This document shows, one piece after another, positions 1 through 64,000 of a stretch of DNA of 64,000 nucleotides (positions are counted from its first letter, which is position 1; each line of letters opens with the position of its first letter). Under the pieces are notes generated by a model that worked only from the letters and a program-made list of their open reading frames with translations, searched no databases and was not told the DNA's origin. The stretch is from contig CALIMB010000040.1 in assembly GCA_938028665.1 (NCBI GenBank), positions 1-64,000 on the forward strand, in the 5' to 3' direction. This DNA comes from an uncultured Thermomicrobium sp. GTDB taxonomy: Bacteria; Chloroflexota; Chloroflexia; Thermomicrobiales; Thermomicrobiaceae. The position numbers were made by a program, and so were the translations under genes.

Positions 1-2
1 GT

Positions 3-917
3 GAGGTCCTAATTGAAGGGCGCCCGATGGGCACCATCCCACCGTTCCGGCGCAACGTGAACACGGTCTTTCAGAACTACGCGCTCTTCCCCCATATGAC
101 AGTCTACGAGAATGTCGCGTTCGGATTGCGCATGAAGCGCACTGCGCGGGACGACATCGCTCGTCGGGTGCGCGAAGCACTGCAACTGGTCCGGCTGCAA
201 GGCTTTGAGGAACGGTATCCCCGGCAACTCTCCGGTGGCCAGCAGCAGCGGGTTGCACTGGCCCGCGCATTGGTCAACCGTCCACGCGTACTGCTGCTAG
301 ACGAGCCGCTTGGGGCCCTTGACCTAAAATTACGCAAAGAGATGCAGCTCGAACTGAAGCATCTTCAAATGACGGTCGGCATCACGTTCATCTACGTCAC
401 CCATGACCAAGAAGAGGCCCTCACCATGTCCGATCGGATCGCAGTGATGAATGCCGGGCGCGTCTTGCAGGTCGGAACACCGGTGGAGATCTATGAGCGA
501 CCGTCCTCGCGCTTTGTTGCGGACTTCATTGGCGAGTCTAACTTCTTACGCGGTCGGATCGCCGAGGTCGGAGCGGGGGAGGTAACTGTCACCTTAGATG
601 GTGGATTCCCCATCCCGGTCCGCAGCGAACAGCCTCTCGCGCGTGGAGCCGAGGTAACCGTAGCAGTTCGTCCTGAGAAGATCCGGATCGCACCTGTCGA
701 AGCGCCGGAGGCGAATGGCTTAGTCCAAGGTCGTATCGAAGAGGTGATCTACATCGGAACCGACACCTTCTATGTGGTGCGGATCACCGACGACACCGTG
801 GTCCGTGTGCGCAGTCAGAACGACCGGAACCGGCTCGACGGTGGTCAGCTACTTCCTGTAGGGACACCGGTTCGCCTAAACTGGGCAGTCGACGCGGCCC
901 GCTTGTTGACCGAGTAG
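3..917 (+). CDS. potA: ABC transporter ATPase, spermidine/putrescine type (5' end outside window)
   Basis: ATP-hydrolysing subunit of a polyamine-type importer, acting on the cytoplasmic face of the membrane. The reading frame is open to the left edge, so the Walker A region is missing. The first visible residues ([10 protein letters not shown]) match the stretch between Walker A and the Q-loop in the second PotA of this window (39284-40354). Visible are the Q-loop ([12 protein letters not shown]), the ABC signature [15 protein letters not shown], Walker B (LLLDEP) followed by the D-loop, the switch histidine in THDQEEA, and a C-terminal TOBE-type domain of about 100 residues. An internal ATG at 27 is only the first methionine visible, not the start. 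It is followed after 13 bases by potB, so the genes form one operon. The transported substrate cannot be read from the sequence. Confidence 0.95.
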
Positions 918-930
918 AAGTGGAAAGCCA

Positions 931-1845
931 ATGGTCGTCGCCGAACGTGTCCGACCGCAACAGCAGATCCTCAAGTGGCGTGAACGTCTCGTCGAAGAGG
1001 TCCGGCAACGTGAGGGATTACGTGCACTTCTTCTTGCCGGACCGGGCGGCTTGTGGTTGTTGCTTTTCTTTCTCCTTCCTATCGCGATCGTCTTCGCCTA
1101 CAGCTTTGCGCGCCGCGGCCCATACGGAACAGTCGTGTGGAGCTTGACACTTGAGAACTATGCACGCTTTTTCGATTGGCTGTATATCCGCGTTTTCCTC
1201 GTATCGGTCTGGCTTGCCTTGTTAGCAACGGTCCTTTGTTTGCTCATCGGATATCCCTTCGCCTACGTCATCGCACGCGCTCCGCGACGTTGGCGGAATG
1301 CTCTGCTCGTTCTGGTGCTCATCCCGTTCTGGACAAATTTTCTTGTCCGCACCTATGCGATTATGCTGCTACTGCGAGCCGACGGACTGATTAACAATGC
1401 GCTTCTCTGGTTGGGTGTGATCGAGCGTCCACTCCCGATGCTCTTCACCCCATTCGCCGTCGTACTGGGGTTGGTCTATGGCTTCCTTCCGTTTATGATT
1501 CTCCCTATCTACGCCTCGATTGAGAAGTTCGACTTCACGCTCGTTGAAGCCGCGCAGGATCTGGGTGCGAACACATGGCATGTCTTTTGGCGTATACTCC
1601 TGCCGTTAACATTGCCTGGAGTCCTCGCCGGCTCAATCCTTGTGTTCATCCCCTCGGTTGGAGCCTTTGTCACCCCTGACTTGCTCGGGGGCGGCAAAGT
1701 GGTCATGATCGCCAACCTGATTAATCAGCAGTTCCTCACGGTCCGCCATTGGCCGTTTGGATCGGCTGTCTCGTTTGTGCTTATGGCTATCGTGCTGGCC
1801 GCAACGCTACTGTACTTCCGTCTCGGAGAGGGACGACGCGTATGA
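931..1845 (+). CDS. potB: ABC transporter permease, PotB type
   Basis: Inner-membrane permease of the same importer, 304 residues. After a basic cytoplasmic N-terminus there are about six hydrophobic segments. The EAA loop that docks the ATPase is clear around residue 205 (EAAQDLGANTWHVFW). A start at 931 lies 13 bases after potA. The stop codon overlaps the next start (ATGA at 1842-1845), which indicates translational coupling to potC. The family assignment is firm. Polyamine as substrate is only the usual family annotation. Confidence 0.93.
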   Translation: MVVAERVRPQQQILKWRERLVEEVRQREGLRALLLAGPGGLWLLLFFLLPIAIVFAYSFARRGPYGTVVWSLTLENYARFFDWLYIRVFLVSVWLALLATVLCLLIGYPFAYVIARAPRRWRNALLVLVLIPFWTNFLVRTYAIMLLLRADGLINNALLWLGVIERPLPMLFTPFAVVLGLVYGFLPFMILPIYASIEKFDFTLVEAAQDLGANTWHVFWRILLPLTLPGVLAGSILVFIPSVGAFVTPDLLGGGKVVMIANLINQQFLTVRHWPFGSAVSFVLMAIVLAATLLYFRLGEGRRV

Positions 1846-2708
1846 CCTTAGATATGACCATCCAGTCCCCGGTTGTTCCGAAGAAACGCAAGCGTCTGTC
1901 GCTTGGTTGGGGTGCTCTCTACTTGAATGTGGTCCTCTCATTCATCTTCCTCTATGCGCCGATCGTCGTCATGTCGATATTTAGCTTCAATGCGTCCCGT
2001 CAAATGCAGGTCTGGATGGGATTCACGCTGGACTGGTACGTTCGTCTGCTACATGATGAACGCGTCCGTTTGGCTGCCAAAAACTCCTTAATCATTGCCC
2101 TGGTTGCCACGCTCGTTTCCACAATCATCGGCACCCTTGCAGCCATGGCCTTGGAACGCACGCGCTTCCGAGTCAAGCGTTTCTATGAGGGAGCGCTCTA
2201 CCTTCCAATCATTGTGCCAGAAATCGTTATGGCTATTGCGCTGCTGGTCTTTTTCAATCTCGCCTTCACCTGGCTTGATCGGCTCTTCGGACTTCAGCTC
2301 AACTTTGGCCTCGGTACGATCACCATCGCACACATTGCATTCTCTTTCCCCTTCGTGGCCGTGGTCGTTCGGGCGCGTCTTGCCGACTTCGATCGCACGC
2401 TTGAGCAAGCTGCCCAAGACCTTGGCGCCACTGACTGGCAGACATTCCGCTACATCACCCTGCCACTCCTCATGCCAGGGATTATCGCTGGGGCATTGCT
2501 CGCATTTACCCTTTCCATCGACGACTTCGTGATCACCTTCTTCAATGCTGGCATTGGCTCCACCACCCTACCGCTGGAGATTTATGGACGAGTGCGCCGG
2601 GGCATCACCCCAGATGTCAATGCACTTTCCACCGTTATAATGCTCGTCTCCATGATGCTCGTGCTCGGTTACCTCTTCCTACAACTACAACGGCGTCGGA
2701 CGGCGTAA
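1842..2708 (+). CDS. potC: ABC transporter permease, PotC type
   Basis: Second permease subunit, 288 residues, partner of PotB. The frame is open further upstream, but the ATG at 1842 overlaps the potB stop by four bases (ATGA) and gives the normal PotC length. Six membrane segments are apparent, with the EAA loop near residue 187 (EQAAQDLGATDWQTFRY) and a C-terminal segment after the conserved LPLEIYGRVRRGITP. It is followed after 12 bases by the binding-protein gene, with the order A-B-C-D typical of pot operons. Confidence 0.93.
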   Translation: MTLDMTIQSPVVPKKRKRLSLGWGALYLNVVLSFIFLYAPIVVMSIFSFNASRQMQVWMGFTLDWYVRLLHDERVRLAAKNSLIIALVATLVSTIIGTLAAMALERTRFRVKRFYEGALYLPIIVPEIVMAIALLVFFNLAFTWLDRLFGLQLNFGLGTITIAHIAFSFPFVAVVVRARLADFDRTLEQAAQDLGATDWQTFRYITLPLLMPGIIAGALLAFTLSIDDFVITFFNAGIGSTTLPLEIYGRVRRGITPDVNALSTVIMLVSMMLVLGYLFLQLQRRRTA

Positions 2709-2720
2709 CGTGAGGAGGAT

Positions 2721-3959
2721 ATGATCATGAGCCCCAAAGATCTGGTCGACCGCTGGCTCCAAGACCACCAGCGCGGACGTCTCTCCCGGCGCGAGCTCCT
2801 GCGCCGCCTCAGTCTCCTAAGCTTGAGCGTTCCCACGATCGGAACGCTACTCGCCTGCGCCCGAACGACCGAAAGCCCCACCGCGCCTAGCGGCGCCACA
2901 CCGGCTGCCCCCACAGCTCCTGGCGAGGGAAGAACGCCAGCAGCCGGGACCATCCCCGAGTACATCGACCGCAGCAAACTAGACAAAGAGTTGCACTTCT
3001 ACAATTGGTCAGACTACATCGATCCCGCCATTCTTACCGAGTTTCAGGACACCTACGGCGTTAAGGTCACAATGGACACGTACGCGTCAAACGAGGATCT
3101 CTTGGCCAAACTGCAAGGCGGTGCGAGCGGCTACGATGTGATCGTTCCCTCTGACTATATGGTCAGCATTATGATCAATCTCAGGATGCTCGAGCCACTC
3201 GACTACTCCGTCATCAAGACGATAGCCAACATCGATCCGGAGAATCTCAAACCGTACTATGATCCCGACAATACCTACAGCGTCCCTTATATGTGGGGAA
3301 CATCCGGATACAGCTATGACACGAGCGCTCTCGGTGACGATCTCTCCAGCTGGAAAGAGCTCTTCGAACCACGCCCTGAGGTGCGCAAGAAGGTGGTCAT
3401 GCTCGACGATCAGCGTGAGGTCATCGGCGCAGCCCTTATGTACCTCGGCTACGAGATCAACGAGACAAGTGACGAAGCTCTCGCCAAGGTCAAAGCACTT
3501 CTGCTGGCGCAGAAACCGTATGTCCTCGCTTATTCAAGCCAGAATAACGACGATCTCCTGGTCGCTGGCGAAGCATTAATCGCACACATCTGGACAGGCG
3601 ATGCCCTACTTAGTGCGCAAGAGAAACCAAGTCTACGGTATATTATCCCAGTCGAGGGATGTACTGTTTGGCAAGACAACCTCTGTGTCCCGAAGACAGC
3701 ACCGCACAAGTACACAGCGATGGCCTTCATCGACTTCCTCAATCGTCCCGATATCGCTGGTCGGAACGCCAACTACATCATGTACGGCAGTCCCAATAAA
3801 GCAGCCGGCGCGCAAGGCTTTATCGACCAAGCTATGCTCCAGAATCCAGCAGTCTATCCACCACCTGAGGTGTGGAAGCGCCTCCAGTGGATTAAGGACG
3901 TGGGGGAAGAAGGCACATTGAAGCACGACCGACTCTGGACAGAGGTCAAGACCGCCTGA
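2721..3959 (+). CDS. potD: Periplasmic-type substrate-binding lipoprotein, PotD/PotF family
   Basis: Solute receptor of the upstream transporter, 412 residues. The N-terminus carries a twin-arginine motif (SRRELLRRL) and a hydrophobic stretch ending in a lipobox (GTLLAC, Cys46). This suggests Tat export followed by lipid anchoring. A low-complexity linker rich in Pro, Ala and Thr comes next. The family fold begins at LHFYNWSDYIDP and contains the PotD-like motif GYDVIVPSDYMV. The start at 2721 has a GAGGAGG-like ribosome site directly upstream. The gene ends the operon and is followed by a hairpin at 3975-4003. Binding of polyamines is inferred from family membership only. Confidence 0.92.
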   Translation: MIMSPKDLVDRWLQDHQRGRLSRRELLRRLSLLSLSVPTIGTLLACARTTESPTAPSGATPAAPTAPGEGRTPAAGTIPEYIDRSKLDKELHFYNWSDYIDPAILTEFQDTYGVKVTMDTYASNEDLLAKLQGGASGYDVIVPSDYMVSIMINLRMLEPLDYSVIKTIANIDPENLKPYYDPDNTYSVPYMWGTSGYSYDTSALGDDLSSWKELFEPRPEVRKKVVMLDDQREVIGAALMYLGYEINETSDEALAKVKALLLAQKPYVLAYSSQNNDDLLVAGEALIAHIWTGDALLSAQEKPSLRYIIPVEGCTVWQDNLCVPKTAPHKYTAMAFIDFLNRPDIAGRNANYIMYGSPNKAAGAQGFIDQAMLQNPAVYPPPEVWKRLQWIKDVGEEGTLKHDRLWTEVKTA

Positions 3960-3974
3960 AGACATGTGCAAAGA

Positions 3975-4003
3975 GGCGAGGCGGGCCGCAAACCCGCCTC
4001 GCC
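3975..4003. terminator. Bidirectional terminator between potD and the HD-domain gene
   Basis: Perfect 11-bp inverted repeat (GGCGAGGCGGG and its complement) with a 7-base loop, lying between convergent genes. Short T-rich stretches follow on both strands (CTCTTTGT on plus, TCTTTGC on minus), so it can serve both transcripts. Confidence 0.75.
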
Positions 4004-4023
4004 GCCCCTCTTTGTCCACGCTC

Positions 4024-4626
4024 TCACACCGCTTCCACCGGCTTCCGATCAAGCCCGAGTTCCTCGGCAATTTCTTTCATCGCATCCAGGACGACTTGGA
4101 TATGTTCCTCAAGTGAGACACCTAGCGCTGCCGCAGCTCGCTCGATCTCCTGCCGGTTAACTGCTGCGGCAAACTCCTTTGCCTTCCACTTCTTCTTTAC
4201 ACTGGAAACCTCGACGTCCAGAATACTCTTCGTCGGTCGCACCAGTGCAACAGCAACAAGAAACCCCGTCAGCTCATCGACTGCGACCAGCGTTTTCTCC
4301 AGGAGTGTCTCCGGCTCAATTCCCGTCACTTCGCTTGCATGGCAGAGAATAGCCCGCACCACAACCTCTGGATAGCCTCGCTCGCGCAGAATACTTGCTC
4401 CAACAACTGGATGCCCCTCACTGCTAATGGTGGGATACCGCTCATAGTCGAAATCGTGTAAGAGACCAACCAGTCCCCAAAGTTCCTCATCTTCACCAAA
4501 CCGCCGCGCATACGCGCGCATAGCTGCCTCAACTGCGCGCATGTGCCGCAAGAGATGAGGTTGAGTAGTAAACTCAGTCACCAGACGCCACGCCGCGTCA
4601 CGCGTCGGCAGTCGGAGCTCCTCCAT
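4024..4626 (-). CDS. HD-domain protein (HDIG-type putative phosphohydrolase)
   Basis: A 200-residue soluble protein of the HD superfamily. Putative metal ligands are visible: His28 in HLLRHM, the His57-Asp58 pair in LLHDFDYERYP, His72 in SEGHPVVG, a further histidine in LCHASEV, and an aspartate in AVDELTG. Families of this size and motif pattern act as small metal-dependent phosphohydrolases, but the substrate cannot be predicted. The start at 4626 has a good ribosome site (GGGAGGGGA). It lies 21 bases after the small membrane-protein gene on the same strand, so the two are probably cotranscribed. Confidence 0.85.
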   Translation of the reverse strand: MEELRLPTRDAAWRLVTEFTTQPHLLRHMRAVEAAMRAYARRFGEDEELWGLVGLLHDFDYERYPTISSEGHPVVGASILRERGYPEVVVRAILCHASEVTGIEPETLLEKTLVAVDELTGFLVAVALVRPTKSILDVEVSSVKKKWKAKEFAAAVNRQEIERAAAALGVSLEEHIQVVLDAMKEIAEELGLDRKPVEAV

Positions 4627-4647
4627 TCGTCCCCTCCCTGTGGACCA

Positions 4648-5154
4648 TCATCGTTGCTCTCGTTTTGGTTCTGCCACTAGCGCACGGAGCGCGCGTAGCC
4701 ACCGATTGCGGCGTCGGAGTTCTGGGACGAACACCTGCGCGGCAGCACGCCCAAGCATTCGCCCCGCAGCCGTCGCAAAATCGTTCGTGGTCACCTGGTT
4801 ACCGCCTGCTGGGGCCGTAGGAACTCCTCGCGTTCGCCGCTTCGCACTGAGTCGTCCAGCACCGCGGGCAAGCTCCGTGAGCCAGTCTCGGCGCGGCTCG
4901 AGATGTCCACCCCGCCGCTTCCAACGCCAGCGGCTCACCAACATGCCCACAAAGCCGCCGAGCACGGCAATGAGCGCTCCCGGGCTGTTCGGCCGCGTGT
5001 CTACAAGATCAAGGCCACCAAAATCTGTAAGCCAAAGTATCCCTGCGGTCGCAAAGTAGCCAACTACCCAGGCGACCGTTTCATTGAATGCCTGCCCGAA
5101 GCGACGCGTTGTTCGCCAAGAGAGCACGAAGATGAGCGGGACAATCAGCCACAT
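4648..5154 (-). CDS. Small membrane protein of unknown function
   Basis: A 168-residue protein that I do not recognise. Three hydrophobic segments lie at roughly residues 1-13, 25-45 and 57-76. A strongly basic tail of about 90 residues, rich in Arg, follows and probably faces the cytoplasm. The start at 5154 has only a distant purine-rich stretch (GGAGG, 12 bases away), so it could be placed slightly differently. It precedes the HD-domain gene closely and may be cotranscribed with it. Transcription is divergent from the methyltransferase gene at 5245. Confidence 0.6.
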   Translation of the reverse strand: MWLIVPLIFVLSWRTTRRFGQAFNETVAWVVGYFATAGILWLTDFGGLDLVDTRPNSPGALIAVLGGFVGMLVSRWRWKRRGGHLEPRRDWLTELARGAGRLSAKRRTRGVPTAPAGGNQVTTNDFATAAGRMLGRAAAQVFVPELRRRNRWLRALRALVAEPKREQR

Positions 5155-5244
5155 CTGGTCTCGTGACCTCCACTACTCCGCCTCAAGACTACCGGTTCCT
5201 GCCCCAGGTGACCAGGTACACTCCAGTGAGGGGAGGGACCGCTC

Positions 5245-5871
5245 ATGAGTCACCCTGCCATGTTGCCGAAGCTGGCACGCCATTATGACCGGTTGGCTCA
5301 GCACTACGACTCGGTGATGGATCATCTGGAAACATGGTTACTTGGCGACTGGCGGGCGTGGGCTGCAGCACAGGCCTACGGTCGCACGCTGGAGATCGCC
5401 ATCGGCACCGGTCGGACACTTCCCTTCTTCCCTCAGGACATCATGGTCATCGGCGTAGAGCTGAGTATCGGTATGCTCAAGTATGCGCGCCAGCGTGCCA
5501 GGCAGTGGCGTCGACCCACCCTCCTTGTCCGTGCCGACGCGCAAGCGCTACCGATCCGCGACAAAAGCATCGATGCCGTTCTCTCCATTCTCAGCCTGTG
5601 CACAATTCCCGATCATCGTCGGGCACTTGCTGAAGCTTACCGAGTTCTTCGCCCCGGTGGTCGTCTCATCCTTGTCGAGCATGTCCGAAGTTCCAACCCA
5701 GCCGTTGCGGCCATTCAGCAGCTCATCGATCCATTGAGCGTTCGCTACGCCTGCGACCATCTCACGCGCGAACCGCTCGAACTCTTGCCACACTATGGCT
5801 TCCGGGTACTGGACGTCCAACGACGCTGGCTCGGTATCGTCGAACGCGTACTCGCCGAGAAGCCACTATGA
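5245..5871 (+). CDS. Class I SAM-dependent methyltransferase, UbiE/PmtA-like
   Basis: A 208-residue methyltransferase. Motif I (LEIAIGTGRTLPFF, about residues 49-62) binds S-adenosylmethionine. An acidic residue follows at the end of strand 2 (VIGVELS), then motif II/III (SIDAVLSILSLCTIPD) and the post-motif RVLRPGGRLILVEH. This layout matches small phospholipid or quinone methyltransferases. The acceptor is unknown. A strong ribosome site (GGGGAGGGA) precedes the ATG. The last bases overlap the end of the convergent rhodanese gene by six. Confidence 0.88.
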   Translation: MSHPAMLPKLARHYDRLAQHYDSVMDHLETWLLGDWRAWAAAQAYGRTLEIAIGTGRTLPFFPQDIMVIGVELSIGMLKYARQRARQWRRPTLLVRADAQALPIRDKSIDAVLSILSLCTIPDHRRALAEAYRVLRPGGRLILVEHVRSSNPAVAAIQQLIDPLSVRYACDHLTREPLELLPHYGFRVLDVQRRWLGIVERVLAEKPL

Positions 5872-6744
5872 GCACGCCGACTCTGCGACTGGGAGACCCA
5901 GAGCCACCGGCAGGTCATCTCGGTTCCCCCACTCGGCCCAACTTCCCACATAAACACGCACGTTGACGAAACCAGCAAGACGCAGCGCGAGCGCCGCGTG
6001 GGCAGCCCGTACGCCACCATGGCAGTATGTGATCGTCGCCGTTTCTGGTGTCAGTCCAGCGCAACGTACCCGCTTGAGAATTTCCACGGTCGGGAGGAAC
6101 GTTCGCTGTCCATCCCAATCCAAGCTCTGCTGCCAAAACCAATGCCGGGCGCCTGGAACATGGCCACCACGTCGCGCCCGGATTTCTTCCCCCGTGTACT
6201 CACTCAGTCGACGCACGTCTACAATGGCAGCCGATCCCTCGGCAATGGCCCGGTGCACTGTCTCCGCATCGACGATCAACCCAGGATGCTGGTCACGTCC
6301 TGGCAATGTGAACCGCGACCGCGGCCAGATCGGTTCCTCCACACTAACCGGTCGCCCCTCCATCACCCACCGAGTCCAACCACCATCGAGGATACGAAGA
6401 CGGTCACCACATCCGTACACGCTCAGTGTCAGCCACAGGCGAGCAACAAAATGTCCACCCTCATCGTCATACCCGACGATCAGATGCTCGTCACCGATTC
6501 CCAGTTCACCGAGCCGCTCTGCGACGTGCTCTGGTGGGGCGAGTCGATAGGCAATCGGATCGTTCGGATCGACCGTCACGTCCGTCCAGTCGAGATAGCA
6601 CGCACCAGGGATATGCCCTTTCCGATACTCCGCTCGTCCGTCGCGCCCGTCGAAGTAGTACCGGCAGTCCACGATCCGTACTCGAGGATCGAGCAAGTGT
6701 TCGGTTAGCCAGTTGGTATCAACGAGAATTTCCTCACGCCTCAT
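5866..6744 (-). CDS. Two-domain rhodanese-type sulfurtransferase
   Basis: Transfers sulfane sulfur from thiosulfate or 3-mercaptopyruvate to a thiophilic acceptor, in the cytoplasm. It has 292 residues with two rhodanese domains. The inactive N-terminal domain holds the family motif HIPGACYLDW. The C-terminal domain has Cys241 in the loop YCHGGVRAAH. That loop differs from both the CRKGVT and CGSGVT loops used to separate thiosulfate from mercaptopyruvate enzymes, so substrate choice is open. The ATG at 6744 overlaps the XRE gene by 11 bases and is preferred over the longer frame because RREEILVDTNWL matches the usual family start. It is the last gene of a five-gene minus-strand operon. Confidence 0.9.
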   Translation of the reverse strand: MRREEILVDTNWLTEHLLDPRVRIVDCRYYFDGRDGRAEYRKGHIPGACYLDWTDVTVDPNDPIAYRLAPPEHVAERLGELGIGDEHLIVGYDDEGGHFVARLWLTLSVYGCGDRLRILDGGWTRWVMEGRPVSVEEPIWPRSRFTLPGRDQHPGLIVDAETVHRAIAEGSAAIVDVRRLSEYTGEEIRARRGGHVPGARHWFWQQSLDWDGQRTFLPTVEILKRVRCAGLTPETATITYCHGGVRAAHAALALRLAGFVNVRVYVGSWAEWGNRDDLPVALGLPVAESACS

Positions 6745-7111
6745 CGCTGCTCCCACTGCTCCTCCTGCTAAGACGAGCGCGGCGCCACCGCAAGTAGTCG
6801 GCATACCGTGCCAGCTCTTGACGATCTTTAGTCTCCAGCCCGCGCCAAAGGCCGCATCCCTCCGACGCAGTCTCTACTCCACCAAGCTGCCTGGCAAGCG
6901 TGCCGAAAAATTCGGCTACCGTCATCCCAAAGGCGACTGCGAGACGATCCAGCACTTCGAGCGTCGGGAGCTTCCGCCCGCGCTCTAGTTCGCTCAGGTA
7001 TGCAATGGAGAGACCGCTCCGTTCTGCCAGCTCACGCAAGGACCATCCCCGTTCCGCCCGGATTTGCGTCAGGAGCTTTGCGATCGTGGTTCGTAACCGT
7101 TCACTCACCAA
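6734..7111 (-). CDS. XRE-family transcriptional regulator
   Basis: A 125-residue DNA-binding protein with one Cro/C1-type helix-turn-helix at about residues 5-65. Its recognition helix region is RSGLSIAYLSELERGRKLPT, and it ends with the typical LDRLAVAFGMTVAEFF. The C-terminal 50 residues have no domain I recognise. Its position inside the operon, overlapping yjbQ by 11 bases and the rhodanese gene by 11, suggests it may control its own operon. No target site can be demonstrated. Confidence 0.88.
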   Translation of the reverse strand: MVSERLRTTIAKLLTQIRAERGWSLRELAERSGLSIAYLSELERGRKLPTLEVLDRLAVAFGMTVAEFFGTLARQLGGVETASEGCGLWRGLETKDRQELARYADYLRWRRARLSRRSSGSSDEA

Positions 7112-7523
7112 GCACCTGCACCCAAATTGTTCGCGTCCGTGGATGCGTGTCGAAATCCAAAAGCACGATTCGCTGCCATGTCCCCAAGGTCAGTGCCCCA
7201 TTGACTAACGGCACTGTCACCGATGGGCCGATGACGAGCGACCGGAGATGACTGTGCGCGTTATCGTCGGCATTGAGCCGGTTGTGTGCGTACTCGGCAT
7301 GCTGCGGCGCAAGACGCTCGGTCGTGAGCCGAATATCCTGCACCAAACCCGGTTCGTATTCGGAGACGGAGAGAGCAGCCGTCGAGTGAGCGACGAAGAC
7401 ACAGACCAATCCGTTCCGAAGACCACTCGCCTCAACAGTCTCGTGCACTTGACGAGTCACATCCAACATTTGGTCTCGGCCAGTCGTGGCAATCTCGAAT
7501 CGACGAGCAAACGCGCGACTCAT
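7101..7523 (-). CDS. yjbQ: YjbQ/UPF0047 family protein (putative thiamin-phosphate synthase-like)
   Basis: A 140-residue member of the UPF0047/YjbQ family. Visible family features are VFVAHSTAALSVSE, the acidic-histidine segment RLNADDNAHSHL, the motif GPSVTVPLVNGALTLGTWQRI, and a C-terminal beta strand DTHPRTRTIWVQV. Members have been reported to show weak thiamin-phosphate synthase activity, but their real role is unsettled. It overlaps pepA upstream by four bases (ATGA) and the XRE gene downstream by 11 bases. Confidence 0.9.
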   Translation of the reverse strand: MSRAFARRFEIATTGRDQMLDVTRQVHETVEASGLRNGLVCVFVAHSTAALSVSEYEPGLVQDIRLTTERLAPQHAEYAHNRLNADDNAHSHLRSLVIGPSVTVPLVNGALTLGTWQRIVLLDFDTHPRTRTIWVQVLGE

Positions 7524-9016
7524 GCGAGCTCACTTCCCCGCCATCCAGCCCAGAGCTCAAGGAAGCGGATGAGCGTTCGCACACCATGTCCCGTTGCCCC
7601 GGCAGGCCCAAACAGCCCTCCCTGCTCTGCCCACGCTGGTCCGGCAATATCCAGGTGCAGCCATGGCCGCCCTTCGGTAAATTCACGGAGAAAGAGCGCC
7701 GCATTGATCGCCGCACCCCAGCGACCAGCAGTGTTTTTGAGGTCGGCATGCTCGCTGCGCAGCTGATCACGATACTCTTCCCACAAGGGTAATGGCCACA
7801 TTCGCTCACCAACCTCGGCCGCTGCCTGGAGCAGCAAGTCTCGCGCCCGTTCATCACTTGCAAAGACACCGCTTCCTCCCCTGCCGAGGGCGACGGCGCA
7901 AGCTCCTGTCAATGTCGCAACGTCGACAAGAAGTTCTACCCCCTGCCGCACAGCAAACGTCAAGGCATCAGCCAGCAGTAAACGTCCCTCTGCATCGGTG
8001 CTTATCACCTCGACCGTCTTCCCACTCAGCGTGCAGAGGATATCGCCCGGGCGGAAGGCATTTCCATCCGGCAGATTCTCGGCCGCTGCCACGATCCCGT
8101 GGACTTCCAAGGGCAACTCGAGTGCTGGGAGAGCACGCAGGACTGCCAGCACAGCAGCTCCACCAGCCATGTCGCCTTTCATCCGCTCCATGCCCTCGGC
8201 CGGCTTGAGACTGAGTCCTCCCGAATCAAAGGTCACCGCCTTACCAACGAGCGCAACCCGCCCGCGCACCCCCTCCTTCGGCCGGTAGATCAAGTGGACC
8301 AGACGTGGTTCCCGAACACTCCCTTGCCCAACAGCCAGAATCGCCCCAGCACCAAGTTCCTCCAGCAGCGCACGATCGTATATCGCGCATTCCAGTCCAA
8401 CCTCTTGCGCGACCTCCCATGCGATGCCGCTGAGTCGTTCTGGATTCAGGAGATTCCCCGGCTCGTTCGTGAGATCCCTGGCAAACGTTACCGCCTCACT
8501 GACCAGCCGACCAGAATGAATGCCAGCTTCGACGTCGGCCCCGGCTGTAATTGTGAGACGTTCGATGCGCGCTGCGCTCTCGACGCTCCGATAGCGATGA
8601 AACCGGTAAGTAGCGAGTACGGTTCCTTCAACAAGTGCGTGCGCGACACTGGTATCCCTGACGCCTGCAACCGGTACGAGTGGCCAAACCAGGCTCTGCC
8701 CACCCGCCTCAACAGCCAGTTTGGCCGCAACCGCAGCCGCTCTGCGGACATCAGTCAGTGTGCGCTGTGCTGCCCCACCCAAGCCAACAGCAATCAGCCG
8801 ATCTGCAGCCATCCCCTCACACGGCGGGAGAACGGCACCTTGCCCTACACGCCCAGTGACCCCAACAGCACGTACGGACCGCTCGATCCAGTTACGAAGG
8901 GATGCATTCCGGAAACTGAGCGACCCGTCTACCGCGCCTTCCGGGACGATGGGGATCACCACGCTGCCGGCCAGCCGCTCCAGTGGCTCACTCGACGTGA
9001 CAACCTCGGTCCCCAC
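7520..9016 (-). CDS. pepA: Leucyl aminopeptidase (M17, cytosol aminopeptidase)
   Basis: Cytosolic zinc or manganese aminopeptidase that releases N-terminal residues from peptides, usually as a hexamer. It has 498 residues, the normal length. The C-terminal catalytic half shows the metal-binding signature (STDAEGRLLLADAL in place of the usual NTDAEGR) and the upstream ligand segment VGKAVTFDSGGLSLKP. The start is a GTG at 9016 with GGAGG five bases upstream. An overlapping ATG at 9018 is in another frame. It follows DUF1684 with no gap, so it is translated from the same leader-controlled transcript. Confidence 0.95.
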   Translation of the reverse strand: MGTEVVTSSEPLERLAGSVVIPIVPEGAVDGSLSFRNASLRNWIERSVRAVGVTGRVGQGAVLPPCEGMAADRLIAVGLGGAAQRTLTDVRRAAAVAAKLAVEAGGQSLVWPLVPVAGVRDTSVAHALVEGTVLATYRFHRYRSVESAARIERLTITAGADVEAGIHSGRLVSEAVTFARDLTNEPGNLLNPERLSGIAWEVAQEVGLECAIYDRALLEELGAGAILAVGQGSVREPRLVHLIYRPKEGVRGRVALVGKAVTFDSGGLSLKPAEGMERMKGDMAGGAAVLAVLRALPALELPLEVHGIVAAAENLPDGNAFRPGDILCTLSGKTVEVISTDAEGRLLLADALTFAVRQGVELLVDVATLTGACAVALGRGGSGVFASDERARDLLLQAAAEVGERMWPLPLWEEYRDQLRSEHADLKNTAGRWGAAINAALFLREFTEGRPWLHLDIAGPAWAEQGGLFGPAGATGHGVRTLIRFLELWAGWRGSELA

Positions 9017-9017
9017 A

Positions 9018-9611
9018 TTACCCTCCGATCAGCGGCATCGGTCCTTTCGGCTTCTCGACCTCCGTGACTGACATGTAGTCCGGATAGAGCATCTCGCCGG
9101 CGCGGATCGGCACGTCAACAATGTTTTCCCGCGGTGGAATTGGACAAGTCCAGCGGTCATTGTAGGCACAGGACGGGTTGTACGCCATGTTGAAATCGAT
9201 CACGAGCTTGCCGTCCGGGGTCTCCTGCGGATCAAGATAGCGTCCGACGGAATAGGTTTCCGTTCCCGCCGTCGCATCACGGAACGGAAGGAAATAGCGA
9301 CCGCGGCCCACCTCACGGTAAACCGTCAACGTCACTGGCTTCCCTTCGATCACCACATGCGCACGACCAGCAACAATGAATTCCTTCGGCTCACCCGTCG
9401 TCGTCCCCAGTACGACTCGCTCCCGGCTTACCCCCTCACGATCAAGCTCAACGACGAAGCGATACTCCGGCTTGACGGGATAGTAACGGAGCCCCTGAAA
9501 CCGCTCCCGCTGCTCAGGAAGCAATGGAGAATTCGGATTGTTCCGGAAAAACTCGTCGCGGCGCTTCCGGTAGTCCTCGACCCGGCGAATGTAGGACTCT
9601 TCTGTGACCAT
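9018..9611 (-). CDS. DUF1684 family protein
   Basis: A 197-residue protein of the DUF1684 family, whose function is not established. The family core is recognisable: RRDEFFRNNPNSPL, then RYYPVKPEYRFVVEL, a central beta-rich part ending FLPFRDATAGTETYSVGRYLD, and the conserved DFNMAYNPSCAYNDRWTCPIPP. The last stretch has two conserved cysteines and an Asn-Pro pair. No signal peptide or membrane segment is seen. It is the first gene of the operon and is preceded by a 240-base leader with a terminator, so its expression is probably set by that leader. Confidence 0.85.
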   Translation of the reverse strand: MVTEESYIRRVEDYRKRRDEFFRNNPNSPLLPEQRERFQGLRYYPVKPEYRFVVELDREGVSRERVVLGTTTGEPKEFIVAGRAHVVIEGKPVTLTVYREVGRGRYFLPFRDATAGTETYSVGRYLDPQETPDGKLVIDFNMAYNPSCAYNDRWTCPIPPRENIVDVPIRAGEMLYPDYMSVTEVEKPKGPMPLIGG

Positions 9612-9676
9612 CGTTCAAGGCTCCTTCTCCTACACGCATCAGCGTCTACCCAGCGGCAAGCATACCCAAGAAAACA

Positions 9677-9704
9677 CCGAGCCGGCCTGATGAGGCCGGC
9701 TCGG
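9677..9704 (-). terminator. Intrinsic terminator inside the leader of the DUF1684 operon
   Basis: Perfect 12-bp stem (CCGAGCCGGCCT with its complement) and 4-base loop, followed on the minus strand by TGTTTTCTT. It lies between the promoter at 9844-9872 and the DUF1684 start at 9611 on the same strand. No minus-strand gene lies upstream for it to end. It is therefore best read as a conditional, attenuating terminator. Confidence 0.8.
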
Positions 9705-9840
9705 TGGTTCGCGTGGGCGCCCCCGTGAGGGAGCCGGCTACCCGACCACCTCCACGGTGACGCCCGGAAGTTCGTGACTACTCATTCCGGGCATCACCCC
9801 CTTTCCCCTACACGGTCTCTCCTCGAGAACCGCACATGGC
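9705..9840 (-). promoter_or_regulatory. Structured leader RNA, candidate riboswitch or attenuator
   Basis: Read on the minus strand after the promoter there is a small hairpin (GGTTCTC/GAGACC, around 9810-9830). Next comes a 14-bp helix with one G-U pair (GGTGA-T-GCCCGGAA against its partner, arms roughly 9785-9798 and 9757-9770) closing a 15-base loop. Then a segment AGCCGGCTC (9731-9739) can pair with GAGCCGGC in the terminator's 5' arm (9695-9702). In addition GGTGGT (9745-9750) can pair with ACCACC (9703-9708), crossing the first pairing. This is the layout of a switch between antiterminator and terminator. I tested it by eye against FMN, TPP, fluoride, glycine, yybP, guanidine and T-box patterns and found no match. 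Confidence 0.55.
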
Positions 9841-9843
9841 CTG

Positions 9844-9872
9844 AGCCTAACACGCCTTGCACTCGACGTCAA
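9844..9872 (-). promoter_or_regulatory. Sigma-70-like promoter of the DUF1684-pepA operon
   Basis: On the minus strand TTGACG (9867-9872), a 17-base spacer and TAGGCT (9844-9849). The same architecture, with the same TTGACG box, occurs upstream of the ribD riboswitch (23505-23533). The predicted start is near 9838, giving a leader of about 225 bases. Confidence 0.7.
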
Positions 9873-10388
9873 TAGAACCTGTCAGAGGGTCAGGAGACAT
9901 GGCACAGAGCGCTACACCGACCACGTACCACTCCCACCTGTTTGACAACCTGTGAGCTCCATGTACGCACCTGCACTGATAACCCTCGTACGACCGACTC
10001 CTGCGCGGGTACAGCACCCATCGGCACCGCTAATCAAGCCGAACACCTGGATGTCCTCAAGCAACCACCAACCGCGTGCCACCCTTGCCACATGCTCTTC
10101 GGCAGGCATCAGCGGAGAACCTTCTATGCGGTTCGTGCATGACGGCAAAGAGGTGATCCGTGACGATCGAATCGAGTGCAGAACTGCTTGGGCCTCACCG
10201 AACAGCTGGCAGCGTGAGCCGTGCACTGTCTGACCCCCCACTTCCAAGCCAAGGATCAATAATCCGCCCCATACCACAAAGTCAGGACAATGGTAATCGG
10301 CAACCAGAACAGGTATCCTTGCCAAAACCGGGAGATCTTCGGTCGGTCTGTGGGGCTGTGCCCCGAAGCGTTGAAAGCGAGGTCGACT
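9873..10388. other. Intergenic stretch without a supported gene
   Basis: About 500 bases between the DUF1684 promoter and the thioredoxin-domain gene. Open frames exist on both strands, for example a minus-strand frame running from 10562 to 9912. None has a recognisable domain, and the long one runs antisense through the start of a certain gene. I see no RNA gene here. The plus-strand promoter of the next gene is expected here but I could not place it with confidence. Confidence 0.5.
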
Positions 10389-12452
10389 ATGCCGAACCGC
10401 CTCGCCCTCGAAAAAAGTCTCTACCTCCGCCAGCATGCAGACAACCCAGTCGACTGGTATCCGTGGGGAGAAGAAGCGTTTCGTGTGGCACGGGAGCAAG
10501 ACAAGCCGATTCTCCTGAGTATCGGCTACTCCTCGTGTCACTGGTGCCATGTTATGGAACACGAGTGCTTTGAGAATCCCGAGATCGCTCAGTTACAGAA
10601 TGAGCTCTTCGTCAATATCAAGGTAGATCGCGAGGAACGACCGGATCTCGACGAGCTGTACATGAACGCGCTGCAGGCCATGACCGGCTCTGGTGGTTGG
10701 CCATTGAATATCTTCTTGACCCCGGACGGCAAGCCGTTCTACGGCGGCACCTACTTCCCCCCGGAGGATCGCGGGCAACTTCCAGCCTGGCCGCGTGTGC
10801 TCGTGGCAGTGGCTCAGGCCTATCACCAGCGCCGGGAAGAAGTCGAACGGGCCGCAGATGAACTCGTCGCGTACTTAGAACAACAAACCAGACCGCCACT
10901 CTCGCCGACAGCACTTCGCGAGCAGTTCCTGGACGAGGCTGCGCGCAACCTCGTCCCGCATTACGATCGCGAGCACGGCGGTTTCGGTACTGCCCCCAAG
11001 TTCCCCTCGCCGATGCAGCTCGAGTTTCTGCTCCGGACCTACCGCCGCGCTGCAGCACCACGCGCATTAGACATGGTTGTACAGACGCTGACCGCTATGG
11101 CTCGCGGGGGGATCTACGACCAAATCGGAGGCGGTTTCCATCGCTATGCTGTCGACGAGGCCTGGCTCGTTCCCCATTTCGAAAAGATGCTGTACGACAA
11201 CGTTCTGCTCGCCCGCATCTACACGCTCGCCTACCTGGCGTCAGGCGAAGTCATCTGTCGGCAAGTTGCTGAAGAAACCTTCGCTTATCTCCTCCGCGAG
11301 ATGCGTGGGCCGCACGGTGGATTCTTCACTGCACAGGATGCGGACACCAGCGAAGGAGAGGGTGCATTCTACCTCTGGACACCGGAAGAGATTGAAGCCG
11401 TCGTCGGTCCGGAGGACGCACGTCTCGTTTGCCGCTATTTCGGCGTCACACCACAGGGGAATTTTGAGGGTCGATCAATCCTGCACATTCCTGCCGATCC
11501 AGCAGTCGTCGCTGCGGAAGTGAATCTCACCCCACCGGCGCTCGCTCAGCGTATCGCCAGGGCCCGTGCTCTGCTCTACGAAGCACGTCGCCAACGTCCC
11601 TGGCCGGCACGCGATGAGAAGGTTCTCGTCTCCTGGAATGGGCTAGCGATCCGCGCCTTTGCCGAAGCAGGCGCGGCACTTGATCGCCCTGACCTGGTGA
11701 CAACTGCCCAGCAAGCTGCACAATTTATCCAAGAATCTCTCTGGGACGGTCGCACCCTCTTCCACGTGTGGGAGGACGGGACGTCACGGTTCTCTGGTTT
11801 TCTCGATGATTACGCGAATCTCGTCAACGGGCTGCTCTCGCTCTACGAGGCCACCTTCAACCCAGGATGGGTCAGCTGGGCTCGCCAGCTCAGTGACTTA
11901 ATGCTCGAACGCTTCCTGGATCCGGAGGAGGGTGATTTCTTCGACACGCCCGTTGACGGAGAGGAGCTTATCGTCCGGCCAAAGACCTTTGTCGATCAGA
12001 GCACACCGAGCGGCAATGGAAGCGCCGCTGAAGCACTTCTCCGGCTCGGGACCTTGCTTGGCGAGCGACGTTATCTCGACCAGGCAGTCACGCTTCTCGA
12101 GCGCTATGCCCCACTCGCCGTCGAACACCCAATCGCCTGTGGCCAACTGTTGCTGGCCATGGACTTTGCATTAGGCAATCCAGTGGAGATCGCTCTCCTT
12201 GGGGATCCCACACTACCCGAGACACGAGCCTTGTTGCGTGTCATCTACGCCAATTACCTACCCAACCGGGTACTTGCCCTTCGTCGCCCTGAAGACGAAG
12301 AGGCAGCTCGGAGTATCCCACTCCTGGCCCAGCGGACATTGGTCGAGGGTCGTCCCACCGCCTATGTTTGCCGGCAATTTGTTTGTCAGCGACCAGTAAC
12401 AACGCCACAGGAACTGGCCGATCAGCTCGGTGTCAAAACACCGAACGAGTGA
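10389..12452 (+). CDS. Thioredoxin-domain protein of the DUF255/YyaL (spermatogenesis-associated protein 20) family
   Basis: A 687-residue soluble protein. The N-terminal thioredoxin-like domain carries the family-typical motif [16 protein letters not shown], a CxxC-containing site, followed by [14 protein letters not shown] and [13 protein letters not shown]. The remaining 500 residues form the alpha/alpha-barrel part resembling glycosidase folds ([28 protein letters not shown]). The biochemical role of this widespread family is unknown. The ATG at 10389 is chosen because [22 protein letters not shown] is the family start and GCGAGG sits six bases upstream; the frame is open to 10290. Its end overlaps the convergent amidase gene by 31 bases. 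Confidence 0.92.
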
Positions 12453-13330
12453 TCGAGAGGCTGTAACGGTAGCTCCGCAAGGACGACCGGTCCCGCCGGG
12501 CCACCGAAGCGATAAGAAAGACAAGCGCAGGCATAGGCGTAAGCTTCCCGCTGGGAAAGAGCAAACTCTGTTCGCAGTACGTCTATTGCCTGCTGCAGCG
12601 CACGCTGCTGTGCAGCCTCCACTGACGGCCCAACGCTCACCAGGAGTAGGGTATTCTCAGTGCGAATGCGCGGGGCCTGGCAACGCACCTGAGAGTCGAC
12701 GCTCGCGCGCACGACAACTCGCGCCGCAGCCTCGATGCCGACATGTGCTGGTTCGCCGGCGCCGATGGCCGCATGGACATCCCCGATGTAGAGGTACGCC
12801 TCTGGTCGCTGCACTGGGAGCCAGATTGTACTGCCAGGACCAAGCTCGACAAGGTCAAGATTTCCACCCCATGGCCAGACTGGCCGGAAAGTTGAACTCC
12901 CTCCCCGCGCCGGGGCTAATCCGATACAGCCGATGCTCGGCTGCACCGGTAGGCGCAAGTGCTCTGAAATTTCCAGCATCCCATTCTGGATGGTAACCTC
13001 TTCGCACCGAGACTCTTCCAGGAGATGTCGCAGTGGCCCGAATGTGTGCAGGGAGACGAGCCAGGCACGCTCAATGACAATGTCCAGGATATCAACGCGG
13101 AGCGCCTCACCCGGTCGCGCACCGATGACCGCGAGGGGCCCGGTCACCTGGTTGAAGCGTTCCAAGGATATCGCCTCTGGCGCAACCCCCTGAGCCAGGA
13201 GCTCGTACGGTTCATCACTCGTCTCGAACTCAACAATCATTCCGGACGGAACACGTGCTGCAGCAGGAGCATGGGCCTCCAGTGCGGCTCGCCGATACTG
13301 GCGTGAGATGACTAGGCGATCAATTGTCAT
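12422..13330 (-). CDS. Acetamidase/formamidase family protein
   Basis: A 302-residue member of the FmdA/AmdA family, which hydrolyses formamide or acetamide to ammonia and the acid. Recognisable parts are [21 protein letters not shown], a segment with [11 protein letters not shown], and [14 protein letters not shown], which in the family contributes metal and substrate contacts. Transport genes for amides are not adjacent, so the natural substrate remains open. The start at 13330 has a good ribosome site (AAAGGGGATTGCC). It is divergent from selB (13411) with 80 bases between them. Confidence 0.88.
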
Positions 13331-13410
13331 GGCAATCCCCTTTCCAGCAATCCAGGTTTTCCTGCGAGAGGCTACACTTCACAGTGTGAACGAGGGGGCC
13401 AAGCTGAATT

Positions 13411-15306
13411 ATGACGCGGCAGACTTTCGTTATCGGGACCGCAGGACACGTCGACCACGGTAAATCGACCCTAGTTAAGGCACTGACCGGGATCGATCCT
13501 GATCGCCTTCGCGAGGAAAAAGAGCGTGAGATGACCATCGACCTCGGGTTCGCCTGGATGACACTTCCAAGCGGTCGACGCTTGAGCATCGTTGATGTCC
13601 CCGGGCACGAGCGATTCATTAAGAACATGCTCGCTGGCGTAGGTGGCTTTGACGCTGCATTGTTCGTCGTAGCCGCCGACGAGGGGCCAATGCCGCAAAC
13701 ACGCGAGCACCTGGCCATCATTGACCTCTTGGAGATCCGGCACGGAGTCGTTGCGCTTACCAAGCGAGATCTCGTTGATGACGACTGGCTCGAGCTTGTT
13801 CAGGCTGAGGTCGAGGAACTCTTGCGGGGTACTACCCTGGAAGGAGTGCCGATCGTCCCTGTTGCAGCCGTCAGCGGACACGGACTCGCTGAGCTTGTCG
13901 ACGCCATCGACCGCGTCCTAGACCACGTGCCTCCACATGCCAGTGGTGGACGACCTCGTCTGGCGATCGACCGGGTCTTCACTATGTCCGGTTTCGGCAC
14001 AATCGTCACCGGTACATTGCGAGATGGCGAACTTGAAGTAGGTCAAGAGATTGAAATTCTCCCGCGTGGCCTCCGCGCCCGAGTGCGCGGCCTACAGAGC
14101 CATCGGAGACGAGTCGAGCGGGCGTTACCAGGGTCCCGGACAGCCGTGAACCTGAGCGGAGTCGAGGTCGATGAAATTGAGCGTGGTGACGTCCTTACCG
14201 TTCCTGGATGGCTCAAACCAACACTGTTGCTTGACGCGCGGCTTCGCATGGTACGGGATGCTCCAGCTCCGCTGGAGCAAAACGATGAGGTCGATTTCTT
14301 TGTGGGCACAAGCGAGACGCTCGCCCGCGTGACACTGCTCGACGCCGAACGCCTTGAACCTGGTCAGAGCGGCTGGGTGCAGCTGCGTCTTCAGGAACCG
14401 ATTGTTGCGCTCCGCGGTGACCGGTTCATTATTCGCAGGCCTTCCCCGAGTTCGACGCTCGGTGGTGGAATCATCGTGGACACGGCACCGCGCCGACACC
14501 GTCGTTTCCGTCCAGAGGTTATTCAGGCGTTGGAGGCGCTCGCTTCCGGTGACCCGGAAACGATCCTGCTGCAAGCACTCGAAGGCGACCATATCCTGGA
14601 GTGGCGCGAACTTTTGCAGCGGGCAGGTCTCGACGAGTCGACCGCGAGAGAGGTTATCCAACGCGTCATTGCGGCAGGGCATGTGCTCGTTCTTGACGGT
14701 GGTGACGGGCCACTCAGTCCGACAACACCCCTGGTCCGTCGTGAGGGAGCAGAGCGACTGAGTGCCCGACTCTTGGAATTACTCGAGGACTACCACGCAC
14801 GTTTTCCGCTGCGACGTGGGCTACCCCGCGAGATGGCTCGCAGTCGCCTGAGCCTCACCCAGCGTGCCTTTGATCGTCTTATTCATCGCCTCGCCAACAC
14901 CGGCCAACTCGTAGAAGAAGACGAAATCTTGCGCCTTCCCAAACACCGCATCCGACTCGATGCAGAGCAAGAGAGCCGTGCGCGCGCCTACGAAGCAGCG
15001 CTCCGACGCGAACCATTCACGCCACCAGCGCCAGCTGACTATGGACTGGACAGTGAGCTTGTGCAGGCCCTCGCTGACCTCGGTCGGGTCGTGCGTATCA
15101 CCGAGGATGTTGTCTTCGCACCGGAAGCCTGGGAAACCATCCAGCAGCGTGTTCTTGCGCTCATCGATGCACATGGGAGTGTCACTCTGGCTCAGGTACG
15201 AGACGAACTCAGCACCAGCCGAAAGTACGCCCAAGCCATCCTTGAGTACCTCGATCAGCGTCGTATCACGCGGCGGGTTGGCGATGCACGAGTTCGGTAC
15301 GCCTGA
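13411..15306 (+). CDS. selB: Selenocysteine-specific translation elongation factor
   Basis: Delivers Sec-tRNA(Sec) to UGA codons marked by a SECIS hairpin. The protein has 631 residues, the normal bacterial SelB length. The GTPase domain shows G1 (GHVDHGKS, residues 11-18), G2/Thr region (EREMTIDLGFAW), G3 (DVPGHE), G4 (TKRD) and a G5-like VAAVSG. Beta-barrel domains II and III follow (IDRVFTMSGFGTIVTGTL is characteristic of SelB rather than EF-Tu). From about residue 370 come the winged-helix repeats that bind SECIS RNA, ending QVRDELSTSRKYAQAILEYLD. No selA, selD or tRNA(Sec) was found in the window. A probable client gene lies at 25118-25816. Confidence 0.96.
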   Translation: MTRQTFVIGTAGHVDHGKSTLVKALTGIDPDRLREEKEREMTIDLGFAWMTLPSGRRLSIVDVPGHERFIKNMLAGVGGFDAALFVVAADEGPMPQTREHLAIIDLLEIRHGVVALTKRDLVDDDWLELVQAEVEELLRGTTLEGVPIVPVAAVSGHGLAELVDAIDRVLDHVPPHASGGRPRLAIDRVFTMSGFGTIVTGTLRDGELEVGQEIEILPRGLRARVRGLQSHRRRVERALPGSRTAVNLSGVEVDEIERGDVLTVPGWLKPTLLLDARLRMVRDAPAPLEQNDEVDFFVGTSETLARVTLLDAERLEPGQSGWVQLRLQEPIVALRGDRFIIRRPSPSSTLGGGIIVDTAPRRHRRFRPEVIQALEALASGDPETILLQALEGDHILEWRELLQRAGLDESTAREVIQRVIAAGHVLVLDGGDGPLSPTTPLVRREGAERLSARLLELLEDYHARFPLRRGLPREMARSRLSLTQRAFDRLIHRLANTGQLVEEDEILRLPKHRIRLDAEQESRARAYEAALRREPFTPPAPADYGLDSELVQALADLGRVVRITEDVVFAPEAWETIQQRVLALIDAHGSVTLAQVRDELSTSRKYAQAILEYLDQRRITRRVGDARVRYA

Positions 15307-15307
15307 C

Positions 15308-16138
15308 ATGATCCAGCATCCGATCTTTCTCGCACCCCACTTCGATGACGTGGCACTCTCTTGTGGCGGAACAGTCTGTCTCTTTGCCCAACTTGGTCTC
15401 CAGCCACTTGTTGTAACGCTTTTCGGTGGTGAGCCACACGAGCCGCTCAGTGCCTTTGCGCTCCAACAACATCGCTGGCGAGGGTTGGACGATACCACCG
15501 TGATCCAGCTGCGCCGTTCCGAGGAACTTGCCGCAGCGAAAGTACTCGGCGCTCAATGCCTCTGGTTCGACCTCCCCGACGCCATCTACCGCGATGCGCG
15601 CTACACCTCGGATGCCGAACTTTTCGGCTCCATCCACCCGGACGATCTTCCGCTGGTCGAGACCCTCCGTGCCATGGTCGAAGACATCAGCGCACCACAG
15701 AGTGGACAACCAACACTCTTTGTACCCCTGGCAGTGGGAGGACATGTCGACCATCAAATCGCTCGCGCAGTCGGGTCAGCATTTGTTGCCCAAGGCTACA
15801 CGGTGTGGGCCTACGAAGATCTCCCCTACGCCGCTAGCCCAAATGGCCGAGAGCACTGCCGGGAGTTGGTTACCCAATATACGTCCACCTCTCCTTGGCT
15901 CGTCTTCCTTACAGAGGAACTGTTCCTCTCACGACTCAAGGCAATTCGCTGCTATCAGAGTCAGGTTGCTTTTATTTTCCGTGAGGTGGGCGATATGGAA
16001 GAAACCCTACGAACTTACGCTCTTACTGTCGGTCAGGGACGCCTCGCTGAACGCTTTTGGAAGCTCCGTGGACCGGCAAGCACTGCGTTCCATAGCGATT
16101 CAGAGGTCAGGCAGAACGAAGGCAAGAGAGAAGAATAA
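15308..16138 (+). CDS. PIG-L/LmbE family deacetylase
   Basis: A 276-residue zinc hydrolase of the family that deacetylates N-acetylglucosaminyl groups. The first zinc motif is FLAPHFDDVALSCGG, and the second histidine segment is GGHVDHQIA. The frame is open upstream of selB's end. An ATG at 15308, one base after the selB stop, gives the usual short N-terminus. An ATG at 15284 overlapping selB by 23 bases is the alternative. It is probably cotranscribed with selB, but no functional link to selenium is known. A second, divergent PIG-L protein is at 54368-55102. Confidence 0.87.
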   Translation: MIQHPIFLAPHFDDVALSCGGTVCLFAQLGLQPLVVTLFGGEPHEPLSAFALQQHRWRGLDDTTVIQLRRSEELAAAKVLGAQCLWFDLPDAIYRDARYTSDAELFGSIHPDDLPLVETLRAMVEDISAPQSGQPTLFVPLAVGGHVDHQIARAVGSAFVAQGYTVWAYEDLPYAASPNGREHCRELVTQYTSTSPWLVFLTEELFLSRLKAIRCYQSQVAFIFREVGDMEETLRTYALTVGQGRLAERFWKLRGPASTAFHSDSEVRQNEGKREE

Positions 16139-17414
16139 GAGGCAGAAAACGAGCCAGAAGGGTCCTGCCGCAAGCAGCCTGTGAGCGGTTCCTCTCTTCG
16201 CTTGGTTGAAAGACTGGTGCAACCCACGTACTACCGCAACCAGCGTGAGAGCGGTTCCCCTGCTGAACAGGGATGAAGACTCCCCGACTCTCACAGCCTA
16301 CCTACCAGCCCACCAGCAGCGGTAAGCCAGACGTTGCAGCACCGGAACGTAAACCTTTTGACCGTCGCTCAAAGCGACGCGGGCACGATGCACCTCCACC
16401 AGTCCGAGTGCCATGCATCGGAGCAGTATGCACAGTATGTCAGCAGCGCATTGCCGAAAGCAGCAACTCACTAGATTGGTGCTAGACCAGCGGCCAGAAG
16501 CCATGGCTCCGACAACGCCTTTGCGAGAACGATCTTCAGGACGAGACCGAAGCGCATTGCAACCTGTGGCGCAATGAGTGCATCAGCCGCTGGCGCCACA
16601 ATACCCACTGTCTGTACCACCGCGACCTCACAGCTTCCCACGCCGTGTTGGGGACAAAACAGACCCTCAAGAAGGGAAGAACGAGGCCACCCCTGCCACC
16701 AGCAGTATCTCAGTGAAGATGAGTCAGCCAACCCATGAATGATCGCGGTACTCTCGGACACCAAGCCGAAAATGCCCAGCCACACTCACCGCGAGCGTCA
16801 GACGAGGCACGAACCAGAATGCGGTCATCGCTCGTGAATAACCGGTCAAGAGCGTCAGGCGATAGGCCAGAGCAGCATCCTCCTGCCCAGCGACCAGCAC
16901 CTTTTGGGAGCAACCCCCCATGCGTCGCCGCTACCACGCACGAGAATGCCGAGCGCAGCTGTGTCGTGCGACAGGAGTGTCCATTCCTGCTCCCTGGAAA
17001 CCGCAGCGAGCAGGGGTACTCCGGCGATGCCCAGCTAGGACACCCTAACCGCCGCGGGCAGTGCGCCAAGGGAGGAGACTCTCCCAAGTCAGGAGATACT
17101 CAACTGCCACACCACGTGCTGTCATTGTCACGTCAAGTAAGGAGGCAAGGCACGGCTCGCACCGGTTGCAGATGATTCCCGCTAGGAAGCACCCCAACGC
17201 ACTGGAGAACATCCCCACCGTGCTCGAGGTTCTACCAAAGCATTGACCTCATCTGCGAGTCAGCAGAAAAGCCGTAAAGAGGATCATAAAAACATTTTAG
17301 GCAATAGCAAGCGTAGCAAAGAAGATCCGTGCACGTCACGCCACAACAAGAACATTTCCAAAGTTCTAGCAATACCCACTTATAGATATTGCAATCCGCG
17401 TTGAGTAATGCAAT
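16139..17414. other. 1.3-kb region of degenerate DNA without an intact gene
   Basis: No frame in this stretch has a recognisable intact domain. On the minus strand between about 17087 and 16298 the three frames alternate between hydrophobic, protein-like pieces broken by stops (for example RFGLVLKIVLAKALSEPWLL and VEVHRARVALSDGQKVYV). The second piece faintly recalls UbiB/ABC1 kinases (xVHRARL-DG-xVxVxVQR). This looks like decayed coding sequence. Two imperfect direct repeats of about 34 bases with 66-base spacing occur near 16164-16197 and 16230-16263. No tRNA was seen. Confidence 0.35.
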
Positions 17415-19067
17415 TCACGAAAGGCGCGCAGAGGCGATGAGCATCCCCACCCCGCTCGCCTGCGTCCACTGCCGGTAGTGCACGCCGATGTTACCCATCT
17501 CCACCTGCCAGCCCCTTGGATTGGAGGGTGTGTAGGTCAGGCAACGTCGTTCAAAACACTGGATGAGCACATCGCGCTCCACCCCATTCACCCGGACACG
17601 AACCCAGTACGGCTCGGTTACCGGAAATCCCACCACTGCGACCCAGGGTGAGAAGAGAGGCTCTTCCCGCAAGTGGTTACCCACCCAGACCAATTCTCGT
17701 TGCGTAAACCAGGCCGCAAATACCGAGGCGACTCCATGGCCGGTCTCCGGGTACAGCTCACCGTAGCGAACGTCATAGCCAGCTAGCTCCGGTTCACTGA
17801 GCACGGTTCCATCAGCGTGTAAACGAGCGGTCACCACCTCACCGGCACGACCCGCCGAATCTTGCATCAATGAGCCGAGCAAGGCGTAGGTAATCCCATT
17901 CCCTGGATCACCGGCAACCGCGATCCGTGCCGGTGTGCGCCATTGGAAGGACTGATCCCCCACTTGCTGCCAGCCGGTCATGAGCTCCCATGCCAGCCGC
18001 CCACCGGTCACACGCCAACGCCCGTCAACAGGTTGGGCTGGATTCGTTAACTCCATTCGCCCCTTCTCAAAATACTGCACCAGGCGGCGACCTCCTGGGG
18101 CGTCAGCATAGGGCTCCCATTCCACCGTGCTGAGCAGCGGCCCCCAGAGCCACGTCCGCTGCACAAGACGCTGCGCAATCGGATCGTCAGTCCGCCGCCA
18201 CCACCACTGGAACAGCCGCGCTGCATCATCTGGCCCATCGAGCGGATCAACCTTGATCCAGCCAAAGTCAAGCAGCTTCGCCGCATCGTCGTACCACGAC
18301 TCGAATGTCGAACCAGTGAGCACAACGATCAGCGTGTATCCCGCCCGCTCGGCAACCTCGATTAAGCACAGTCCGGCCGTATCCGTCCAACCTGTCTTGC
18401 CTCCGATGACGCCCGGATACCGTTCCGGGAGTTTATTCGTGTGATGCCACGTGAAACCTTCACCCCGATACTCGCGTGCACCAAAAATCTCCACGAAACG
18501 AGCATCTGTTAGCGCAACGCGCGTGAGGCGAGCCATGTCGAGCACACTGCTCAAATGCCCTGGTTCATCTAAGCCGTGCGGGTTAACAAAGTGGGTGTCG
18601 CGGAGACCGAGCTCCGCCGACTTTTGATTCATCCAGTCAATGAAACGCCGACGAGCTCGTGCATCTTCCACCTCCGGACTTCCACCTACTCCCCTGGCAA
18701 TCGCCATCGCCGCATCGTTCCCACTGCGCAGCAGTAACCCGTAGAGGAGGGTACGAAGTGTCACCGTTTGCCCGGCGACCAGCCCAGCAGAGGACCCACC
18801 GACCAGGTCCTCCGGCACAATGGTCACTCGCATATCCAGTGAGCCACGCTCCAACGCCACCAGTGCCGTCATGACCTTCGTTAAGCTGGCAATCGCCACT
18901 GACTCCCGTGCCGCCTGCTCTGCGACGACTGTTCCATCGGCTGCTTCCATGATCACCCAGTGCCGAGCGACAACCAAGGGCTCGGCTCGCACGCCAGGCA
19001 CAATCGCATTCTGGAGCGCCAACAAACAGGGCAGTACGATCACCCAAAGAGTTACGACACGACTCAT
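17415..19067 (-). CDS. D-alanyl-D-alanine carboxypeptidase (PBP5-like, S11) with extra C-terminal module
   Basis: Exported peptidoglycan carboxypeptidase of 550 residues. A signal peptide (about residues 1-28, ending GVRAEP) is followed by the S11 domain with SLTK (Ser61, Lys64), SGN (Ser115-Asn117) and the KTG box in GGKTGWTD. After the catalytic domain there are about 250 residues not found in PBP5. They end in a module with ECFERRCLTYTPSNP-like sequence and GWQVEMGNIGVHYRQW, which I associate with secreted Chloroflexi proteins. The ATG at 19067 has an excellent ribosome site (GGGAAGGGAAG) and places the signal peptide correctly. The frame is open to 19163. Confidence 0.9.
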   Translation of the reverse strand: MSRVVTLWVIVLPCLLALQNAIVPGVRAEPLVVARHWVIMEAADGTVVAEQAARESVAIASLTKVMTALVALERGSLDMRVTIVPEDLVGGSSAGLVAGQTVTLRTLLYGLLLRSGNDAAMAIARGVGGSPEVEDARARRRFIDWMNQKSAELGLRDTHFVNPHGLDEPGHLSSVLDMARLTRVALTDARFVEIFGAREYRGEGFTWHHTNKLPERYPGVIGGKTGWTDTAGLCLIEVAERAGYTLIVVLTGSTFESWYDDAAKLLDFGWIKVDPLDGPDDAARLFQWWWRRTDDPIAQRLVQRTWLWGPLLSTVEWEPYADAPGGRRLVQYFEKGRMELTNPAQPVDGRWRVTGGRLAWELMTGWQQVGDQSFQWRTPARIAVAGDPGNGITYALLGSLMQDSAGRAGEVVTARLHADGTVLSEPELAGYDVRYGELYPETGHGVASVFAAWFTQRELVWVGNHLREEPLFSPWVAVVGFPVTEPYWVRVRVNGVERDVLIQCFERRCLTYTPSNPRGWQVEMGNIGVHYRQWTQASGVGMLIASARLS

Positions 19068-19670
19068 TTGCTTCCCTTCCCTGCGTGCCCGAACACCCCT
19101 ATTTAGCTTGGCGAAAAGTTCAAGAGTTCTCAAGCAGGTGCCAGCACTGATGAATGCCAACATACCGGTCGATAGTCGGTTTCTCGTTCACCTCCGCGTA
19201 TCGGGCACAGGACCATGAACCAACCAACGCACATAACCCGCCACCCACCTTTCCTGTCATCGCACACACGCAGCAGACTCCGCGTCCTTTTCTTGGCACA
19301 CCACCCCTCTTCTCCCTGTAATCACATCATCAACCGGCGTCGTCCAATACGCGCCCCTGCCGGCCAAGAATTGCGACTACCACATGGTCACGCATCTCTT
19401 GCGTCACTGACACACGCACAACCGGCCGCGGGGAGTGCTTAAAATCCTCCACACAGGGGCTGGGTAGCAACCACACACGGGCCGTCTGGAGAAAGAACCG
19501 CACGATATGCAGTTTGGTTTTCTGCGCTGTCCGAGCAGAGCAGTGTCCGCCTACTCACCGATGGCGTGATGGCCTCCACAGACGGTGGCTGTATCCGGTG
19601 GCTAGAGTTCTCTGCTAAGCGTACTGCAGTGGGTGCTTTTGTGGTGGGCGTCGCTCAGCCCTGAGCTCGC
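19068..19670. other. Intergenic stretch between carboxypeptidase and ribH
   Basis: About 600 bases. It should contain the promoter of the carboxypeptidase and the end of the rib transcript. I see no terminator hairpin with a T-run and no gene-like frame. A 75-codon plus frame from 19215 has no domain and a composition rich in His, Pro and Arg typical of shadow frames. Confidence 0.4.
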
Positions 19671-20186
19671 TCACGCTTCCAACGAGGGCATAGCGAGGCG
19701 TTCCAGCTCCGCGAAGAGGTCCGCCATCTCAATCGCTGTCATGGCAGCTTCAGAACCCTTATTCCCCAGCTTCGTCCCTGCCCGCTCCACTGCCTGCTCG
19801 ATTGTGTCAGTCGTCAGCACACCGAAGATCACTGGGGTACCGGTCTGCAGCGCCACCTGTGCGATCCCTTTGGCCACCTCGCCTGCCACATAGTCAAAGT
19901 GTGGCGTTGCGCCACGAATGACGGCGCCAAGGCAGATCACTGCGTGGTACCGATTGGTCTCGGCCAGGCGCTTTGCCGTCACTGGAATCTCAAATGCCCC
20001 AGGCACCCAGACGATGTCAATGGCTCGTGGATCGACTTCATGTCGGACCAGGGCATCGACTGCACCTCGCACCAGCTGGGACGAAATGAACTCATTGAAT
20101 CGGCTCACCACAAGCGCAAACCGCCGACCTCGCCCGTTCAATATCCCTTCGATGGTCCGTATTCCTGGCCGATGAGACTCCATCAT
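19671..20186 (-). CDS. ribH: 6,7-dimethyl-8-ribityllumazine synthase
   Basis: Condenses 5-amino-6-ribitylaminouracil with 3,4-dihydroxy-2-butanone 4-phosphate, the penultimate step of riboflavin synthesis. The protein has 171 residues. Family marks are [33 protein letters not shown], the substrate loop [15 protein letters not shown], and [18 protein letters not shown]. The ATG at 20186 overlaps the ribBA stop (ATGATG) and has GAGGAGG six bases upstream. It is last in the ribD-ribE-ribBA-ribH operon. Confidence 0.97.
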
Positions 20187-21439
20187 GCTGTGCCTCCTCG
20201 CTCCGTTTCGCCTCCTATGCCAGCGAGTTCCTGCAGCAGCACTAGATGACCGAGCTTATCGCGCTTCGTCCGCAGGTATCGATGGTTGTGCTCAGTCGGC
20301 GGCAGCTCGATGGAGACCCGCTCAACCACGGTGAATCCCAGTTCTTCGAGCGCAGCGACCTTGCGCGGATTATTGGTCATCAAGCGAACACGTTGGATTC
20401 CTAGATCGCGCAGGATCAGAGCTGCTTCCCGGTAATTTCTGAGGTCGGCCGGGAAACCGAGCTGGAAATTGGCTTCCACCGTATCCAGCCCCTGATCCTG
20501 CAGATGATACGCCCGAATCTTGTTGAGCAGTCCGATCCCTCGCCCTTCCTGGCGCAGGTAGACGATCACCCCACGCCCTTCCACGGCGATCCGCTGCATG
20601 GCCATCTCCAGTTGCGAACCACAATCGCACCGTTGTGATCCGAACACATCCCCCGTCAAGCACTCCGAGTGCAGACGGACGAGGACCGGCTCCTCCCCAT
20701 TCACTTTACCCAAAACGAGTGCAAGGTCGATCTCATCCCTACCCAAACGCTGGTACGCCCGCAGACGGAACGTCCCTGATCGCGTGGGCAGGGTCGTCTC
20801 AGCGACACACCGAGCAACCCGTTCGTGCACTAGGCGGTAAGCAATAAGATCCGCCACATGAACTAGAGGAATAGCGTGCAGAGCGGCAAATTGCTCCAGC
20901 TCGGGTAAACGCGCCATCGTGCCGTCTGCGTTCATGATTTCGCAGACAACTGCTACAGGGTACAGCCCGGACAGCCGCGCCAGATCGACCGATGCTTCTG
21001 TCTGCCCATCACGTTCCAGCACACCACCTGGCCGCGCACGCAAAGGGAAGACATGGCCAGGCATAACAAAATCAGCACTTGTCGCATTCGGATCCGCCAA
21101 CTTCCGAATTGTTGTCGCCCGATCAAACGCCGAGATCCCAGTCGTTACTCCTTCACGGGCCTCGACGGACACGGTGAAGGCGGTTCCGAGCCAAGAGCCA
21201 TTCTCTGTGGGCGGCACCATCAACGGGAGGCCCAATCGGTCCGCCCATTCGGCAGCCATCGGCACGCAGATGAGGCCGCGCGCTTCCCGCGCCATGAAAT
21301 TCACCGCTTCTGGCGTACAGAACTGTGCTGCGAGAGTAAGATCGCCTTCGTTTTCCCGATCGGCATCATCGACGATGATGACAAACTGTCCAGAGCGGAA
21401 CGCCTCGATCGCACGCTGCACACGCTCGAATCGTGTCAC
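20183..21439 (-). CDS. ribBA: Bifunctional 3,4-dihydroxy-2-butanone-4-phosphate synthase / GTP cyclohydrolase II
   Basis: Makes both precursors of the lumazine ring, from ribulose 5-phosphate and from GTP. It has 418 residues. The N-terminal RibB half contains [18 protein letters not shown] and [14 protein letters not shown]. The C-terminal RibA half has the zinc cysteines in [20 protein letters not shown] and the GTP site [13 protein letters not shown]. The start is probably the GTG at 21439, preceded by GGGAGG at six bases. A further in-frame GTG at 21460 would overlap ribE and lacks such a site. Confidence 0.96.
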
Positions 21440-21456
21440 GGTTCGCCTCCCTCTCT

Positions 21457-22101
21457 TCACGAGACAAATCCCGCTCGGCGGAGCGCTTCCAACGACAGAC
21501 CGTCGGCAACGCCGAGGCGCAAGAACTGTTCGACATATTTGGCCACGATATCCACCTCCAGATTCACCGGAGCACCCAGCCGTTTCCGCGGCAAGGTGAT
21601 ATGCTCTTGGGTATAGGCAACAAGCGAGACCTCGAACTCCTGAGCTGTCCGTCGCTGCACCGTCAAACTTGCCCCATCAACCGCAATAAAGCCTCGCTCC
21701 ACCACGTAACGCATCACCTCCGCCGGCGCCGCAATCCAAACGACGAGCGCCGGGCCATCATGCTCCCTTCGCACCAGTCGTCCAACCGCATCAACGTGAC
21801 CCTGCACATAGTGCCCGCCGAATCGCCCACCGACCGGTACAGCTCGCTCAAGATTCACCGGGTCGCCGACGCGCAACGACCCAAGCGCGGTCCGGCGGAG
21901 TGTCACTGGTTGGAGCTCCACCAGGAAACTGTCCTCTGTACGTTCTGTGACCGTAAGACAAACACCCTCCACTGCAATACTGTCGCCGACACGGGTACCC
22001 TCGAGGGCGATACGACAGCGGATGCGAAGCCTGGCTCCTCCCCCTGCCAGGGACTGCATCGCCACGACCTCGCCAATTTCCTCAACCAGACCGGTGAACA
22101 T
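21457..22101 (-). CDS. ribE: Riboflavin synthase, alpha chain
   Basis: Dismutates two lumazine molecules into riboflavin. The 214 residues form two lumazine-binding repeats. The start MFTGLVEEIGEV is diagnostic. Repeat one contains VAVEGVCLTV-type sequence and GGHYVQGHVDAVG; repeat two has FIAVDGASLTVQ. The ATG at 22101 shares one base with the ribD stop (TGATG). An in-frame GTG one codon earlier exists but is unlikely. Confidence 0.97.
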   Translation of the reverse strand: MFTGLVEEIGEVVAMQSLAGGGARLRIRCRIALEGTRVGDSIAVEGVCLTVTERTEDSFLVELQPVTLRRTALGSLRVGDPVNLERAVPVGGRFGGHYVQGHVDAVGRLVRREHDGPALVVWIAAPAEVMRYVVERGFIAVDGASLTVQRRTAQEFEVSLVAYTQEHITLPRKRLGAPVNLEVDIVAKYVEQFLRLGVADGLSLEALRRAGFVS

Positions 22102-23231
22102 CACACGCCCTCCGGAATCTCGAGCGGTCGGAGCGTTCCTTCAATGACGACGTCCGTACCAATCTGACGCACTTGCGTGTCTTGTAATCGGACAGCTCGT
22201 TCCATCGTCTCGACACCCTTTCCAGCCAGTGGGACCGGAGCGTTTGCTCCTCCAATCAGCACTGGCGCGATGAAGGCCACCACACGATCGGCGAGTCCCT
22301 CGTCGAAAAAGGCGCCGAGCACACGACTACCCCCCTCTACCAGCACGCGATTGATTCCACGCCCGGCAAGAATACCCAGTGCAGCCAGGAGATCGATGCG
22401 GCCACAATGCGGTGGAACGAAAACAAGTTCTGCTCCGGCTCGCCTCAGCGCAGTAATTCGCTCAGCTGGAGCTGCTTCCGTGGTAACGATTAGGGTGCGA
22501 CCAGGGAGATCTGGAGCAAGTACACGGGCTGTAGGCGGCGTCCGCGCAGACGTATCCAGCACCACTCGCAACGGATGGTGCGGTCCACCGTCGCCAGCCT
22601 CCTCCGGAGCAAGACGTGTTGTCAATTCCGGATCGTCTGCGAGAACCGTTCCTACACCGACCAGAACCGCGTCGTGGCGATCCCGCAACTGGTGCGCGTA
22701 CCGCCGCGCCTCCGGACCAGTGATCCAACGTGAGTGACCGTTGCGCGTTGCAATATGCCCATCAAGCGACATCGCGTACTTTAAAGTAATTTCCGGTAAA
22801 TCATGCCGCAGACGCTTAAAATATCCGGCATTCACCTCAGCTGCTGCCTGTGCTTCCACGCCGAAAGTGACCACGATACCAGCCTTGCGGAGCCGAGCGA
22901 TGCCCCGCCCGGCAACTTCTGGATAGGGATCAATGTTCGCCACCACCACCCGTGCAATGCCTGCCCGCAGGATCGCATCCACACAAGGAGGAGTTCGCCC
23001 ATAGTGGGCACAGGGTTCCAGGGTGACGTAGAGGGTGGCCCCACATGCCCGCTCGCCAGCTTGGCGAATAGCGACAATCTCCGCATGTGATCCTCCGGGT
23101 GGCTGCGTGCATCCTTCACCGACCACAACACCGTCGCGAACAAGGACCGCCCCAACCGCCGGGTTCGGTGCAACACGTCCTTGTGCACGCCATGCCAAGG
23201 CGATTGCTCGCCGCATCCATTGCTGGTCCAT
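22101..23231 (-). CDS. ribD: Bifunctional diaminohydroxyphosphoribosylaminopyrimidine deaminase / reductase
   Basis: Carries out the second and third steps of the pathway from GTP. It has 376 residues. The N-terminal deaminase has zinc ligands in GGSHAEIVA and TLEPCAHYGRTPPC. The C-terminal NADPH-dependent reductase begins near KYAMSLDGHIATRNG and contains DRHDAVLVGVGTVLADDPELT. The ATG at 23231 is chosen because DQQWMRRAIALAW is the family start. The longer frame runs back through the riboswitch. It is the first gene after the FMN riboswitch and terminator. Confidence 0.96.
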   Translation of the reverse strand: MDQQWMRRAIALAWRAQGRVAPNPAVGAVLVRDGVVVGEGCTQPPGGSHAEIVAIRQAGERACGATLYVTLEPCAHYGRTPPCVDAILRAGIARVVVANIDPYPEVAGRGIARLRKAGIVVTFGVEAQAAAEVNAGYFKRLRHDLPEITLKYAMSLDGHIATRNGHSRWITGPEARRYAHQLRDRHDAVLVGVGTVLADDPELTTRLAPEEAGDGGPHHPLRVVLDTSARTPPTARVLAPDLPGRTLIVTTEAAPAERITALRRAGAELVFVPPHCGRIDLLAALGILAGRGINRVLVEGGSRVLGAFFDEGLADRVVAFIAPVLIGGANAPVPLAGKGVETMERAVRLQDTQVRQIGTDVVIEGTLRPLEIPEGV

Positions 23232-23267
23232 AGCAGAGATCGACAGGTCGCTCACGTCCCTCGCCTC

Positions 23268-23303
23268 ACAACAAAGAACCCGGGTGGCAGAGCCCCCGGG
23301 TTC
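23268..23303 (-). terminator. Regulated terminator in the ribD leader
   Basis: On the minus strand a 9-bp stem (GAACCCGGG with its complement, 23295-23303 and 23276-23284) is followed by TTTGTTGT. It stands between the FMN riboswitch and the ribD start. The switch therefore probably acts by transcription termination when FMN is plentiful. Confidence 0.85.
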
Positions 23304-23353
23304 AGGATTGGTCGAAGTCGCTGAAAGACCGGCACCAACCACCGGAATCACGA

Positions 23354-23492
23354 CCTTCTCCCATCCGGACTATACCGTCGGCCCCGGAATTGGCGCCGCT
23401 GGCGCCTCACCGGATCCTGCGGCCATCGGCCGCTCGCGGGCTGTACCGCCGGTCGGGAATTGGCGCTTCGCGCCTCACCCTGCCCCGAAGGT
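23354..23492 (-). promoter_or_regulatory. FMN riboswitch (RFN element)
   Basis: The conserved blocks appear in order on the minus strand: CTTCGGGGCAGGGTGAGG, AATTCCCGACCGGCGGT, AGCCCGCGAGC, GGATCCGGTGAGG, AATTCCGGGGCCGACGGT and ATAGTCCGGATGGGAGAAGG. The variable hairpins between blocks are short and GC-rich (GGCGCGAAGCGCC, GGCGCCAGCGGCGCC). It controls the complete rib operon 19671-23231. Confidence 0.98.
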
Positions 23493-23504
23493 CTTGCATT
23501 GCCA

Positions 23505-23533
23505 AGTCTACGGCGCGCTGCGCCGTTCGTCAA
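23505..23533 (-). promoter_or_regulatory. Promoter of the rib operon
   Basis: On the minus strand TTGACG (23528-23533), 17 bases, TAGACT (23505-23510). The predicted start is about seven bases later, immediately before the riboswitch. A second TTGACA lies further upstream near 23565 without a good -10 partner. Confidence 0.75.
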
Positions 23534-23625
23534 CTCGTCTCGAACTCCATCCGAGAGAAGACGTCTGTCAAAAAGATTCCCAGAGCCCACTCAAGAGAGG
23601 ATCGAGGCCTTGTCCCATCCCCTTG

Positions 23626-25113
23626 TTAAGGCACTTCCAGCCGATCCACCTGACCGAGACGTTGCAGCCAACGCTCCACCCACTGCGCGGCCCAGTACCC
23701 GCACAGGCCATGGACGCCACCTCCAGGCGGTGTCGCCGCGCTGCAAAGAAAGAGTGCTGAGTCAGGAGTGCGATACGGTGGCCACGGCAACCACGAGGGA
23801 CGGGCAAACAGTTGCCAGAACGTCGGCCATCCAGCAGTCAGATCGCCCCCCACAAGGTTCGGATTCTGCAGCTCCAATTGACGCGGGCCCCATACCCGAC
23901 GAGCCAGTATGCGCGAACGGAACCCGGGTGCGAACCGTTCCACCTGGCGCTCAATGACTTCCGTCGCGTCTCCGTCCCAGCCATTGGGTACATGACAGTA
24001 GCCCCAAACGACAGCCAACCCAGGCAACGTACGGCTCGGGTCAAATTGGCTCGGCTGGACGAGAATCACGAACGGTCGCTCCGGCATTCGGCCATTCACG
24101 ACTGCATGTTCGGCTGCCACAATCTCCTCCGCTGTCCCCCCAAGATGAACGGTCGCTGCCAGGCCACACTCTGCAGCTCGCCAGGGTATCCCGTCGCGGA
24201 GCACCCAGTCGATCTTAAAGACCCCAGGACCATGCCGGTAACGCGCCAGCCGCCGCCGATACCAGCTGGGCCAGCGTTGACCAGCAAGTACAAGCGCATT
24301 TTTCGGAACAAGATCGAGCAGTACTGCGCGAGCTGGTGGAATCTCGGTGAGCCGATGCAAGGGAAATCCGCTGTAGAGTCTTCCGCCCCGGACCGTGAGT
24401 TCATCGATCAGGTGGGCGGTCAGCTGCGCCGTGCCGCCCTCGACCAGTGGCCAACCGACCAGATGCGCGCAAAGCGCGAGCACCAGGGCAAACGCAGCTG
24501 AGGGCGCACGTTCGAGCGGTAGCGTGCTGTGCGCGGCAAGCCCGGCAATCAACGACCGTGCTCGTGCGGTGCGAAAGTGTTGGCCCAGATCAGTTGCCGA
24601 GCGGGTACCCTCCCGAGCGAACCGTAGGAATGCACTCCAAGGCACGGACCATCCTGGGAAACAGAGCACTCCAGGTGCTGGGGAAAGCAACGTCGCAAGG
24701 AGCGCATGGCCATGCTTGAGGAGCGGCTGAACAAGCGCGCGGTACCTCCCGCGATCCTCCCCGAGTTGGTCCGCGGTACGCTCAAGATCTTGCCAGAGTA
24801 AGACTGCGCTTCCGTCAGTGAATGGATGAGCAAGCGCTGCCGGGGAGCGGACCCAGGCTACGCGTTCTACCAGTCCAATGGCACGGAAGAAAGGGGAGAC
24901 TGCTGCGAGTGGCACTACTGTCGCGCAGTGATCGTGTTGGCAGCCAGGCACGATGCTGGCATCCGTCCGCAGCCCTCCCCCGATCTGTTCCTGTCCCTCA
25001 AGGACGAGCACCCGCCGCCGACTACGCGCAAGCGTAACCGCTGCCGCGAGCCCGTTTGGGCCAGAGCCGACGACAACCACATCCCATCGACCCGCTGGCC
25101 TGAGGGGGGACAT
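23626..25113 (-). CDS. FAD-dependent oxidoreductase of the phytoene-dehydrogenase-like family
   Basis: A 495-residue flavoprotein. The N-terminal Rossmann motif VVVVGSGPNGLAAAVTLARS and the following VLVLEGQEQIGGGLRT bind FAD. A C-terminal motif near GGDLTAGW and the tail GVHGLCGYWAAQW complete the site, as in CrtI-like and NAD(P)/FAD-dependent amine-oxidase-fold proteins. No other carotenoid gene is nearby, so a desaturase role is not supported. The ATG at 25113 is four bases after the selenoprotein stop and fits the family start. The frame is open to 25221 inside the upstream gene. It probably forms an operon with the selenoprotein. Confidence 0.85.
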   Translation of the reverse strand: MSPLRPAGRWDVVVVGSGPNGLAAAVTLARSRRRVLVLEGQEQIGGGLRTDASIVPGCQHDHCATVVPLAAVSPFFRAIGLVERVAWVRSPAALAHPFTDGSAVLLWQDLERTADQLGEDRGRYRALVQPLLKHGHALLATLLSPAPGVLCFPGWSVPWSAFLRFAREGTRSATDLGQHFRTARARSLIAGLAAHSTLPLERAPSAAFALVLALCAHLVGWPLVEGGTAQLTAHLIDELTVRGGRLYSGFPLHRLTEIPPARAVLLDLVPKNALVLAGQRWPSWYRRRLARYRHGPGVFKIDWVLRDGIPWRAAECGLAATVHLGGTAEEIVAAEHAVVNGRMPERPFVILVQPSQFDPSRTLPGLAVVWGYCHVPNGWDGDATEVIERQVERFAPGFRSRILARRVWGPRQLELQNPNLVGGDLTAGWPTFWQLFARPSWLPWPPYRTPDSALFLCSAATPPGGGVHGLCGYWAAQWVERWLQRLGQVDRLEVP

Positions 25114-25117
25114 TACT

Positions 25118-25816
25118 TCAGCCTTGTGATGACCCCTCCGTGTCCTGCCGACCTGCAACCGACTCCACCATGGCGACGAAGGCCGCTTCCGGCCGTGCTC
25201 CTTCAAACTCGAGCGACTCATTCATGACCACTTTGGGCACCGCGAAGACCCGATACCGCTGTGCCAGATGCGGGAACTCACTTACTTCGACGACATCCGC
25301 GGTGACCTTCTCGCTCTCAATCGCCATCATGTGCGCCAACCTGGCGACACTCGGACAGTATGGTCAGGTGGGGGTGACAAAGACTTTGATATGAACCGGT
25401 TGGACAAGCTTGGTCAGCGTCTCACGACTCAAAGGGCTGAGTTCCGTGGTGCCACGCGAGACGTCGATCAAGTCCTCAATCAGTGTCGCAAACTCGTAAC
25501 CAGCGGGGACACCGATGAATCGCACCGTCCCCTTATTGTGGCCCTTCAGCAAGATCGCCGGGATCTCTTCGACGCCAGCCTGCTTCGCCAACTCGGCATC
25601 TTGCAGGAGATCGTGCATCTCCAATGTCAGCTTATCGGAGAGCGCAGCCACTTCTTCAAGAAGTTGGTTGGTCTCGCGGCAGGTGGCGCACTCATACCCC
25701 GGAATGCGAATCTGGGTAACGCGCTGGGTGAAAAGAACAATAGTGACAGGATCCCGCAGGCGTTCGGCAAACACCTGGCGCAGGTATTCCTGGTCTGCTG
25801 GCGAGAGAATTGGCAT
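25118..25816 (-). CDS. Selenocysteine-containing protein disulfide oxidoreductase (Sec at residue 151)
   Basis: Thiol-disulfide (selenol) oxidoreductase of the two-thioredoxin-fold PDO family of thermophiles. It has 232 residues if the TGA at 25364-25366 is read as selenocysteine. The N-terminal fold has a CxxC site in GYECATCRET (about residues 41-50). The C-terminal fold begins HIKVFVTPT, then TGA, then PYCP, exactly at the first cysteine of the family's CPYC motif. The same frame continues through ARLAHMMAIESEKV, the cis-proline motif VFAVPKVVMNE and a normal C-terminus at 25118. A bacterial-type SECIS follows the TGA. The start at 25816 has GAAGGGGG upstream. The alternative, a nonsense pseudogene, is unlikely given the exact position, the SECIS and selB at 13411. 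Confidence 0.9.
25331..25350 (-). promoter_or_regulatory. Bacterial SECIS element
   Basis: On the minus strand, starting 14 bases after the TGA: GUG, a bulged U, CGCC, loop AGGUU, GGCG, CAC. All seven stem positions pair perfectly (three below and four above the bulge). The bulged U and the GGU in the loop are the features that SelB reads in the E. coli fdhF SECIS, whose loop is AGGUCU. Confidence 0.85.
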
Positions 25817-25920
25817 TAGGTTCCCCCTTCCCGTGTCACACCGTTCCTGGCCGAAGCGTAAACGATCAGGCGCTCTCCTGCCATGTCACTCGTGTGATAG
25901 GATCGTGCCTGGAGGTGAAC

Positions 25921-26760
25921 ATGAGGCGTATCCTCGTCGGGACGTCATCCTGGACTGACCACGAGGGGTTTTATCCGCCCACTATCGCTGACCGCGAGCG
26001 GTTGCGCTTTTACGCGCACTATTTCCCCATTGTGGAAGTTAATTCGACCTACTATGCCATCCCCTCACGTCGAGTGGTCGAGGGCTGGGTCAAGCGTACC
26101 CCTCCTGGATTTGTCTTCGATGTGAAGCCACCACGCCAGCTAACTGCGACACCAGAGCAGCCTGGCGGGGAGGCACCGACTCCGGATAGCGAGATCGCTG
26201 CCCGCTTCCTGGACGCGATCGAGCCGCTGATCATTGCGGGGAAGCTGGGAGCGATCACGTTCCAATTTCCACCATCGTATCGCAATACTGAGGAACATCG
26301 GGAGTACTTACGCCTCCTGCCGGAACTCTTCCCTGGCCTGTCGATCTCAGTCGAGTTTCGGCGGCGTGACTGGCTTGACGAACACCATGCCCACCAAACA
26401 CTCGAGTTGCTGAAGCAGACCGGTTTGAGCTACACGATGGTCGACGAGCCACAAATCGGGATCGGGTGTGTTCCTCCAATTTATGCGGTGACGAATCCCC
26501 GTCTCGCCGTTGTTCGCTTCCACGGCCGCAATACCGAGACCTGGTACCGTTTTACCGGGAAGACGGGCGAGCGCTTCAATTGGGAGTATCGTCCAGAAGA
26601 ACTCGAAGAATGGCGGCCAAAGTTGCTCCGTGCTGCGACCGAGGCAGAGGAAGTACATGTCTTTTTCAATACAAACTATGGAAATCAAGGACCACGCAAC
26701 GCCGTGCTCCTTATGGATCTCCTCGGTCTTGAGCACCCACCATTGCCCAACCTGACCTGA
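25921..26760 (+). CDS. DUF72 family protein
   Basis: A 279-residue TIM-barrel-like protein of the DUF72 (YecE) family, function unknown. It starts with the family signature RRILVGTSSWTDHEGFYPP. NSTYYAIPSRRVVEGWVKRTP, ITFQFPPSYRNTEEHREYL and VRFHGRNTETWYRFTGKTGERFNW follow in family order, ending HVFFNTNYGNQGPRNAVLL. The ATG at 25921 has GGAGGTG at the correct distance. The frame is open further upstream without a start signal. It is divergent from the selenoprotein gene and convergent with the LysR gene. Confidence 0.9.
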   Translation: MRRILVGTSSWTDHEGFYPPTIADRERLRFYAHYFPIVEVNSTYYAIPSRRVVEGWVKRTPPGFVFDVKPPRQLTATPEQPGGEAPTPDSEIAARFLDAIEPLIIAGKLGAITFQFPPSYRNTEEHREYLRLLPELFPGLSISVEFRRRDWLDEHHAHQTLELLKQTGLSYTMVDEPQIGIGCVPPIYAVTNPRLAVVRFHGRNTETWYRFTGKTGERFNWEYRPEELEEWRPKLLRAATEAEEVHVFFNTNYGNQGPRNAVLLMDLLGLEHPPLPNLT

Positions 26761-26763
26761 GAA

Positions 26764-27663
26764 TCAGTGCACTTGCAAACGGTACTGGAGGAGGAAGTGC
26801 CACAGAGCATCGGCCGCAGCCGAAACTGGCCGTCCGGCACGCCGCACCAGTGACCACCAGCGCCGCACGGGAAACCCCTGAACATCGAGAATGACGAGAC
26901 GCTCCGTTTCCAGTTCGAGCCCAATGGCGTCACGTGGCATGATGGCCACACCGAGATCCGCGGCAACAGCCTGCTTAATCGCACCGTTGCTTCGCAGCTC
27001 CATCGCCACACGAATGGAGCATCCCGCTTCCGCGAAGATGCGTTCGGTATCAGCTCGCGTCCCCGAGCCGATCTCCCGCACCAGAAACGGCTCGCGGGCA
27101 ATCTCCTCAAGCGAGATCTGACGGCGACGCGCCAACGGATGGCGAGGTGAGGCGATGACAACAAGTTCATTTGGCAGGAACTGAGCGATCTCCAAGTCCT
27201 GTGGATCCTCGATCAATCCCATGATGGCAAGATCAGCATCCCCACTGAGCAGCCGCTGGTGAACAGCAAAGCGATTGAGCACATCGAGCGAGAGTTCAAC
27301 ACCAGGATAGGCGCGGTGAAAGGCACCGAGCGCTTTGGGTACGACGTAGATGCCTGCCGTCGTGCTGGCGGCCACGCGCACCTGACCACGTTGGGCGCAA
27401 TGCAGCTCCCGCATCGCGCTCAATGCCTCGTCCAACAGATCAAGCATCCGCTCAGCATAAGGTAGAAGGTGGCGCCCTGCCTCGGTTAGCTCCACCCCCC
27501 GCCCGGTGCGCTGGAAAAGTGGAACATTCAGGAGCTGTTCCAGCGCCTTAATCTGGGCCGAGACAGCTGGCTGGCTGACGACGAGTTCCTCAGCAGCCCG
27601 CGAGAAGCTGCGGTGACGCGCCACTGCCCGAAATACTTGCAGCTGCCGCAAGCTCACGTCCAT
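26764..27663 (-). CDS. LysR-family transcriptional regulator
   Basis: A 299-residue activator or repressor. The N-terminal winged helix (LRQLQVFRAVARHRSFSRAAEELVVSQPAVSAQIKALE) is followed by the two-lobed effector domain. ATG 27663 is preceded by GGGGGAAT. It is divergent from aceA with about 320 bases between. By the usual LysR habit it may regulate itself and the aceA gene. A palindrome ATATG-CC-CATAT at 27709-27720, inside the aceA promoter spacer, is a candidate site. The effector is unknown. Confidence 0.9.
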   Translation of the reverse strand: MDVSLRQLQVFRAVARHRSFSRAAEELVVSQPAVSAQIKALEQLLNVPLFQRTGRGVELTEAGRHLLPYAERMLDLLDEALSAMRELHCAQRGQVRVAASTTAGIYVVPKALGAFHRAYPGVELSLDVLNRFAVHQRLLSGDADLAIMGLIEDPQDLEIAQFLPNELVVIASPRHPLARRRQISLEEIAREPFLVREIGSGTRADTERIFAEAGCSIRVAMELRSNGAIKQAVAADLGVAIMPRDAIGLELETERLVILDVQGFPVRRWWSLVRRAGRPVSAAADALWHFLLQYRLQVH

Positions 27664-27699
27664 ATAGATTCCCCCTATGCGAAGCATCACAAAGTGCTA

Positions 27700-27729
27700 T
27701 TGCAGATTATATGCCCATATCGGTATGCT
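27700..27729 (+). promoter_or_regulatory. Candidate promoter and operator of the aceA transcript
   Basis: TTGCAG (27700-27705), 18 bases, TATGCT (27724-27729). The spacer contains the perfect 12-base palindrome at 27709-27720, a plausible LysR-regulator site. Confidence 0.55.
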
Positions 27730-27780
27730 GTGAAGTGACGGGGTAGCTCCGTCAAAAAATCCATGCGAAGGAGGAGTTCG

Positions 27781-27870
27781 ATGCCTAAGCTGTTCATAAC
27801 CCGGAACGCCACCCACCTAAGTACCGCAGCTTACCGCAACAAAAGCTTCTCCTCTGTAGTATCACGCTGA
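27781..27870 (+). CDS. Possible 29-codon leader peptide upstream of aceA
   Basis: ATG 27781 is preceded by GGAGGAG at six bases, one of the best ribosome sites in the window. The frame reads PKLFITRNATHLSTAAYRNK and so on, to a TGA at 27870. It lies between the predicted aceA promoter and the aceA start. No homologue is known to me. It may be a regulatory leader peptide, a remnant of an earlier gene start, or chance. Confidence 0.35.
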   Translation: MPKLFITRNATHLSTAAYRNKSFSSVVSR

Positions 27871-27981
27871 TCCTCGACAACAACGTCACCAGCATCTGAC
27901 GCGGTCGCCGCCGACGCGGCCATGTGGTCGCGGCAACGTTTTCCGTTCTTCGGTGCGAAGCCAAGAGAAGGGAGAATGCAC

Positions 27982-29142
27982 ATGTGGTCGCTACCTCAGC
28001 CCGTCCCTGATCCTGAAGAACTGCGTGAGACCCCGTTGCTCCCACCCGGCTACCGAGTGCCTGCCTCGCGTTGGGTGCATCCCAGCACGCGTTTGCGCCA
28101 ACTCCTCGATACCTTGCCATTCGTCTTCGCACCCGGTGTCTATGACCCGCATGGGGCACAGCTCGTGATGTACTACGGCTTCCCTGCTGTCTACTTCAGC
28201 GGCTACTCGTTTGCTATCGGTCACCTGGGTACGACCGATATGGATCTTTATTCAAGTGTCGAAATTGCTGATGCTGCCCGACGCATTGTTTCAGCGCTGC
28301 GCAAGTTCCAGCTGACTATGGCTGTCGGTGACCCTGAGAAGGGCATTGCGCCCAAGCACTTGCATATCCCTCCAGTGGTCGCCGATATGGACACCGGATA
28401 TGGGAACATTTTCAACGTCCAGCGCACGACCGAACTGTATGTCGGTGCAGGTGTGGCGGGTGCCCATATTGAAGATCAGGTGATGCCAAAGCGCTGCGGC
28501 CACATTGGTGGTAAGGCGCTCATTCCTGCCCAGGAAATGATCGGCAAGCTCAAAATAATGCGTGCAGTGGCCGATGATCTCGGCAATCCTGACTTTGTCA
28601 TCATTGCCCGCACCGATGCTGTCTCAGCGGTTGATGCACCGGAATCACTCCGTGGCCTCCCGCTCGCCGTTGAGCGAGCCCTCCGCTATCTTGAGAGTGG
28701 GGTGCCTGATCTTATCTGGTGTGAATTCCCCACCTCGGACCGCGGCCCGCTCGAGACGTTTGTAGAAGAGGTGCGCAAGCGCTTCCCCGACGCTCGCTTC
28801 GCCTTCAATTGGTCCTCGTCCTTCAAGTGGTTCACTGATCCGGACCCGATCAGCTTCCGCGAGCTGGGCGAGATGGGCGTCCGCTTCATCTTCATCACGC
28901 TGGCCGCCCAGCACGCAATGGGACTTGGCTTCAGTGAACTCCTACAAGATCTTGCCGTCCGCCAGGAGCAGGCCTATATCGACTTGCAGCGCCGTGAGTG
29001 GGCACCAGGTACCGATTTCCCGACGCGCAGCCATCACTTCTTTTCCGGTGTCCCATATCACCATCTGCTCGGTCAAGCATACGACGCGCCGCGCCTTGGT
29101 ACTCAATTCGAGGAAGAACTCTCCGAAGAAGCAGTGGTCTAA
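27982..29142 (+). CDS. aceA: Isocitrate lyase family protein
   Basis: Cleaves isocitrate to glyoxylate and succinate in the glyoxylate shunt. It has 386 residues, shorter than classical 430-residue enzymes. Visible are the substrate and metal regions VADMDTGYGN and GAHIEDQVMPKRCGHIGGK, with the catalytic cysteine in KRCGH as in isocitrate lyases, and later FIIARTDA-like (VIIARTDAVS) and FNWSSSFKW. Related lyases such as methylisocitrate lyase share the fold, but KRCGH and the neighbouring malate synthase support this call. ATG 27982 has GGGAG seven bases upstream; ATG 27976 is the alternative. Confidence 0.9.
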   Translation: MWSLPQPVPDPEELRETPLLPPGYRVPASRWVHPSTRLRQLLDTLPFVFAPGVYDPHGAQLVMYYGFPAVYFSGYSFAIGHLGTTDMDLYSSVEIADAARRIVSALRKFQLTMAVGDPEKGIAPKHLHIPPVVADMDTGYGNIFNVQRTTELYVGAGVAGAHIEDQVMPKRCGHIGGKALIPAQEMIGKLKIMRAVADDLGNPDFVIIARTDAVSAVDAPESLRGLPLAVERALRYLESGVPDLIWCEFPTSDRGPLETFVEEVRKRFPDARFAFNWSSSFKWFTDPDPISFRELGEMGVRFIFITLAAQHAMGLGFSELLQDLAVRQEQAYIDLQRREWAPGTDFPTRSHHFFSGVPYHHLLGQAYDAPRLGTQFEEELSEEAVV

Positions 29143-29155
29143 ACCAACCGCTCAC

Positions 29156-29201
29156 GCCGGGATGCGGAGCGTGCCCGCTCCGTATCCCGGCTTCTTCTCG
29201 T
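29156..29201 (+). terminator. Intrinsic terminator after aceA
   Basis: A long hairpin (GCCGGGAT-g-CGGAGC and its complement, with one mismatch and a 6-base loop) is followed by TTCTTCTCGTT. It lies between aceA and aceB, so aceB may be expressed partly from its own promoter or by readthrough. Confidence 0.75.
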
Positions 29202-29252
29202 TACACTAACCACAAGGATGTCGTGCGGTGATCAGGTGAGGGAGGTATGTTG

Positions 29253-30824
29253 ATGGGTGGAGAAGTTCGTATCCTCGGCCCGGTGACCGCCGAGTTTGCT
29301 GAAATCCTCACCGAACCAGCCCTTGACTTCATCGCCGCGCTCCACCGTGAATTTAACCCTCGCCGCCTGGAACTGCTGCAGCAGCGGATCGAGCGCCAGC
29401 AGGAAATCGACTCTGGGCACTTTCCGGACTTCCTCCCCGGAACAGTCCATATCCGGGAAAGTGACTGGCAAGTCGCTCCAGCTCCGCCAGATCTCCAGGA
29501 TCGACGGGTCGAAATCACGGGTCCAGTCGACCGCAAAATGATGATTAACGCACTCAACTCTGGTGCCCGAGTCTTTATGGCTGACTTTGAGGACGCTCTC
29601 TCACCAACCTGGTTCAACGTCATTCTGGGGCAAATCAATCTCCGCGACGCTGTCCGACGGACCATTAGCTTTGAAAGCCCTGATGGACGGATCTACCGCC
29701 TTGCTGAACGAACCGCCACGCTCCTCGTCCGCCCGCGCGGTTGGCATCTCGTCGAGCGGCACGTCTTGGTCGACGGTGAGCCGATTGCGGCGAGCCTCTT
29801 CGACTTTGGCCTCTACTTTTTCCATAACGCCCACGAGCTCCTCGAACGAGGTACTGGGCCCTACTTTTATCTACCAAAACTTGAAACTCATCTTGAAGCG
29901 CGTCTCTGGAACGATGTCTTTAATTTCGCCCAAGATCGCCTTGGTCTTCCGCGTAGCACGATTCGCGCGACGGTCCTGATCGAAACGATCCTGGCTGCCT
30001 TTGAAATGGACGAGATTCTCTGGGAACTTCGTGACCACGCCGCGGGCCTCAATGCCGGCCGATGGGACTATATTTTCAGCATCATCAAGAAGTTCCGGCG
30101 CCACCGCGACTTCCTGCTCCCGGATCGCGCACAGGTGACGATGACAGTCCCCTTCATGCGTGCCTATACCGAACTCTTGGTCCGTACCTGTCATCGGCGA
30201 GGTGCTCACGCTATTGGTGGGATGGCCGCCTTCATCCCGAGCCGCCGCGATCCGCAAGTGAATGAGGTCGCCTTAGCCAAGGTCCGCGAGGACAAGGAAC
30301 GGGAGGCCAATGATGGCTTTGATGGAACCTGGGTCGCCCATCCTGACCTGGTTCCTGTGGCCATGGAAGTCTTCGATCGCGTGCTCGGCGAAAAACCGCA
30401 CCAGAAGGACCGCCTCCGCGAGGACGTTCGTGTCACAGCGCGCGACCTTCTCGATGTGCGTGTCCCCAGCGGCCAGATCACCGAAGGCGGTCTCCGCAAC
30501 AACGTGAGTGTGGCTCTCCAGTACCTTGACAACTGGCTGCGTGGGCAGGGCGCAGCTGCGATCTTCAACCTCATGGAGGACACTGCAACCGCCGAGATCT
30601 CACGCGCTCAACTTTGGCAGTGGCGTTACCATGGCGCACAACTGGCGGACGGGCGCCCCATCACGTCCGAGCTGTACGCCCAAATCCGTGACGAAGAACT
30701 TGCCAAGCTTGGCGGCGAGCAGAACGGACGCCTTCAAGAAGCTCGTGACATCCTCGATCGGCTCGTACTCGCTGACGAATTCATCGAGTTCTTAACGTAC
30801 ATTGCCTATGACTATATCGACTGA
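29253..30824 (+). CDS. aceB: Malate synthase A
   Basis: Condenses glyoxylate with acetyl-CoA to malate, completing the glyoxylate shunt begun by aceA. It has 523 residues, normal for the A isoform. Motifs include [23 protein letters not shown], the catalytic region [19 protein letters not shown] and [12 protein letters not shown], and [19 protein letters not shown] 29253 is seven bases from GGAGG; an ATG two codons earlier is too close to it. Followed by a hairpin at 30855-30887. Confidence 0.96.
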
Positions 30825-30854
30825 GCACTCCAGCTCTGTCGGAAGTAAGAGGGC

Positions 30855-30887
30855 GAGGAGCTGGGAGCAAGACGCTCCCAGCTCCTC
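30855..30887 (+). terminator. Hairpin after aceB
   Basis: Perfect 14-bp stem (GAGGAGCTGGGAGC and complement) with a 5-base loop, 31 bases after the aceB stop. It lacks a T-run, so termination strength is uncertain; it may act mainly as a 3' stabiliser. Confidence 0.55.
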
Positions 30888-31079
30888 CTGGGCTCACAGG
30901 ACAGCAAGCCAACGTTTTCGAACTGCTCTGGCGCCGTAGAGTGCCCCGCCACAGCTTCAGCCTTCGTCCTGGCCGTGTCCGCGATTCCGCGGCATTCCAC
31001 CACCCTAACAACAGCCTTGAAAGGGTTTGTCTGAGACACAACAGTCAAGGCCAGCTGCCGAGTATGCGACTCAAACCCT

Positions 31080-31690
31080 GTCAAGGGAAGTTCTTGCGGC
31101 AACCGACGCTTCGCCTCGTGCACCGCCTCAGTAACGAACGCTTCTGCTTCCGCCGCCTGCTTCAAGAGCACGACGGTGCGAGTTACCCCCGCCGTCCCGA
31201 AAGCAGCTGCACTCAGCTGACCAAGCGCTCCACAGACCCAACCAACCAGAGTACGAGCCTGCGAGATCTGAGAATCCGTCAAGCTGTCCGCACGTCCGTA
31301 AACAGTACCGTAAGCCGCGAGCGAGCGACCGAAGAGCGTGATCGGCGTCAGACGTTTGCGTGAACCATTCCTGGCACCACGCCCTCCACGTTGCTCCTAG
31401 ATAGATCGCTCGGCCTCCTCCCACGTGATCGTTTGGGCAACCAGATTCAGGACCAGTGGCAGCGTCTTCCCGGCATCTTTTGGTCCGATGGCAAGCCAGG
31501 AAACAAAGGATTGGGCGATCTCGACCGGCTCCAAACGCCCGCATGCCACAGTGGGGTGCACGATGCAAAGAATCATGCCTGGATCGTCCGCCTGCTCTGC
31601 AGGCTTCAGCCCCAGTAAACGACCATGAGCGATTTTCCGGTGAACAGCGCAGCAATGTCGACTATCGGCTGGAGACACCAATTCGACGGA
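31080..31690 (-). pseudogene. Decayed ADP-ribosylglycohydrolase-like gene
   Basis: On the minus strand one frame (31681 to 31397) reads DDPGMILCIVHPTVACGRLEPVEIAQ and so on to ITWEEAERSI. This resembles the DDTxMxLALAxSLxxCGRxDP segment of ADP-ribosylglycohydrolases. After a TAG the same frame continues GGRGARNGSRKRLTPITLFGRS, matching GNGSLMRxAPIAL of that family. A second frame then supplies SLTDSQISQARTLVGWVCGAL, like the SLTHxDPRA region. Stop codon plus frameshift indicate a pseudogene. The N-terminal metal site is missing or unreadable. Recognition is by eye only. Confidence 0.5.
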
Positions 31691-31756
31691 CGTCCCAAGT
31701 GCACTTGCCGACAGTCGGGCCCAAAAGACCGCCTTGCAAGCGCCGCAGTTGCTCTT

Positions 31757-32491
31757 TCACACGCGTGGTTCCTCACCCATATCACGACTACGGAGCGTCA
31801 GTACCGGCAGTGCCCAACCAAGCACTGCCGCCTCAATCACCGTGAGCATCGCCTGCCAGTATCCTCGTCGTCCTGGCACAAGGTCGGCCAACGTCACCCG
31901 AGCCTTTGAGTCCCGGGGTATTCTCCCCGTTCCCTCCCAGAGCACACATGCTTCAGCACTCGGGACAGCCTCGGCAAGCAAGTCAGCAAGCATGGACAGC
32001 GGGACAACGAGCAGCTGCGCCACCTCCCGGGGATCGGGCGTCACTTCGTTCGGTGGTCCAGAAGAGACCCAGAGGAAGAGTTCCTGAATCTCGCAATCCT
32101 CTATGCCCTGCTCACGATGCACAGACCAACGAGTTCCGACCCAGCGTAGATCATGTGGGTTACTGTGGAGTCCGAGTTCTTCACTGAGTTCCCGCAAGAT
32201 AGGCTCGCGATCATCCTCTTGCCGGAGGCGTCTGGGATCATATTCCCCGGTGCGGAAATGCCCACCGACACTCACGTCAATCCGGCCAGCCATTGTGTCC
32301 TTGGTCATACTACGGCGCTGAAGGAGCACCATGATATCCTCTTGCTCCGGCCAGGCGATCCAGAGATGAAAGGCGGCATGCCACAATCCAAGGCGATGGA
32401 CAACCCCGCGTGCTGCTGCCTGCCCGGTCGGTTTCCCGTCCGGGGTGAGGACATCAAAGAGCTCTTCCTGTGGATCGGTCGTCCAGGACAC
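31757..32491 (-). CDS. Nudix hydrolase (IDI-like)
   Basis: A 244-residue protein with a Nudix box: GHFRTGE, then REPILRELSEELGL. The arrangement, with an N-terminal LFDVLTPDGKPTGQAAARGVVHRLGLWH, matches the isopentenyl-isomerase-like Nudix proteins of unknown substrate. The C-terminal 70 residues are ordinary for the group. The GTG at 32491 is preferred because the longer frame (to 32581) would cross the start of csaA; GGGAG lies upstream. It is divergent from csaA. Confidence 0.85.
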   Translation of the reverse strand: MSWTTDPQEELFDVLTPDGKPTGQAAARGVVHRLGLWHAAFHLWIAWPEQEDIMVLLQRRSMTKDTMAGRIDVSVGGHFRTGEYDPRRLRQEDDREPILRELSEELGLHSNPHDLRWVGTRWSVHREQGIEDCEIQELFLWVSSGPPNEVTPDPREVAQLLVVPLSMLADLLAEAVPSAEACVLWEGTGRIPRDSKARVTLADLVPGRRGYWQAMLTVIEAAVLGWALPVLTLRSRDMGEEPRV

Positions 32492-32565
32492 GGTGCCACG
32501 CTCCCGACACAAGGAGACCGTGCCGGTCAAATGGTACGCTTTCCGGCAGAGAGAAAGGAGGAATG

Positions 32566-32910
32566 ATGGAACCTCGTCCACCGATTGAGGTTTCTATCTT
32601 CCAACAGGTCGATATGCGAGTCGGCCGTATCATTGGTGTGGAGCCCTTTCCCGAGGCACGGAAGCCATCTTACAAACTTACGATCGACTTCGGTCCACTC
32701 GGAGTGAAGCGTTCGTCGGCGGCCATTCGCCCCTGGTATGAACCTGAAGATTTACTTGGTCGTCTCATCATTGCTGTCGTCAATCTGCCAGTGCGTCGTG
32801 TCGCTGGCTTCCCCTCTGAGGTTCTGGTTCTTGGTGCTATTCAACCGGACGGCCGGGTGATCTTACTCCAACCAGACGACGCAGCTGAGCTGGGGAGCCC
32901 AGTGGCCTAG
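32566..32910 (+). CDS. csaA: CsaA-type tRNA-binding domain protein
   Basis: A 114-residue one-domain protein with the EMAP/tRNA-binding fold: IFQQVDMRVGRIIGVEPFPEARKPSYKL, KRSSAAIRPWYEPEDLLGR and VVNLPVRRVAGFPSEVLVLG. CsaA is described as an export-related chaperone, but its fold binds tRNA and its function is not firmly established. AAAGGAGG precedes two adjacent ATGs (32563 and 32566). The second has the better spacing. Confidence 0.92.
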   Translation: MEPRPPIEVSIFQQVDMRVGRIIGVEPFPEARKPSYKLTIDFGPLGVKRSSAAIRPWYEPEDLLGRLIIAVVNLPVRRVAGFPSEVLVLGAIQPDGRVILLQPDDAAELGSPVA

Positions 32911-33026
32911 GGCAGAGCGCCGGCCTTCTTCAGCCATTAGAGGCACTCTTAGTTGGCGCTCAACCACCAGAGTAGCTGGCCCCTAACGAGAGAGGACGCT
33001 CTCCTGGTCAGCACTGCGGGGGCAAT

Positions 33027-33057
33027 TTGGACCCGGGGGCGCTTCTTGTGATATACT
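33027..33057 (+). promoter_or_regulatory. Candidate promoter of the MFS exporter gene
   Basis: TTGGAC (33027-33032), 19 bases, then TGATATACT, an extended -10 with TATACT at 33052-33057. The region down to the start codon is unusually AT-rich for this window. Confidence 0.5.
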
Positions 33058-33114
33058 CAAAACGGAGTCTACTGTACTTAAGGTTTAATACCTAGGAAGG
33101 AATGGCGAAAATTC

Positions 33115-34803
33115 ATGAATGAACAATCGCGAACGCGCTGGATCGGTTTGACCGGCCTTGCGCTTGGCCTTGCACTCATCATTGTAGACGCCACCATTTT
33201 GAATGTGGCGATCCCGAGCATTATTCGTGATCTCAACCTTCAACTCACCGACGCTGAATGGGTCAACACTATCTATTCACTCATCTTCGCCTCTCTCCTC
33301 ATCACCGTGGGAAGACTTGGTGATCTGTTTGGCCGAAAACGCATGTACTTGCTCGGCCTTACCATTTTCATGCTTGCGAGTCTCCTTGCTGCTCGTGCTT
33401 CGTCAGGCAGCTTCCTGATCCTGGCGCGTGCGTTGCAGGGTGTTGGGGCCGCCATGATTCTTCCCTCGACTCTCTCTTCCGTGAATGCGATGTTCCGTGG
33501 GCGAGAACGCGCGATAGCCTTTGGCATTTGGGGTTCAGTCATCGGTGGGATGGCTGCTGTTGGCCCCTTACTCGGCGGGTGGTTGACCACTGACTACTCC
33601 TGGCACTGGGCTTTTTACATCAACCTTCCTCTTGGACTCGTTGCCGCTACACTCACCCTCACAACGGTGCCGGAAACACGAGAGTCGACAGGGCAGCGCG
33701 GAGTGGACCTTTTGGGGATCGTCCTGAGTACCTTGGGGTTCTCAGCACTCGTCTTTGGGCTGATTGAAGGCGAACGCTACGGGTGGTGGCATCCCACAGA
33801 AATCTTCCGCATCGGCGGGTGGACCTGGCCCGTTGAGGAACTCTCACCAGTTCCGATCTCGCTGGCACTCGCCGCTGTGCTTCTCCCCAGCTTCGCTGTT
33901 TACCAGTGGCACCGTGTTTCCCACGGAGAGCCAAGTCTTCTTGACCTGCGCCTTTTTCGTTATCGCAGCTTCCGCTGGGGTAATCTTGCCGCGCTAATTG
34001 TCAGCCTTGGAGAATTCGGGATAATCTTTATTCTCCCCCTTTATCTCCAATCTGTCCTGGGTTACAGCGCCCTTCAGACCGGTTTTGTACTGGTCGCCGT
34101 AGCCCTGGGAGCATTTTTAGGAGGCCCAGCAGCGGCGAACCTTGCGACACGCTTCGGGGCTCGACTCGTGGTTCGCAGTGGCATGCTCTTGGAGACCATT
34201 GGTCTCTTGGCCATCGTCCCTCTTCTCAACCCCGATACCACTGGTTGGCGGATTGCGCCAGCATTATTCGTGTATGGCGTTGGTGTTGGTCTGGCAACCG
34301 CGCAACTCACCAGCCTCATTCTCGCCGAAGTGCCAACCGCCCAATCTGGACAGGCCTCAGGTGTGCAAAGCACAACACGCCAAGTCGGTGCGGCACTGGG
34401 AATTGCGATCCTTGGTACCCTCTTGGCAGCGACACTCAGCTCCCAGACCGAGTCCAGACTCCTCCAACTTCCGGGATTTCCCGTCGCACAGGCTCAACAG
34501 CTGGCTCTAGCCACCAAACAATCAGCTGCTCAAATTGTTCTACAACTCCGCACCGTCCCCGGTTCTGAGCCACTGGTTCGTGCCATTGAGGACGCGTTCA
34601 CGGATGCTGCACACCGCACCGCGTTCGCCGCTGCTGCATTTTTGGCTATCGGTCTTCTGGCAAGCTGGCTCATTCCGGATATCCGGCCAGGAAGAGAAGA
34701 GAAGCCGCTAACCGTGACAACTGATCCGCTAGCAGCATCGCGCACAGCAGAACTCGAGGTGTCAACATCGCGTACCGCGGATGCAACGCAAGACAAGAGG
34801 TAG
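33115..34803 (+). CDS. MFS exporter, DHA2 (EmrB/QacA, 14-TM) family
   Basis: Drug/proton antiporter-type permease of 562 residues with about 14 membrane segments. Motif A is visible as GRLGDLFGRKRMYLLG, an acidic residue sits in the first segment (IIVDATILNVAIPSI), and the motif C region is VIGGMAAVGPLLGGWLT. A long C-terminal soluble tail follows the last segment. The substrate cannot be inferred. No membrane-fusion partner or TetR-type regulator is adjacent. Confidence 0.92.
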   Translation: MNEQSRTRWIGLTGLALGLALIIVDATILNVAIPSIIRDLNLQLTDAEWVNTIYSLIFASLLITVGRLGDLFGRKRMYLLGLTIFMLASLLAARASSGSFLILARALQGVGAAMILPSTLSSVNAMFRGRERAIAFGIWGSVIGGMAAVGPLLGGWLTTDYSWHWAFYINLPLGLVAATLTLTTVPETRESTGQRGVDLLGIVLSTLGFSALVFGLIEGERYGWWHPTEIFRIGGWTWPVEELSPVPISLALAAVLLPSFAVYQWHRVSHGEPSLLDLRLFRYRSFRWGNLAALIVSLGEFGIIFILPLYLQSVLGYSALQTGFVLVAVALGAFLGGPAAANLATRFGARLVVRSGMLLETIGLLAIVPLLNPDTTGWRIAPALFVYGVGVGLATAQLTSLILAEVPTAQSGQASGVQSTTRQVGAALGIAILGTLLAATLSSQTESRLLQLPGFPVAQAQQLALATKQSAAQIVLQLRTVPGSEPLVRAIEDAFTDAAHRTAFAAAAFLAIGLLASWLIPDIRPGREEKPLTVTTDPLAASRTAELEVSTSRTADATQDKR

Positions 34804-34823
34804 CCAATACAGTTACAAATCTC

Positions 34824-34851
34824 GGGCGGGGCTACTCCTCCAGCCCCGCCC
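34824..34851. terminator. Hairpin between convergent MFS and uppP genes
   Basis: Perfect 10-bp GC-rich stem (GGGCGGGGCT and complement) with an 8-base loop, without a clear T-run on either strand. It probably terminates one or both convergent transcripts. Confidence 0.55.
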
Positions 34852-34978
34852 TCCTGCTCTGCCGGCGATGGCTAGAAGCTGTCTTGCTCCACACCACAAA
34901 CTGTCACGATGCGTGGCGCGAACTGAGCCGAGGGGAGATTGATCGAAGACCCCGCCCAAGCCTCTCGGCTCTCGAGAG

Positions 34979-35812
34979 TCAGCTCAGCGCAATCCAGAGC
35001 AAAACACCGATGCCGAGCAAGAAGCGATACACCACAAAAAGACTAGTGCTATACCGTTGCAAGAAGCGCAGCAGAAACCAGATGGCAGCAAACCCAGTCA
35101 GTCCAGCGCTGAGCATTCCGACCGCAAATGGAACCAGCTCTTCCTGTGACAGCCCAGTCTGTAAGAGGTGGATCCCCTCTAAGAGTCCCGCCCCTACAAT
35201 CGCTGGGGTACCTAACAGGAACGAGAAACGCGCTGCAGCCGGCCGCGCAAAACCAAGGAAAAGTCCAGCAGTGATCGTGCTTCCGGCCCGAGACACCCCG
35301 GGCAACAGGGCAAACATCTGTGCAACGCCAATCAGGAGTCCATCACGCAACGAGAGCTGCTCTAGTGTCCGAGTGTGGCTTGCCCTGCGCTCAGCGAGCC
35401 ACAGGAGCCCGCCGAGAGCAATGAGCAGAACTGCACTCGCGGCGATGGCTACCCTGCCCCCTCCTCCCGCATGGAAAAACTGGTCGATGGCGTCATTCCC
35501 GAGTAGGCCCGCAACAGCGGCTGGAATCGAGCCAAGGACAATGGCCCAGCCCAGCCGTCCCTCAGGAGACTGAGGCAATCCACTGGTGACGGTATCACGA
35601 ACCCAGCCACGAGCAAGCGCCAAGAGATCTCTCCAAAAGTAGGACAGTACGGCGACTAAGGTACCCAGATGCAGTGCGACGTTGAACGCAAGTCCTGGCT
35701 CCGGCCAACCGAACACCCACGGGACAATGATTAGGTGCGCCGAACTGCTAATGGGGAGAAACTCGGTCAACCCCTGCACTATCCCTAGGATCAGGGCTTG
35801 CCAGGCGTTCAC
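34979..35812 (-). CDS. uppP: Undecaprenyl-diphosphatase
   Basis: Membrane phosphatase that recycles undecaprenyl diphosphate for cell-wall synthesis. It has 277 residues with about eight membrane segments. Signature motifs are GIVQGLTEFLPISSSAHL near the N-terminus and LLPGVSRAGSTITAGL in the second half. The GTG at 35812 overlaps the preceding stop by four bases (GTGA) and gives the family start VNAWQALILG. The longer frame upstream lies inside the UPF0104 gene. Confidence 0.95.
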   Translation of the reverse strand: MNAWQALILGIVQGLTEFLPISSSAHLIIVPWVFGWPEPGLAFNVALHLGTLVAVLSYFWRDLLALARGWVRDTVTSGLPQSPEGRLGWAIVLGSIPAAVAGLLGNDAIDQFFHAGGGGRVAIAASAVLLIALGGLLWLAERRASHTRTLEQLSLRDGLLIGVAQMFALLPGVSRAGSTITAGLFLGFARPAAARFSFLLGTPAIVGAGLLEGIHLLQTGLSQEELVPFAVGMLSAGLTGFAAIWFLLRFLQRYSTSLFVVYRFLLGIGVLLWIALS

Positions 35813-36795
35813 GATCCAGGAGCCTCCTCGATTTGCGTCCGACGCATAATTGACCAGCTGAGTTGATGTTGCCACCAGAAGACGAGACCGATGAGGGTAA
35901 TAGGCAGGTAGAGCGCAGCATGCAAGACGATGGCATACGACAACACTATGGCGCGCGGCAGTCCAGCAAGCCCGGAGAGTGCAAGGAGGATTCCGGCTTC
36001 GAACGGTCCCACATACCCGGGAGATGAGGGAATGAGCGTGGCGAGGTTCGCAACCGCTGTCGCCAAGAGCACATGCGCTGCCGCAAGGTCGAGTCCAAAA
36101 CCATAAGCAATCAACCCGTACATCGCCGCTTCCGCAAGCCACGCAACCACCGAGAGCACAGCTGCTGTCCTCAGTGTTGGTCCATGGCGCAGGGCAGCGA
36201 TACCGTCGAAGCCAGCCCGGACCACCCGGTCAACCCGAGAACGAAAGCGTCGCGGGAGCAGCAAGGATACCCGCTCAAGGTGCTCCACGGTCCGCCCCGA
36301 TCGCGCAGCGACAAGGGCCACAGCCAGCGCAGGCACGAAGATTCCAGCCGCAAGTACGGCAACGTGCCGCAGCTCTGAGTTCAGCGCCACCGCAAGCGAG
36401 GCAACGAGGATAAAGGCAAGCATTGTCAAGCCGTCGAGCAAGCGCTCGATGATGATCGTGGCCAGCGTTGCCGTCTTACTGGTTTGAAAACGCTGGGAGA
36501 GTGCGTACGCCCGAACCACCTCACCGGTTCGGAACGGCAAGATATTGTTCGCCATATACCCGATAGTCACAATGGAGAAAAGATCACGCCAGGAGACTCG
36601 ACACACTGGACGGAGCAGTACCGACCAGCGCATCGCCCGGATGGCGACGCCAACGAAGTAGACAAGAATGGCAGGGATCACCCACCAATAATTGGCTCCC
36701 CGTAGTGCAGCAAGAAGCGCCGCGAAGTCCTGCCCACGCAGCGCAAGATACAGAAACACGAGACTGATCAGGACGCCAATGACGACACGTGGCAC
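35809..36795 (-). CDS. UPF0104/lysylphosphatidylglycerol-synthase TM-domain protein
   Basis: A 328-residue polytopic membrane protein of the flippase-like UPF0104 group, with about eight segments. Family marks: RAMRWSVLLRP, GYMANNILPFRTGEVVRAY, ATIIIERLLDGLTML and the C-terminal PSSPGYVGPFEAGILLAL. There is no soluble synthase domain, so it is unlikely to make aminoacyl-lipids itself; lipid translocation is the usual guess. It is translationally coupled to uppP. Confidence 0.88.
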   Translation of the reverse strand: MPRVVIGVLISLVFLYLALRGQDFAALLAALRGANYWWVIPAILVYFVGVAIRAMRWSVLLRPVCRVSWRDLFSIVTIGYMANNILPFRTGEVVRAYALSQRFQTSKTATLATIIIERLLDGLTMLAFILVASLAVALNSELRHVAVLAAGIFVPALAVALVAARSGRTVEHLERVSLLLPRRFRSRVDRVVRAGFDGIAALRHGPTLRTAAVLSVVAWLAEAAMYGLIAYGFGLDLAAAHVLLATAVANLATLIPSSPGYVGPFEAGILLALSGLAGLPRAIVLSYAIVLHAALYLPITLIGLVFWWQHQLSWSIMRRTQIEEAPGS

Positions 36796-37265
36796 TGGAT
36801 CGCTCGCCCCTCCTCACGCCTCGCGGCGCGCCGACGCTGGAGTATAGCAGGACACCTTGCCAGTCGCCGGTCATGCGAGGTTCACCGGGAACTCTCACCA
36901 CCAGTCCAGGCGGCTTGCCAGGAGATTCACGAGATACAGCCGTGATCGCGCGGTCTGCACAAACCACTCCCCCGACCACTTTTCCCATGCACCTGAGGTC
37001 GGGCGCAGGAATGATGGGCTTTCGCCGATCGCCAATTGGGACGCTTCGCGCCCTTCTCCCGAGTGCCACTTGGTGCTACCGATGTGCTGGAGATAGCGAT
37101 CGGTGACCGCTTCCGTCTTGAGCGACGGCCCGGGAGGAGGGTGTCTGGTACTGCTCTACGCGCTGTGTACGGGCTCAAGACACGCATCAGGCCAATTCGG
37201 AGAGTTGTGGTCGGCTCCGGCCGGAACGGCAAGTCCTCCACAGCATGATCATTGACTCCATCGCT
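36796..37265. other. Intergenic stretch upstream of the gntR promoter
   Basis: About 470 bases between the divergently oriented UPF0104 and gntR genes. Overlapping open frames occur on both strands without recognisable domains. I see no RNA gene or repeat here. Confidence 0.4.
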
Positions 37266-37269
37266 CTTC

Positions 37270-37298
37270 TTGACAGCGGTGCTGCCAACACGTACGCT
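37270..37298 (+). promoter_or_regulatory. Promoter of the gntR-pot operon
   Basis: TTGACA (37270-37275), 17 bases, TACGCT (37293-37298). The predicted transcription start falls at about 37305, inside the palindrome described next. Confidence 0.75.
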
Positions 37299-37302
37299 AG
37301 TG

Positions 37303-37329
37303 AGCGTTCGTCGACTGTCGACGAACGCT
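37303..37329 (+). promoter_or_regulatory. 27-base perfect palindrome, probable GntR operator
   Basis: Two 13-base arms (AGCGTTCGTCGAC and its exact complement) around a single central T. It starts five bases after the -10 box and covers the predicted transcription start. Bound regulator would block the promoter. The adjacent gntR gene is the obvious candidate, making this an autorepression site. Confidence 0.75.
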
Positions 37330-37365
37330 GGTCGATTATGCCGCTGACGGGGAGAGCGGTGTACC

Positions 37366-38085
37366 GTGCATCGCCTGCGGGCGATCTCGACCTCCACATT
37401 GTCGCAGCGCGTCGAGCAACGATTGCGTGAGGCCATTCTACTTGGCCAGCTCCCACCAGGACAGCGCCTGGTTGAGGAGCAGCTGGCTCACGAGCTTGGG
37501 GTTAGTCGTGCACCAGTACGCGAAGCCCTCCAGCGCCTCGCGCACGAGGGTTTTGTCAGCGTACGGCCACGACACGGTTTTGTGGTCCAACCGCTGACAG
37601 TGACGATGATCGAGGAACTCTTTGATCTCCGGTTGGCGCTCGAGCCACCCGTCTTTCGCACTGTCGCACAAATCTTTACCGAAGATCTAGCTCGCGGACT
37701 CAACGACATCATTGCCGGGATGCACGCTGCTGCACTCCGCACGGATTGGGTTTCGCTCGTGCAGGCCGATGCCACTTTTCACGCCACCATCGCTGAGGCA
37801 AGCAGGCGACCGATCACTGCCCAGTTGCTTCGTCAGCTGGAGACACGAATCGCTCGCACCGTGATCTTGCTTGGATCAATCTACCCGGATCCGCACGCAC
37901 TTGTGCAGGAGCATGCTCACCTTCTCGCAGTCCTCGCAAGTGGCCAGCCGGAGCGTGCGGAAGCAGCGATCCGCGACCACCTCCGTGATGCCCGCGCGAA
38001 GCTTCTCAACGCCTGGGAGGAAGGAGCTCCGCTGATGGTCCCGACCCAGTTCCGACGTGAGGAAGGAGGGAGTAGAGATGAATGA
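37366..38085 (+). CDS. GntR-family regulator, FadR/FCD type
   Basis: A 239-residue regulator. The winged helix (residues about 10-75) contains RLVEEQLAHELGVSRAPVREALQRLAHEG. The C-terminal FCD all-helical domain has ligand and metal histidines in DATFHATIAEAS and EHAHLLAVLASG, as in FCD proteins that bind organic acids. The start is a GTG at 37366 with GGGGAG upstream. It overlaps the following potD gene by eight bases, so it heads the operon it probably controls. Confidence 0.92.
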   Translation: MHRLRAISTSTLSQRVEQRLREAILLGQLPPGQRLVEEQLAHELGVSRAPVREALQRLAHEGFVSVRPRHGFVVQPLTVTMIEELFDLRLALEPPVFRTVAQIFTEDLARGLNDIIAGMHAAALRTDWVSLVQADATFHATIAEASRRPITAQLLRQLETRIARTVILLGSIYPDPHALVQEHAHLLAVLASGQPERAEAAIRDHLRDARAKLLNAWEEGAPLMVPTQFRREEGGSRDE

Positions 38086-39259
38086 GAAATCCCGAGCTGG
38101 AACGGGCAGCGTACCCATCACGCGGCGGCATCTTGTCCGCGCTGTGCTTGGGATTTCGGTCGGCCTCGTCGGGGGTTCGCTTCTCTCCGCTTGTGGACAG
38201 AAGGCTACGTCACCGACACCCACGGCGAGTGGCAGCACCCCTGGCGGCACTGCGACCGCTGCGACCAGCGGGGCACCGACAGTCACAACAGGTTCGCGTG
38301 GAGAACTCGTCGTCTACAGCTGGTATCAGAAGTGGATCAAGGAGCAGGCCATCCCGGCCTTCGAGCAGGAGACCGGGATCAAAGTGACCTATCTTGGTGC
38401 CTACGCGTCCAATGATGAGTGGTGGGCCAAGCTCCAGGCTGGTGAATCGTGGGATGTCTTCATTCCGTCCACAAGCTATGTCATGCGAGCCATGGCGGCA
38501 GATCTGCTCACCCCTCTGGATTTGACAGTGATTCCGAACTATCGGAACCTTATGTCAGAGTACCAGAACCTCGAGTACTACGTCAAAGAGGGGAAGACCT
38601 ACGCCATTCCTTTTGATCGTGTCTTCTACGCCTTAGCCTACCGAACTGACGTCTTCTCGGCACCACCTGACTCTTGGGCAGTTACGTGGGATCGGTCGTA
38701 CACCGGGCAGATCGCCCTTCATGACAATGCGTACTCTCGCATCGCCTACGCGGCACTGATGATCGGAGACGATCCGCTTCAGCCAACTCGGTGGGATGAA
38801 ATTCGGCAAAAGCTTCTCGAACAGAAGCCACTGGTGCGCAAGTACTGGAAGGATTACCAGAACGGCATGGAACTTTTTGTCAATAAGGAAGCGGTCGCTG
38901 GCCAGCTCACTGACGGACGTGTACGCATGGCGCAAGACCTTGGCGCGCCTGTCGGCTGGACTGTGCCGAAGGAAGGTGTGCTGATCTTCATCGATACCTT
39001 CGCTATTCCGAAAACGGCCAAGAACATTGAAAATGCACACAAATTCATTGACTTCCTCTTGCGACCTGACATTCAGCTCCTGCAGCTGCGCAGCATGCGC
39101 TACGATGCCGTCAATGCAGCAGCTCGCGAGCAGTTGCCGCCCGAGGAACGCGCTCGCTTTGAACCGCCAGCCGGTGCCAAGTTAATCCTGGGCGACCTTG
39201 CTCCCGCTGCAGTGTTACAAAAGGCTTCAGAACTCTGGAACGAGGTGAAGCTGGCGTGA
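38078..39259 (+). CDS. Substrate-binding lipoprotein of second pot-type transporter
   Basis: A 393-residue solute-binding protein, divergent from the PotD at 2721 but with the same fold (LVVYSWYQKWIKEQAIPAFE, VTYLGAYASNDEWWAKLQ, WDVFIPSTSYVMR). The N-terminus has a twin-arginine-like TRRHLVRAV, a hydrophobic stretch and a lipobox (LLSAC), then a Thr/Pro/Gly-rich linker. ATG 38078 is preceded by GGAGGGAG and overlaps gntR (ATGAATGA). The different binding region, and control by an FCD-type GntR, suggest the ligand may not be a polyamine. Confidence 0.88.
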   Translation: MNEKSRAGTGSVPITRRHLVRAVLGISVGLVGGSLLSACGQKATSPTPTASGSTPGGTATAATSGAPTVTTGSRGELVVYSWYQKWIKEQAIPAFEQETGIKVTYLGAYASNDEWWAKLQAGESWDVFIPSTSYVMRAMAADLLTPLDLTVIPNYRNLMSEYQNLEYYVKEGKTYAIPFDRVFYALAYRTDVFSAPPDSWAVTWDRSYTGQIALHDNAYSRIAYAALMIGDDPLQPTRWDEIRQKLLEQKPLVRKYWKDYQNGMELFVNKEAVAGQLTDGRVRMAQDLGAPVGWTVPKEGVLIFIDTFAIPKTAKNIENAHKFIDFLLRPDIQLLQLRSMRYDAVNAAAREQLPPEERARFEPPAGAKLILGDLAPAAVLQKASELWNEVKLA

Positions 39260-39283
39260 ACTGTTGGCACCATCGATAGAGCC

Positions 39284-40354
39284 ATGACGGTAACGTATGA
39301 CGTCGAGCTGATCGCTGTCACCAAGCAGTTTGGTGAGGTCGTGGCCGTCGACCACGTTGATCTCGCCGTCGAATGCGGGACATTCCTGACTCTGCTCGGG
39401 CCATCCGGTTGTGGCAAGACAACTACACTGCGCATGATCGGCGGCTTCGAGCACCCCGATAGCGGCGAGATTCTCATCCGCGGCCGACCGATGGGGCGAA
39501 CTCCGCCGTACCGGCGTCCAACCTCCATGGTGTTCCAGAACTACGCGCTGTTCCCCCACCTGACTATCGCCGAGAACATCGCTTATGGCCTGCGGGAGCG
39601 CCGAGTCGACCGCACAACGATCCAGAGGCGTGTCCGCGAAATGCTGGAACTCGTGGCGCTCCAAGGCTTCGACAATCGCTATCCACGCCAGCTCTCCGGC
39701 GGGCAGCAGCAGCGAGTTGCTCTTGCGCGGTCGCTGGTGATCGAGCCGGCCGTTCTCCTACTCGATGAGCCACTTGGTGCGCTCGATTTGAAACTGCGTC
39801 GGCAGATGCAACTTGAATTGAAGCGCCTCCAGTCGCAAGTCGGCATCACGTTCATCTATGTGACACACGATCAAGAGGAGGCGCTGACGATGTCTGACCA
39901 GATCGCGGTAATGAATCACGGCCGGATTGAGCAGATCGGCACTCCAGAAGAGCTCTATGAACGACCACGCACCCGTTTTGTTGCTGACTTTCTTGGTGCT
40001 GCCAATGTGCTCCCAGCCATAGTCCGTGCAGCCGATGCCACGAGTGCCTGCCTCGAGGTAGCAGGACGTCCCGTTACAATCCAGAGGCCAGGCCTCCGTC
40101 CGGGACAAGAGATCGCTCTTGTTCTTCGACCACATTGGGTAATCCCTCAACCGGCCCATGAGCAAGCCCAATGGCAAGGTCGCATCGTCGAACGCGTGTA
40201 TAAGGGTTCAACAATCAGTTACCGCGTCCAGCTCGATGAGGCGATCAGCATCATCGTAGAGGTACCAACGGGCATCAACCACTGTGTCTACGAAACAGGA
40301 GCACTCGTATCTCTGACCATCGAACCGTCCCGTCTTCACGTGGTGACGGAGTGA
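39284..40354 (+). CDS. potA: ABC transporter ATPase, PotA type (second copy)
   Basis: Complete ATPase of 356 residues: Walker A in [16 protein letters not shown]-loop [12 protein letters not shown], signature [15 protein letters not shown], Walker B LLLDEP, switch histidine in THDQEEA, and a C-terminal TOBE-type domain. It is very similar in the core to the truncated copy at the left edge. The start at 39284 follows the lipoprotein gene by 24 bases, and three bases separate it from the permease gene. Confidence 0.95.
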
Positions 40355-40357
40355 GGA

Positions 40358-41251
40358 ATGCTGCAGCAACAGTCTTCCGTGGCTCGCAGAATTGCGCTGC
40401 CCAGTTTGCCCGCTGGATTTTGGTTTGTTGTTCCAGCGATGTTTATCCTGGTCTTTTATCTCGTCCTCCCCGTCCTACTGGTTGCAACCTACAGTTTCTA
40501 CACGACCGACCCGGTAACCGGCCTGATTCGTCCTGACTTCAGCTGGGCTAACTATGAACGCATTATCGTCTCACCAATTTACCGACGCGTCTTTCTTCGT
40601 TCCCTGGAGATTGCTGGCCTCAGTACCCTCATCGCTCTGGTACTCGCCTATCCGGTAGGCTACACCTTAGGAGCCGTGGTACCTCGTCAACGACAACCGC
40701 TTCTGCTTCTTCTCATCATCATTCCCTTCTGGACAAGCTACATTGTGCGCACGTACGGATGGATTGGGTTTCTTCAGACCGGCGGCTTTCTCGATAGCCT
40801 GGTCTCCTGGGTAATCCCAGGTCGGATCGAGTTTGGCCTCCTCTACACTCGTGCAGCAGTCATCATTGGTTTCGTCCATGTGTTTCTTCCGCTTATGATC
40901 CTGCCAATCTATGCGGCAACGCGCTCCCTCGATCCTCGACTCCTCGAGGCATCTGCTGATCTGGGCGCGCCACCCTGGCGCACCTTCTGGCGCATAACAC
41001 TCCCGCTCACGCTCCCTGGGGTACTGGCGGGCACCACACTGTTCTTCATTGCCGTGTTTGGTTCCTTTGTCACCCCCCAGCTCCTAGGGGGAACAGGTGA
41101 TCTCATGGTTGGGAACCTGATCGCCGATCAATTCGGTGAAGCCTTTAATTGGCCATTTGGCGCGGCCTTGGCAGTTACCATCACGGCAGTTGTCGTGTTG
41201 GGCCTCTTGATCTTCTTCCGCTTCGCCAATGTGGAACGGCTATATGGCTAA
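40358..41251 (+). CDS. potB: ABC transporter permease, PotB type (second copy)
   Basis: A 297-residue permease with about six membrane segments and the EAA loop EASADLGAPPWRTFWRI. Upstream GGAGTGAGG serves as ribosome site inside the potA end. It overlaps the next gene by eight bases. It pairs with PotC below as a heterodimeric channel. Confidence 0.93.
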   Translation: MLQQQSSVARRIALPSLPAGFWFVVPAMFILVFYLVLPVLLVATYSFYTTDPVTGLIRPDFSWANYERIIVSPIYRRVFLRSLEIAGLSTLIALVLAYPVGYTLGAVVPRQRQPLLLLLIIIPFWTSYIVRTYGWIGFLQTGGFLDSLVSWVIPGRIEFGLLYTRAAVIIGFVHVFLPLMILPIYAATRSLDPRLLEASADLGAPPWRTFWRITLPLTLPGVLAGTTLFFIAVFGSFVTPQLLGGTGDLMVGNLIADQFGEAFNWPFGAALAVTITAVVVLGLLIFFRFANVERLYG

Positions 41252-42086
41252 ACGAGTTATGATTGTCTGGCCATGGCAAACTGGAGCACGGTGGATTGCT
41301 CAGATCACTCGTTTCGTCCTCAGCGCTGTCACTGTTCTGGTCTATGGATACCTATTCGCACCGATTGTTGTGGTGGTTATTGCGTCGTTTAACACAAGTG
41401 GCCTCACCGCCTTTCCGCCGACCGGCTTCACCCTGGCCTGGTACCAAGAGCTGATGCGCGATGGCGATCTCCTGCGTGCCCTGCGCACCTCGTTGATAAT
41501 CGCTGTTGTGACCGCAGCATTGACAGTGACCTTAGCGACCCTCACGGCACTTGGCTTGTCCCGTCTTCCCGCCTGGTGGCGGCGCCTCTTGCAAACTGCC
41601 TTTTACCTACCGATCGTCGTACCAGGTATCGTATTAGGCATCGCCTTAGTCTTCTGGTTTAAGCGGATCGGTATTCCGCTTGGCTTTTTCAGTGTCCTCG
41701 TGGCTCATACCGTGCACGCTTTCCCCTACTCCCTGGCGATTATCCTTACCTCTTTCAGTGGGCTGGATCGACGACTCGAAGAAGCATCGCAGGATCTTGG
41801 CGCGACGCCGTGGCGCACCTTTTGGCGGATCACATTTCCTCTGATTCTTCCCGGACTGATTGCTGGCAGCCTCCTTGCCTTCACACTCTCCTTCGATGAG
41901 TTCGTGCTCACCTTCTTTGTTACAGGTGGAGGCGTTATCACGCTACCGCTCGAGATTTACAGTCGGATCCGATTTCTGATTTCGCCGGTCATCAACGCAA
42001 TAGCGGCCCTCGTTCTCCTCATCTCCATGGGCTTTGCACTCATTGTTCAAGTCCTTGTACTGTGGCGGGGACGGAACACTTCCTAA
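41244..42086 (+). CDS. potC: ABC transporter permease, PotC type (second copy)
   Basis: A 280-residue permease, last gene of the operon. The EAA loop is EEASQDLGATPWRTFWRI and the C-terminal segment contains LPLEIYSRIRFLISP, parallel to the first PotC. ATG 41244 is preferred to an in-frame ATG at 41229; neither has a strong ribosome site, which fits translational coupling with potB. No hairpin terminator follows. Confidence 0.92.
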   Translation: MAKRVMIVWPWQTGARWIAQITRFVLSAVTVLVYGYLFAPIVVVVIASFNTSGLTAFPPTGFTLAWYQELMRDGDLLRALRTSLIIAVVTAALTVTLATLTALGLSRLPAWWRRLLQTAFYLPIVVPGIVLGIALVFWFKRIGIPLGFFSVLVAHTVHAFPYSLAIILTSFSGLDRRLEEASQDLGATPWRTFWRITFPLILPGLIAGSLLAFTLSFDEFVLTFFVTGGGVITLPLEIYSRIRFLISPVINAIAALVLLISMGFALIVQVLVLWRGRNTS

Positions 42087-42131
42087 AGCCACTGTGTGGT
42101 GCAGGTCCTACAGTCCGTCACCGACGTCATA

Positions 42132-42145
42132 TGTTCCATGGAACA
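42132..42145. repeat. 14-base perfect palindrome TGTTCCATGGAACA
   Basis: An isolated dyad in the gap between potC and the GAF-BTAD regulator, about 65 bases upstream of the regulator's predicted -35 box. It is a plausible protein-binding site, but no partner can be named. Confidence 0.4.
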
Positions 42146-42208
42146 ACAATAGAATAGACCGGACCGTTCTCAGAACACTTGCCCCTAGTCGCTTTACACA
42201 TGGCTGAC

Positions 42209-42257
42209 TTGATAGTGATGATTCTATGATGAGATAATAACAATGATCAGGTGATCA
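42209..42257 (+). promoter_or_regulatory. Promoter and operator-like dyad of the GAF-BTAD regulator gene
   Basis: TTGATA (42209-42214), 18 bases, GATAAT (42233-42238). The dyad TGATC-AGGT-GATCA (42244-42257) lies where transcription should start. The surroundings are strikingly AT-rich. The leader then contains two small hairpins (GCCGG-CTTTT-CCGGC, and TTCGGG paired with CCCGAA) before the start at 42332. Confidence 0.55.
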
Positions 42258-42331
42258 AAAACGTCTGAGTCGGTCCCGAGAGCCGGCTTTTCCGGCGAAG
42301 ACTTCGGGCGAAGCCCCGAAAGGATGCACGA

Positions 42332-42784
42332 ATGGCGCGAAGACGTCCTCCCGACACCACTTCTCTGTTGATCACACCCCACCAGCAACCGCCAGCTAGT
42401 ATCGGCGAACGACTTTCCGTCTCCTCAGAAGAGTATGGAACTCGCGATTCTGCCGTACAGGCATATCGCAGCGATCAACTGCATCTCGGCACCGCCTTTT
42501 CCCAGCTTGCAATCGATCTTGCAGTGCAGTCGATTCGCAACGCAATTGAGGAAGTGCTCGACTTTGCTCTCTTCGAGACGGGAGCAGAAGAAGGCGAGAT
42601 CCTGTTTGCCGAGCCACAATTTCGGGAACTGGCTCTCATTTATCACCGTAACGCAGCACCGGAGGCCTTCACAGAGATCGTTCGCTTCCAACAGGTTAGG
42701 GAGTCCCTGGCACCATTTGGGCGCAAGCAATGCTCCTCCTGTGTGTTCGTCTCCCTGAGGACACACTGTCTCTTCGCACAGTAG
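42332..42784 (+). pseudogene. N-terminal part of a GAF-BTAD regulator, cut by a frameshift
   Basis: A 150-codon frame. Residues from about 60 on (VLDFALFETGAEEGEILFAE, LALIYHRNAAPEAFTEIVRFQQ) are the first half of a GAF domain. After about 42700 the frame loses sense (QCSSCVFVSLRTHCLFAQ). The GAF domain continues in the next frame with GVPGTIWAQAMLLLCV. The expected junction VxEGVPGTIW can be restored by adding four bases at GGAG (42699-42704), suggesting loss of one copy of a tandem GGAG. Sequencing error, real mutation and programmed frameshifting are all possible. Start chosen at ATG 42332 after AAAGGA. Confidence 0.65.
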
Positions 42785-44265
42785 GAAAGCAAGCTGGCTT
42801 TCAGTGCTACTGCGGTTCACTGCTCCGTGGATCGACTGGCCCGATCGGCGTACTTGGGCTTGCTTTCCGCACCATGCCAGATCTATCTCGCCTGTCATGC
42901 GTGATGACCGCCGCCGCTTCACTGCTGGGCTTACGCATCTCCGAAGTTTTCGCCACCTGGCGCCAGCGGGGAATGGAATCGGTTCTCCTGCCTGCCCTTT
43001 GCGGAGATCACAGCAGGGCGCAGCCGTTCGAAATGTTCTTAAGGGAAGTCGCACGTCAGCTGAATCTCCGCCAGAGTGAACTCTATTTCCGCTCAGAGTT
43101 TCCTCTCCCGCGCTTCAGCGCCCTCCCCTACCGTTCGGTTCCTGCCTGTCCGACGGTGGGGCGGGGCGATTTCGACCGTTGTCCAGCCTGCAATACCAAA
43201 CAGAGTGTTCTGGTTCCGTCAGCCGTGGCTCAGCGTCTCACTCCGTGCCGGGCAGCCGAGAGTTGCGAAGGATACTGTTGCTGCGTACCTCTCGTGGTGG
43301 CGGGTAAGCCAGTCGGTGTCCTGCGCAGTATTTTCAGCGCACAGAGCACGGACTCCCTCCTGGAGAGCATCGGCTTGGCCGAGCTCGCAAGCTCTGCACT
43401 CACCGATGCGCTTGCTCTATTGGATAGCGAGAATCTACGGCTAGACCGACAGCGAACCGATACACCTTCTTCTCGCCTGCTCGCTGGTCCCCGCATCGCT
43501 ATTCGCTGCTTTGGTACCTTCGAAATCACGATCGATGGTCGGACTATTGATCCAACAACAATTCCACGTCGTCGCGTGCTGCAGCTTCTGAAGATTTTAG
43601 CCGTGAATCACAAATGCTTTGTCCCACGCGATATGCTGATGGAGTGGCTTTGGCCGGACAGCGACGTTGGCAACCGAATAACGCAGTTCTATGTCATCGT
43701 GCACGAGTTACGCCGCCTCCTGGATCCAGGAAATGATCCCCGCCAAAGCCGGACGATTGTTCGCGACGGTGAGCGCTATCGGCTCGTGCTGAGCGACAGC
43801 GTCTGGCTTGACATCGCCGAGTTTGAGCAGGCGGTTGAGCGTGGAAAACAGGCGGAAGCGGCTGGCGACTCGCTTGCCGCGGTGAATGCGTACAGCCGAG
43901 CTGCTGAACTGTATCGGGGAGATCTACTTCAGGATGAGCCATACGCTGAGTGGTGCTGGGACGCCCGGGAACAATTGCGGGAGTCTTGCCTTTTCGCGCT
44001 CCAGCGCCTGGCTTTCTTCTGGAGCCGCGACAACCGGTGGGACGCCAGCGTAAGCGCCCTGCGGCGAGCACTTGAATTGGACAATCTTCGTGAAAACCTC
44101 CACCGTGACCTGATGTACGCCTTGTGGGCCCTCGGTCGGCGTGCCGACGCCGTTCGCCAGTTCGCCGAGTGTGCCCGACTCCTGCGGGAACACCTCAACC
44201 TGGAGCCCAGCAAAGAGACACTTCAGCTGCTCGAAACGATCCGGAAGTCTGCTTACCCGGGCTAA
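42730..44265 (+). CDS. GAF-GAF-BTAD (SARP-like) transcriptional regulator, main part
   Basis: 511 codons from the first in-frame ATG. Residues 1-75 complete the GAF domain begun at 42332. A second GAF-like domain (about 95-235) carries a cysteine cluster: Cys140, Cys151, Cys154, Cys173, Cys179 and Cys183-185. The C-terminal part is an OmpR-type winged helix (IRCFGTFEITIDG, RRRVLQLLKILA, LMEWLWPDSD) followed by a BTAD helical-repeat domain to residue 505, as in SARP/AfsR activators. Its place directly upstream of the nar cluster suggests control of nitrate or oxygen response. The layout recalls DnrS of Thermus nitrate respiration, from memory. Confidence 0.82.
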   Translation: MLLLCVRLPEDTLSLRTVGKQAGFQCYCGSLLRGSTGPIGVLGLAFRTMPDLSRLSCVMTAAASLLGLRISEVFATWRQRGMESVLLPALCGDHSRAQPFEMFLREVARQLNLRQSELYFRSEFPLPRFSALPYRSVPACPTVGRGDFDRCPACNTKQSVLVPSAVAQRLTPCRAAESCEGYCCCVPLVVAGKPVGVLRSIFSAQSTDSLLESIGLAELASSALTDALALLDSENLRLDRQRTDTPSSRLLAGPRIAIRCFGTFEITIDGRTIDPTTIPRRRVLQLLKILAVNHKCFVPRDMLMEWLWPDSDVGNRITQFYVIVHELRRLLDPGNDPRQSRTIVRDGERYRLVLSDSVWLDIAEFEQAVERGKQAEAAGDSLAAVNAYSRAAELYRGDLLQDEPYAEWCWDAREQLRESCLFALQRLAFFWSRDNRWDASVSALRRALELDNLRENLHRDLMYALWALGRRADAVRQFAECARLLREHLNLEPSKETLQLLETIRKSAYPG

Positions 44266-44327
44266 CCACCCATTCCCTTCGTTGCGTGCTGCCAGACCCA
44301 AGGAAGCTTTCTGGAAGATCATGTGCT

Positions 44328-44378
44328 CTTCCTTCCAGCAACTTCCGTAACCGCCATTTTACGGAAGTACGTTGGAAG
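44328..44378 (+). promoter_or_regulatory. Compound dyad and direct repeats upstream of the nar operon
   Basis: Inner arms ACTTCCGTAA (44341-44350) and its exact complement (44359-44368) with an 8-base centre. They are flanked by CTTCCA (44332-44337) and TGGAAG (44373-44378), which are also complementary. CTTCC recurs at 44328, 44332 and 44342, the last two 10 bases apart, as for the direct repeats that SARP activators read. A possible -10 (TACCAT) lies about 12 bases downstream. It could be the target of the upstream BTAD regulator. Confidence 0.55.
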
Positions 44379-44448
44379 CCCCCTCTTCTACCATGATGGC
44401 ACAGACACACGGACAGGGGTCGATTTCTGGTGGGAAGGGAGAGCTGCG

Positions 44449-45069
44449 ATGGCGAGGGCAGCAAGGCGCGATGGGCCATCCCCACGGCGGCTAGGCATCC
44501 TGTTGACAAGTGTGTTCGTGATTCTTCTACTCACGCTGGGCGGTGCAGTGGCCACGGCTCAGACGACCGGCAGCACCGCACCAAACGTCCCATTGCCGCC
44601 TGGGGATCCGATCCGCGGCAAAGAACTGTTCACCGGTGTGCTGCGCTTTGAGAATGGCGGACCACCCTGTCAAGCCTGTCATTCTATTGGTGGAATCGGT
44701 GCGCTTGGTGGCGGACAACTTGGCCCTGATCTGACGCCGCTTGGTGCTGCCGTTGGCCAGAATCCACAAGCCGTGTCTGTTATTGCGGATATTCTCTCTC
44801 CTCCCAATTTTGGTGGTCGTCCCACGATGCAAGCAGTCTGGACACCGCATCCACTCACCCCGCAAGAAAAGGCTGACGTTATCGCGTTTCTGGAGCAGGC
44901 AGCCCTTGCCGCACGACCGACCGGCGTGTTGCTGATCCTCCTCGCTATTGCCGCAGTCGGCACAGTCCTTTTCTGGGTCATTGCTGCCCTGATTTGGCGT
45001 AAGCGGCTCATTGAGGTGCGACGGCCACTCTACGAGCAAGCCTATGCGACATGGGTGCGACGGAGCTGA
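44449..45069 (+). CDS. Membrane-anchored monoheme cytochrome c of the nar operon
   Basis: A 206-residue electron-transfer protein. An N-terminal signal or anchor segment (about residues 14-38) is followed by one heme site, CQACH (Cys74, Cys77, His78), in a class I-like domain containing GGQLGPDLT. A second membrane segment (about 155-178) and a basic cytoplasmic tail follow. It resembles the cytochromes that precede narG in Thermus (NarC) and nxrA in nitrite oxidisers, but has one heme. The start at 44449 has GGGAAGGGAGAG upstream; a longer frame exists without such a signal. Confidence 0.88.
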   Translation: MARAARRDGPSPRRLGILLTSVFVILLLTLGGAVATAQTTGSTAPNVPLPPGDPIRGKELFTGVLRFENGGPPCQACHSIGGIGALGGGQLGPDLTPLGAAVGQNPQAVSVIADILSPPNFGGRPTMQAVWTPHPLTPQEKADVIAFLEQAALAARPTGVLLILLAIAAVGTVLFWVIAALIWRKRLIEVRRPLYEQAYATWVRRS

Positions 45070-45123
45070 CTGACGACGTGATGCGAAAGACACCACGCTG
45101 AGTTAGGAGTAAAGGAGGGCATC

Positions 45124-48100
45124 ATGGGCTGGATCCAAGACCTCACCAAACCGAAGGCACGACTCTGGGAGGAGTTCTACCGCAACCGCTGGGCACATGA
45201 CCGGATTGTCCGTAGCACCCACGGCGTTAACTGCACTGGCGGCTGCTCCTGGCAGGTCTACGTGAAAGACGGCGTCGTCACGTGGGAGATGCAGCAAACG
45301 GACTACCCGTTGATTGGTGAGAACCTGCCACCTTATGAGCCGCGCGGTTGCCAACGAGGGATTTCCGCTTCCTGGTATGTGTACAGCCCGATTCGTGTCA
45401 AGTACCCCTATGCCCGCGGCGTCCTACTCGATTACTGGCGTGAAGCACGGCAACGCTTTAGCAACCCGATCGAGGCTTGGGCCTCGATCGTCGAGGATGA
45501 GCAGAAGCGCTCCCGCATCCAGTGGGCTCGCGGCAAAGGTGGTTTCCGTCGCACCACCTGGGACGAAGTCCTGGAGATCATCGCCTCTGCCTGCTTGTAT
45601 ACGGCAAAGCGCTGGGGTCCCGATCGGGTTGTTGGCTTTGCTCCGATTCCTGCGATGTCTTACATCTCCTATGCTGGTGGTTCACGGTTCCTCCAGCTAT
45701 TCGGCGGTTTTAACCTTAGCTTCTATGACTGGTATGCTGACCTCCCCAATGCCTTCCCCGAAGTCTGGGGTGACCAAACCGACGTCTGCGAGAGTGCTGA
45801 CTGGTACAACGGCAAGTTCATCGTCTCTATGGGCTCTAACCTCAACATGACTCGTACCCCTGATGTGCATTTCATCTCCGAAGCTCGCCACGAAGGTGCC
45901 AAGTTCGTCGTGATTGCCCCAGACTTTAGCCAAGTGGCCAAGTACGCCGATTGGTGGATCCCCATTAAAGCTGGTCAAGATGCGGCTATGTGGGCTGCAG
46001 TCAACCATGTGATCCTCAAGGAGTTCTACGTCGACCGGCAGGTTCCGTACTTCATCGACTACGTCAAGCGATATACCGACCTCCCATTCTTGGTTGAGCT
46101 CCGTGCTGCCGGCTCCGATACCTTCCGTCCCGGCCGGTTTGTCCGCGCCAATCGACTGGCACGGTACCGCAACGTGGAGAATGGCGACTGGAAGTTCCTG
46201 ATGTTCGACGAACTGAGCGGCGAGCCGCGGATGCCTAAGGGGACGGTTGGCTTCCGCTGGAGCAAGGAAAAAGGAAAGTGGAACCTCAAGCTTGAGGATG
46301 GGCTAGATGACAGCCCGATCGATCCACGCCTCTCCTTTTACGGTACCCATGACGTGGTTGTCCCCGTCGAATTTGATGACTTTGCGACGGGTAATGTTCT
46401 GCGTCGTGGTGTGCCAGCCAAGCGCTTGTCGCTCGCCGATGGCGAGATTTTGGTCACGACCGTGTTCGACCTTCTTATGGCGAACTTCGGTGTCTCGCGG
46501 GGTCTCCCCGGTGACTATCCCAAGAGCTATGACGAGGATATCCCCTTCACTCCGGCCTGGCAGGAGAAGTACAGCGGCATCGGCCGCGAAACGGTCACAC
46601 GCTTTGCTCGCGAATTCGCCCACAATGCCGAAGTGACGCGCGGGCGATCGATGATCATCATTGGCGCCAGCGTCAATCACTGGTTCCACAACAATCTCAT
46701 CTATCGCCTCGGCATCACAGCGCTCCTCCTCTGTGGCTGCTGTGGGCGCAACGGCGGCGGAATGAATCACTACGTGGGCCAGGAGAAGCTGACTCTTGTC
46801 GCCCCCTGGACCAGCATTGCCTTTGCACTCGACTGGCTGAAACCGCCACGACGTCAGCAGGCACCGCTGTGGCACTACATCAACAGCTGCCAATGGCGGT
46901 ATGACACCGCTCAGTCAGAGTTTGTAGCACTTCCCAAGAAGACACGCTGGGCTCATGAACTCGCTGCGGATAGCGTTGTCCGTGCCGTCCGCATGGGATG
47001 GATGCCCTTCTATCCGCAGTTCAACAAGAACCCCTTTGAGGTGGTGGCCGAGGCAGAACGCGCCGGAGCACAGACAAACGAGGAGATCGTCAATTGGGTG
47101 GTCCAGCAGCTCAAGAGTGGGCAGCTACGCTTTGCTGTTGAAGATCCTGATGCACCAGAAAACTCGCCACGCGTCTGGTTCATCTGGCGGGGCAACGCCA
47201 TCGCCTCCAGCGCCAAAGGGCATGAGTTCTTCCTCCGCCACTACCTTGGCACGCACGATAACGCCATCGCTCCGGAGCGAGCCAAGCCCTACGCCAAGCT
47301 GATCCGGTTCCGCGAGCCTGCCCCGCGCGGCAAGTATGATCTCGTAGGCGATATGAACTTCCGTATGGATTCGTCGGCACTCTACTCGGACATCGTACTG
47401 CCCACTGCATTCTGGTACGAGAAGAACGACGTCAATACCACCGACCTGCACTCGTATATCCACCCGCTGGGTGAGGCGGTGCCGCCGGTCTGGGAGGCCC
47501 GTACAGACTGGGACATCTTCAAGAGCTTCGCCAAGAAGGTGAGTGAGCTCGCACCCCTCGTCTTCCCACGGCCAGTCAAGGACATCGTGATGACGCCGCT
47601 CTGGCACGACACACCGGACGAGCTCGCTCAACCCTCGGTGCGTGATTGGGCCGAAGGCGAGTGCGAGCCGATTCCCGGGAAGACAATGCCCCATCTTCGC
47701 GTCGTAGAGCGCAATGACGTCGATCTCTATCACCGCTTTATCTCGCTGGGACGCCAGATTCGTGAAGACGGCATTTCCGGCAATGGCGTGCACATTCCGA
47801 TCGCCAAGTTCTACGACGATCTCCTCGAGCACCCAGTTGGCGGTACGCCCGATCCGTGGAAGTTGCGCTGCATCCAATGGAACGGTGAGAAGTATCCAGC
47901 CCTTGAGGACCCCTTGGATGTAGCCAATGTCTTGATGTATCTCGCTCCGGAATGCAACGGGGAAGTGTCCTACGTGGCGTACAAGAGCGAGGAAGAGCAC
48001 ACCGGGGTCCCGTTGGCTGACCTTGCCGAGCCATACCGTGGGGTCCGCATGTGCTTCGGTGACATCACACGCCAGCCGCGCCGCACGTTGCCCAGCCCAT

Positions 48101-48768
48101 GCTGGACAGGTCTCCCGCTTGAGGGACGCGCCTACTCCGCGTGGTGCTACAACGTTGAGCGCCTCGTGCCCTGGCGCACGCTCACTGGCCGACAGCATTT
48201 CTACCTTGACCACGAGTGGTACCTCGATTTTGGTGAGCAGTTGCCGACTTATAAGCCGAAGCTCGATTGGCGGAAGACTGGCGATATTATTGCCAGCCGT
48301 GTTGACGACCGGTGCCTCATCCTGAACTACATCACGCCACACGGCAAGTGGAATATCCACTCAACCTACAAAGATAACCACCGGATGTTGACACTGTCGC
48401 GTGCTATGGATCCGGTCTGGATCAATGACAAGGATGCTGAGCGAGTGGGAATCAAGGACAATGACTGGGTCGAGGTCTACAACGATAATGGGGTGATCGT
48501 CACGCGAGCCTGCGTCAGCCGGCGTGTCCAGCCAGGCACCTGCCTTTACTATCACGCTGTTGAGCGCACGGTCTACATCCCCAAGTCACAGGAGCGCGGC
48601 CGCCGTGGTGGTGCCCATAACAGCGCGACGCGGACACGACTGAATCCCGTTGAACTTGCCGGCGGATACGCGCAGTTTACTTACTCGATGAACTACTGGG
48701 GACCCATCGGTATCACCACGCGCGACACGTTCGTGGTCGTGCGCAAGATGGAGAAGCTCGAATGGTGA
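45124..48768 (+). CDS. narG: Respiratory nitrate reductase (or nitrite oxidoreductase) alpha subunit
   Basis: Molybdenum bis-MGD catalytic subunit, 1214 residues. The FS0 cluster ligands are His33, Cys37, Cys41 and Cys76 (HX3CX3CX34C). The molybdenum-ligand aspartate is Asp206 in DWYADLP, inside the well-conserved region up to [14 protein letters not shown]. No Tat signal is present, so the active site should face the cytoplasm. GGAGTAAAGGAGGG precedes the ATG. It is followed with a 7-base overlap by an FKBP gene. Sequence features alone do not tell nitrate reduction from nitrite oxidation. Confidence 0.95.
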
Positions 48769-49610
48769 TCGAAGCCGGTAAGGTCGTTGCCATCTACTAT
48801 GTACTCAAGGTGCATGGGGTCGTCCGCTACATGCGCTCGCCGATGCTGGGTGACCCACCACTTGAGTACCTGCACGGCTCCGGACAGCTCGTCCCGGGGC
48901 TCGAGCAGGCACTCGCGGGGCGCTCGACCTGCGAGCGCTTCACCGTCATAGTTCCACCGGAACTAGGCTATGGCGAGCGGAAGCGCTCACTCCAACATCG
49001 TGTGCCACTAGAGGAACTCCGACAATTGGGTCCAATCGACGCTGGTATGGTGCTGCAGGCAGAAACCGAAGATGGGCGGCGAGAAACACTCCTGGTAACG
49101 GAGATCGACGAGGAGAACGGCATTGCCATTCTTGATGCCAATCATCCACTAGCTGGACAAACGCTTGAGTTCGAAGTACAGGTGGTGGATGTCCACGACC
49201 CGACGCCAGAGGAGCTTGACCGGTTCGCTCGTGGCCCCGCGCGTCGTCCCTCCCGACAGTATCTAGACGCCGAAGCTGAGCTTGCTCGGTTGGCTCAGAG
49301 CAGTGTCGCATCACCGCCGCGTCCGGTTGTACCGTCACCGGACCAAAGACCGCGTTCCACTGGCAAGAAGCGTACACCGCTTCCAGTTTTTCAGTCGCGG
49401 GAAGCTCCGCTCGGTGCACCACCGAGCGAAAAGGTTGGTGGCAGACCAAGACAATCTCAACGTCCGACACGGCCTGGTCGGCCACCACGGCTCACCTTAC
49501 CGATGTTCCAGCCGGGATCTACACCGCTTGACCTGGTGAGCAGTGCGGGAGGTGGAAACGCAAAGAGCCGCAACAGACAGGACACCGGGGAAACACAAAA
49601 CCAACCATAA
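48762..49610 (+). CDS. FKBP (SlyD-like) prolyl isomerase with a disordered basic tail
   Basis: A 282-residue protein encoded between the alpha and beta subunits. Residues 1-145 form an FKBP/SlyD-type domain ([45 protein letters not shown]). Residues 150-282 are Pro- and Arg-rich and look disordered, yet contain a duplicated motif LPxFQ-x4-PL (207-217 and 246-256). It probably helps fold or assemble the Nar complex. The Nitrobacter nxr operon has a putative isomerase gene (nxrX) in the same place. It overlaps narG by seven bases. Confidence 0.88.
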
Positions 49611-49628
49611 CAGGGAAAGGAGGCTCCC

Positions 49629-51170
49629 ATGGACGTCCGTGCCCAAGTCTCAATGGTCTTTCACCTCGACAAGTGCATCGGCTGCCACACATGCTCAATT
49701 GCCTGCAAGAACATCTGGACGGACCGGAAGGGGACCGAGTACCACTGGTGGAACAACGTCGAAACCAAGCCAGGGACCGGGTTCCCCACCCTGTGGGAGG
49801 ATCAAGAGAAGTATCGTGGTGGCTGGGAGCGTGATCCCAGGACCGGTAAGGTGCGCCTTAAGTTACAAGGCAAACTCGGAACACTCACAAACATCTTCTA
49901 CAACCCGTATCTGCCACGCATCGACGACTACTATGAGCCATGGACCTATGACTACGAGAACCTCTTCAATGCGCCTCTCAGTGATGACCAGCCTACCGCA
50001 CGACCGATTTCCATGGTGACCGGTGAGTACATCGATACCGTCGAAGCCGGACCAAACTGGGACGACGATCTTGGCGGCTCACCGGTGTACGCCGATAACG
50101 ATCCCAACCTCAAGAACCTCTCGCCAGAAGAGCGACGCTCCATGCAGGAACTGGGCAACCTGGTGTTCTTCTATCTCCCCCGCATCTGTAACCACTGCCT
50201 GAATCCGGGCTGCATCGCTGCCTGTCCAGCAGGCGCGATCTACAAGCGCGGGGAAGATGGGATTGTCCTCATCAGCCAGGAGAAGTGCCGTGCTTGGCGC
50301 ATGTGCATTTCCGGCTGCCCTTACAAGAAGGTCTACTTCAATTGGTTCACCGGTAAGTCAGAGAAGTGCATCCTCTGCTATCCGCGGCTGGAGACCGGCC
50401 AGCCACCAGCCTGCTTCCACGCGTGCGTCGGGCGGATCCGTTACCTTGGCTTGATCCTCTACGACGCTGATCGGATCACCTGGGCAATCTCCCAGCCAGA
50501 CGAACATCTTGTTGAAGCACAGCGTACCGTCATTCTCGACCCGTTTGATCCCGATGTCATCCGCAATGCCAAGGCGAACGGGATCACCGATCTCATGATC
50601 GAGTATGCCCAGCGTTCACCCGTCTACAAGTTCTTCAAGCTCTGGAAGGTGGCTCTACCGCTGCATCCTGAGTTCCGCACCCTACCAATGCTGTTCTACG
50701 TCCCACCGATGCAACCAGTGCAGGCAGTTCAGCGCAACGGGGTCTACGAGACGGTCGACGCCGGGCAAGCCGGCCTTGCTCCAATGTTGGCTGCGCTCGA
50801 GAAGAACCGTACGCCGATCAAGTACCTGGCTAGTCTCTTCTCGGCCGGCAACGAGCAGATTATCCGTGAGGTCTACCACAAGCTGATCGCCGTGCGGATC
50901 TACATGCGCTTCAAGAAGGTCGGCGATGTGACACCGGGTGATGTCCAGCGTGCTCTCCAGCTGGGACAGACCACCCCAGAAGAGTGCGAGGCCATTTGGC
51001 GCCTCACTTCACTACCTACCTTCGAGGAGCGCTTTGTCGTTCCGCCGCTGGCTCGCGAGATGGCTGTGGAGAACCAATTCCCAGAACTCGATCCAGAGCG
51101 GCGTAACTTCCCGACTTATCGTGCTGAAGTCGGCTTCGGCTTCCGCAAGGCACCAGAGCGGAGGTGGTAA
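49629..51170 (+). CDS. narH: Nitrate reductase / nitrite oxidoreductase beta subunit
   Basis: Iron-sulfur electron-transfer subunit of 513 residues. The four cysteine clusters are present: CIGCHTCSIACKN near the N-terminus, CNHCLNPGCIAACP, CRAWRMCISGCPYKK (Trp in place of one Cys, as in NarH, marking the 3Fe-4S cluster), and CILCYPRLETGQPPAC with CVGRIRYLG. It transfers electrons between NarI and NarG. AAAGGAGGC precedes the ATG. Confidence 0.96.
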   Translation: MDVRAQVSMVFHLDKCIGCHTCSIACKNIWTDRKGTEYHWWNNVETKPGTGFPTLWEDQEKYRGGWERDPRTGKVRLKLQGKLGTLTNIFYNPYLPRIDDYYEPWTYDYENLFNAPLSDDQPTARPISMVTGEYIDTVEAGPNWDDDLGGSPVYADNDPNLKNLSPEERRSMQELGNLVFFYLPRICNHCLNPGCIAACPAGAIYKRGEDGIVLISQEKCRAWRMCISGCPYKKVYFNWFTGKSEKCILCYPRLETGQPPACFHACVGRIRYLGLILYDADRITWAISQPDEHLVEAQRTVILDPFDPDVIRNAKANGITDLMIEYAQRSPVYKFFKLWKVALPLHPEFRTLPMLFYVPPMQPVQAVQRNGVYETVDAGQAGLAPMLAALEKNRTPIKYLASLFSAGNEQIIREVYHKLIAVRIYMRFKKVGDVTPGDVQRALQLGQTTPEECEAIWRLTSLPTFEERFVVPPLAREMAVENQFPELDPERRNFPTYRAEVGFGFRKAPERRW

Positions 51171-51173
51171 ACC

Positions 51174-51893
51174 GTGGCCGGGACAAGTGGAGTCGCCCAA
51201 CGAGCCGAAGTACTGCGTCTTTTGGCCGACCTCCTTGACTATCCCCGCCCCGGCTTGCTGGCGACCGTGGCACGGCTGGAGGAGATAGCGACGGCGCTGG
51301 CTCCTGCAGCCGTGCCGTACCTACGGGCTTTCCGAACCTATGTCACTCAGACCGACTTCGGCCTGTTAGAAGAGGTCTACACTGCAATCTTCGACCTCAA
51401 TCCAGTTTTCTATCCCTATGTGGGCTATCATCTCTTCGGCGAAACCTATCGTCGCAGTCATTTCCTCATTGCGTTGAAAGAACGCTATGCCGCCCTTGGC
51501 CTTCCCAGCGACATGAGCGAGGTGCCCGACCGCCTCTCACTGCTCTTGCGCTTCACGGCACTCGCTGATCCGCTCGATGCTCTGACTGTGATCCATGAGG
51601 GCTTATTACCGGCCCTGAAGCGCATGTTGGGCGAGAAGGTGCCTCAGTTCGAGTCAGTCCTTGCCGAGGAAGCGGGGCTTGGCGACGAGAGTCATGAACT
51701 GGAGGGACATAGCCTCGGTGAGATTCTCACCGGCGGGTTCCTCCTGACGATGACTGAAGGGCAACCAAGTGTCAAGACCAGTCCGGGACGAACAGCATAC
51801 CGCTGTGCGCTTGTCGCAACACGGCTCTTGCTTGAGGCACTTTGGCAAGAGTGGAATGAGACGGGTCAAGTGGAAGGGAATGGGCACCGATGA
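51174..51893 (+). CDS. narJ: Nitrate reductase assembly chaperone
   Basis: A 239-residue TorD/NarJ-type chaperone that assists molybdenum-cofactor insertion into NarG. Recognisable are the helical start RLLADLLDYPRPGLL and YTAIFDLNPVFYPYVGYHLFGETYRRSHFL, the most conserved stretch. Translation starts at a GTG (51174) with GGAGG upstream, three bases after narH, and the stop overlaps narI by four bases (ATGA). Confidence 0.93.
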   Translation: MAGTSGVAQRAEVLRLLADLLDYPRPGLLATVARLEEIATALAPAAVPYLRAFRTYVTQTDFGLLEEVYTAIFDLNPVFYPYVGYHLFGETYRRSHFLIALKERYAALGLPSDMSEVPDRLSLLLRFTALADPLDALTVIHEGLLPALKRMLGEKVPQFESVLAEEAGLGDESHELEGHSLGEILTGGFLLTMTEGQPSVKTSPGRTAYRCALVATRLLLEALWQEWNETGQVEGNGHR

Positions 51894-52579
51894 GGACGAT
51901 CGATATCTTGCTGTTTGTCGTGTTCCCCTACGTCGCGGTGGCACTGGCCGTCCTAGTTGGCCTCTACCGCTACTTCTTTGATCGCTTTTCCTTCTCTAGC
52001 TTCTCATCACAATTCCTGGAGAACCGTGCACTCTTCTTTGGTTCTGCCCCATGGCACTATGCCCTCCTTATTATCCTAGCCGCCCATGTTGCTGGCATGT
52101 TTACCGGCTTCTGGTCACGCTTCATTGCTCCGCCAAGCCGCCTCTACCCCCTTGAGGCCTTTGGCGCTGCTCTTGGCCTTTCGTCTGTTGTGACGCTTGC
52201 TGTCCTGTCAGTGCGACGCCTTTTCAATCCTCGGATCCGCAAGGTGACAACCTTGCCGGACTGGCTCTTGGTCATCGTTCTTATGGCCCAGCTCGCCATC
52301 GGGGTATATGTGGCGCTGTTCTATCGATGGGGCTCCCTCTGGTACATGTACACCGCAGTACCCTGGATGATCTCTCTGGCCAAGTTCCAGCCAGCGATCC
52401 AGTATGTAACCTCACTCCCGTGGATTATCAAGTTGCACTACCTCGGAGGCTTCCTGCTTCTGGCTATTTTCCCCTTCACGCGCCTTGTCCATGTGGTGGT
52501 ATTCCCCATCACGTATCTCTGGCGGCCATACCAAGTGGTTATCTGGAACATTCGGCGGCGCTTTGCGCCCGCGCGGTAG
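51890..52579 (+). CDS. narI: Nitrate reductase gamma subunit (cytochrome b)
   Basis: Membrane di-heme cytochrome b that anchors NarGH and exchanges electrons with quinones, 229 residues, five membrane segments. Histidines suitable as heme ligands appear in PWHYALLIILAAHVAG and in KLHYLGGFLLLAIFPFTRLVH. The TRLVH ending is typical of NarI. Confidence 0.94.
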   Translation: MRTIDILLFVVFPYVAVALAVLVGLYRYFFDRFSFSSFSSQFLENRALFFGSAPWHYALLIILAAHVAGMFTGFWSRFIAPPSRLYPLEAFGAALGLSSVVTLAVLSVRRLFNPRIRKVTTLPDWLLVIVLMAQLAIGVYVALFYRWGSLWYMYTAVPWMISLAKFQPAIQYVTSLPWIIKLHYLGGFLLLAIFPFTRLVHVVVFPITYLWRPYQVVIWNIRRRFAPAR

Positions 52580-52588
52580 GAGAACAGG

Positions 52589-53218
52589 ATGCTGCTCACT
52601 TTGGCTAAACTTCTCGAAGCCAGCGCTCGCCTCCATGATGGCCGGTTGTGTCCCCGGCAGGTCCTTGGGGTGCGGATGAGTCTCTTAGCCGGCCGGCTCC
52701 TTGGCCTCGAGCTTCCGCAGCGCGAGAAGCGTGTGCTAGCGATCGTCGAGACGTATGGGTGCGCGGCCGACGGCATTGCCGTTGCGGCAAATTGCTGGGT
52801 CGGCCGCCGCACCATGCGCATCGTCGACTATGGGAAGGTGGCGGCAACCTTTGTGGATACGGTGACTGGTCGAGCAATACGCATTCGGCCTCATCGCCTC
52901 GCCCGCGAGCGAGCAGGTCTCTATGCCCCGGGAGCACCTTCTCGCTGGCACGCCCAGCTCATCGGCTACCAGCACATGCCGGATGACGAACTGTTAGAGT
53001 GGAACGAAGTATCGTTGGCTATGGATCTAGAGCTGCTCCTTGGCCGTGCTGGTGAGCGTGCCACTTGCTCGCTCTGCGGTGAAGAGATTCTGGATCAGCG
53101 GGAGATCCGAATCGCCGACCAGGTCCTTTGTCGAAGCTGCGCGGGCGACGCGTACTACCGCCCGATCTCTCGTTCCTATGAATGGGTGGAACGAAAGACC
53201 GCACCAGCTGGTGCGTGA
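52589..53218 (+). CDS. FmdE-like protein with C-terminal zinc ribbon
   Basis: A 209-residue protein of the FmdE family, first named from the operons of molybdenum formylmethanofuran dehydrogenase. The N-terminal domain has HDGRLCPRQVLGVRM, ETYGCAADGIAVAANCWVG and IVDYGKVAATF, which carry the conserved His, Cys and Lys. The C-terminus is a DksA/TraR-like four-cysteine ribbon (CSLCGEEI, then LCRSCAGDAYY). Location in the nar operon suggests a role in molybdenum cofactor handling for NarG. This is inference; no activity is established for the family. Confidence 0.85.
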   Translation: MLLTLAKLLEASARLHDGRLCPRQVLGVRMSLLAGRLLGLELPQREKRVLAIVETYGCAADGIAVAANCWVGRRTMRIVDYGKVAATFVDTVTGRAIRIRPHRLARERAGLYAPGAPSRWHAQLIGYQHMPDDELLEWNEVSLAMDLELLLGRAGERATCSLCGEEILDQREIRIADQVLCRSCAGDAYYRPISRSYEWVERKTAPAGA

Positions 53219-53232
53219 AGCCCGGGCCACTT

Positions 53233-54330
53233 ATGCCGCCAACCGCGACTGAGCAACCAAGAGTAACACTCTTTCAACTCTCGCAGGAAGTGGCAAACCT
53301 TCATCCTGCGTACTTTGCTCTCGTCATGGCAACCGGTATCGTGTCGACTGCGATTGGCCTGGCGGGCCACACTCAGATTGCCAAAGGTCTTTTTCTCCTC
53401 AATATTGGAGCATATCTGGCACTTTGGGTGCTGTTTGTATGGCGCCTTGTCCGCTACCCGCAACGGATGTATCGGGACGCCTGCGACCATGTTCGGGGAC
53501 CAGGTTTTTTTACCCTCGTCGCCGGCAGTGCTGTGCTCGGCCGACAGTACCTCACTCAAGCCAAAAATGAATCGATCGCAACCATTCTTTGGTTTGTTGC
53601 CCTTTTCTTCTGGTTTCTCACGACGTACACGTTCTTCACCGCCGTCACCATCCGTGAGCAGAAGCCCACGCTTGACACCGGTTTGCACGGTGGATGGCTC
53701 CTTGCCACGGTGGCAACCCAGTCACTCACAGTCCTCGGCGCCCCAGTCGCACAGGCGCATCCGACATACCGCGAGCTTTTTTGGTTTGCTGCCGTCTCTT
53801 TCCATCTTGCCGGTGCGGTGATCTACGGTATGCTCATCACACTGATCGCTTATCGCTTTACGTTCTTCCCGGTTCGTCCCGACGCTCTTGTACCCCCTTA
53901 CTGGATCAACATGGGTGCCGTTGCTATCACCACTCTGGCCGGGGCCAGCCTCGTCATGCACGAAACAGCCTGGCCCCCACTGCAAGCCCTCGATCCGTTC
54001 CTTCGTGGCGGAACATGGCTGGCTTGGTCAATCGCTACCTGGTGGATTCCCCTTCTTTTCATTCTGGGCTTTTGGCGACATGGATATAAGCGCTTCGCTT
54101 TCCGCTACGATCCCCAATACTGGGGCATGGTCTTCCCACTTGGCATGTACTCGACCTGCACCGATGCCCTTGCGCAAGCACTGAATCTCCCGTTTCTCCT
54201 CCCGCTCGCCCATGCCTTCGCTTACCTTGCGCTGGTTGCCTGGTCGGTTGTTGCTGCAGCTTTGCTCGTACGTTGGTATAGCTTTCTACGTCAGTTACTA
54301 TCCTCTGCAACCACGGCGACCAGTGCCTGA
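53233..54330 (+). CDS. SLAC1/TehA-family anion channel or transporter
   Basis: A 365-residue membrane protein with about ten helices. The family start is plain: NLHPAYFALVMATGIVSTA, followed by the regular helix pattern and SFHLAGAVIYGMLITLIAYRF. TehA/SLAC1 proteins conduct small anions; plant SLAC1-type channels pass nitrate. The gene follows fmdE by 14 bases, in the position where narK transporters usually stand, so nitrate/nitrite exchange is a reasonable guess. ATG 53233 is favoured; the longer frame overlaps fmdE. Confidence 0.85.
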   Translation: MPPTATEQPRVTLFQLSQEVANLHPAYFALVMATGIVSTAIGLAGHTQIAKGLFLLNIGAYLALWVLFVWRLVRYPQRMYRDACDHVRGPGFFTLVAGSAVLGRQYLTQAKNESIATILWFVALFFWFLTTYTFFTAVTIREQKPTLDTGLHGGWLLATVATQSLTVLGAPVAQAHPTYRELFWFAAVSFHLAGAVIYGMLITLIAYRFTFFPVRPDALVPPYWINMGAVAITTLAGASLVMHETAWPPLQALDPFLRGGTWLAWSIATWWIPLLFILGFWRHGYKRFAFRYDPQYWGMVFPLGMYSTCTDALAQALNLPFLLPLAHAFAYLALVAWSVVAAALLVRWYSFLRQLLSSATTATSA

Positions 54331-54367
54331 GAGAGCCACATTTACAGATCACCCACGCAACCACAAT

Positions 54368-55102
54368 TTAGCGAATATCAAAGAATTTGAATGCCTCAGC
54401 CAAAAGCATTTGCTCAGCATTCGGCCAGCCACGACGACGTGCCTCCGCTGCTGTATCCTGCGCCCAGAGCCGGAGCATTGGTTCCGGATCCCAGTCACCT
54501 AGTTGACTCCGATGCGCCCGCAAGGCCTCAACCTTGCGCTCAAAGAAGGCCGTGATGTCTACAAAGACATCCGGCTCGCGTGCTCCCGAAAGGTACACGT
54601 ATGGCACAACGTGCGGCTCCAATCCCTCCTCAAGAAGCTCCGGAAACGTCAGCCGATCGCGTGCACTCGGGAAGACGGCAGCAAGTGTTGCTTCACCGAC
54701 AGCGATGTGATCCGGATGTTGAATGTACTCCTGGCCGAAATACCGACTGGTAGGATCCTGGCAGACGACGGCATCCGGACGAAACCGTCGGATCGCTCGG
54801 ACAAGATCGCGTCGCAGCCGGAGATCGGCTACAACCTCCGCATCTCGGTAACGCAGAAACTCCACCTGCTGAACACCCAAGACACGAGCCGCTGCACGTT
54901 GTTCAGCCTCGCGGATCGCCACCAGCTGTTCCGGTGTCATTGTTGGATCGTTGCTACCCTTATCACCGCTCGTGACCAGAAGATAGACAACCTCGCTTCC
55001 TTCACTCGTCCAGCGCGCGACTGTCCCTGCACAGACAAACTCAGCATCGTCTGGATGAGCCATCACCACCAGTACCCGTTGTGGTCGCTCCGGAATGCGC
55101 AC
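54368..55102 (-). CDS. PIG-L/LmbE family deacetylase
   Basis: A 244-residue zinc deacetylase. Zinc motifs are VVMAHPDDAEFVCAGT and the downstream histidine in YIQHPDHIAVG. The group includes the deacetylases of mycothiol and bacillithiol synthesis, but no other thiol-synthesis gene is near. The frame runs upstream through DUF309. The GTG at 55102, with GGGGG upstream and starting five bases after the DUF309 stop codon, gives the family start RIPERPQRVLVV. Confidence 0.88.
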   Translation of the reverse strand: MRIPERPQRVLVVMAHPDDAEFVCAGTVARWTSEGSEVVYLLVTSGDKGSNDPTMTPEQLVAIREAEQRAAARVLGVQQVEFLRYRDAEVVADLRLRRDLVRAIRRFRPDAVVCQDPTSRYFGQEYIQHPDHIAVGEATLAAVFPSARDRLTFPELLEEGLEPHVVPYVYLSGAREPDVFVDITAFFERKVEALRAHRSQLGDWDPEPMLRLWAQDTAAEARRRGWPNAEQMLLAEAFKFFDIR

Positions 55103-55106
55103 GGCT

Positions 55107-55535
55107 TCACACCCCCCTCGTCCACGCTTCGCTCTCGCCACACGTCCCAAAACACCAGCGCCATACAGGCGGTGGTGGGTCTGGAGGCAGAGCACCCGCT
55201 TCCAGCCAAGCAAGATACTGGGATGCCCCTCGGTAAAGTGTCTTGAGGTCGATGCCAAGGCACTCATCCGGGTACTGTTCCACACGCCGAATGCCGCGCG
55301 CCAGCACCTGCCGAGCTCCGACCAAATTGCCACGCTGCGCGTGATACAGTCCGACCACAATCTGGATTAACCCGCGGTAGAGGTCGCGGAGTGGCCCTTC
55401 AGTGGCGCGCCACACTTCTTCGAGCACTTCGTGGCAGGCAAAATAGTCTCCAAGCGTAAAGAGTTCACGAGCCTGCACAAGCTCGGCAGGCGGCCCGCCG
55501 CAGCACGCGTGTGACAGACCGTGGTCTATCGACAT
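55107..55535 (-). CDS. DUF309 family protein
   Basis: A 142-residue helical protein of unknown function. The family signature is ELFTLGDYFACHEVLEEVWR followed by LYRGLIQIVVGLYHAQRGN. The ATG at 55535 has GGAG eight bases upstream; a GTG three codons earlier is possible. It overlaps the end of the S41 protease gene and is followed closely by the PIG-L gene, so the three form an operon. Confidence 0.88.
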   Translation of the reverse strand: MSIDHGLSHACCGGPPAELVQARELFTLGDYFACHEVLEEVWRATEGPLRDLYRGLIQIVVGLYHAQRGNLVGARQVLARGIRRVEQYPDECLGIDLKTLYRGASQYLAWLEAGALPPDPPPPVWRWCFGTCGESEAWTRGV

Positions 55536-56827
55536 CCGACACACTCCGGACGCACAACTGCTGCACTTACCGGATCTCCACCAGTCAAAAGGTGCCAGGC
55601 CGTGGTGAGCTGGGCATCAGTGCGGAGCTTCTCGAGCATCACCTGCTCACCGTTCCGCGGGACCAGCGGGACCTCGTTCGGTCCCAGGGCTACAGGGACA
55701 TCTGGTTCGATGCCATTCCGCCAGATGACCCTGCCGTTCGGCGTCACCCAGATCTGGGTACCGATCAGGAGCGCGGAACCGTCCTGTAACCGGAACTCGA
55801 TCAGCACTGTCCCTGTGCCAAACGTCCGCTCACCGACGATCCTCGCACGACCATAGTCCTGTAAGGCTCCAGCAACGATCTCCGCTGCCGAAGCCGAGTC
55901 ACGATCAACGAGAACAATGAGCGGGAGCGGTGTCGGCTGACTGTCTGGCTTCGTCCGGTATATGGTCTCTTTGTTGTTTCGATCACGTGACCGAAAAACA
56001 ACTGTATCTGGCGGCAAATACAAGCCGCTTACATTCACTGCCCCATCCACTAATCCCCCAGGATTTCCTCGAAGATCAAGAATGATGGCACGTACCCCAG
56101 CACCCTCAAGCTGCTCGAGAGCTTTGCGGGCTTCATCCGTCACACCGCTCGCAAACGAGCTAATCCGCAGAAAACCCACCTGCTCTGGGAGGAGGGCCCA
56201 CCGAACTGAGGGCGCACGTATCTTGGCGCGTACGAGAGTCACTTCGATGGTCACACGCTGGCTTGGTCGCTCAAGTGTCAATGTCACTGGAGTTCCCTCT
56301 TGCCCTCGAACCTGCTCTACCACACCTGCGAGACCAAGTTGCTGGACAGGTCGCCCGTCTACAGCAATGAGGACATCACCAGCCTCAATACCAGCTCGCT
56401 GCGCCGGCGACCCTTCAAAAACATCGCGGACTACGATTCGCCCATTCCGCTCTTCGATTTCGATGCCCACCCCAGCATATTCGCCAGCAAGCTGTTCGCT
56501 GTGTTGAGCAAGCTCTTCCGCTGTAAGGTAGCGTGTGTGACCATTGTCTCCGACCGCATCGGCAAGTCCTCGCAGTGCGCCAGCAAGGAGACGCTTCTTA
56601 TCAAGTGCCGCTGGGTCGACATAGTGCTCATGCAGGAGCGTCCAAGCTTGGTTGAAGATCGCAACCGGCGTTGGTACCCCGGCTGCAGTCGTTGTCGCAG
56701 TGAGCGGCTCCCGCCACGCCTGCCCGATCAAGAGCCCAGCGAGAAAGAGCGCAAGGGAGAGTAAGATCCATGGTCCTTGCGGCGCCGGTGGTCGTGCTCG
56801 GTTCCTGTTAACATCTGTTGTTTGCAC
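55526..56827 (-). CDS. S41 family C-terminal processing protease-like protein
   Basis: A 433-residue secreted or membrane-anchored protein. It has an N-terminal membrane anchor (about residues 19-38), then a PDZ domain (about 110-195: YAGVGIEIEE, SPAQRAGIEAGDVLIAVDG), and a catalytic domain with LRGNPGGLVDGAVNV. The nucleophile serine is in DRDSASAAEIV. The partner lysine normally found in TFGKGxVQ is absent here (TFGTGTVL). The enzyme is either inactive, uses another base, or belongs to a variant group. Starts at a GTG (56827) with GGAGG upstream. Confidence 0.88.
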   Translation of the reverse strand: MQTTDVNRNRARPPAPQGPWILLSLALFLAGLLIGQAWREPLTATTTAAGVPTPVAIFNQAWTLLHEHYVDPAALDKKRLLAGALRGLADAVGDNGHTRYLTAEELAQHSEQLAGEYAGVGIEIEERNGRIVVRDVFEGSPAQRAGIEAGDVLIAVDGRPVQQLGLAGVVEQVRGQEGTPVTLTLERPSQRVTIEVTLVRAKIRAPSVRWALLPEQVGFLRISSFASGVTDEARKALEQLEGAGVRAIILDLRGNPGGLVDGAVNVSGLYLPPDTVVFRSRDRNNKETIYRTKPDSQPTPLPLIVLVDRDSASAAEIVAGALQDYGRARIVGERTFGTGTVLIEFRLQDGSALLIGTQIWVTPNGRVIWRNGIEPDVPVALGPNEVPLVPRNGEQVMLEKLRTDAQLTTAWHLLTGGDPVSAAVVRPECVGCR

Positions 56828-56924
56828 GCCTCACCTCCACGAGCGAGAGAAGGTTAACCACAGCCACAAGCGTATCCAGTCGTACTCGGAACTGAGGCTT
56901 CCTGTAGTCCACGAGGCAGATCCT

Positions 56925-57320
56925 TTATCTCTTCATCCCCTTTTCGGCGCGTAGAAGGTCAAGTGTTTCCACCGTGAACCGCGGGTGTGGGATCACAATG
57001 CTTCCACCTACCATGAGTGCCACCTGCATGGCGTCGGCAAGTTCGGCATCTCACCACCCAAGTTCTACGCAACGCTCTGAGTGATCAGCAACGCAGTCGT
57101 TACATCGTAGGACAAGCAAAGCCACGAATCCCAATAGCTCCTTTGTCCGAGCATCAAGTGCTCTGTCCCGATACGTCGCACTATCTAAGGCTAAGAACCG
57201 GTTCATCTCCCGATGACCGAATTCGCTAATCCGCTGGTTCATGCGCGCTCGGAACGCTCGGAATCGTCCCAACCGATTCTCACTACTAACCGCCAAACAC
57301 TCCCGTTCCTTCGCGTCCAT
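56925..57320 (-). pseudogene. AhpD/carboxymuconolactone-decarboxylase-like gene interrupted by TGA
   Basis: A 130-residue frame of the CMD family with a single in-frame TGA at 57051-57053. Upstream: KELLGFVALLVLRCNDCVADHSERCVELGW, including the CxxC redox pair and the histidine. Downstream in the same frame: DAELADAMQVALMVGGSIVIPH and on to a TAA at 56925. The TGA falls where relatives have Ser or Thr (GVTDEE-like), one base from TCA. It therefore looks like a nonsense mutation rather than selenocysteine. The start may be the ATG at 57320. Confidence 0.7.
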
Positions 57321-57353
57321 TCGTCCAGAGGATCGCAAGCACAGCTGCATGAC

Positions 57354-57641
57354 GGGCGATGAGTAAGATGTGTCCGATCATCTGGTATATGTATTGGCCA
57401 CCGGCACTCGTCTGATGCTTTGGAGAGGCCATCCAGCGAACGCATCGTGCCCTATCTCGGAGTCAGCTGGAGTGATGCATGGAGAGGCGAATAACTGCTC
57501 GCCGAGCTTCCTGGCTCGCCTTTTTCCGTCAACCCCCAGCCGGGCATGCCAAGCCTTGGCGCGCCGGAGCACAGGGCACCAGCAGAAAGGCAAACGACCC
57601 AGCCACAAGCCGTGCTAAGCCCATCCACGCATACTGCGCCA
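57354..57641. other. Gap between the CMD remnant and pntB
   Basis: About 290 bases. Frames on both strands are rich in Arg and Ser and have no recognisable domain. I find no terminator with a T-run after pntB. Confidence 0.4.
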
Positions 57642-59045
57642 TCAAACCGTTTTCGCAACTTCTATGAGACGCTTGAGCGTTTCCTTTGCGTCCCCAAAGA
57701 GCATGCGTGTCTGCGGCATATGGAAGAGCTCGTTCTCCACGCCAGCAAAGCCCGGCCGCATGCTCCGCTTCAGCACAATGACGTTCTTTGCCTGATCCGC
57801 GTTGAGAATCGGCATACCATAAAGCGGGCTAGACGGATCCGTCCGTGCCGCCGGATTGACAACATCATTGGCACCCACCACTAGTGCCACATCCGCTCGT
57901 TGGAACTCCTCATTAATTTGCTCCATTTCGTACAACTTGTCGTATGGGATGTTGGCTTCTGCCAGCAGTACGTTCATGTGGCCAGGCATCCGTCCGGCAA
58001 CCGGATGGATCGCGAACTTCACCTCAACCCCGCGCTTTTCCAGCTCGTTAGCAAGTTCGGCAACCTCGTGCTGCGCCTGTGCCACAGCGAGCCCATAACC
58101 AGGGACGACGATGACGAGATTGGCATAGCCAAGAAGCACCGCGGCGTCATCGACCGTGGTTTCGCGGATCGGTTTCGCTTCCCCAACAGCCACCCCGGCC
58201 GCACGCACGCGGTACGCTCCGAAGAGCACATTGCCAAGCGAGCGGTTCATGGCGCGGCTCATCAAGAGAGTAAGCAGCGAACCTGAAGCACCCACCAGTG
58301 CACCGGCAACAACAAGGATCTGGTTCTCAAGTACGAATCCTGCGGCGGCTGCTGCCAGGCCAGTCATCGAGTTCAGTACCGAGATGACGACCGGCATATC
58401 GGCACCGCCAACGGGGAGCACAAGCAGGATGCCAAACAGAAGCGCTAAACCGAACATGATCCAGACACTCGCTGTCGAGCCAGCGAACCCCAGCAGCCAG
58501 ATCCACATCGCCACGATTCCGGCTGCAACCGCAACGTTGAATGGAATTTGCAGCGGGAAACGTACGGGCCGTCCGGTCATCAGCTCCTGCAGTTTCAAGA
58601 ACGCGATGACGCTCCCCGTGAAGGCGATCGACCCCACCGTTGTTCCAAAGGCAACCGACGCACGTTCACCACTGGTGACCGTGCCAGTCGCGACGAAACG
58701 CTGGAACTCTGCTACCGCAACCAGCGCAGCCGTCGCGCCACCCATGCCATTAAAGAGTGCGACCATCTGCGGCATGGCCGTCATGGGAACCACCCGCGCC
58801 AAGTAGATCGACCCCGCGGCTCCCACGACGGTCCCCACGAGGATGACCGCGATATTGGCTGGCTTCCATTGAATGTGTGGATCGACCAACGTCACTGCAA
58901 CGGCGACTAACAGCCCCATTGCGACAAATTGGTTTCCGGAACGTGCTGTCCGTGGCGAACTCAGCCGCTTGAGGCCGAGAATGATAACAATCGCGCAGCC
59001 GAGATACACCAAATCGATGATTGCGTCACGCAGGTTCTCGATCAC
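57642..59045 (-). CDS. pntB: NAD(P) transhydrogenase beta subunit
   Basis: Membrane and NADP(H)-binding subunit of the proton-translocating transhydrogenase, 467 residues. The N-terminal two thirds are hydrophobic helices (GMGGATAALVAVAEF and GADMPVVISVLNSMTGLAAAAAGF are family-typical). The C-terminal domain III binds NADP(H), with VIVVPGYGLAVAQAQH, HPVAGRMPGHMNVLLAEA and VVGANDVVNPAA. ATG overlaps the preceding stop by four bases. It uses the proton gradient to make NADPH. Confidence 0.97.
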   Translation of the reverse strand: MIENLRDAIIDLVYLGCAIVIILGLKRLSSPRTARSGNQFVAMGLLVAVAVTLVDPHIQWKPANIAVILVGTVVGAAGSIYLARVVPMTAMPQMVALFNGMGGATAALVAVAEFQRFVATGTVTSGERASVAFGTTVGSIAFTGSVIAFLKLQELMTGRPVRFPLQIPFNVAVAAGIVAMWIWLLGFAGSTASVWIMFGLALLFGILLVLPVGGADMPVVISVLNSMTGLAAAAAGFVLENQILVVAGALVGASGSLLTLLMSRAMNRSLGNVLFGAYRVRAAGVAVGEAKPIRETTVDDAAVLLGYANLVIVVPGYGLAVAQAQHEVAELANELEKRGVEVKFAIHPVAGRMPGHMNVLLAEANIPYDKLYEMEQINEEFQRADVALVVGANDVVNPAARTDPSSPLYGMPILNADQAKNVIVLKRSMRPGFAGVENELFHMPQTRMLFGDAKETLKRLIEVAKTV

Positions 59046-59395
59046 CGCTGCCCCACCACTTCCTTCTCACGCACCGTAGCCGGCGCCGGCGCTTCCGTCT
59101 TTGCAGCTGTCGGCTCCTTCTTCTTGAACATTTCGAGCATTCGGTCGGTGACCACAATGCCGCCGAAGAGGTTGCCAGCTCCAAAGAGACAACCAAGGAG
59201 ACCAAGTAAGAGTGTCAATGTGTTCTCGGCCGTCCCTGCCACAAGGATCCCACCAAGCAAGACAATGCCATGGATAGCGTTCGTGCCGGACATCAATGGT
59301 GTGTGGAGCAACGTCGGAACACGAGAAATAACCTCAAAACCGAGGAAAATGGTGAGCATCAGAACATAGAGACCAAGCAGCAGTTCCTGATTCAC
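59042..59395 (-). CDS. pntAB: NAD(P) transhydrogenase alpha subunit, membrane part
   Basis: A 117-residue protein with three to four membrane helices, corresponding to the hydrophobic C-terminal part of PntA in E. coli. Family features: VISRVPTLLHTPLMSGTNAIHG and GNLFGGIVVTDRMLEMF. A charged tail of about 25 residues follows. It is coupled at both ends through four-base overlaps. Confidence 0.96.
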   Translation of the reverse strand: MNQELLLGLYVLMLTIFLGFEVISRVPTLLHTPLMSGTNAIHGIVLLGGILVAGTAENTLTLLLGLLGCLFGAGNLFGGIVVTDRMLEMFKKKEPTAAKTEAPAPATVREKEVVGQR

Positions 59396-60552
59396 CGCAC
59401 TTCCTCCTTAAGTCGCTCCAGCGTTGGACCGTGCAAGATTTGACCATCCTTGGTCAGAACAACTCCGCGGGTGATCTCGTCTTCGAAGTTCCACACGAAC
59501 TCACCTTTGGGCGCAAGATACTCGAGTAAGGCAGCCACATTCCGCGCATACATCTGGCTGGCTGTGTACGCCATCTCACTCGGGAGATTGAGCGGGCCCA
59601 TGATCGTCACTCCGTAGCGCACGATCGTCTCACCAGCTACAGTGAGTTCACAGTTTCCTCCCATCTCCGCCGCAAGATCCACGATCACCGAGCGTGGCCG
59701 CATTTGGCGCACCGTCTCCTCGCGGATCAGCACTGGCGCACGCCGCCCTGGTACCAGTGCGGTGGTAATCACAACATCTGCTTCCAGACAGTGGTTATGG
59801 ATCAGCTCCTGTTCCCGGCGGAGATGCTCTTCCGCAAGTTCTTTCGCGTACCCGCCAACCTCTTCTGTCGTCACACCCAGTTCCAGAAACTTCGCCCCAA
59901 GGCTCTCCACCTGTTCCTTCACCACTGGCCGCGTATCAAACGCTTCGACCAGTGCACCAAGACGCCGCGCCGTCGCGATCGCCTGCAATCCTGCTACTCC
60001 AGCTCCAAGGACAAGCACCTTGGCCGGGCGAATTGTTCCCGCTGCGGTCATCATGAGCGGGAAAAACTTTGGCAGCTCGTTTGCCGCCAGTAAGACAGCT
60101 TTGTACCCTGCCACCGTGCTCATTGAAGACAACGCATCCATGGGCTGCGCCCGTGTAATACGTGGAATCGTATCCATGCTAACCGCAATCACTCCTCGTT
60201 CGGCGAGCCTGACGACGAGCTCGGGCGCAATTAGCGGCTGCAGGAAGCCGATGATCACCTGATCCGGACGGAGCAGCTCAACTTCTTCTGGCAACGGTCG
60301 TTGCACCTTCAGTATGATGTTGGCACGCTGGTACACATCGGTCCCTGCCTCGACAAGCTCCGCACCACTTTCGGCATACTCGTCGTCGGTGAATCCCGCC
60401 GCCAGCCCTGCCTCGCGCTCAACCAAGACCTGTAATCCGAGCCGCCTGAACCGTTTCACCGTTTCAGGAGTTGCGGCAACTCGTCGCTCTCGGGGTACCC
60501 GTTCTCGGGGAATGCCGATGGTCCGTAGGGAATCGCTCGAAACCTGCTGCAC
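59392..60552 (-). CDS. pntAA: NAD(P) transhydrogenase alpha subunit, NAD-binding part
   Basis: Soluble NAD(H)-binding domain I, related to alanine dehydrogenase. The start RTIGIPRERVPRERRVAATPETVKR is followed by the Rossmann region VLVLGAGVAGLQAIATARRLGA and DTRPVVKEQVESLGA. The frame is open to 60753, but the GTG at 60552, with AAAGGGCGG upstream, gives 386 residues as in three-subunit enzymes such as that of Rhodospirillum. Start uncertain within about ten codons. Confidence 0.93.
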   Translation of the reverse strand: MQQVSSDSLRTIGIPRERVPRERRVAATPETVKRFRRLGLQVLVEREAGLAAGFTDDEYAESGAELVEAGTDVYQRANIILKVQRPLPEEVELLRPDQVIIGFLQPLIAPELVVRLAERGVIAVSMDTIPRITRAQPMDALSSMSTVAGYKAVLLAANELPKFFPLMMTAAGTIRPAKVLVLGAGVAGLQAIATARRLGALVEAFDTRPVVKEQVESLGAKFLELGVTTEEVGGYAKELAEEHLRREQELIHNHCLEADVVITTALVPGRRAPVLIREETVRQMRPRSVIVDLAAEMGGNCELTVAGETIVRYGVTIMGPLNLPSEMAYTASQMYARNVAALLEYLAPKGEFVWNFEDEITRGVVLTKDGQILHGPTLERLKEEVR

Positions 60553-61452
60553 CGCCGCCGCCCTTTCATCGAGCACGTTCACCACACGACAGCCCAGGCT
60601 CTCTATTATGCTCAAGCTCGAGCCGCGGCCCGAGCGGATACGCAGTGTCTCGGCTAACTCTAGCTGCCCCATGCGGAACCAGTCAAGGAGTGTCCAGTGG
60701 AGAGGAGCAAACGGCGCATTGTACCTAATTGTCGCACTTATCAGCGCAGACATTCTTCAGCCAGCTCAGCTGTGGGAGCCGGGACGATACCTCGTGCTCT
60801 ACCCGCCAACCCAGCTTTGGTGGGCTCTCCTTCCTTCACCTCTTTCCAGGCAGATTCCTAATCACTTTCAGTATCGCTCCACCGTAATCAGATGTGGATA
60901 CCTGTTCAGGCAGCTGTTTTCCTGCGACTTATCAACCAGGCGTGACGCCTGCTCCCTGATCTTCTCTCACACGAGCAACGGACTGGGATCGCTCGTCCAG
61001 CTCCTCCGCCATCCGACGGGACAAAGAACGCTGCCTACCCGCTCCCGGCACCCTGCACACAGCGCCCAACCGTGAACATGTCACTGCGGACCCTCGTGCG
61101 AACCGGACCCACCGTGTCCTGCTTTTCCTGGGAACACGTCGACCAGATGCTCACTCGACTCACCTGCCTGTCAGCGAGCCCTCCGCTGATCAACCGTGCT
61201 CGCCGTCAATGATGCCTATCTCCAAGCGTGGTGGCAGCAGGGCTCGCGTGGAGCACAACACGTCTCTCAGGATTGTGGTTTCCCCTCGCCCTGGACGCCT
61301 GGTCCCTCTGTAGCTGGAACGAAGACACTCTCCTCCAGTATTCGTTTCCCCTTGCTCTTCTACGGCGCTTTCCCTAGGATCACGATTCGTGTTGCTTGGC
61401 GACATACCTGTGAGGGAAAAGCGAATGGAAGTTTGACGATCTGGAGGAGTAG
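60553..61452. other. Divergent intergenic region between transhydrogenase and DUF4149-like genes
   Basis: About 900 bases (700 if the longest pntAA frame were used). It must hold the transhydrogenase promoter, which I could not place. Short frames on both strands lack recognisable domains, and no RNA gene was seen. Confidence 0.4.
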
Positions 61453-61953
61453 ATGATGACGGAGTGGTTCTGGGCAACCGTACGCTGGGTCCATCTCGTG
61501 GCGATGGCGTTCTGGCTTGGTGGGCAACTCTTCCTGATACTCGTCGTACGGCCGGTACTACGGCGCGAACTCGACCGTCCTCGACAGACGGCACTCACTG
61601 CTTCACTTGGAAGACGCTTCTCTCCACTTGCCTGGACAAGCCTAGGGCTCCTCGTCGTGACAGGTTGGCTCACTGCTGAACGCCGTGGCGTTATCTGGAG
61701 CACGCTCCTCGAGCCAAAGAACACCTATGGGCTTATTCTGGCAACAAAGATGCTGCTCGTTGCCATCCTACTCGCTCTCACGCTCATACACGGTCGCATC
61801 TTTGGTCCTCGCCTTGCCGCTCTTGCCCAATCGCCAGCACCGAGCCATCGCCAGCAGTACCAGCGGCTTCTCCGTCTTTCTATCATTGTCTCTACACTGA
61901 ACGTAGTTCTGACACTTGTGATCGTGTATCTCTCTGCACGGCTCGTCGCCTAG
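61453..61953 (+). CDS. Four-helix membrane protein, DUF4149/CopD-like
   Basis: A 166-residue protein with four predicted helices. The start EWFWATVRWVHLVAMAFWLGGQLFLILVVRPVL, with its Trp/His pair, recalls CopD-like and DUF4149-type proteins, whose role is unclear. GGAGGAG precedes the ATG (another ATG follows immediately). It overlaps the end of the convergent LysM gene by four bases. Confidence 0.78.
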   Translation: MMTEWFWATVRWVHLVAMAFWLGGQLFLILVVRPVLRRELDRPRQTALTASLGRRFSPLAWTSLGLLVVTGWLTAERRGVIWSTLLEPKNTYGLILATKMLLVAILLALTLIHGRIFGPRLAALAQSPAPSHRQQYQRLLRLSIIVSTLNVVLTLVIVYLSARLVA

Positions 61954-63203
61954 CCCCATGGCGCCGGCTGGATCCGGAGCATCATCCCATCGAAGTAGCC
62001 CCAGGAACGGGTGAAATCTTGCCAAGGGAAGGCACGATACTGACCATCGCCTGGATCCGCCACGTAAACAAGCTTTTCGTCGTAACCGTAGACGACCACA
62101 ACGTGTTCCTGCGGTACAAGCACGAACTGCTCCCCATCGACTTCGCCGACAAGCTGTGGTTGTACTGATACCATGTTCGTTATCCAGACCACAACTGGTC
62201 GACCGGCGCGGAGTTCGCTCTTGAGAAGTTCCGTGTCACCCCGCGCATACACAGCCTCGGCCTGAAAGCCGTAGCGCTGCAGCAAAGGAACCAACGGCTC
62301 AGCATAGACGCCGTAATCGTCCGTCCCCCCAAATTGACCGTTCATCTTACCCCGGAAACCACGATGCGGATTGGGGTGACGCGGCATATTTTCAATGAAA
62401 ACCCACTCTGAAATCGGACGCCCCCAGTATGCTGTCACCATGCTCAAAGCCGCGGCTTCGCAACTTAGTGGCAGCGACTGACGATACGCCGGCACACCTT
62501 CCAAACGGACAGAAGCGTCTCCCCGGCGGGGAACGACCAACACTTGCCCAACCCTGATGCGATGAGGATCTAACAGGCCGTTCGCTGCGGCCAGCTCGTG
62601 TACCGATACACCAAAGCGTCTCGCCAGCGCCCACAACGTGTCACCCGGCTGCACCGTATATCGCTCTATTACCGCATCTGCTGGAGTCATATTGCTCTGC
62701 TCTGGGATCACCAGTGTCTGGCCAACCAGGATCCGATTCGGATCAGCGAGACGATTCGCTGCGGCCAGCGCTGTGACCGGGACACCGTAGCGTTGTGCAA
62801 TGGCTGTCAGCGTCTCACCTGGTTGCACGCGGTGAAGGCGTGCGCTCACACGCACTAGCTCCGGAATAACGAGGCGACTCCCAGTTAAGATGAGATTCGG
62901 ATCGGCAATCTGGTTCGCTGCGACCAGCTCTCTTATCGAAACCCCGTAGCGAGCGGCAATGCCGCTCAGGGTCTCTCCCGGCTGTACCACATGGAGTGTT
63001 GCTGCACTCACATGCTGTGCAGCGAGCGCCGTCAGTCCAGCTAGAACTCCCAAGACGGCACGCCGCGCTCCCGCTCTTTCCTGCCGAGTTTGTCTACCAA
63101 ACCAGCGTGCTGGTTCAGGTTCCGCTGGTGCCGCCAACTCAAGTTGCTGCCGCCGTCGCCAACGCTCACGCTTCACATAGTACTCCACCAAACTGCACTG
63201 CAC
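61950..63203 (-). CDS. LysM-repeat protein with C39-like peptidase domain
   Basis: A secreted cell-wall-associated protein of 417 residues. After a membrane segment (about 48-68) come three LysM repeats (LHVVQPGETLSGIAARYGVS, LHRVQPGETLTAIAQRYGVP, and YTVQPGDTLWALARRFGVS), which bind peptidoglycan. The C-terminal papain-like C39 fold has the catalytic cysteine in QSLPLSCEAAALSMV, the histidine in PQEHVVVVYGYD and an acidic residue in VADPGDGQYRAF. It is probably a wall or peptide hydrolase. No bacteriocin exporter domain is present. Confidence 0.9.
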   Translation of the reverse strand: MQCSLVEYYVKRERWRRRQQLELAAPAEPEPARWFGRQTRQERAGARRAVLGVLAGLTALAAQHVSAATLHVVQPGETLSGIAARYGVSIRELVAANQIADPNLILTGSRLVIPELVRVSARLHRVQPGETLTAIAQRYGVPVTALAAANRLADPNRILVGQTLVIPEQSNMTPADAVIERYTVQPGDTLWALARRFGVSVHELAAANGLLDPHRIRVGQVLVVPRRGDASVRLEGVPAYRQSLPLSCEAAALSMVTAYWGRPISEWVFIENMPRHPNPHRGFRGKMNGQFGGTDDYGVYAEPLVPLLQRYGFQAEAVYARGDTELLKSELRAGRPVVVWITNMVSVQPQLVGEVDGEQFVLVPQEHVVVVYGYDEKLVYVADPGDGQYRAFPWQDFTRSWGYFDGMMLRIQPAPWG

Positions 63204-63235
63204 GGCACCCTCCTCCCCAGACGTGCACGAACAGT

Positions 63236-63274
63236 GTGTACGTACACTATAGCGCTGGCGCCGTGAATTGCCAA
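63236..63274 (-). promoter_or_regulatory. Promoter and overlapping palindrome of the LysM gene
   Basis: On the minus strand TTGGCA (63269-63274), 17 bases, TATAGT (63246-63251). The perfect 12-base palindrome GTGTACGTACAC (63236-63247) overlaps the end of the -10 box and the predicted start, a usual repressor-site position. Confidence 0.65.
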
Positions 63275-63653
63275 GGGGAATTACTCACTCCACAACCAAT
63301 CGGTAGAAGAGCGTACAGGTCTCGGGCACGCAACGCATGCCAGGGATGAGGGCAGCGTCTCACGCTCCTGTGGCTCCGACCCAAGCACCACGCATCGCCA
63401 CATCACGCCACAGGCAGGATGTCGCCGACGCGGCACCTCGGCTGAATCCTCCGGTGCCACGCTGAGCAGGTCGAACGCCGACTGTGCTCAGCCGGCCTGA
63501 CATCGGTCCAGGGTGAACGAACCCCTCGCTCCGGCTCATAGGCCCGATGGCACTGACCGCAGCTTGTCTCAGTAAGCCAGACCCAAGGGGCATGCGTTCT
63601 TCACACTGAGAGCCTTGGTGCCTATCACAGCGCAGGCCATCATCTCAGCGCGA
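63275..63653. other. Intergenic stretch between the LysM promoter and rpiA
   Basis: About 380 bases. The minus strand has a 77-codon frame (63593-63360) with no recognisable domain. No clear terminator for rpiA and no RNA gene were recognised. Confidence 0.35.
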
Positions 63654-64000
63654 CTACCGCCGGAGTATACGGATGTCGCTCGCACTGCCAACCACGATCA
63701 TATCCGCGAGATCGAGGAAAAGCCCATGGTCGACGACACCCGGCAACCGTTTTATCTGGGCATCCAATCGCTCAGGGTCCTCGATCTGACCAAACTGCAC
63801 GTCGAGAATCAGGTTTCCGTTGTCTGAGCGGTAAGGACGGCCGTTCGGTTTCCGACGCAACGCCGGCTGTCCACCAAGTTCCTCTAGCCAGTGCGCGCAC
63901 CAGACCCACCCGAACGGTACTACCTCAACGGGGACTGGAAAGCGTGTGCCCAGGCAAGACACTAGCTTCGTCTCGTCAACCACAATCACAAGAGAGTCAG
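63654..64000 (-). CDS. rpiA: Ribose-5-phosphate isomerase A, C-terminal part (5' end outside window)
   Basis: Interconverts ribose 5-phosphate and ribulose 5-phosphate. About 115 C-terminal residues are visible and the frame is open to the right edge. Family marks are DSLVIVVDETKLV, FPVPVEVVPFGW, RPYRSDNGNLILDVQFG and LPGVVDHGLFLDLADMIVVG. The GTG at 63989 is internal, not the start. Confidence 0.95.
   Translation of the reverse strand, partial: DSLVIVVDETKLVSCLGTRFPVPVEVVPFGWVWCAHWLEELGGQPALRRKPNGRPYRSDNGNLILDVQFGQIEDPERLDAQIKRLPGVVDHGLFLDLADMIVVGSASDIRILRR

Follow-up and report, generated by a model that had tools for sequence, protein, structure and literature searches.

A Thermomicrobium member of the two-domain protein disulfide oxidoreductase family with a predicted selenocysteine at its C-terminal site, and its relatives across Chloroflexota

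Selenocysteine (Sec) forms of the TIGR02187 family of two-domain protein disulfide oxidoreductases (PDOs) have been known since 2006 or earlier. A selenoproteome survey of that year reported a "homolog of AhpF, N-terminal domain" selenoprotein in Carboxydothermus and Symbiobacterium (PMC1794560). A 2022 list of prokaryotic selenoproteins includes an AhpF N-terminal domain homolog (Grx-like, TIGR02187, UxxC; PMC9312934), and a 2026 review lists the TIGR02187 UxxC family, notes it also in Asgard archaea, and classes it as a high-confidence prediction that is not experimentally verified (PMC13188914). NCBIfam now names the model PDO_seleno_TRX. These sources overturn one suggestion of the first-pass annotation of the locus described here, namely that no Sec members of the two-fold family had been described; its core reading, a two-domain PDO with selenocysteine as residue 151, stands. 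Chloroflexota members of the Sec family are not discussed in these three papers, and among the non-subscription papers listed for selenoproteins with Thermomicrobium or with Chloroflexota, no title or abstract describes a Sec-PDO there. The Thermomicrobium gene is a further member of a known family.

The gene lies in a 64,000-nt stretch of DNA (the window) from an uncultured Thermomicrobium sp. whose genome is 99.3% complete in 110 contigs; its nearest named relatives are HRbin28 and Thermomicrobium sp. SKW109. The PDO frame translates as MPILSPADQEYLRQ...VFVTPT-(TGA)-PYCPSVARLAHMM...TEGSSQG; one internal TGA, flanked by VFVTPT and PYCP, interrupts it, and 81 further residues follow up to the stop (Table 1). 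It carries an N-terminal CATC at residues 43-46, a C-terminal U151-P-Y-C154, and a VP cis-proline motif within AVPK. In an alignment with Pyrococcus PDO, the Cys of the CPYC motif falls under the TGA. The in-frame TGA at residue 151 is a real feature and coincides with the leading Cys of the C-terminal CPYC. Under translation table 11, the region yields two open reading frames, of 150 aa (25364-25816) and of 73 aa from a TTG (25118-25339): standard gene calling breaks the gene in two, and the redox centre is lost. The first-pass annotation had described the once-interrupted frame, the TGA on the catalytic Cys, the 81-residue continuation with its cis-proline motif, and the split by standard callers, and we reproduced all four.

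Table 1. Features of the PDO locus and of the wider window
Feature	Position	Strand	Evidence or remark
Sec-containing protein disulfide oxidoreductase (PDO) gene	25118..25816	-	232 aa; translation
PDO terminal stop, TGA	25118-25120	-	
Internal TGA, taken as selenocysteine U151, at the head of the C-terminal CxxC	25364..25366	-	
Predicted bacterial SECIS hairpin, GUG-U-CGCC-AGGUU-GGCG-CAC	25331..25350	-	MFE fold and comparative evidence
Shine-Dalgarno-like purine stretch GAAGGGGGAA, directly upstream of the PDO ATG	25820..25830 (approximate)	-	read from sequence
FAD-dependent oxidoreductase (phytoene desaturase/CrtO-like)	23626..25113	-	Pfam NAD_binding_8, E=1.1e-10
LysR-family regulator	26764..27690	-	NF040786, 225.7 bits vs cut-off 250
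selB, selenocysteine-specific elongation factor	13411..15306	+	TIGR00475, 350.3 bits vs cut-off 242.25

The joined protein matches TIGR02187 over positions 3-207 of 209, above the curated cut-off (E=8.5e-78; 260.5 bits, cut-off 185), and also matches Pfam Thioredoxin_3. The Pyrococcus PDO structures 1j08 and 1a8l align with it end to end (E about 3e-42), which, with the two CxxC-type sites, identifies two thioredoxin folds by sequence. The AhpF-type models TIGR03143 and TIGR03140 match far under their own cut-offs (E=8e-26 and 1e-17). Taking the sequence evidence together, we are highly confident that UGA codon 151 of this two-domain TIGR02187 PDO is decoded as selenocysteine, with U-P-Y-C as the likely redox centre. 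This reading is supported by the position of the TGA, which coincides with the catalytic Cys, by the complete Sec apparatus of the genome, by Cys orthologues in the same column, and by covariation in a bacterial-type SECIS hairpin just downstream.

To place the TGA among homologues, we ran a profile search over 400 genomes of the phylum, 98 of which had TIGR02187 above the cut-off, and extracted and aligned 114 full or near-full PDO loci. About 54 loci, from distinct Chloroflexota genomes, have exactly one internal TGA, always in the column of the first Cys of the C-terminal motif. Cysteine fills that column in about 56 homologous loci (approximately 110 with TGA or Cys in total), so the in-frame UGA stands where homologues have Cys; these are the Cys-151 homologues in other Chloroflexota that the first-pass annotation had proposed as a check. 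A single divergent locus of the 114 (L075) is without the C-terminal motif. The same column is TGA in related Thermomicrobium genomes (L024 and L058 in HRbin28, L025 in SKW109, and L059). Since the TGA recurs in this column in the related Thermomicrobium and in about 54 Chloroflexota loci, and never elsewhere in the protein, a chance TGA is ruled out.

On a 111-row protein tree built with the Sec/Cys residue masked, the Sec/Cys label has to change 12 times, at least 10 of them on well-supported branches and one inside the window's genus, where L058, L059, and L025 have TGA and L060 has TGC. Sec-PDO is common across Chloroflexota, and its repeated switches between Sec and Cys, some between closely related pairs, make it a good natural system for testing what drives the gain or loss of Sec. 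The N-terminal CxxC has been lost (TDSG, STTG, GEYS) while the C-terminal U/CxxC is kept in several Sec forms (L107, L109, L110, L113, and L114) and several Cys forms (L071-L073 and L129-L136). This pattern suggests that the C-terminal U/CxxC is the essential site of PDO.

The genome encodes the complete bacterial set for selenoprotein synthesis: a tRNA-Sec (75.5 bits, TCA anticodon), SelA on contig C14 and SelD on contig C19, both over their cut-offs, and the SelB of the window, which the first-pass annotation had already picked out. That annotation had let its reading hang on tRNA(Sec), selA, and selD being present in the genome; all three are, and the reading stands. SelD is itself interrupted by an in-frame TGA at its catalytic residue, SCAG-U-AGK (L019; G000:C19:10584-11519, minus strand). 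A GCGGGG...CCCCGC hairpin sits right behind that TGA. We also considered a possible second thioredoxin-like Sec protein on contig C72, with one TGA, and rejected it: the translation gives a short protein with CHGC, and the TGA falls past the domain, where a plain stop is the simplest reading. Across the phylum, SelA was matched in all TGA genomes with a completeness of 90% or more (in G232 by a partial hit), and SelA is absent from several Cys genomes (for example, G166, G230, G316, G330, and G395). No SelA over the cut-off was found in three TGA genomes of 76-88% completeness (G029, G212, and G329), presumably owing to missing sequence. Co-occurrence of SelA and Sec-PDO adds modest weight only, because SelA is so common in the phylum (320 of 400 genomes over the cut-off).

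The SECIS element of E. coli fdhF has a bulged U and an apical loop containing GG, and the predicted PDO hairpin resembles it in both respects: it lies just 3' of the UGA, has a bulged U in the stem, and its apical loop, AGGUU, begins 21 nt past the TGA. The minimum free energy fold of positions 25326-25366 is exactly this hairpin, but its energy is by itself ordinary (z -0.93). We therefore set folding energy aside as uninformative and relied on covariation and on comparison with Cys forms. At a fixed offset past the codon, 38 of the 55 distinct TGA forms carry the motif GCCAGNNTGGC, versus 2 of 54 Cys forms, counts that kinship inflates. Among these 38 TGA forms, the wobble bases of the two flanking codons pair in 37 (as GC, CG, AU, GU, or UG), a number reached by no shuffle, though likewise inflated by relatedness among the sequences. 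Within the same 38, Ala is always encoded by GCC and Arg always by AGG; AGG makes up 3% of Arg codons in the window's genes. Within the genus, the Cys orthologue L060 has lost the hairpin (-3.3 vs -12.3 kcal/mol). Tree-based independent pairs that differ in the hairpin agree with TGA in 4 cases and disagree in 0-1 (p 0.125), a trend in the expected direction from too few pairs to reach significance. The remaining 17 of the 55 TGA forms have a different hairpin, nearer the UGA, and thus no one SECIS model fits all TGA forms. Such a second class, with its apical loop about 16-17 nt past the TGA rather than 21 nt, was seen in L045, L078, L080, L081, L084, and L089, as well as in L104-L106, L111, L112, and L117-L120.

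These data bear on three other explanations of the TGA. It might be a sequencing or assembly error for TGC or TGT, or a recent nonsense mutation that leaves a pseudogene ending at residue 150; TGA and TGC differ by one base, and L060 of the same genus does have TGC. Yet the same TGA is present in the independently assembled L024, L025, L059, and L061-L064, where the 81 codons downstream are also kept (whole-protein identity 87-93% in L024 and L025), and the hairpin is conserved. Such conservation in practice refutes error or mutation, which we regard as extremely improbable. Less improbable, but still very unlikely, is that the UGA is mostly a true stop, that the 150-aa product with its CATC is functional, for example under selenium limitation, and that readthrough is minor. 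UGA recoding is generally incomplete, as known for E. coli, with an efficiency of 30-40% (PMC4513850), and the N-terminal domain does carry its own CxxC. Against this, the C-terminal domain is as strongly conserved as the rest of PDO, and some relatives that lose the N-terminal CxxC (to TDSG or STTG) retain U-x-x-C.

Reassignment of TGA genome-wide, for example to Trp, or its suppression by another tRNA, found no supporting point and has a negligible probability in our estimate: homologues have Cys rather than Trp at the site, the tRNA-Sec of the genome has a TCA anticodon, and TGA is the ordinary terminator of 10 of the 15 window genes sampled, which contradicts any genome-wide change of meaning.

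With selenocysteine as the preferred reading, a mechanism can be proposed. PDO would be, by homology, a cytosolic two-domain oxidoreductase of the glutaredoxin/thioredoxin fold. Codon 151 would be decoded by tRNA-Sec and SelB, the latter recruited by the hairpin about 13-33 nt past the UGA in the mRNA. The U151 selenolate of the C-terminal U-P-Y-C may then attack disulfides, Cys154 may resolve the resulting selenenylsulfide, and the N-terminal CATC could serve as an electron relay or as a second site. The sequence itself shows the reading frame, its alignment, the Sec machinery, the Cys orthologues, and the covarying hairpin; Sec insertion, this redox chemistry, and any substrates or electron donor are inferred.

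The FAD oxidoreductase gene, whose probable start is the ATG at 25113, begins a few bases past the PDO stop, and the same gene order is found in L024 and L025. Its product is a candidate operon partner of PDO, although any role for a phytoene-desaturase-type enzyme with PDO is speculative. Members of the PDO family are expected to act as disulfide reductases or isomerases with thioredoxin reductase as their donor. The genome yielded no thioredoxin reductase scoring above the TIGR01292 cut-off: the best match (142.7 vs 343 bits) is an FNR-like flavoprotein on contig C22 without a CxxC, and further matches include lipoamide dehydrogenase-like and MerA-like proteins, both named by inspection rather than by family search. 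In Thermomicrobium, where a canonical NADPH thioredoxin reductase seems to be missing, Sec-PDO might be the main cytosolic disulfide reductant, fed by an unusual donor, perhaps the downstream FAD oxidoreductase; we consider this unlikely, but if true, thiol reduction would depend on selenium and do without thioredoxin reductase.

The genes around the Chloroflexota PDO loci showed no conserved arrangement particular to Sec forms. The best NCBIfam match of the LysR regulator is "selenium metabolism-associated LysR", under the cut-off, and it is linked to the PDO gene by position alone. LysR regulators near the PDO gene occur in Thermomicrobiales. An ECF-type sigma factor adjoins PDO in about 26 other Chloroflexota loci (21 of the 26 are Cys forms), and a zinc-finger-like anti-sigma gene in 22 (18 of them Cys forms); these loci include L030, L032, L035, L036, L071-L073, and L129-L135, and such neighbours suggest a redox-responsive regulon. 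Elsewhere in the window, an FMN riboswitch (23349-23496, minus strand; 80.1 bits) lies upstream of ribD, riboflavin synthase, and ribBA.

Among described systems, the closest is the TIGR02187 UxxC selenoprotein family itself (type example ABB15282.1), which shares with the Thermomicrobium PDO the NCBIfam model, the UxxC motif, and one Sec per protein; it is listed for Carboxydothermus and Symbiobacterium and so differs in host group. The Pyrococcus PDO (1a8l and 1j08) and the Aquifex-type PDO (2ywm and 2ayt) likewise consist of two tandem thioredoxin-fold units with two CxxC sites. Where Pyrococcus has CQYC and CPYC, Thermomicrobium has CATC and UPYC, with Sec in place of the leading Cys at the C-terminal site, and it has an insertion of about 8 residues ahead of the N-terminal CxxC. 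The N-terminal domain of AhpF is a homologous two-fold module, whereas the Thermomicrobium PDO is free-standing, without a fused flavoprotein reductase. Finally, selenoprotein glutaredoxins and thioredoxins (UxxC) also have Sec at the N-terminal position of CxxC in a thioredoxin fold, but they are single-domain proteins, unlike the two-domain PDO of Thermomicrobium.
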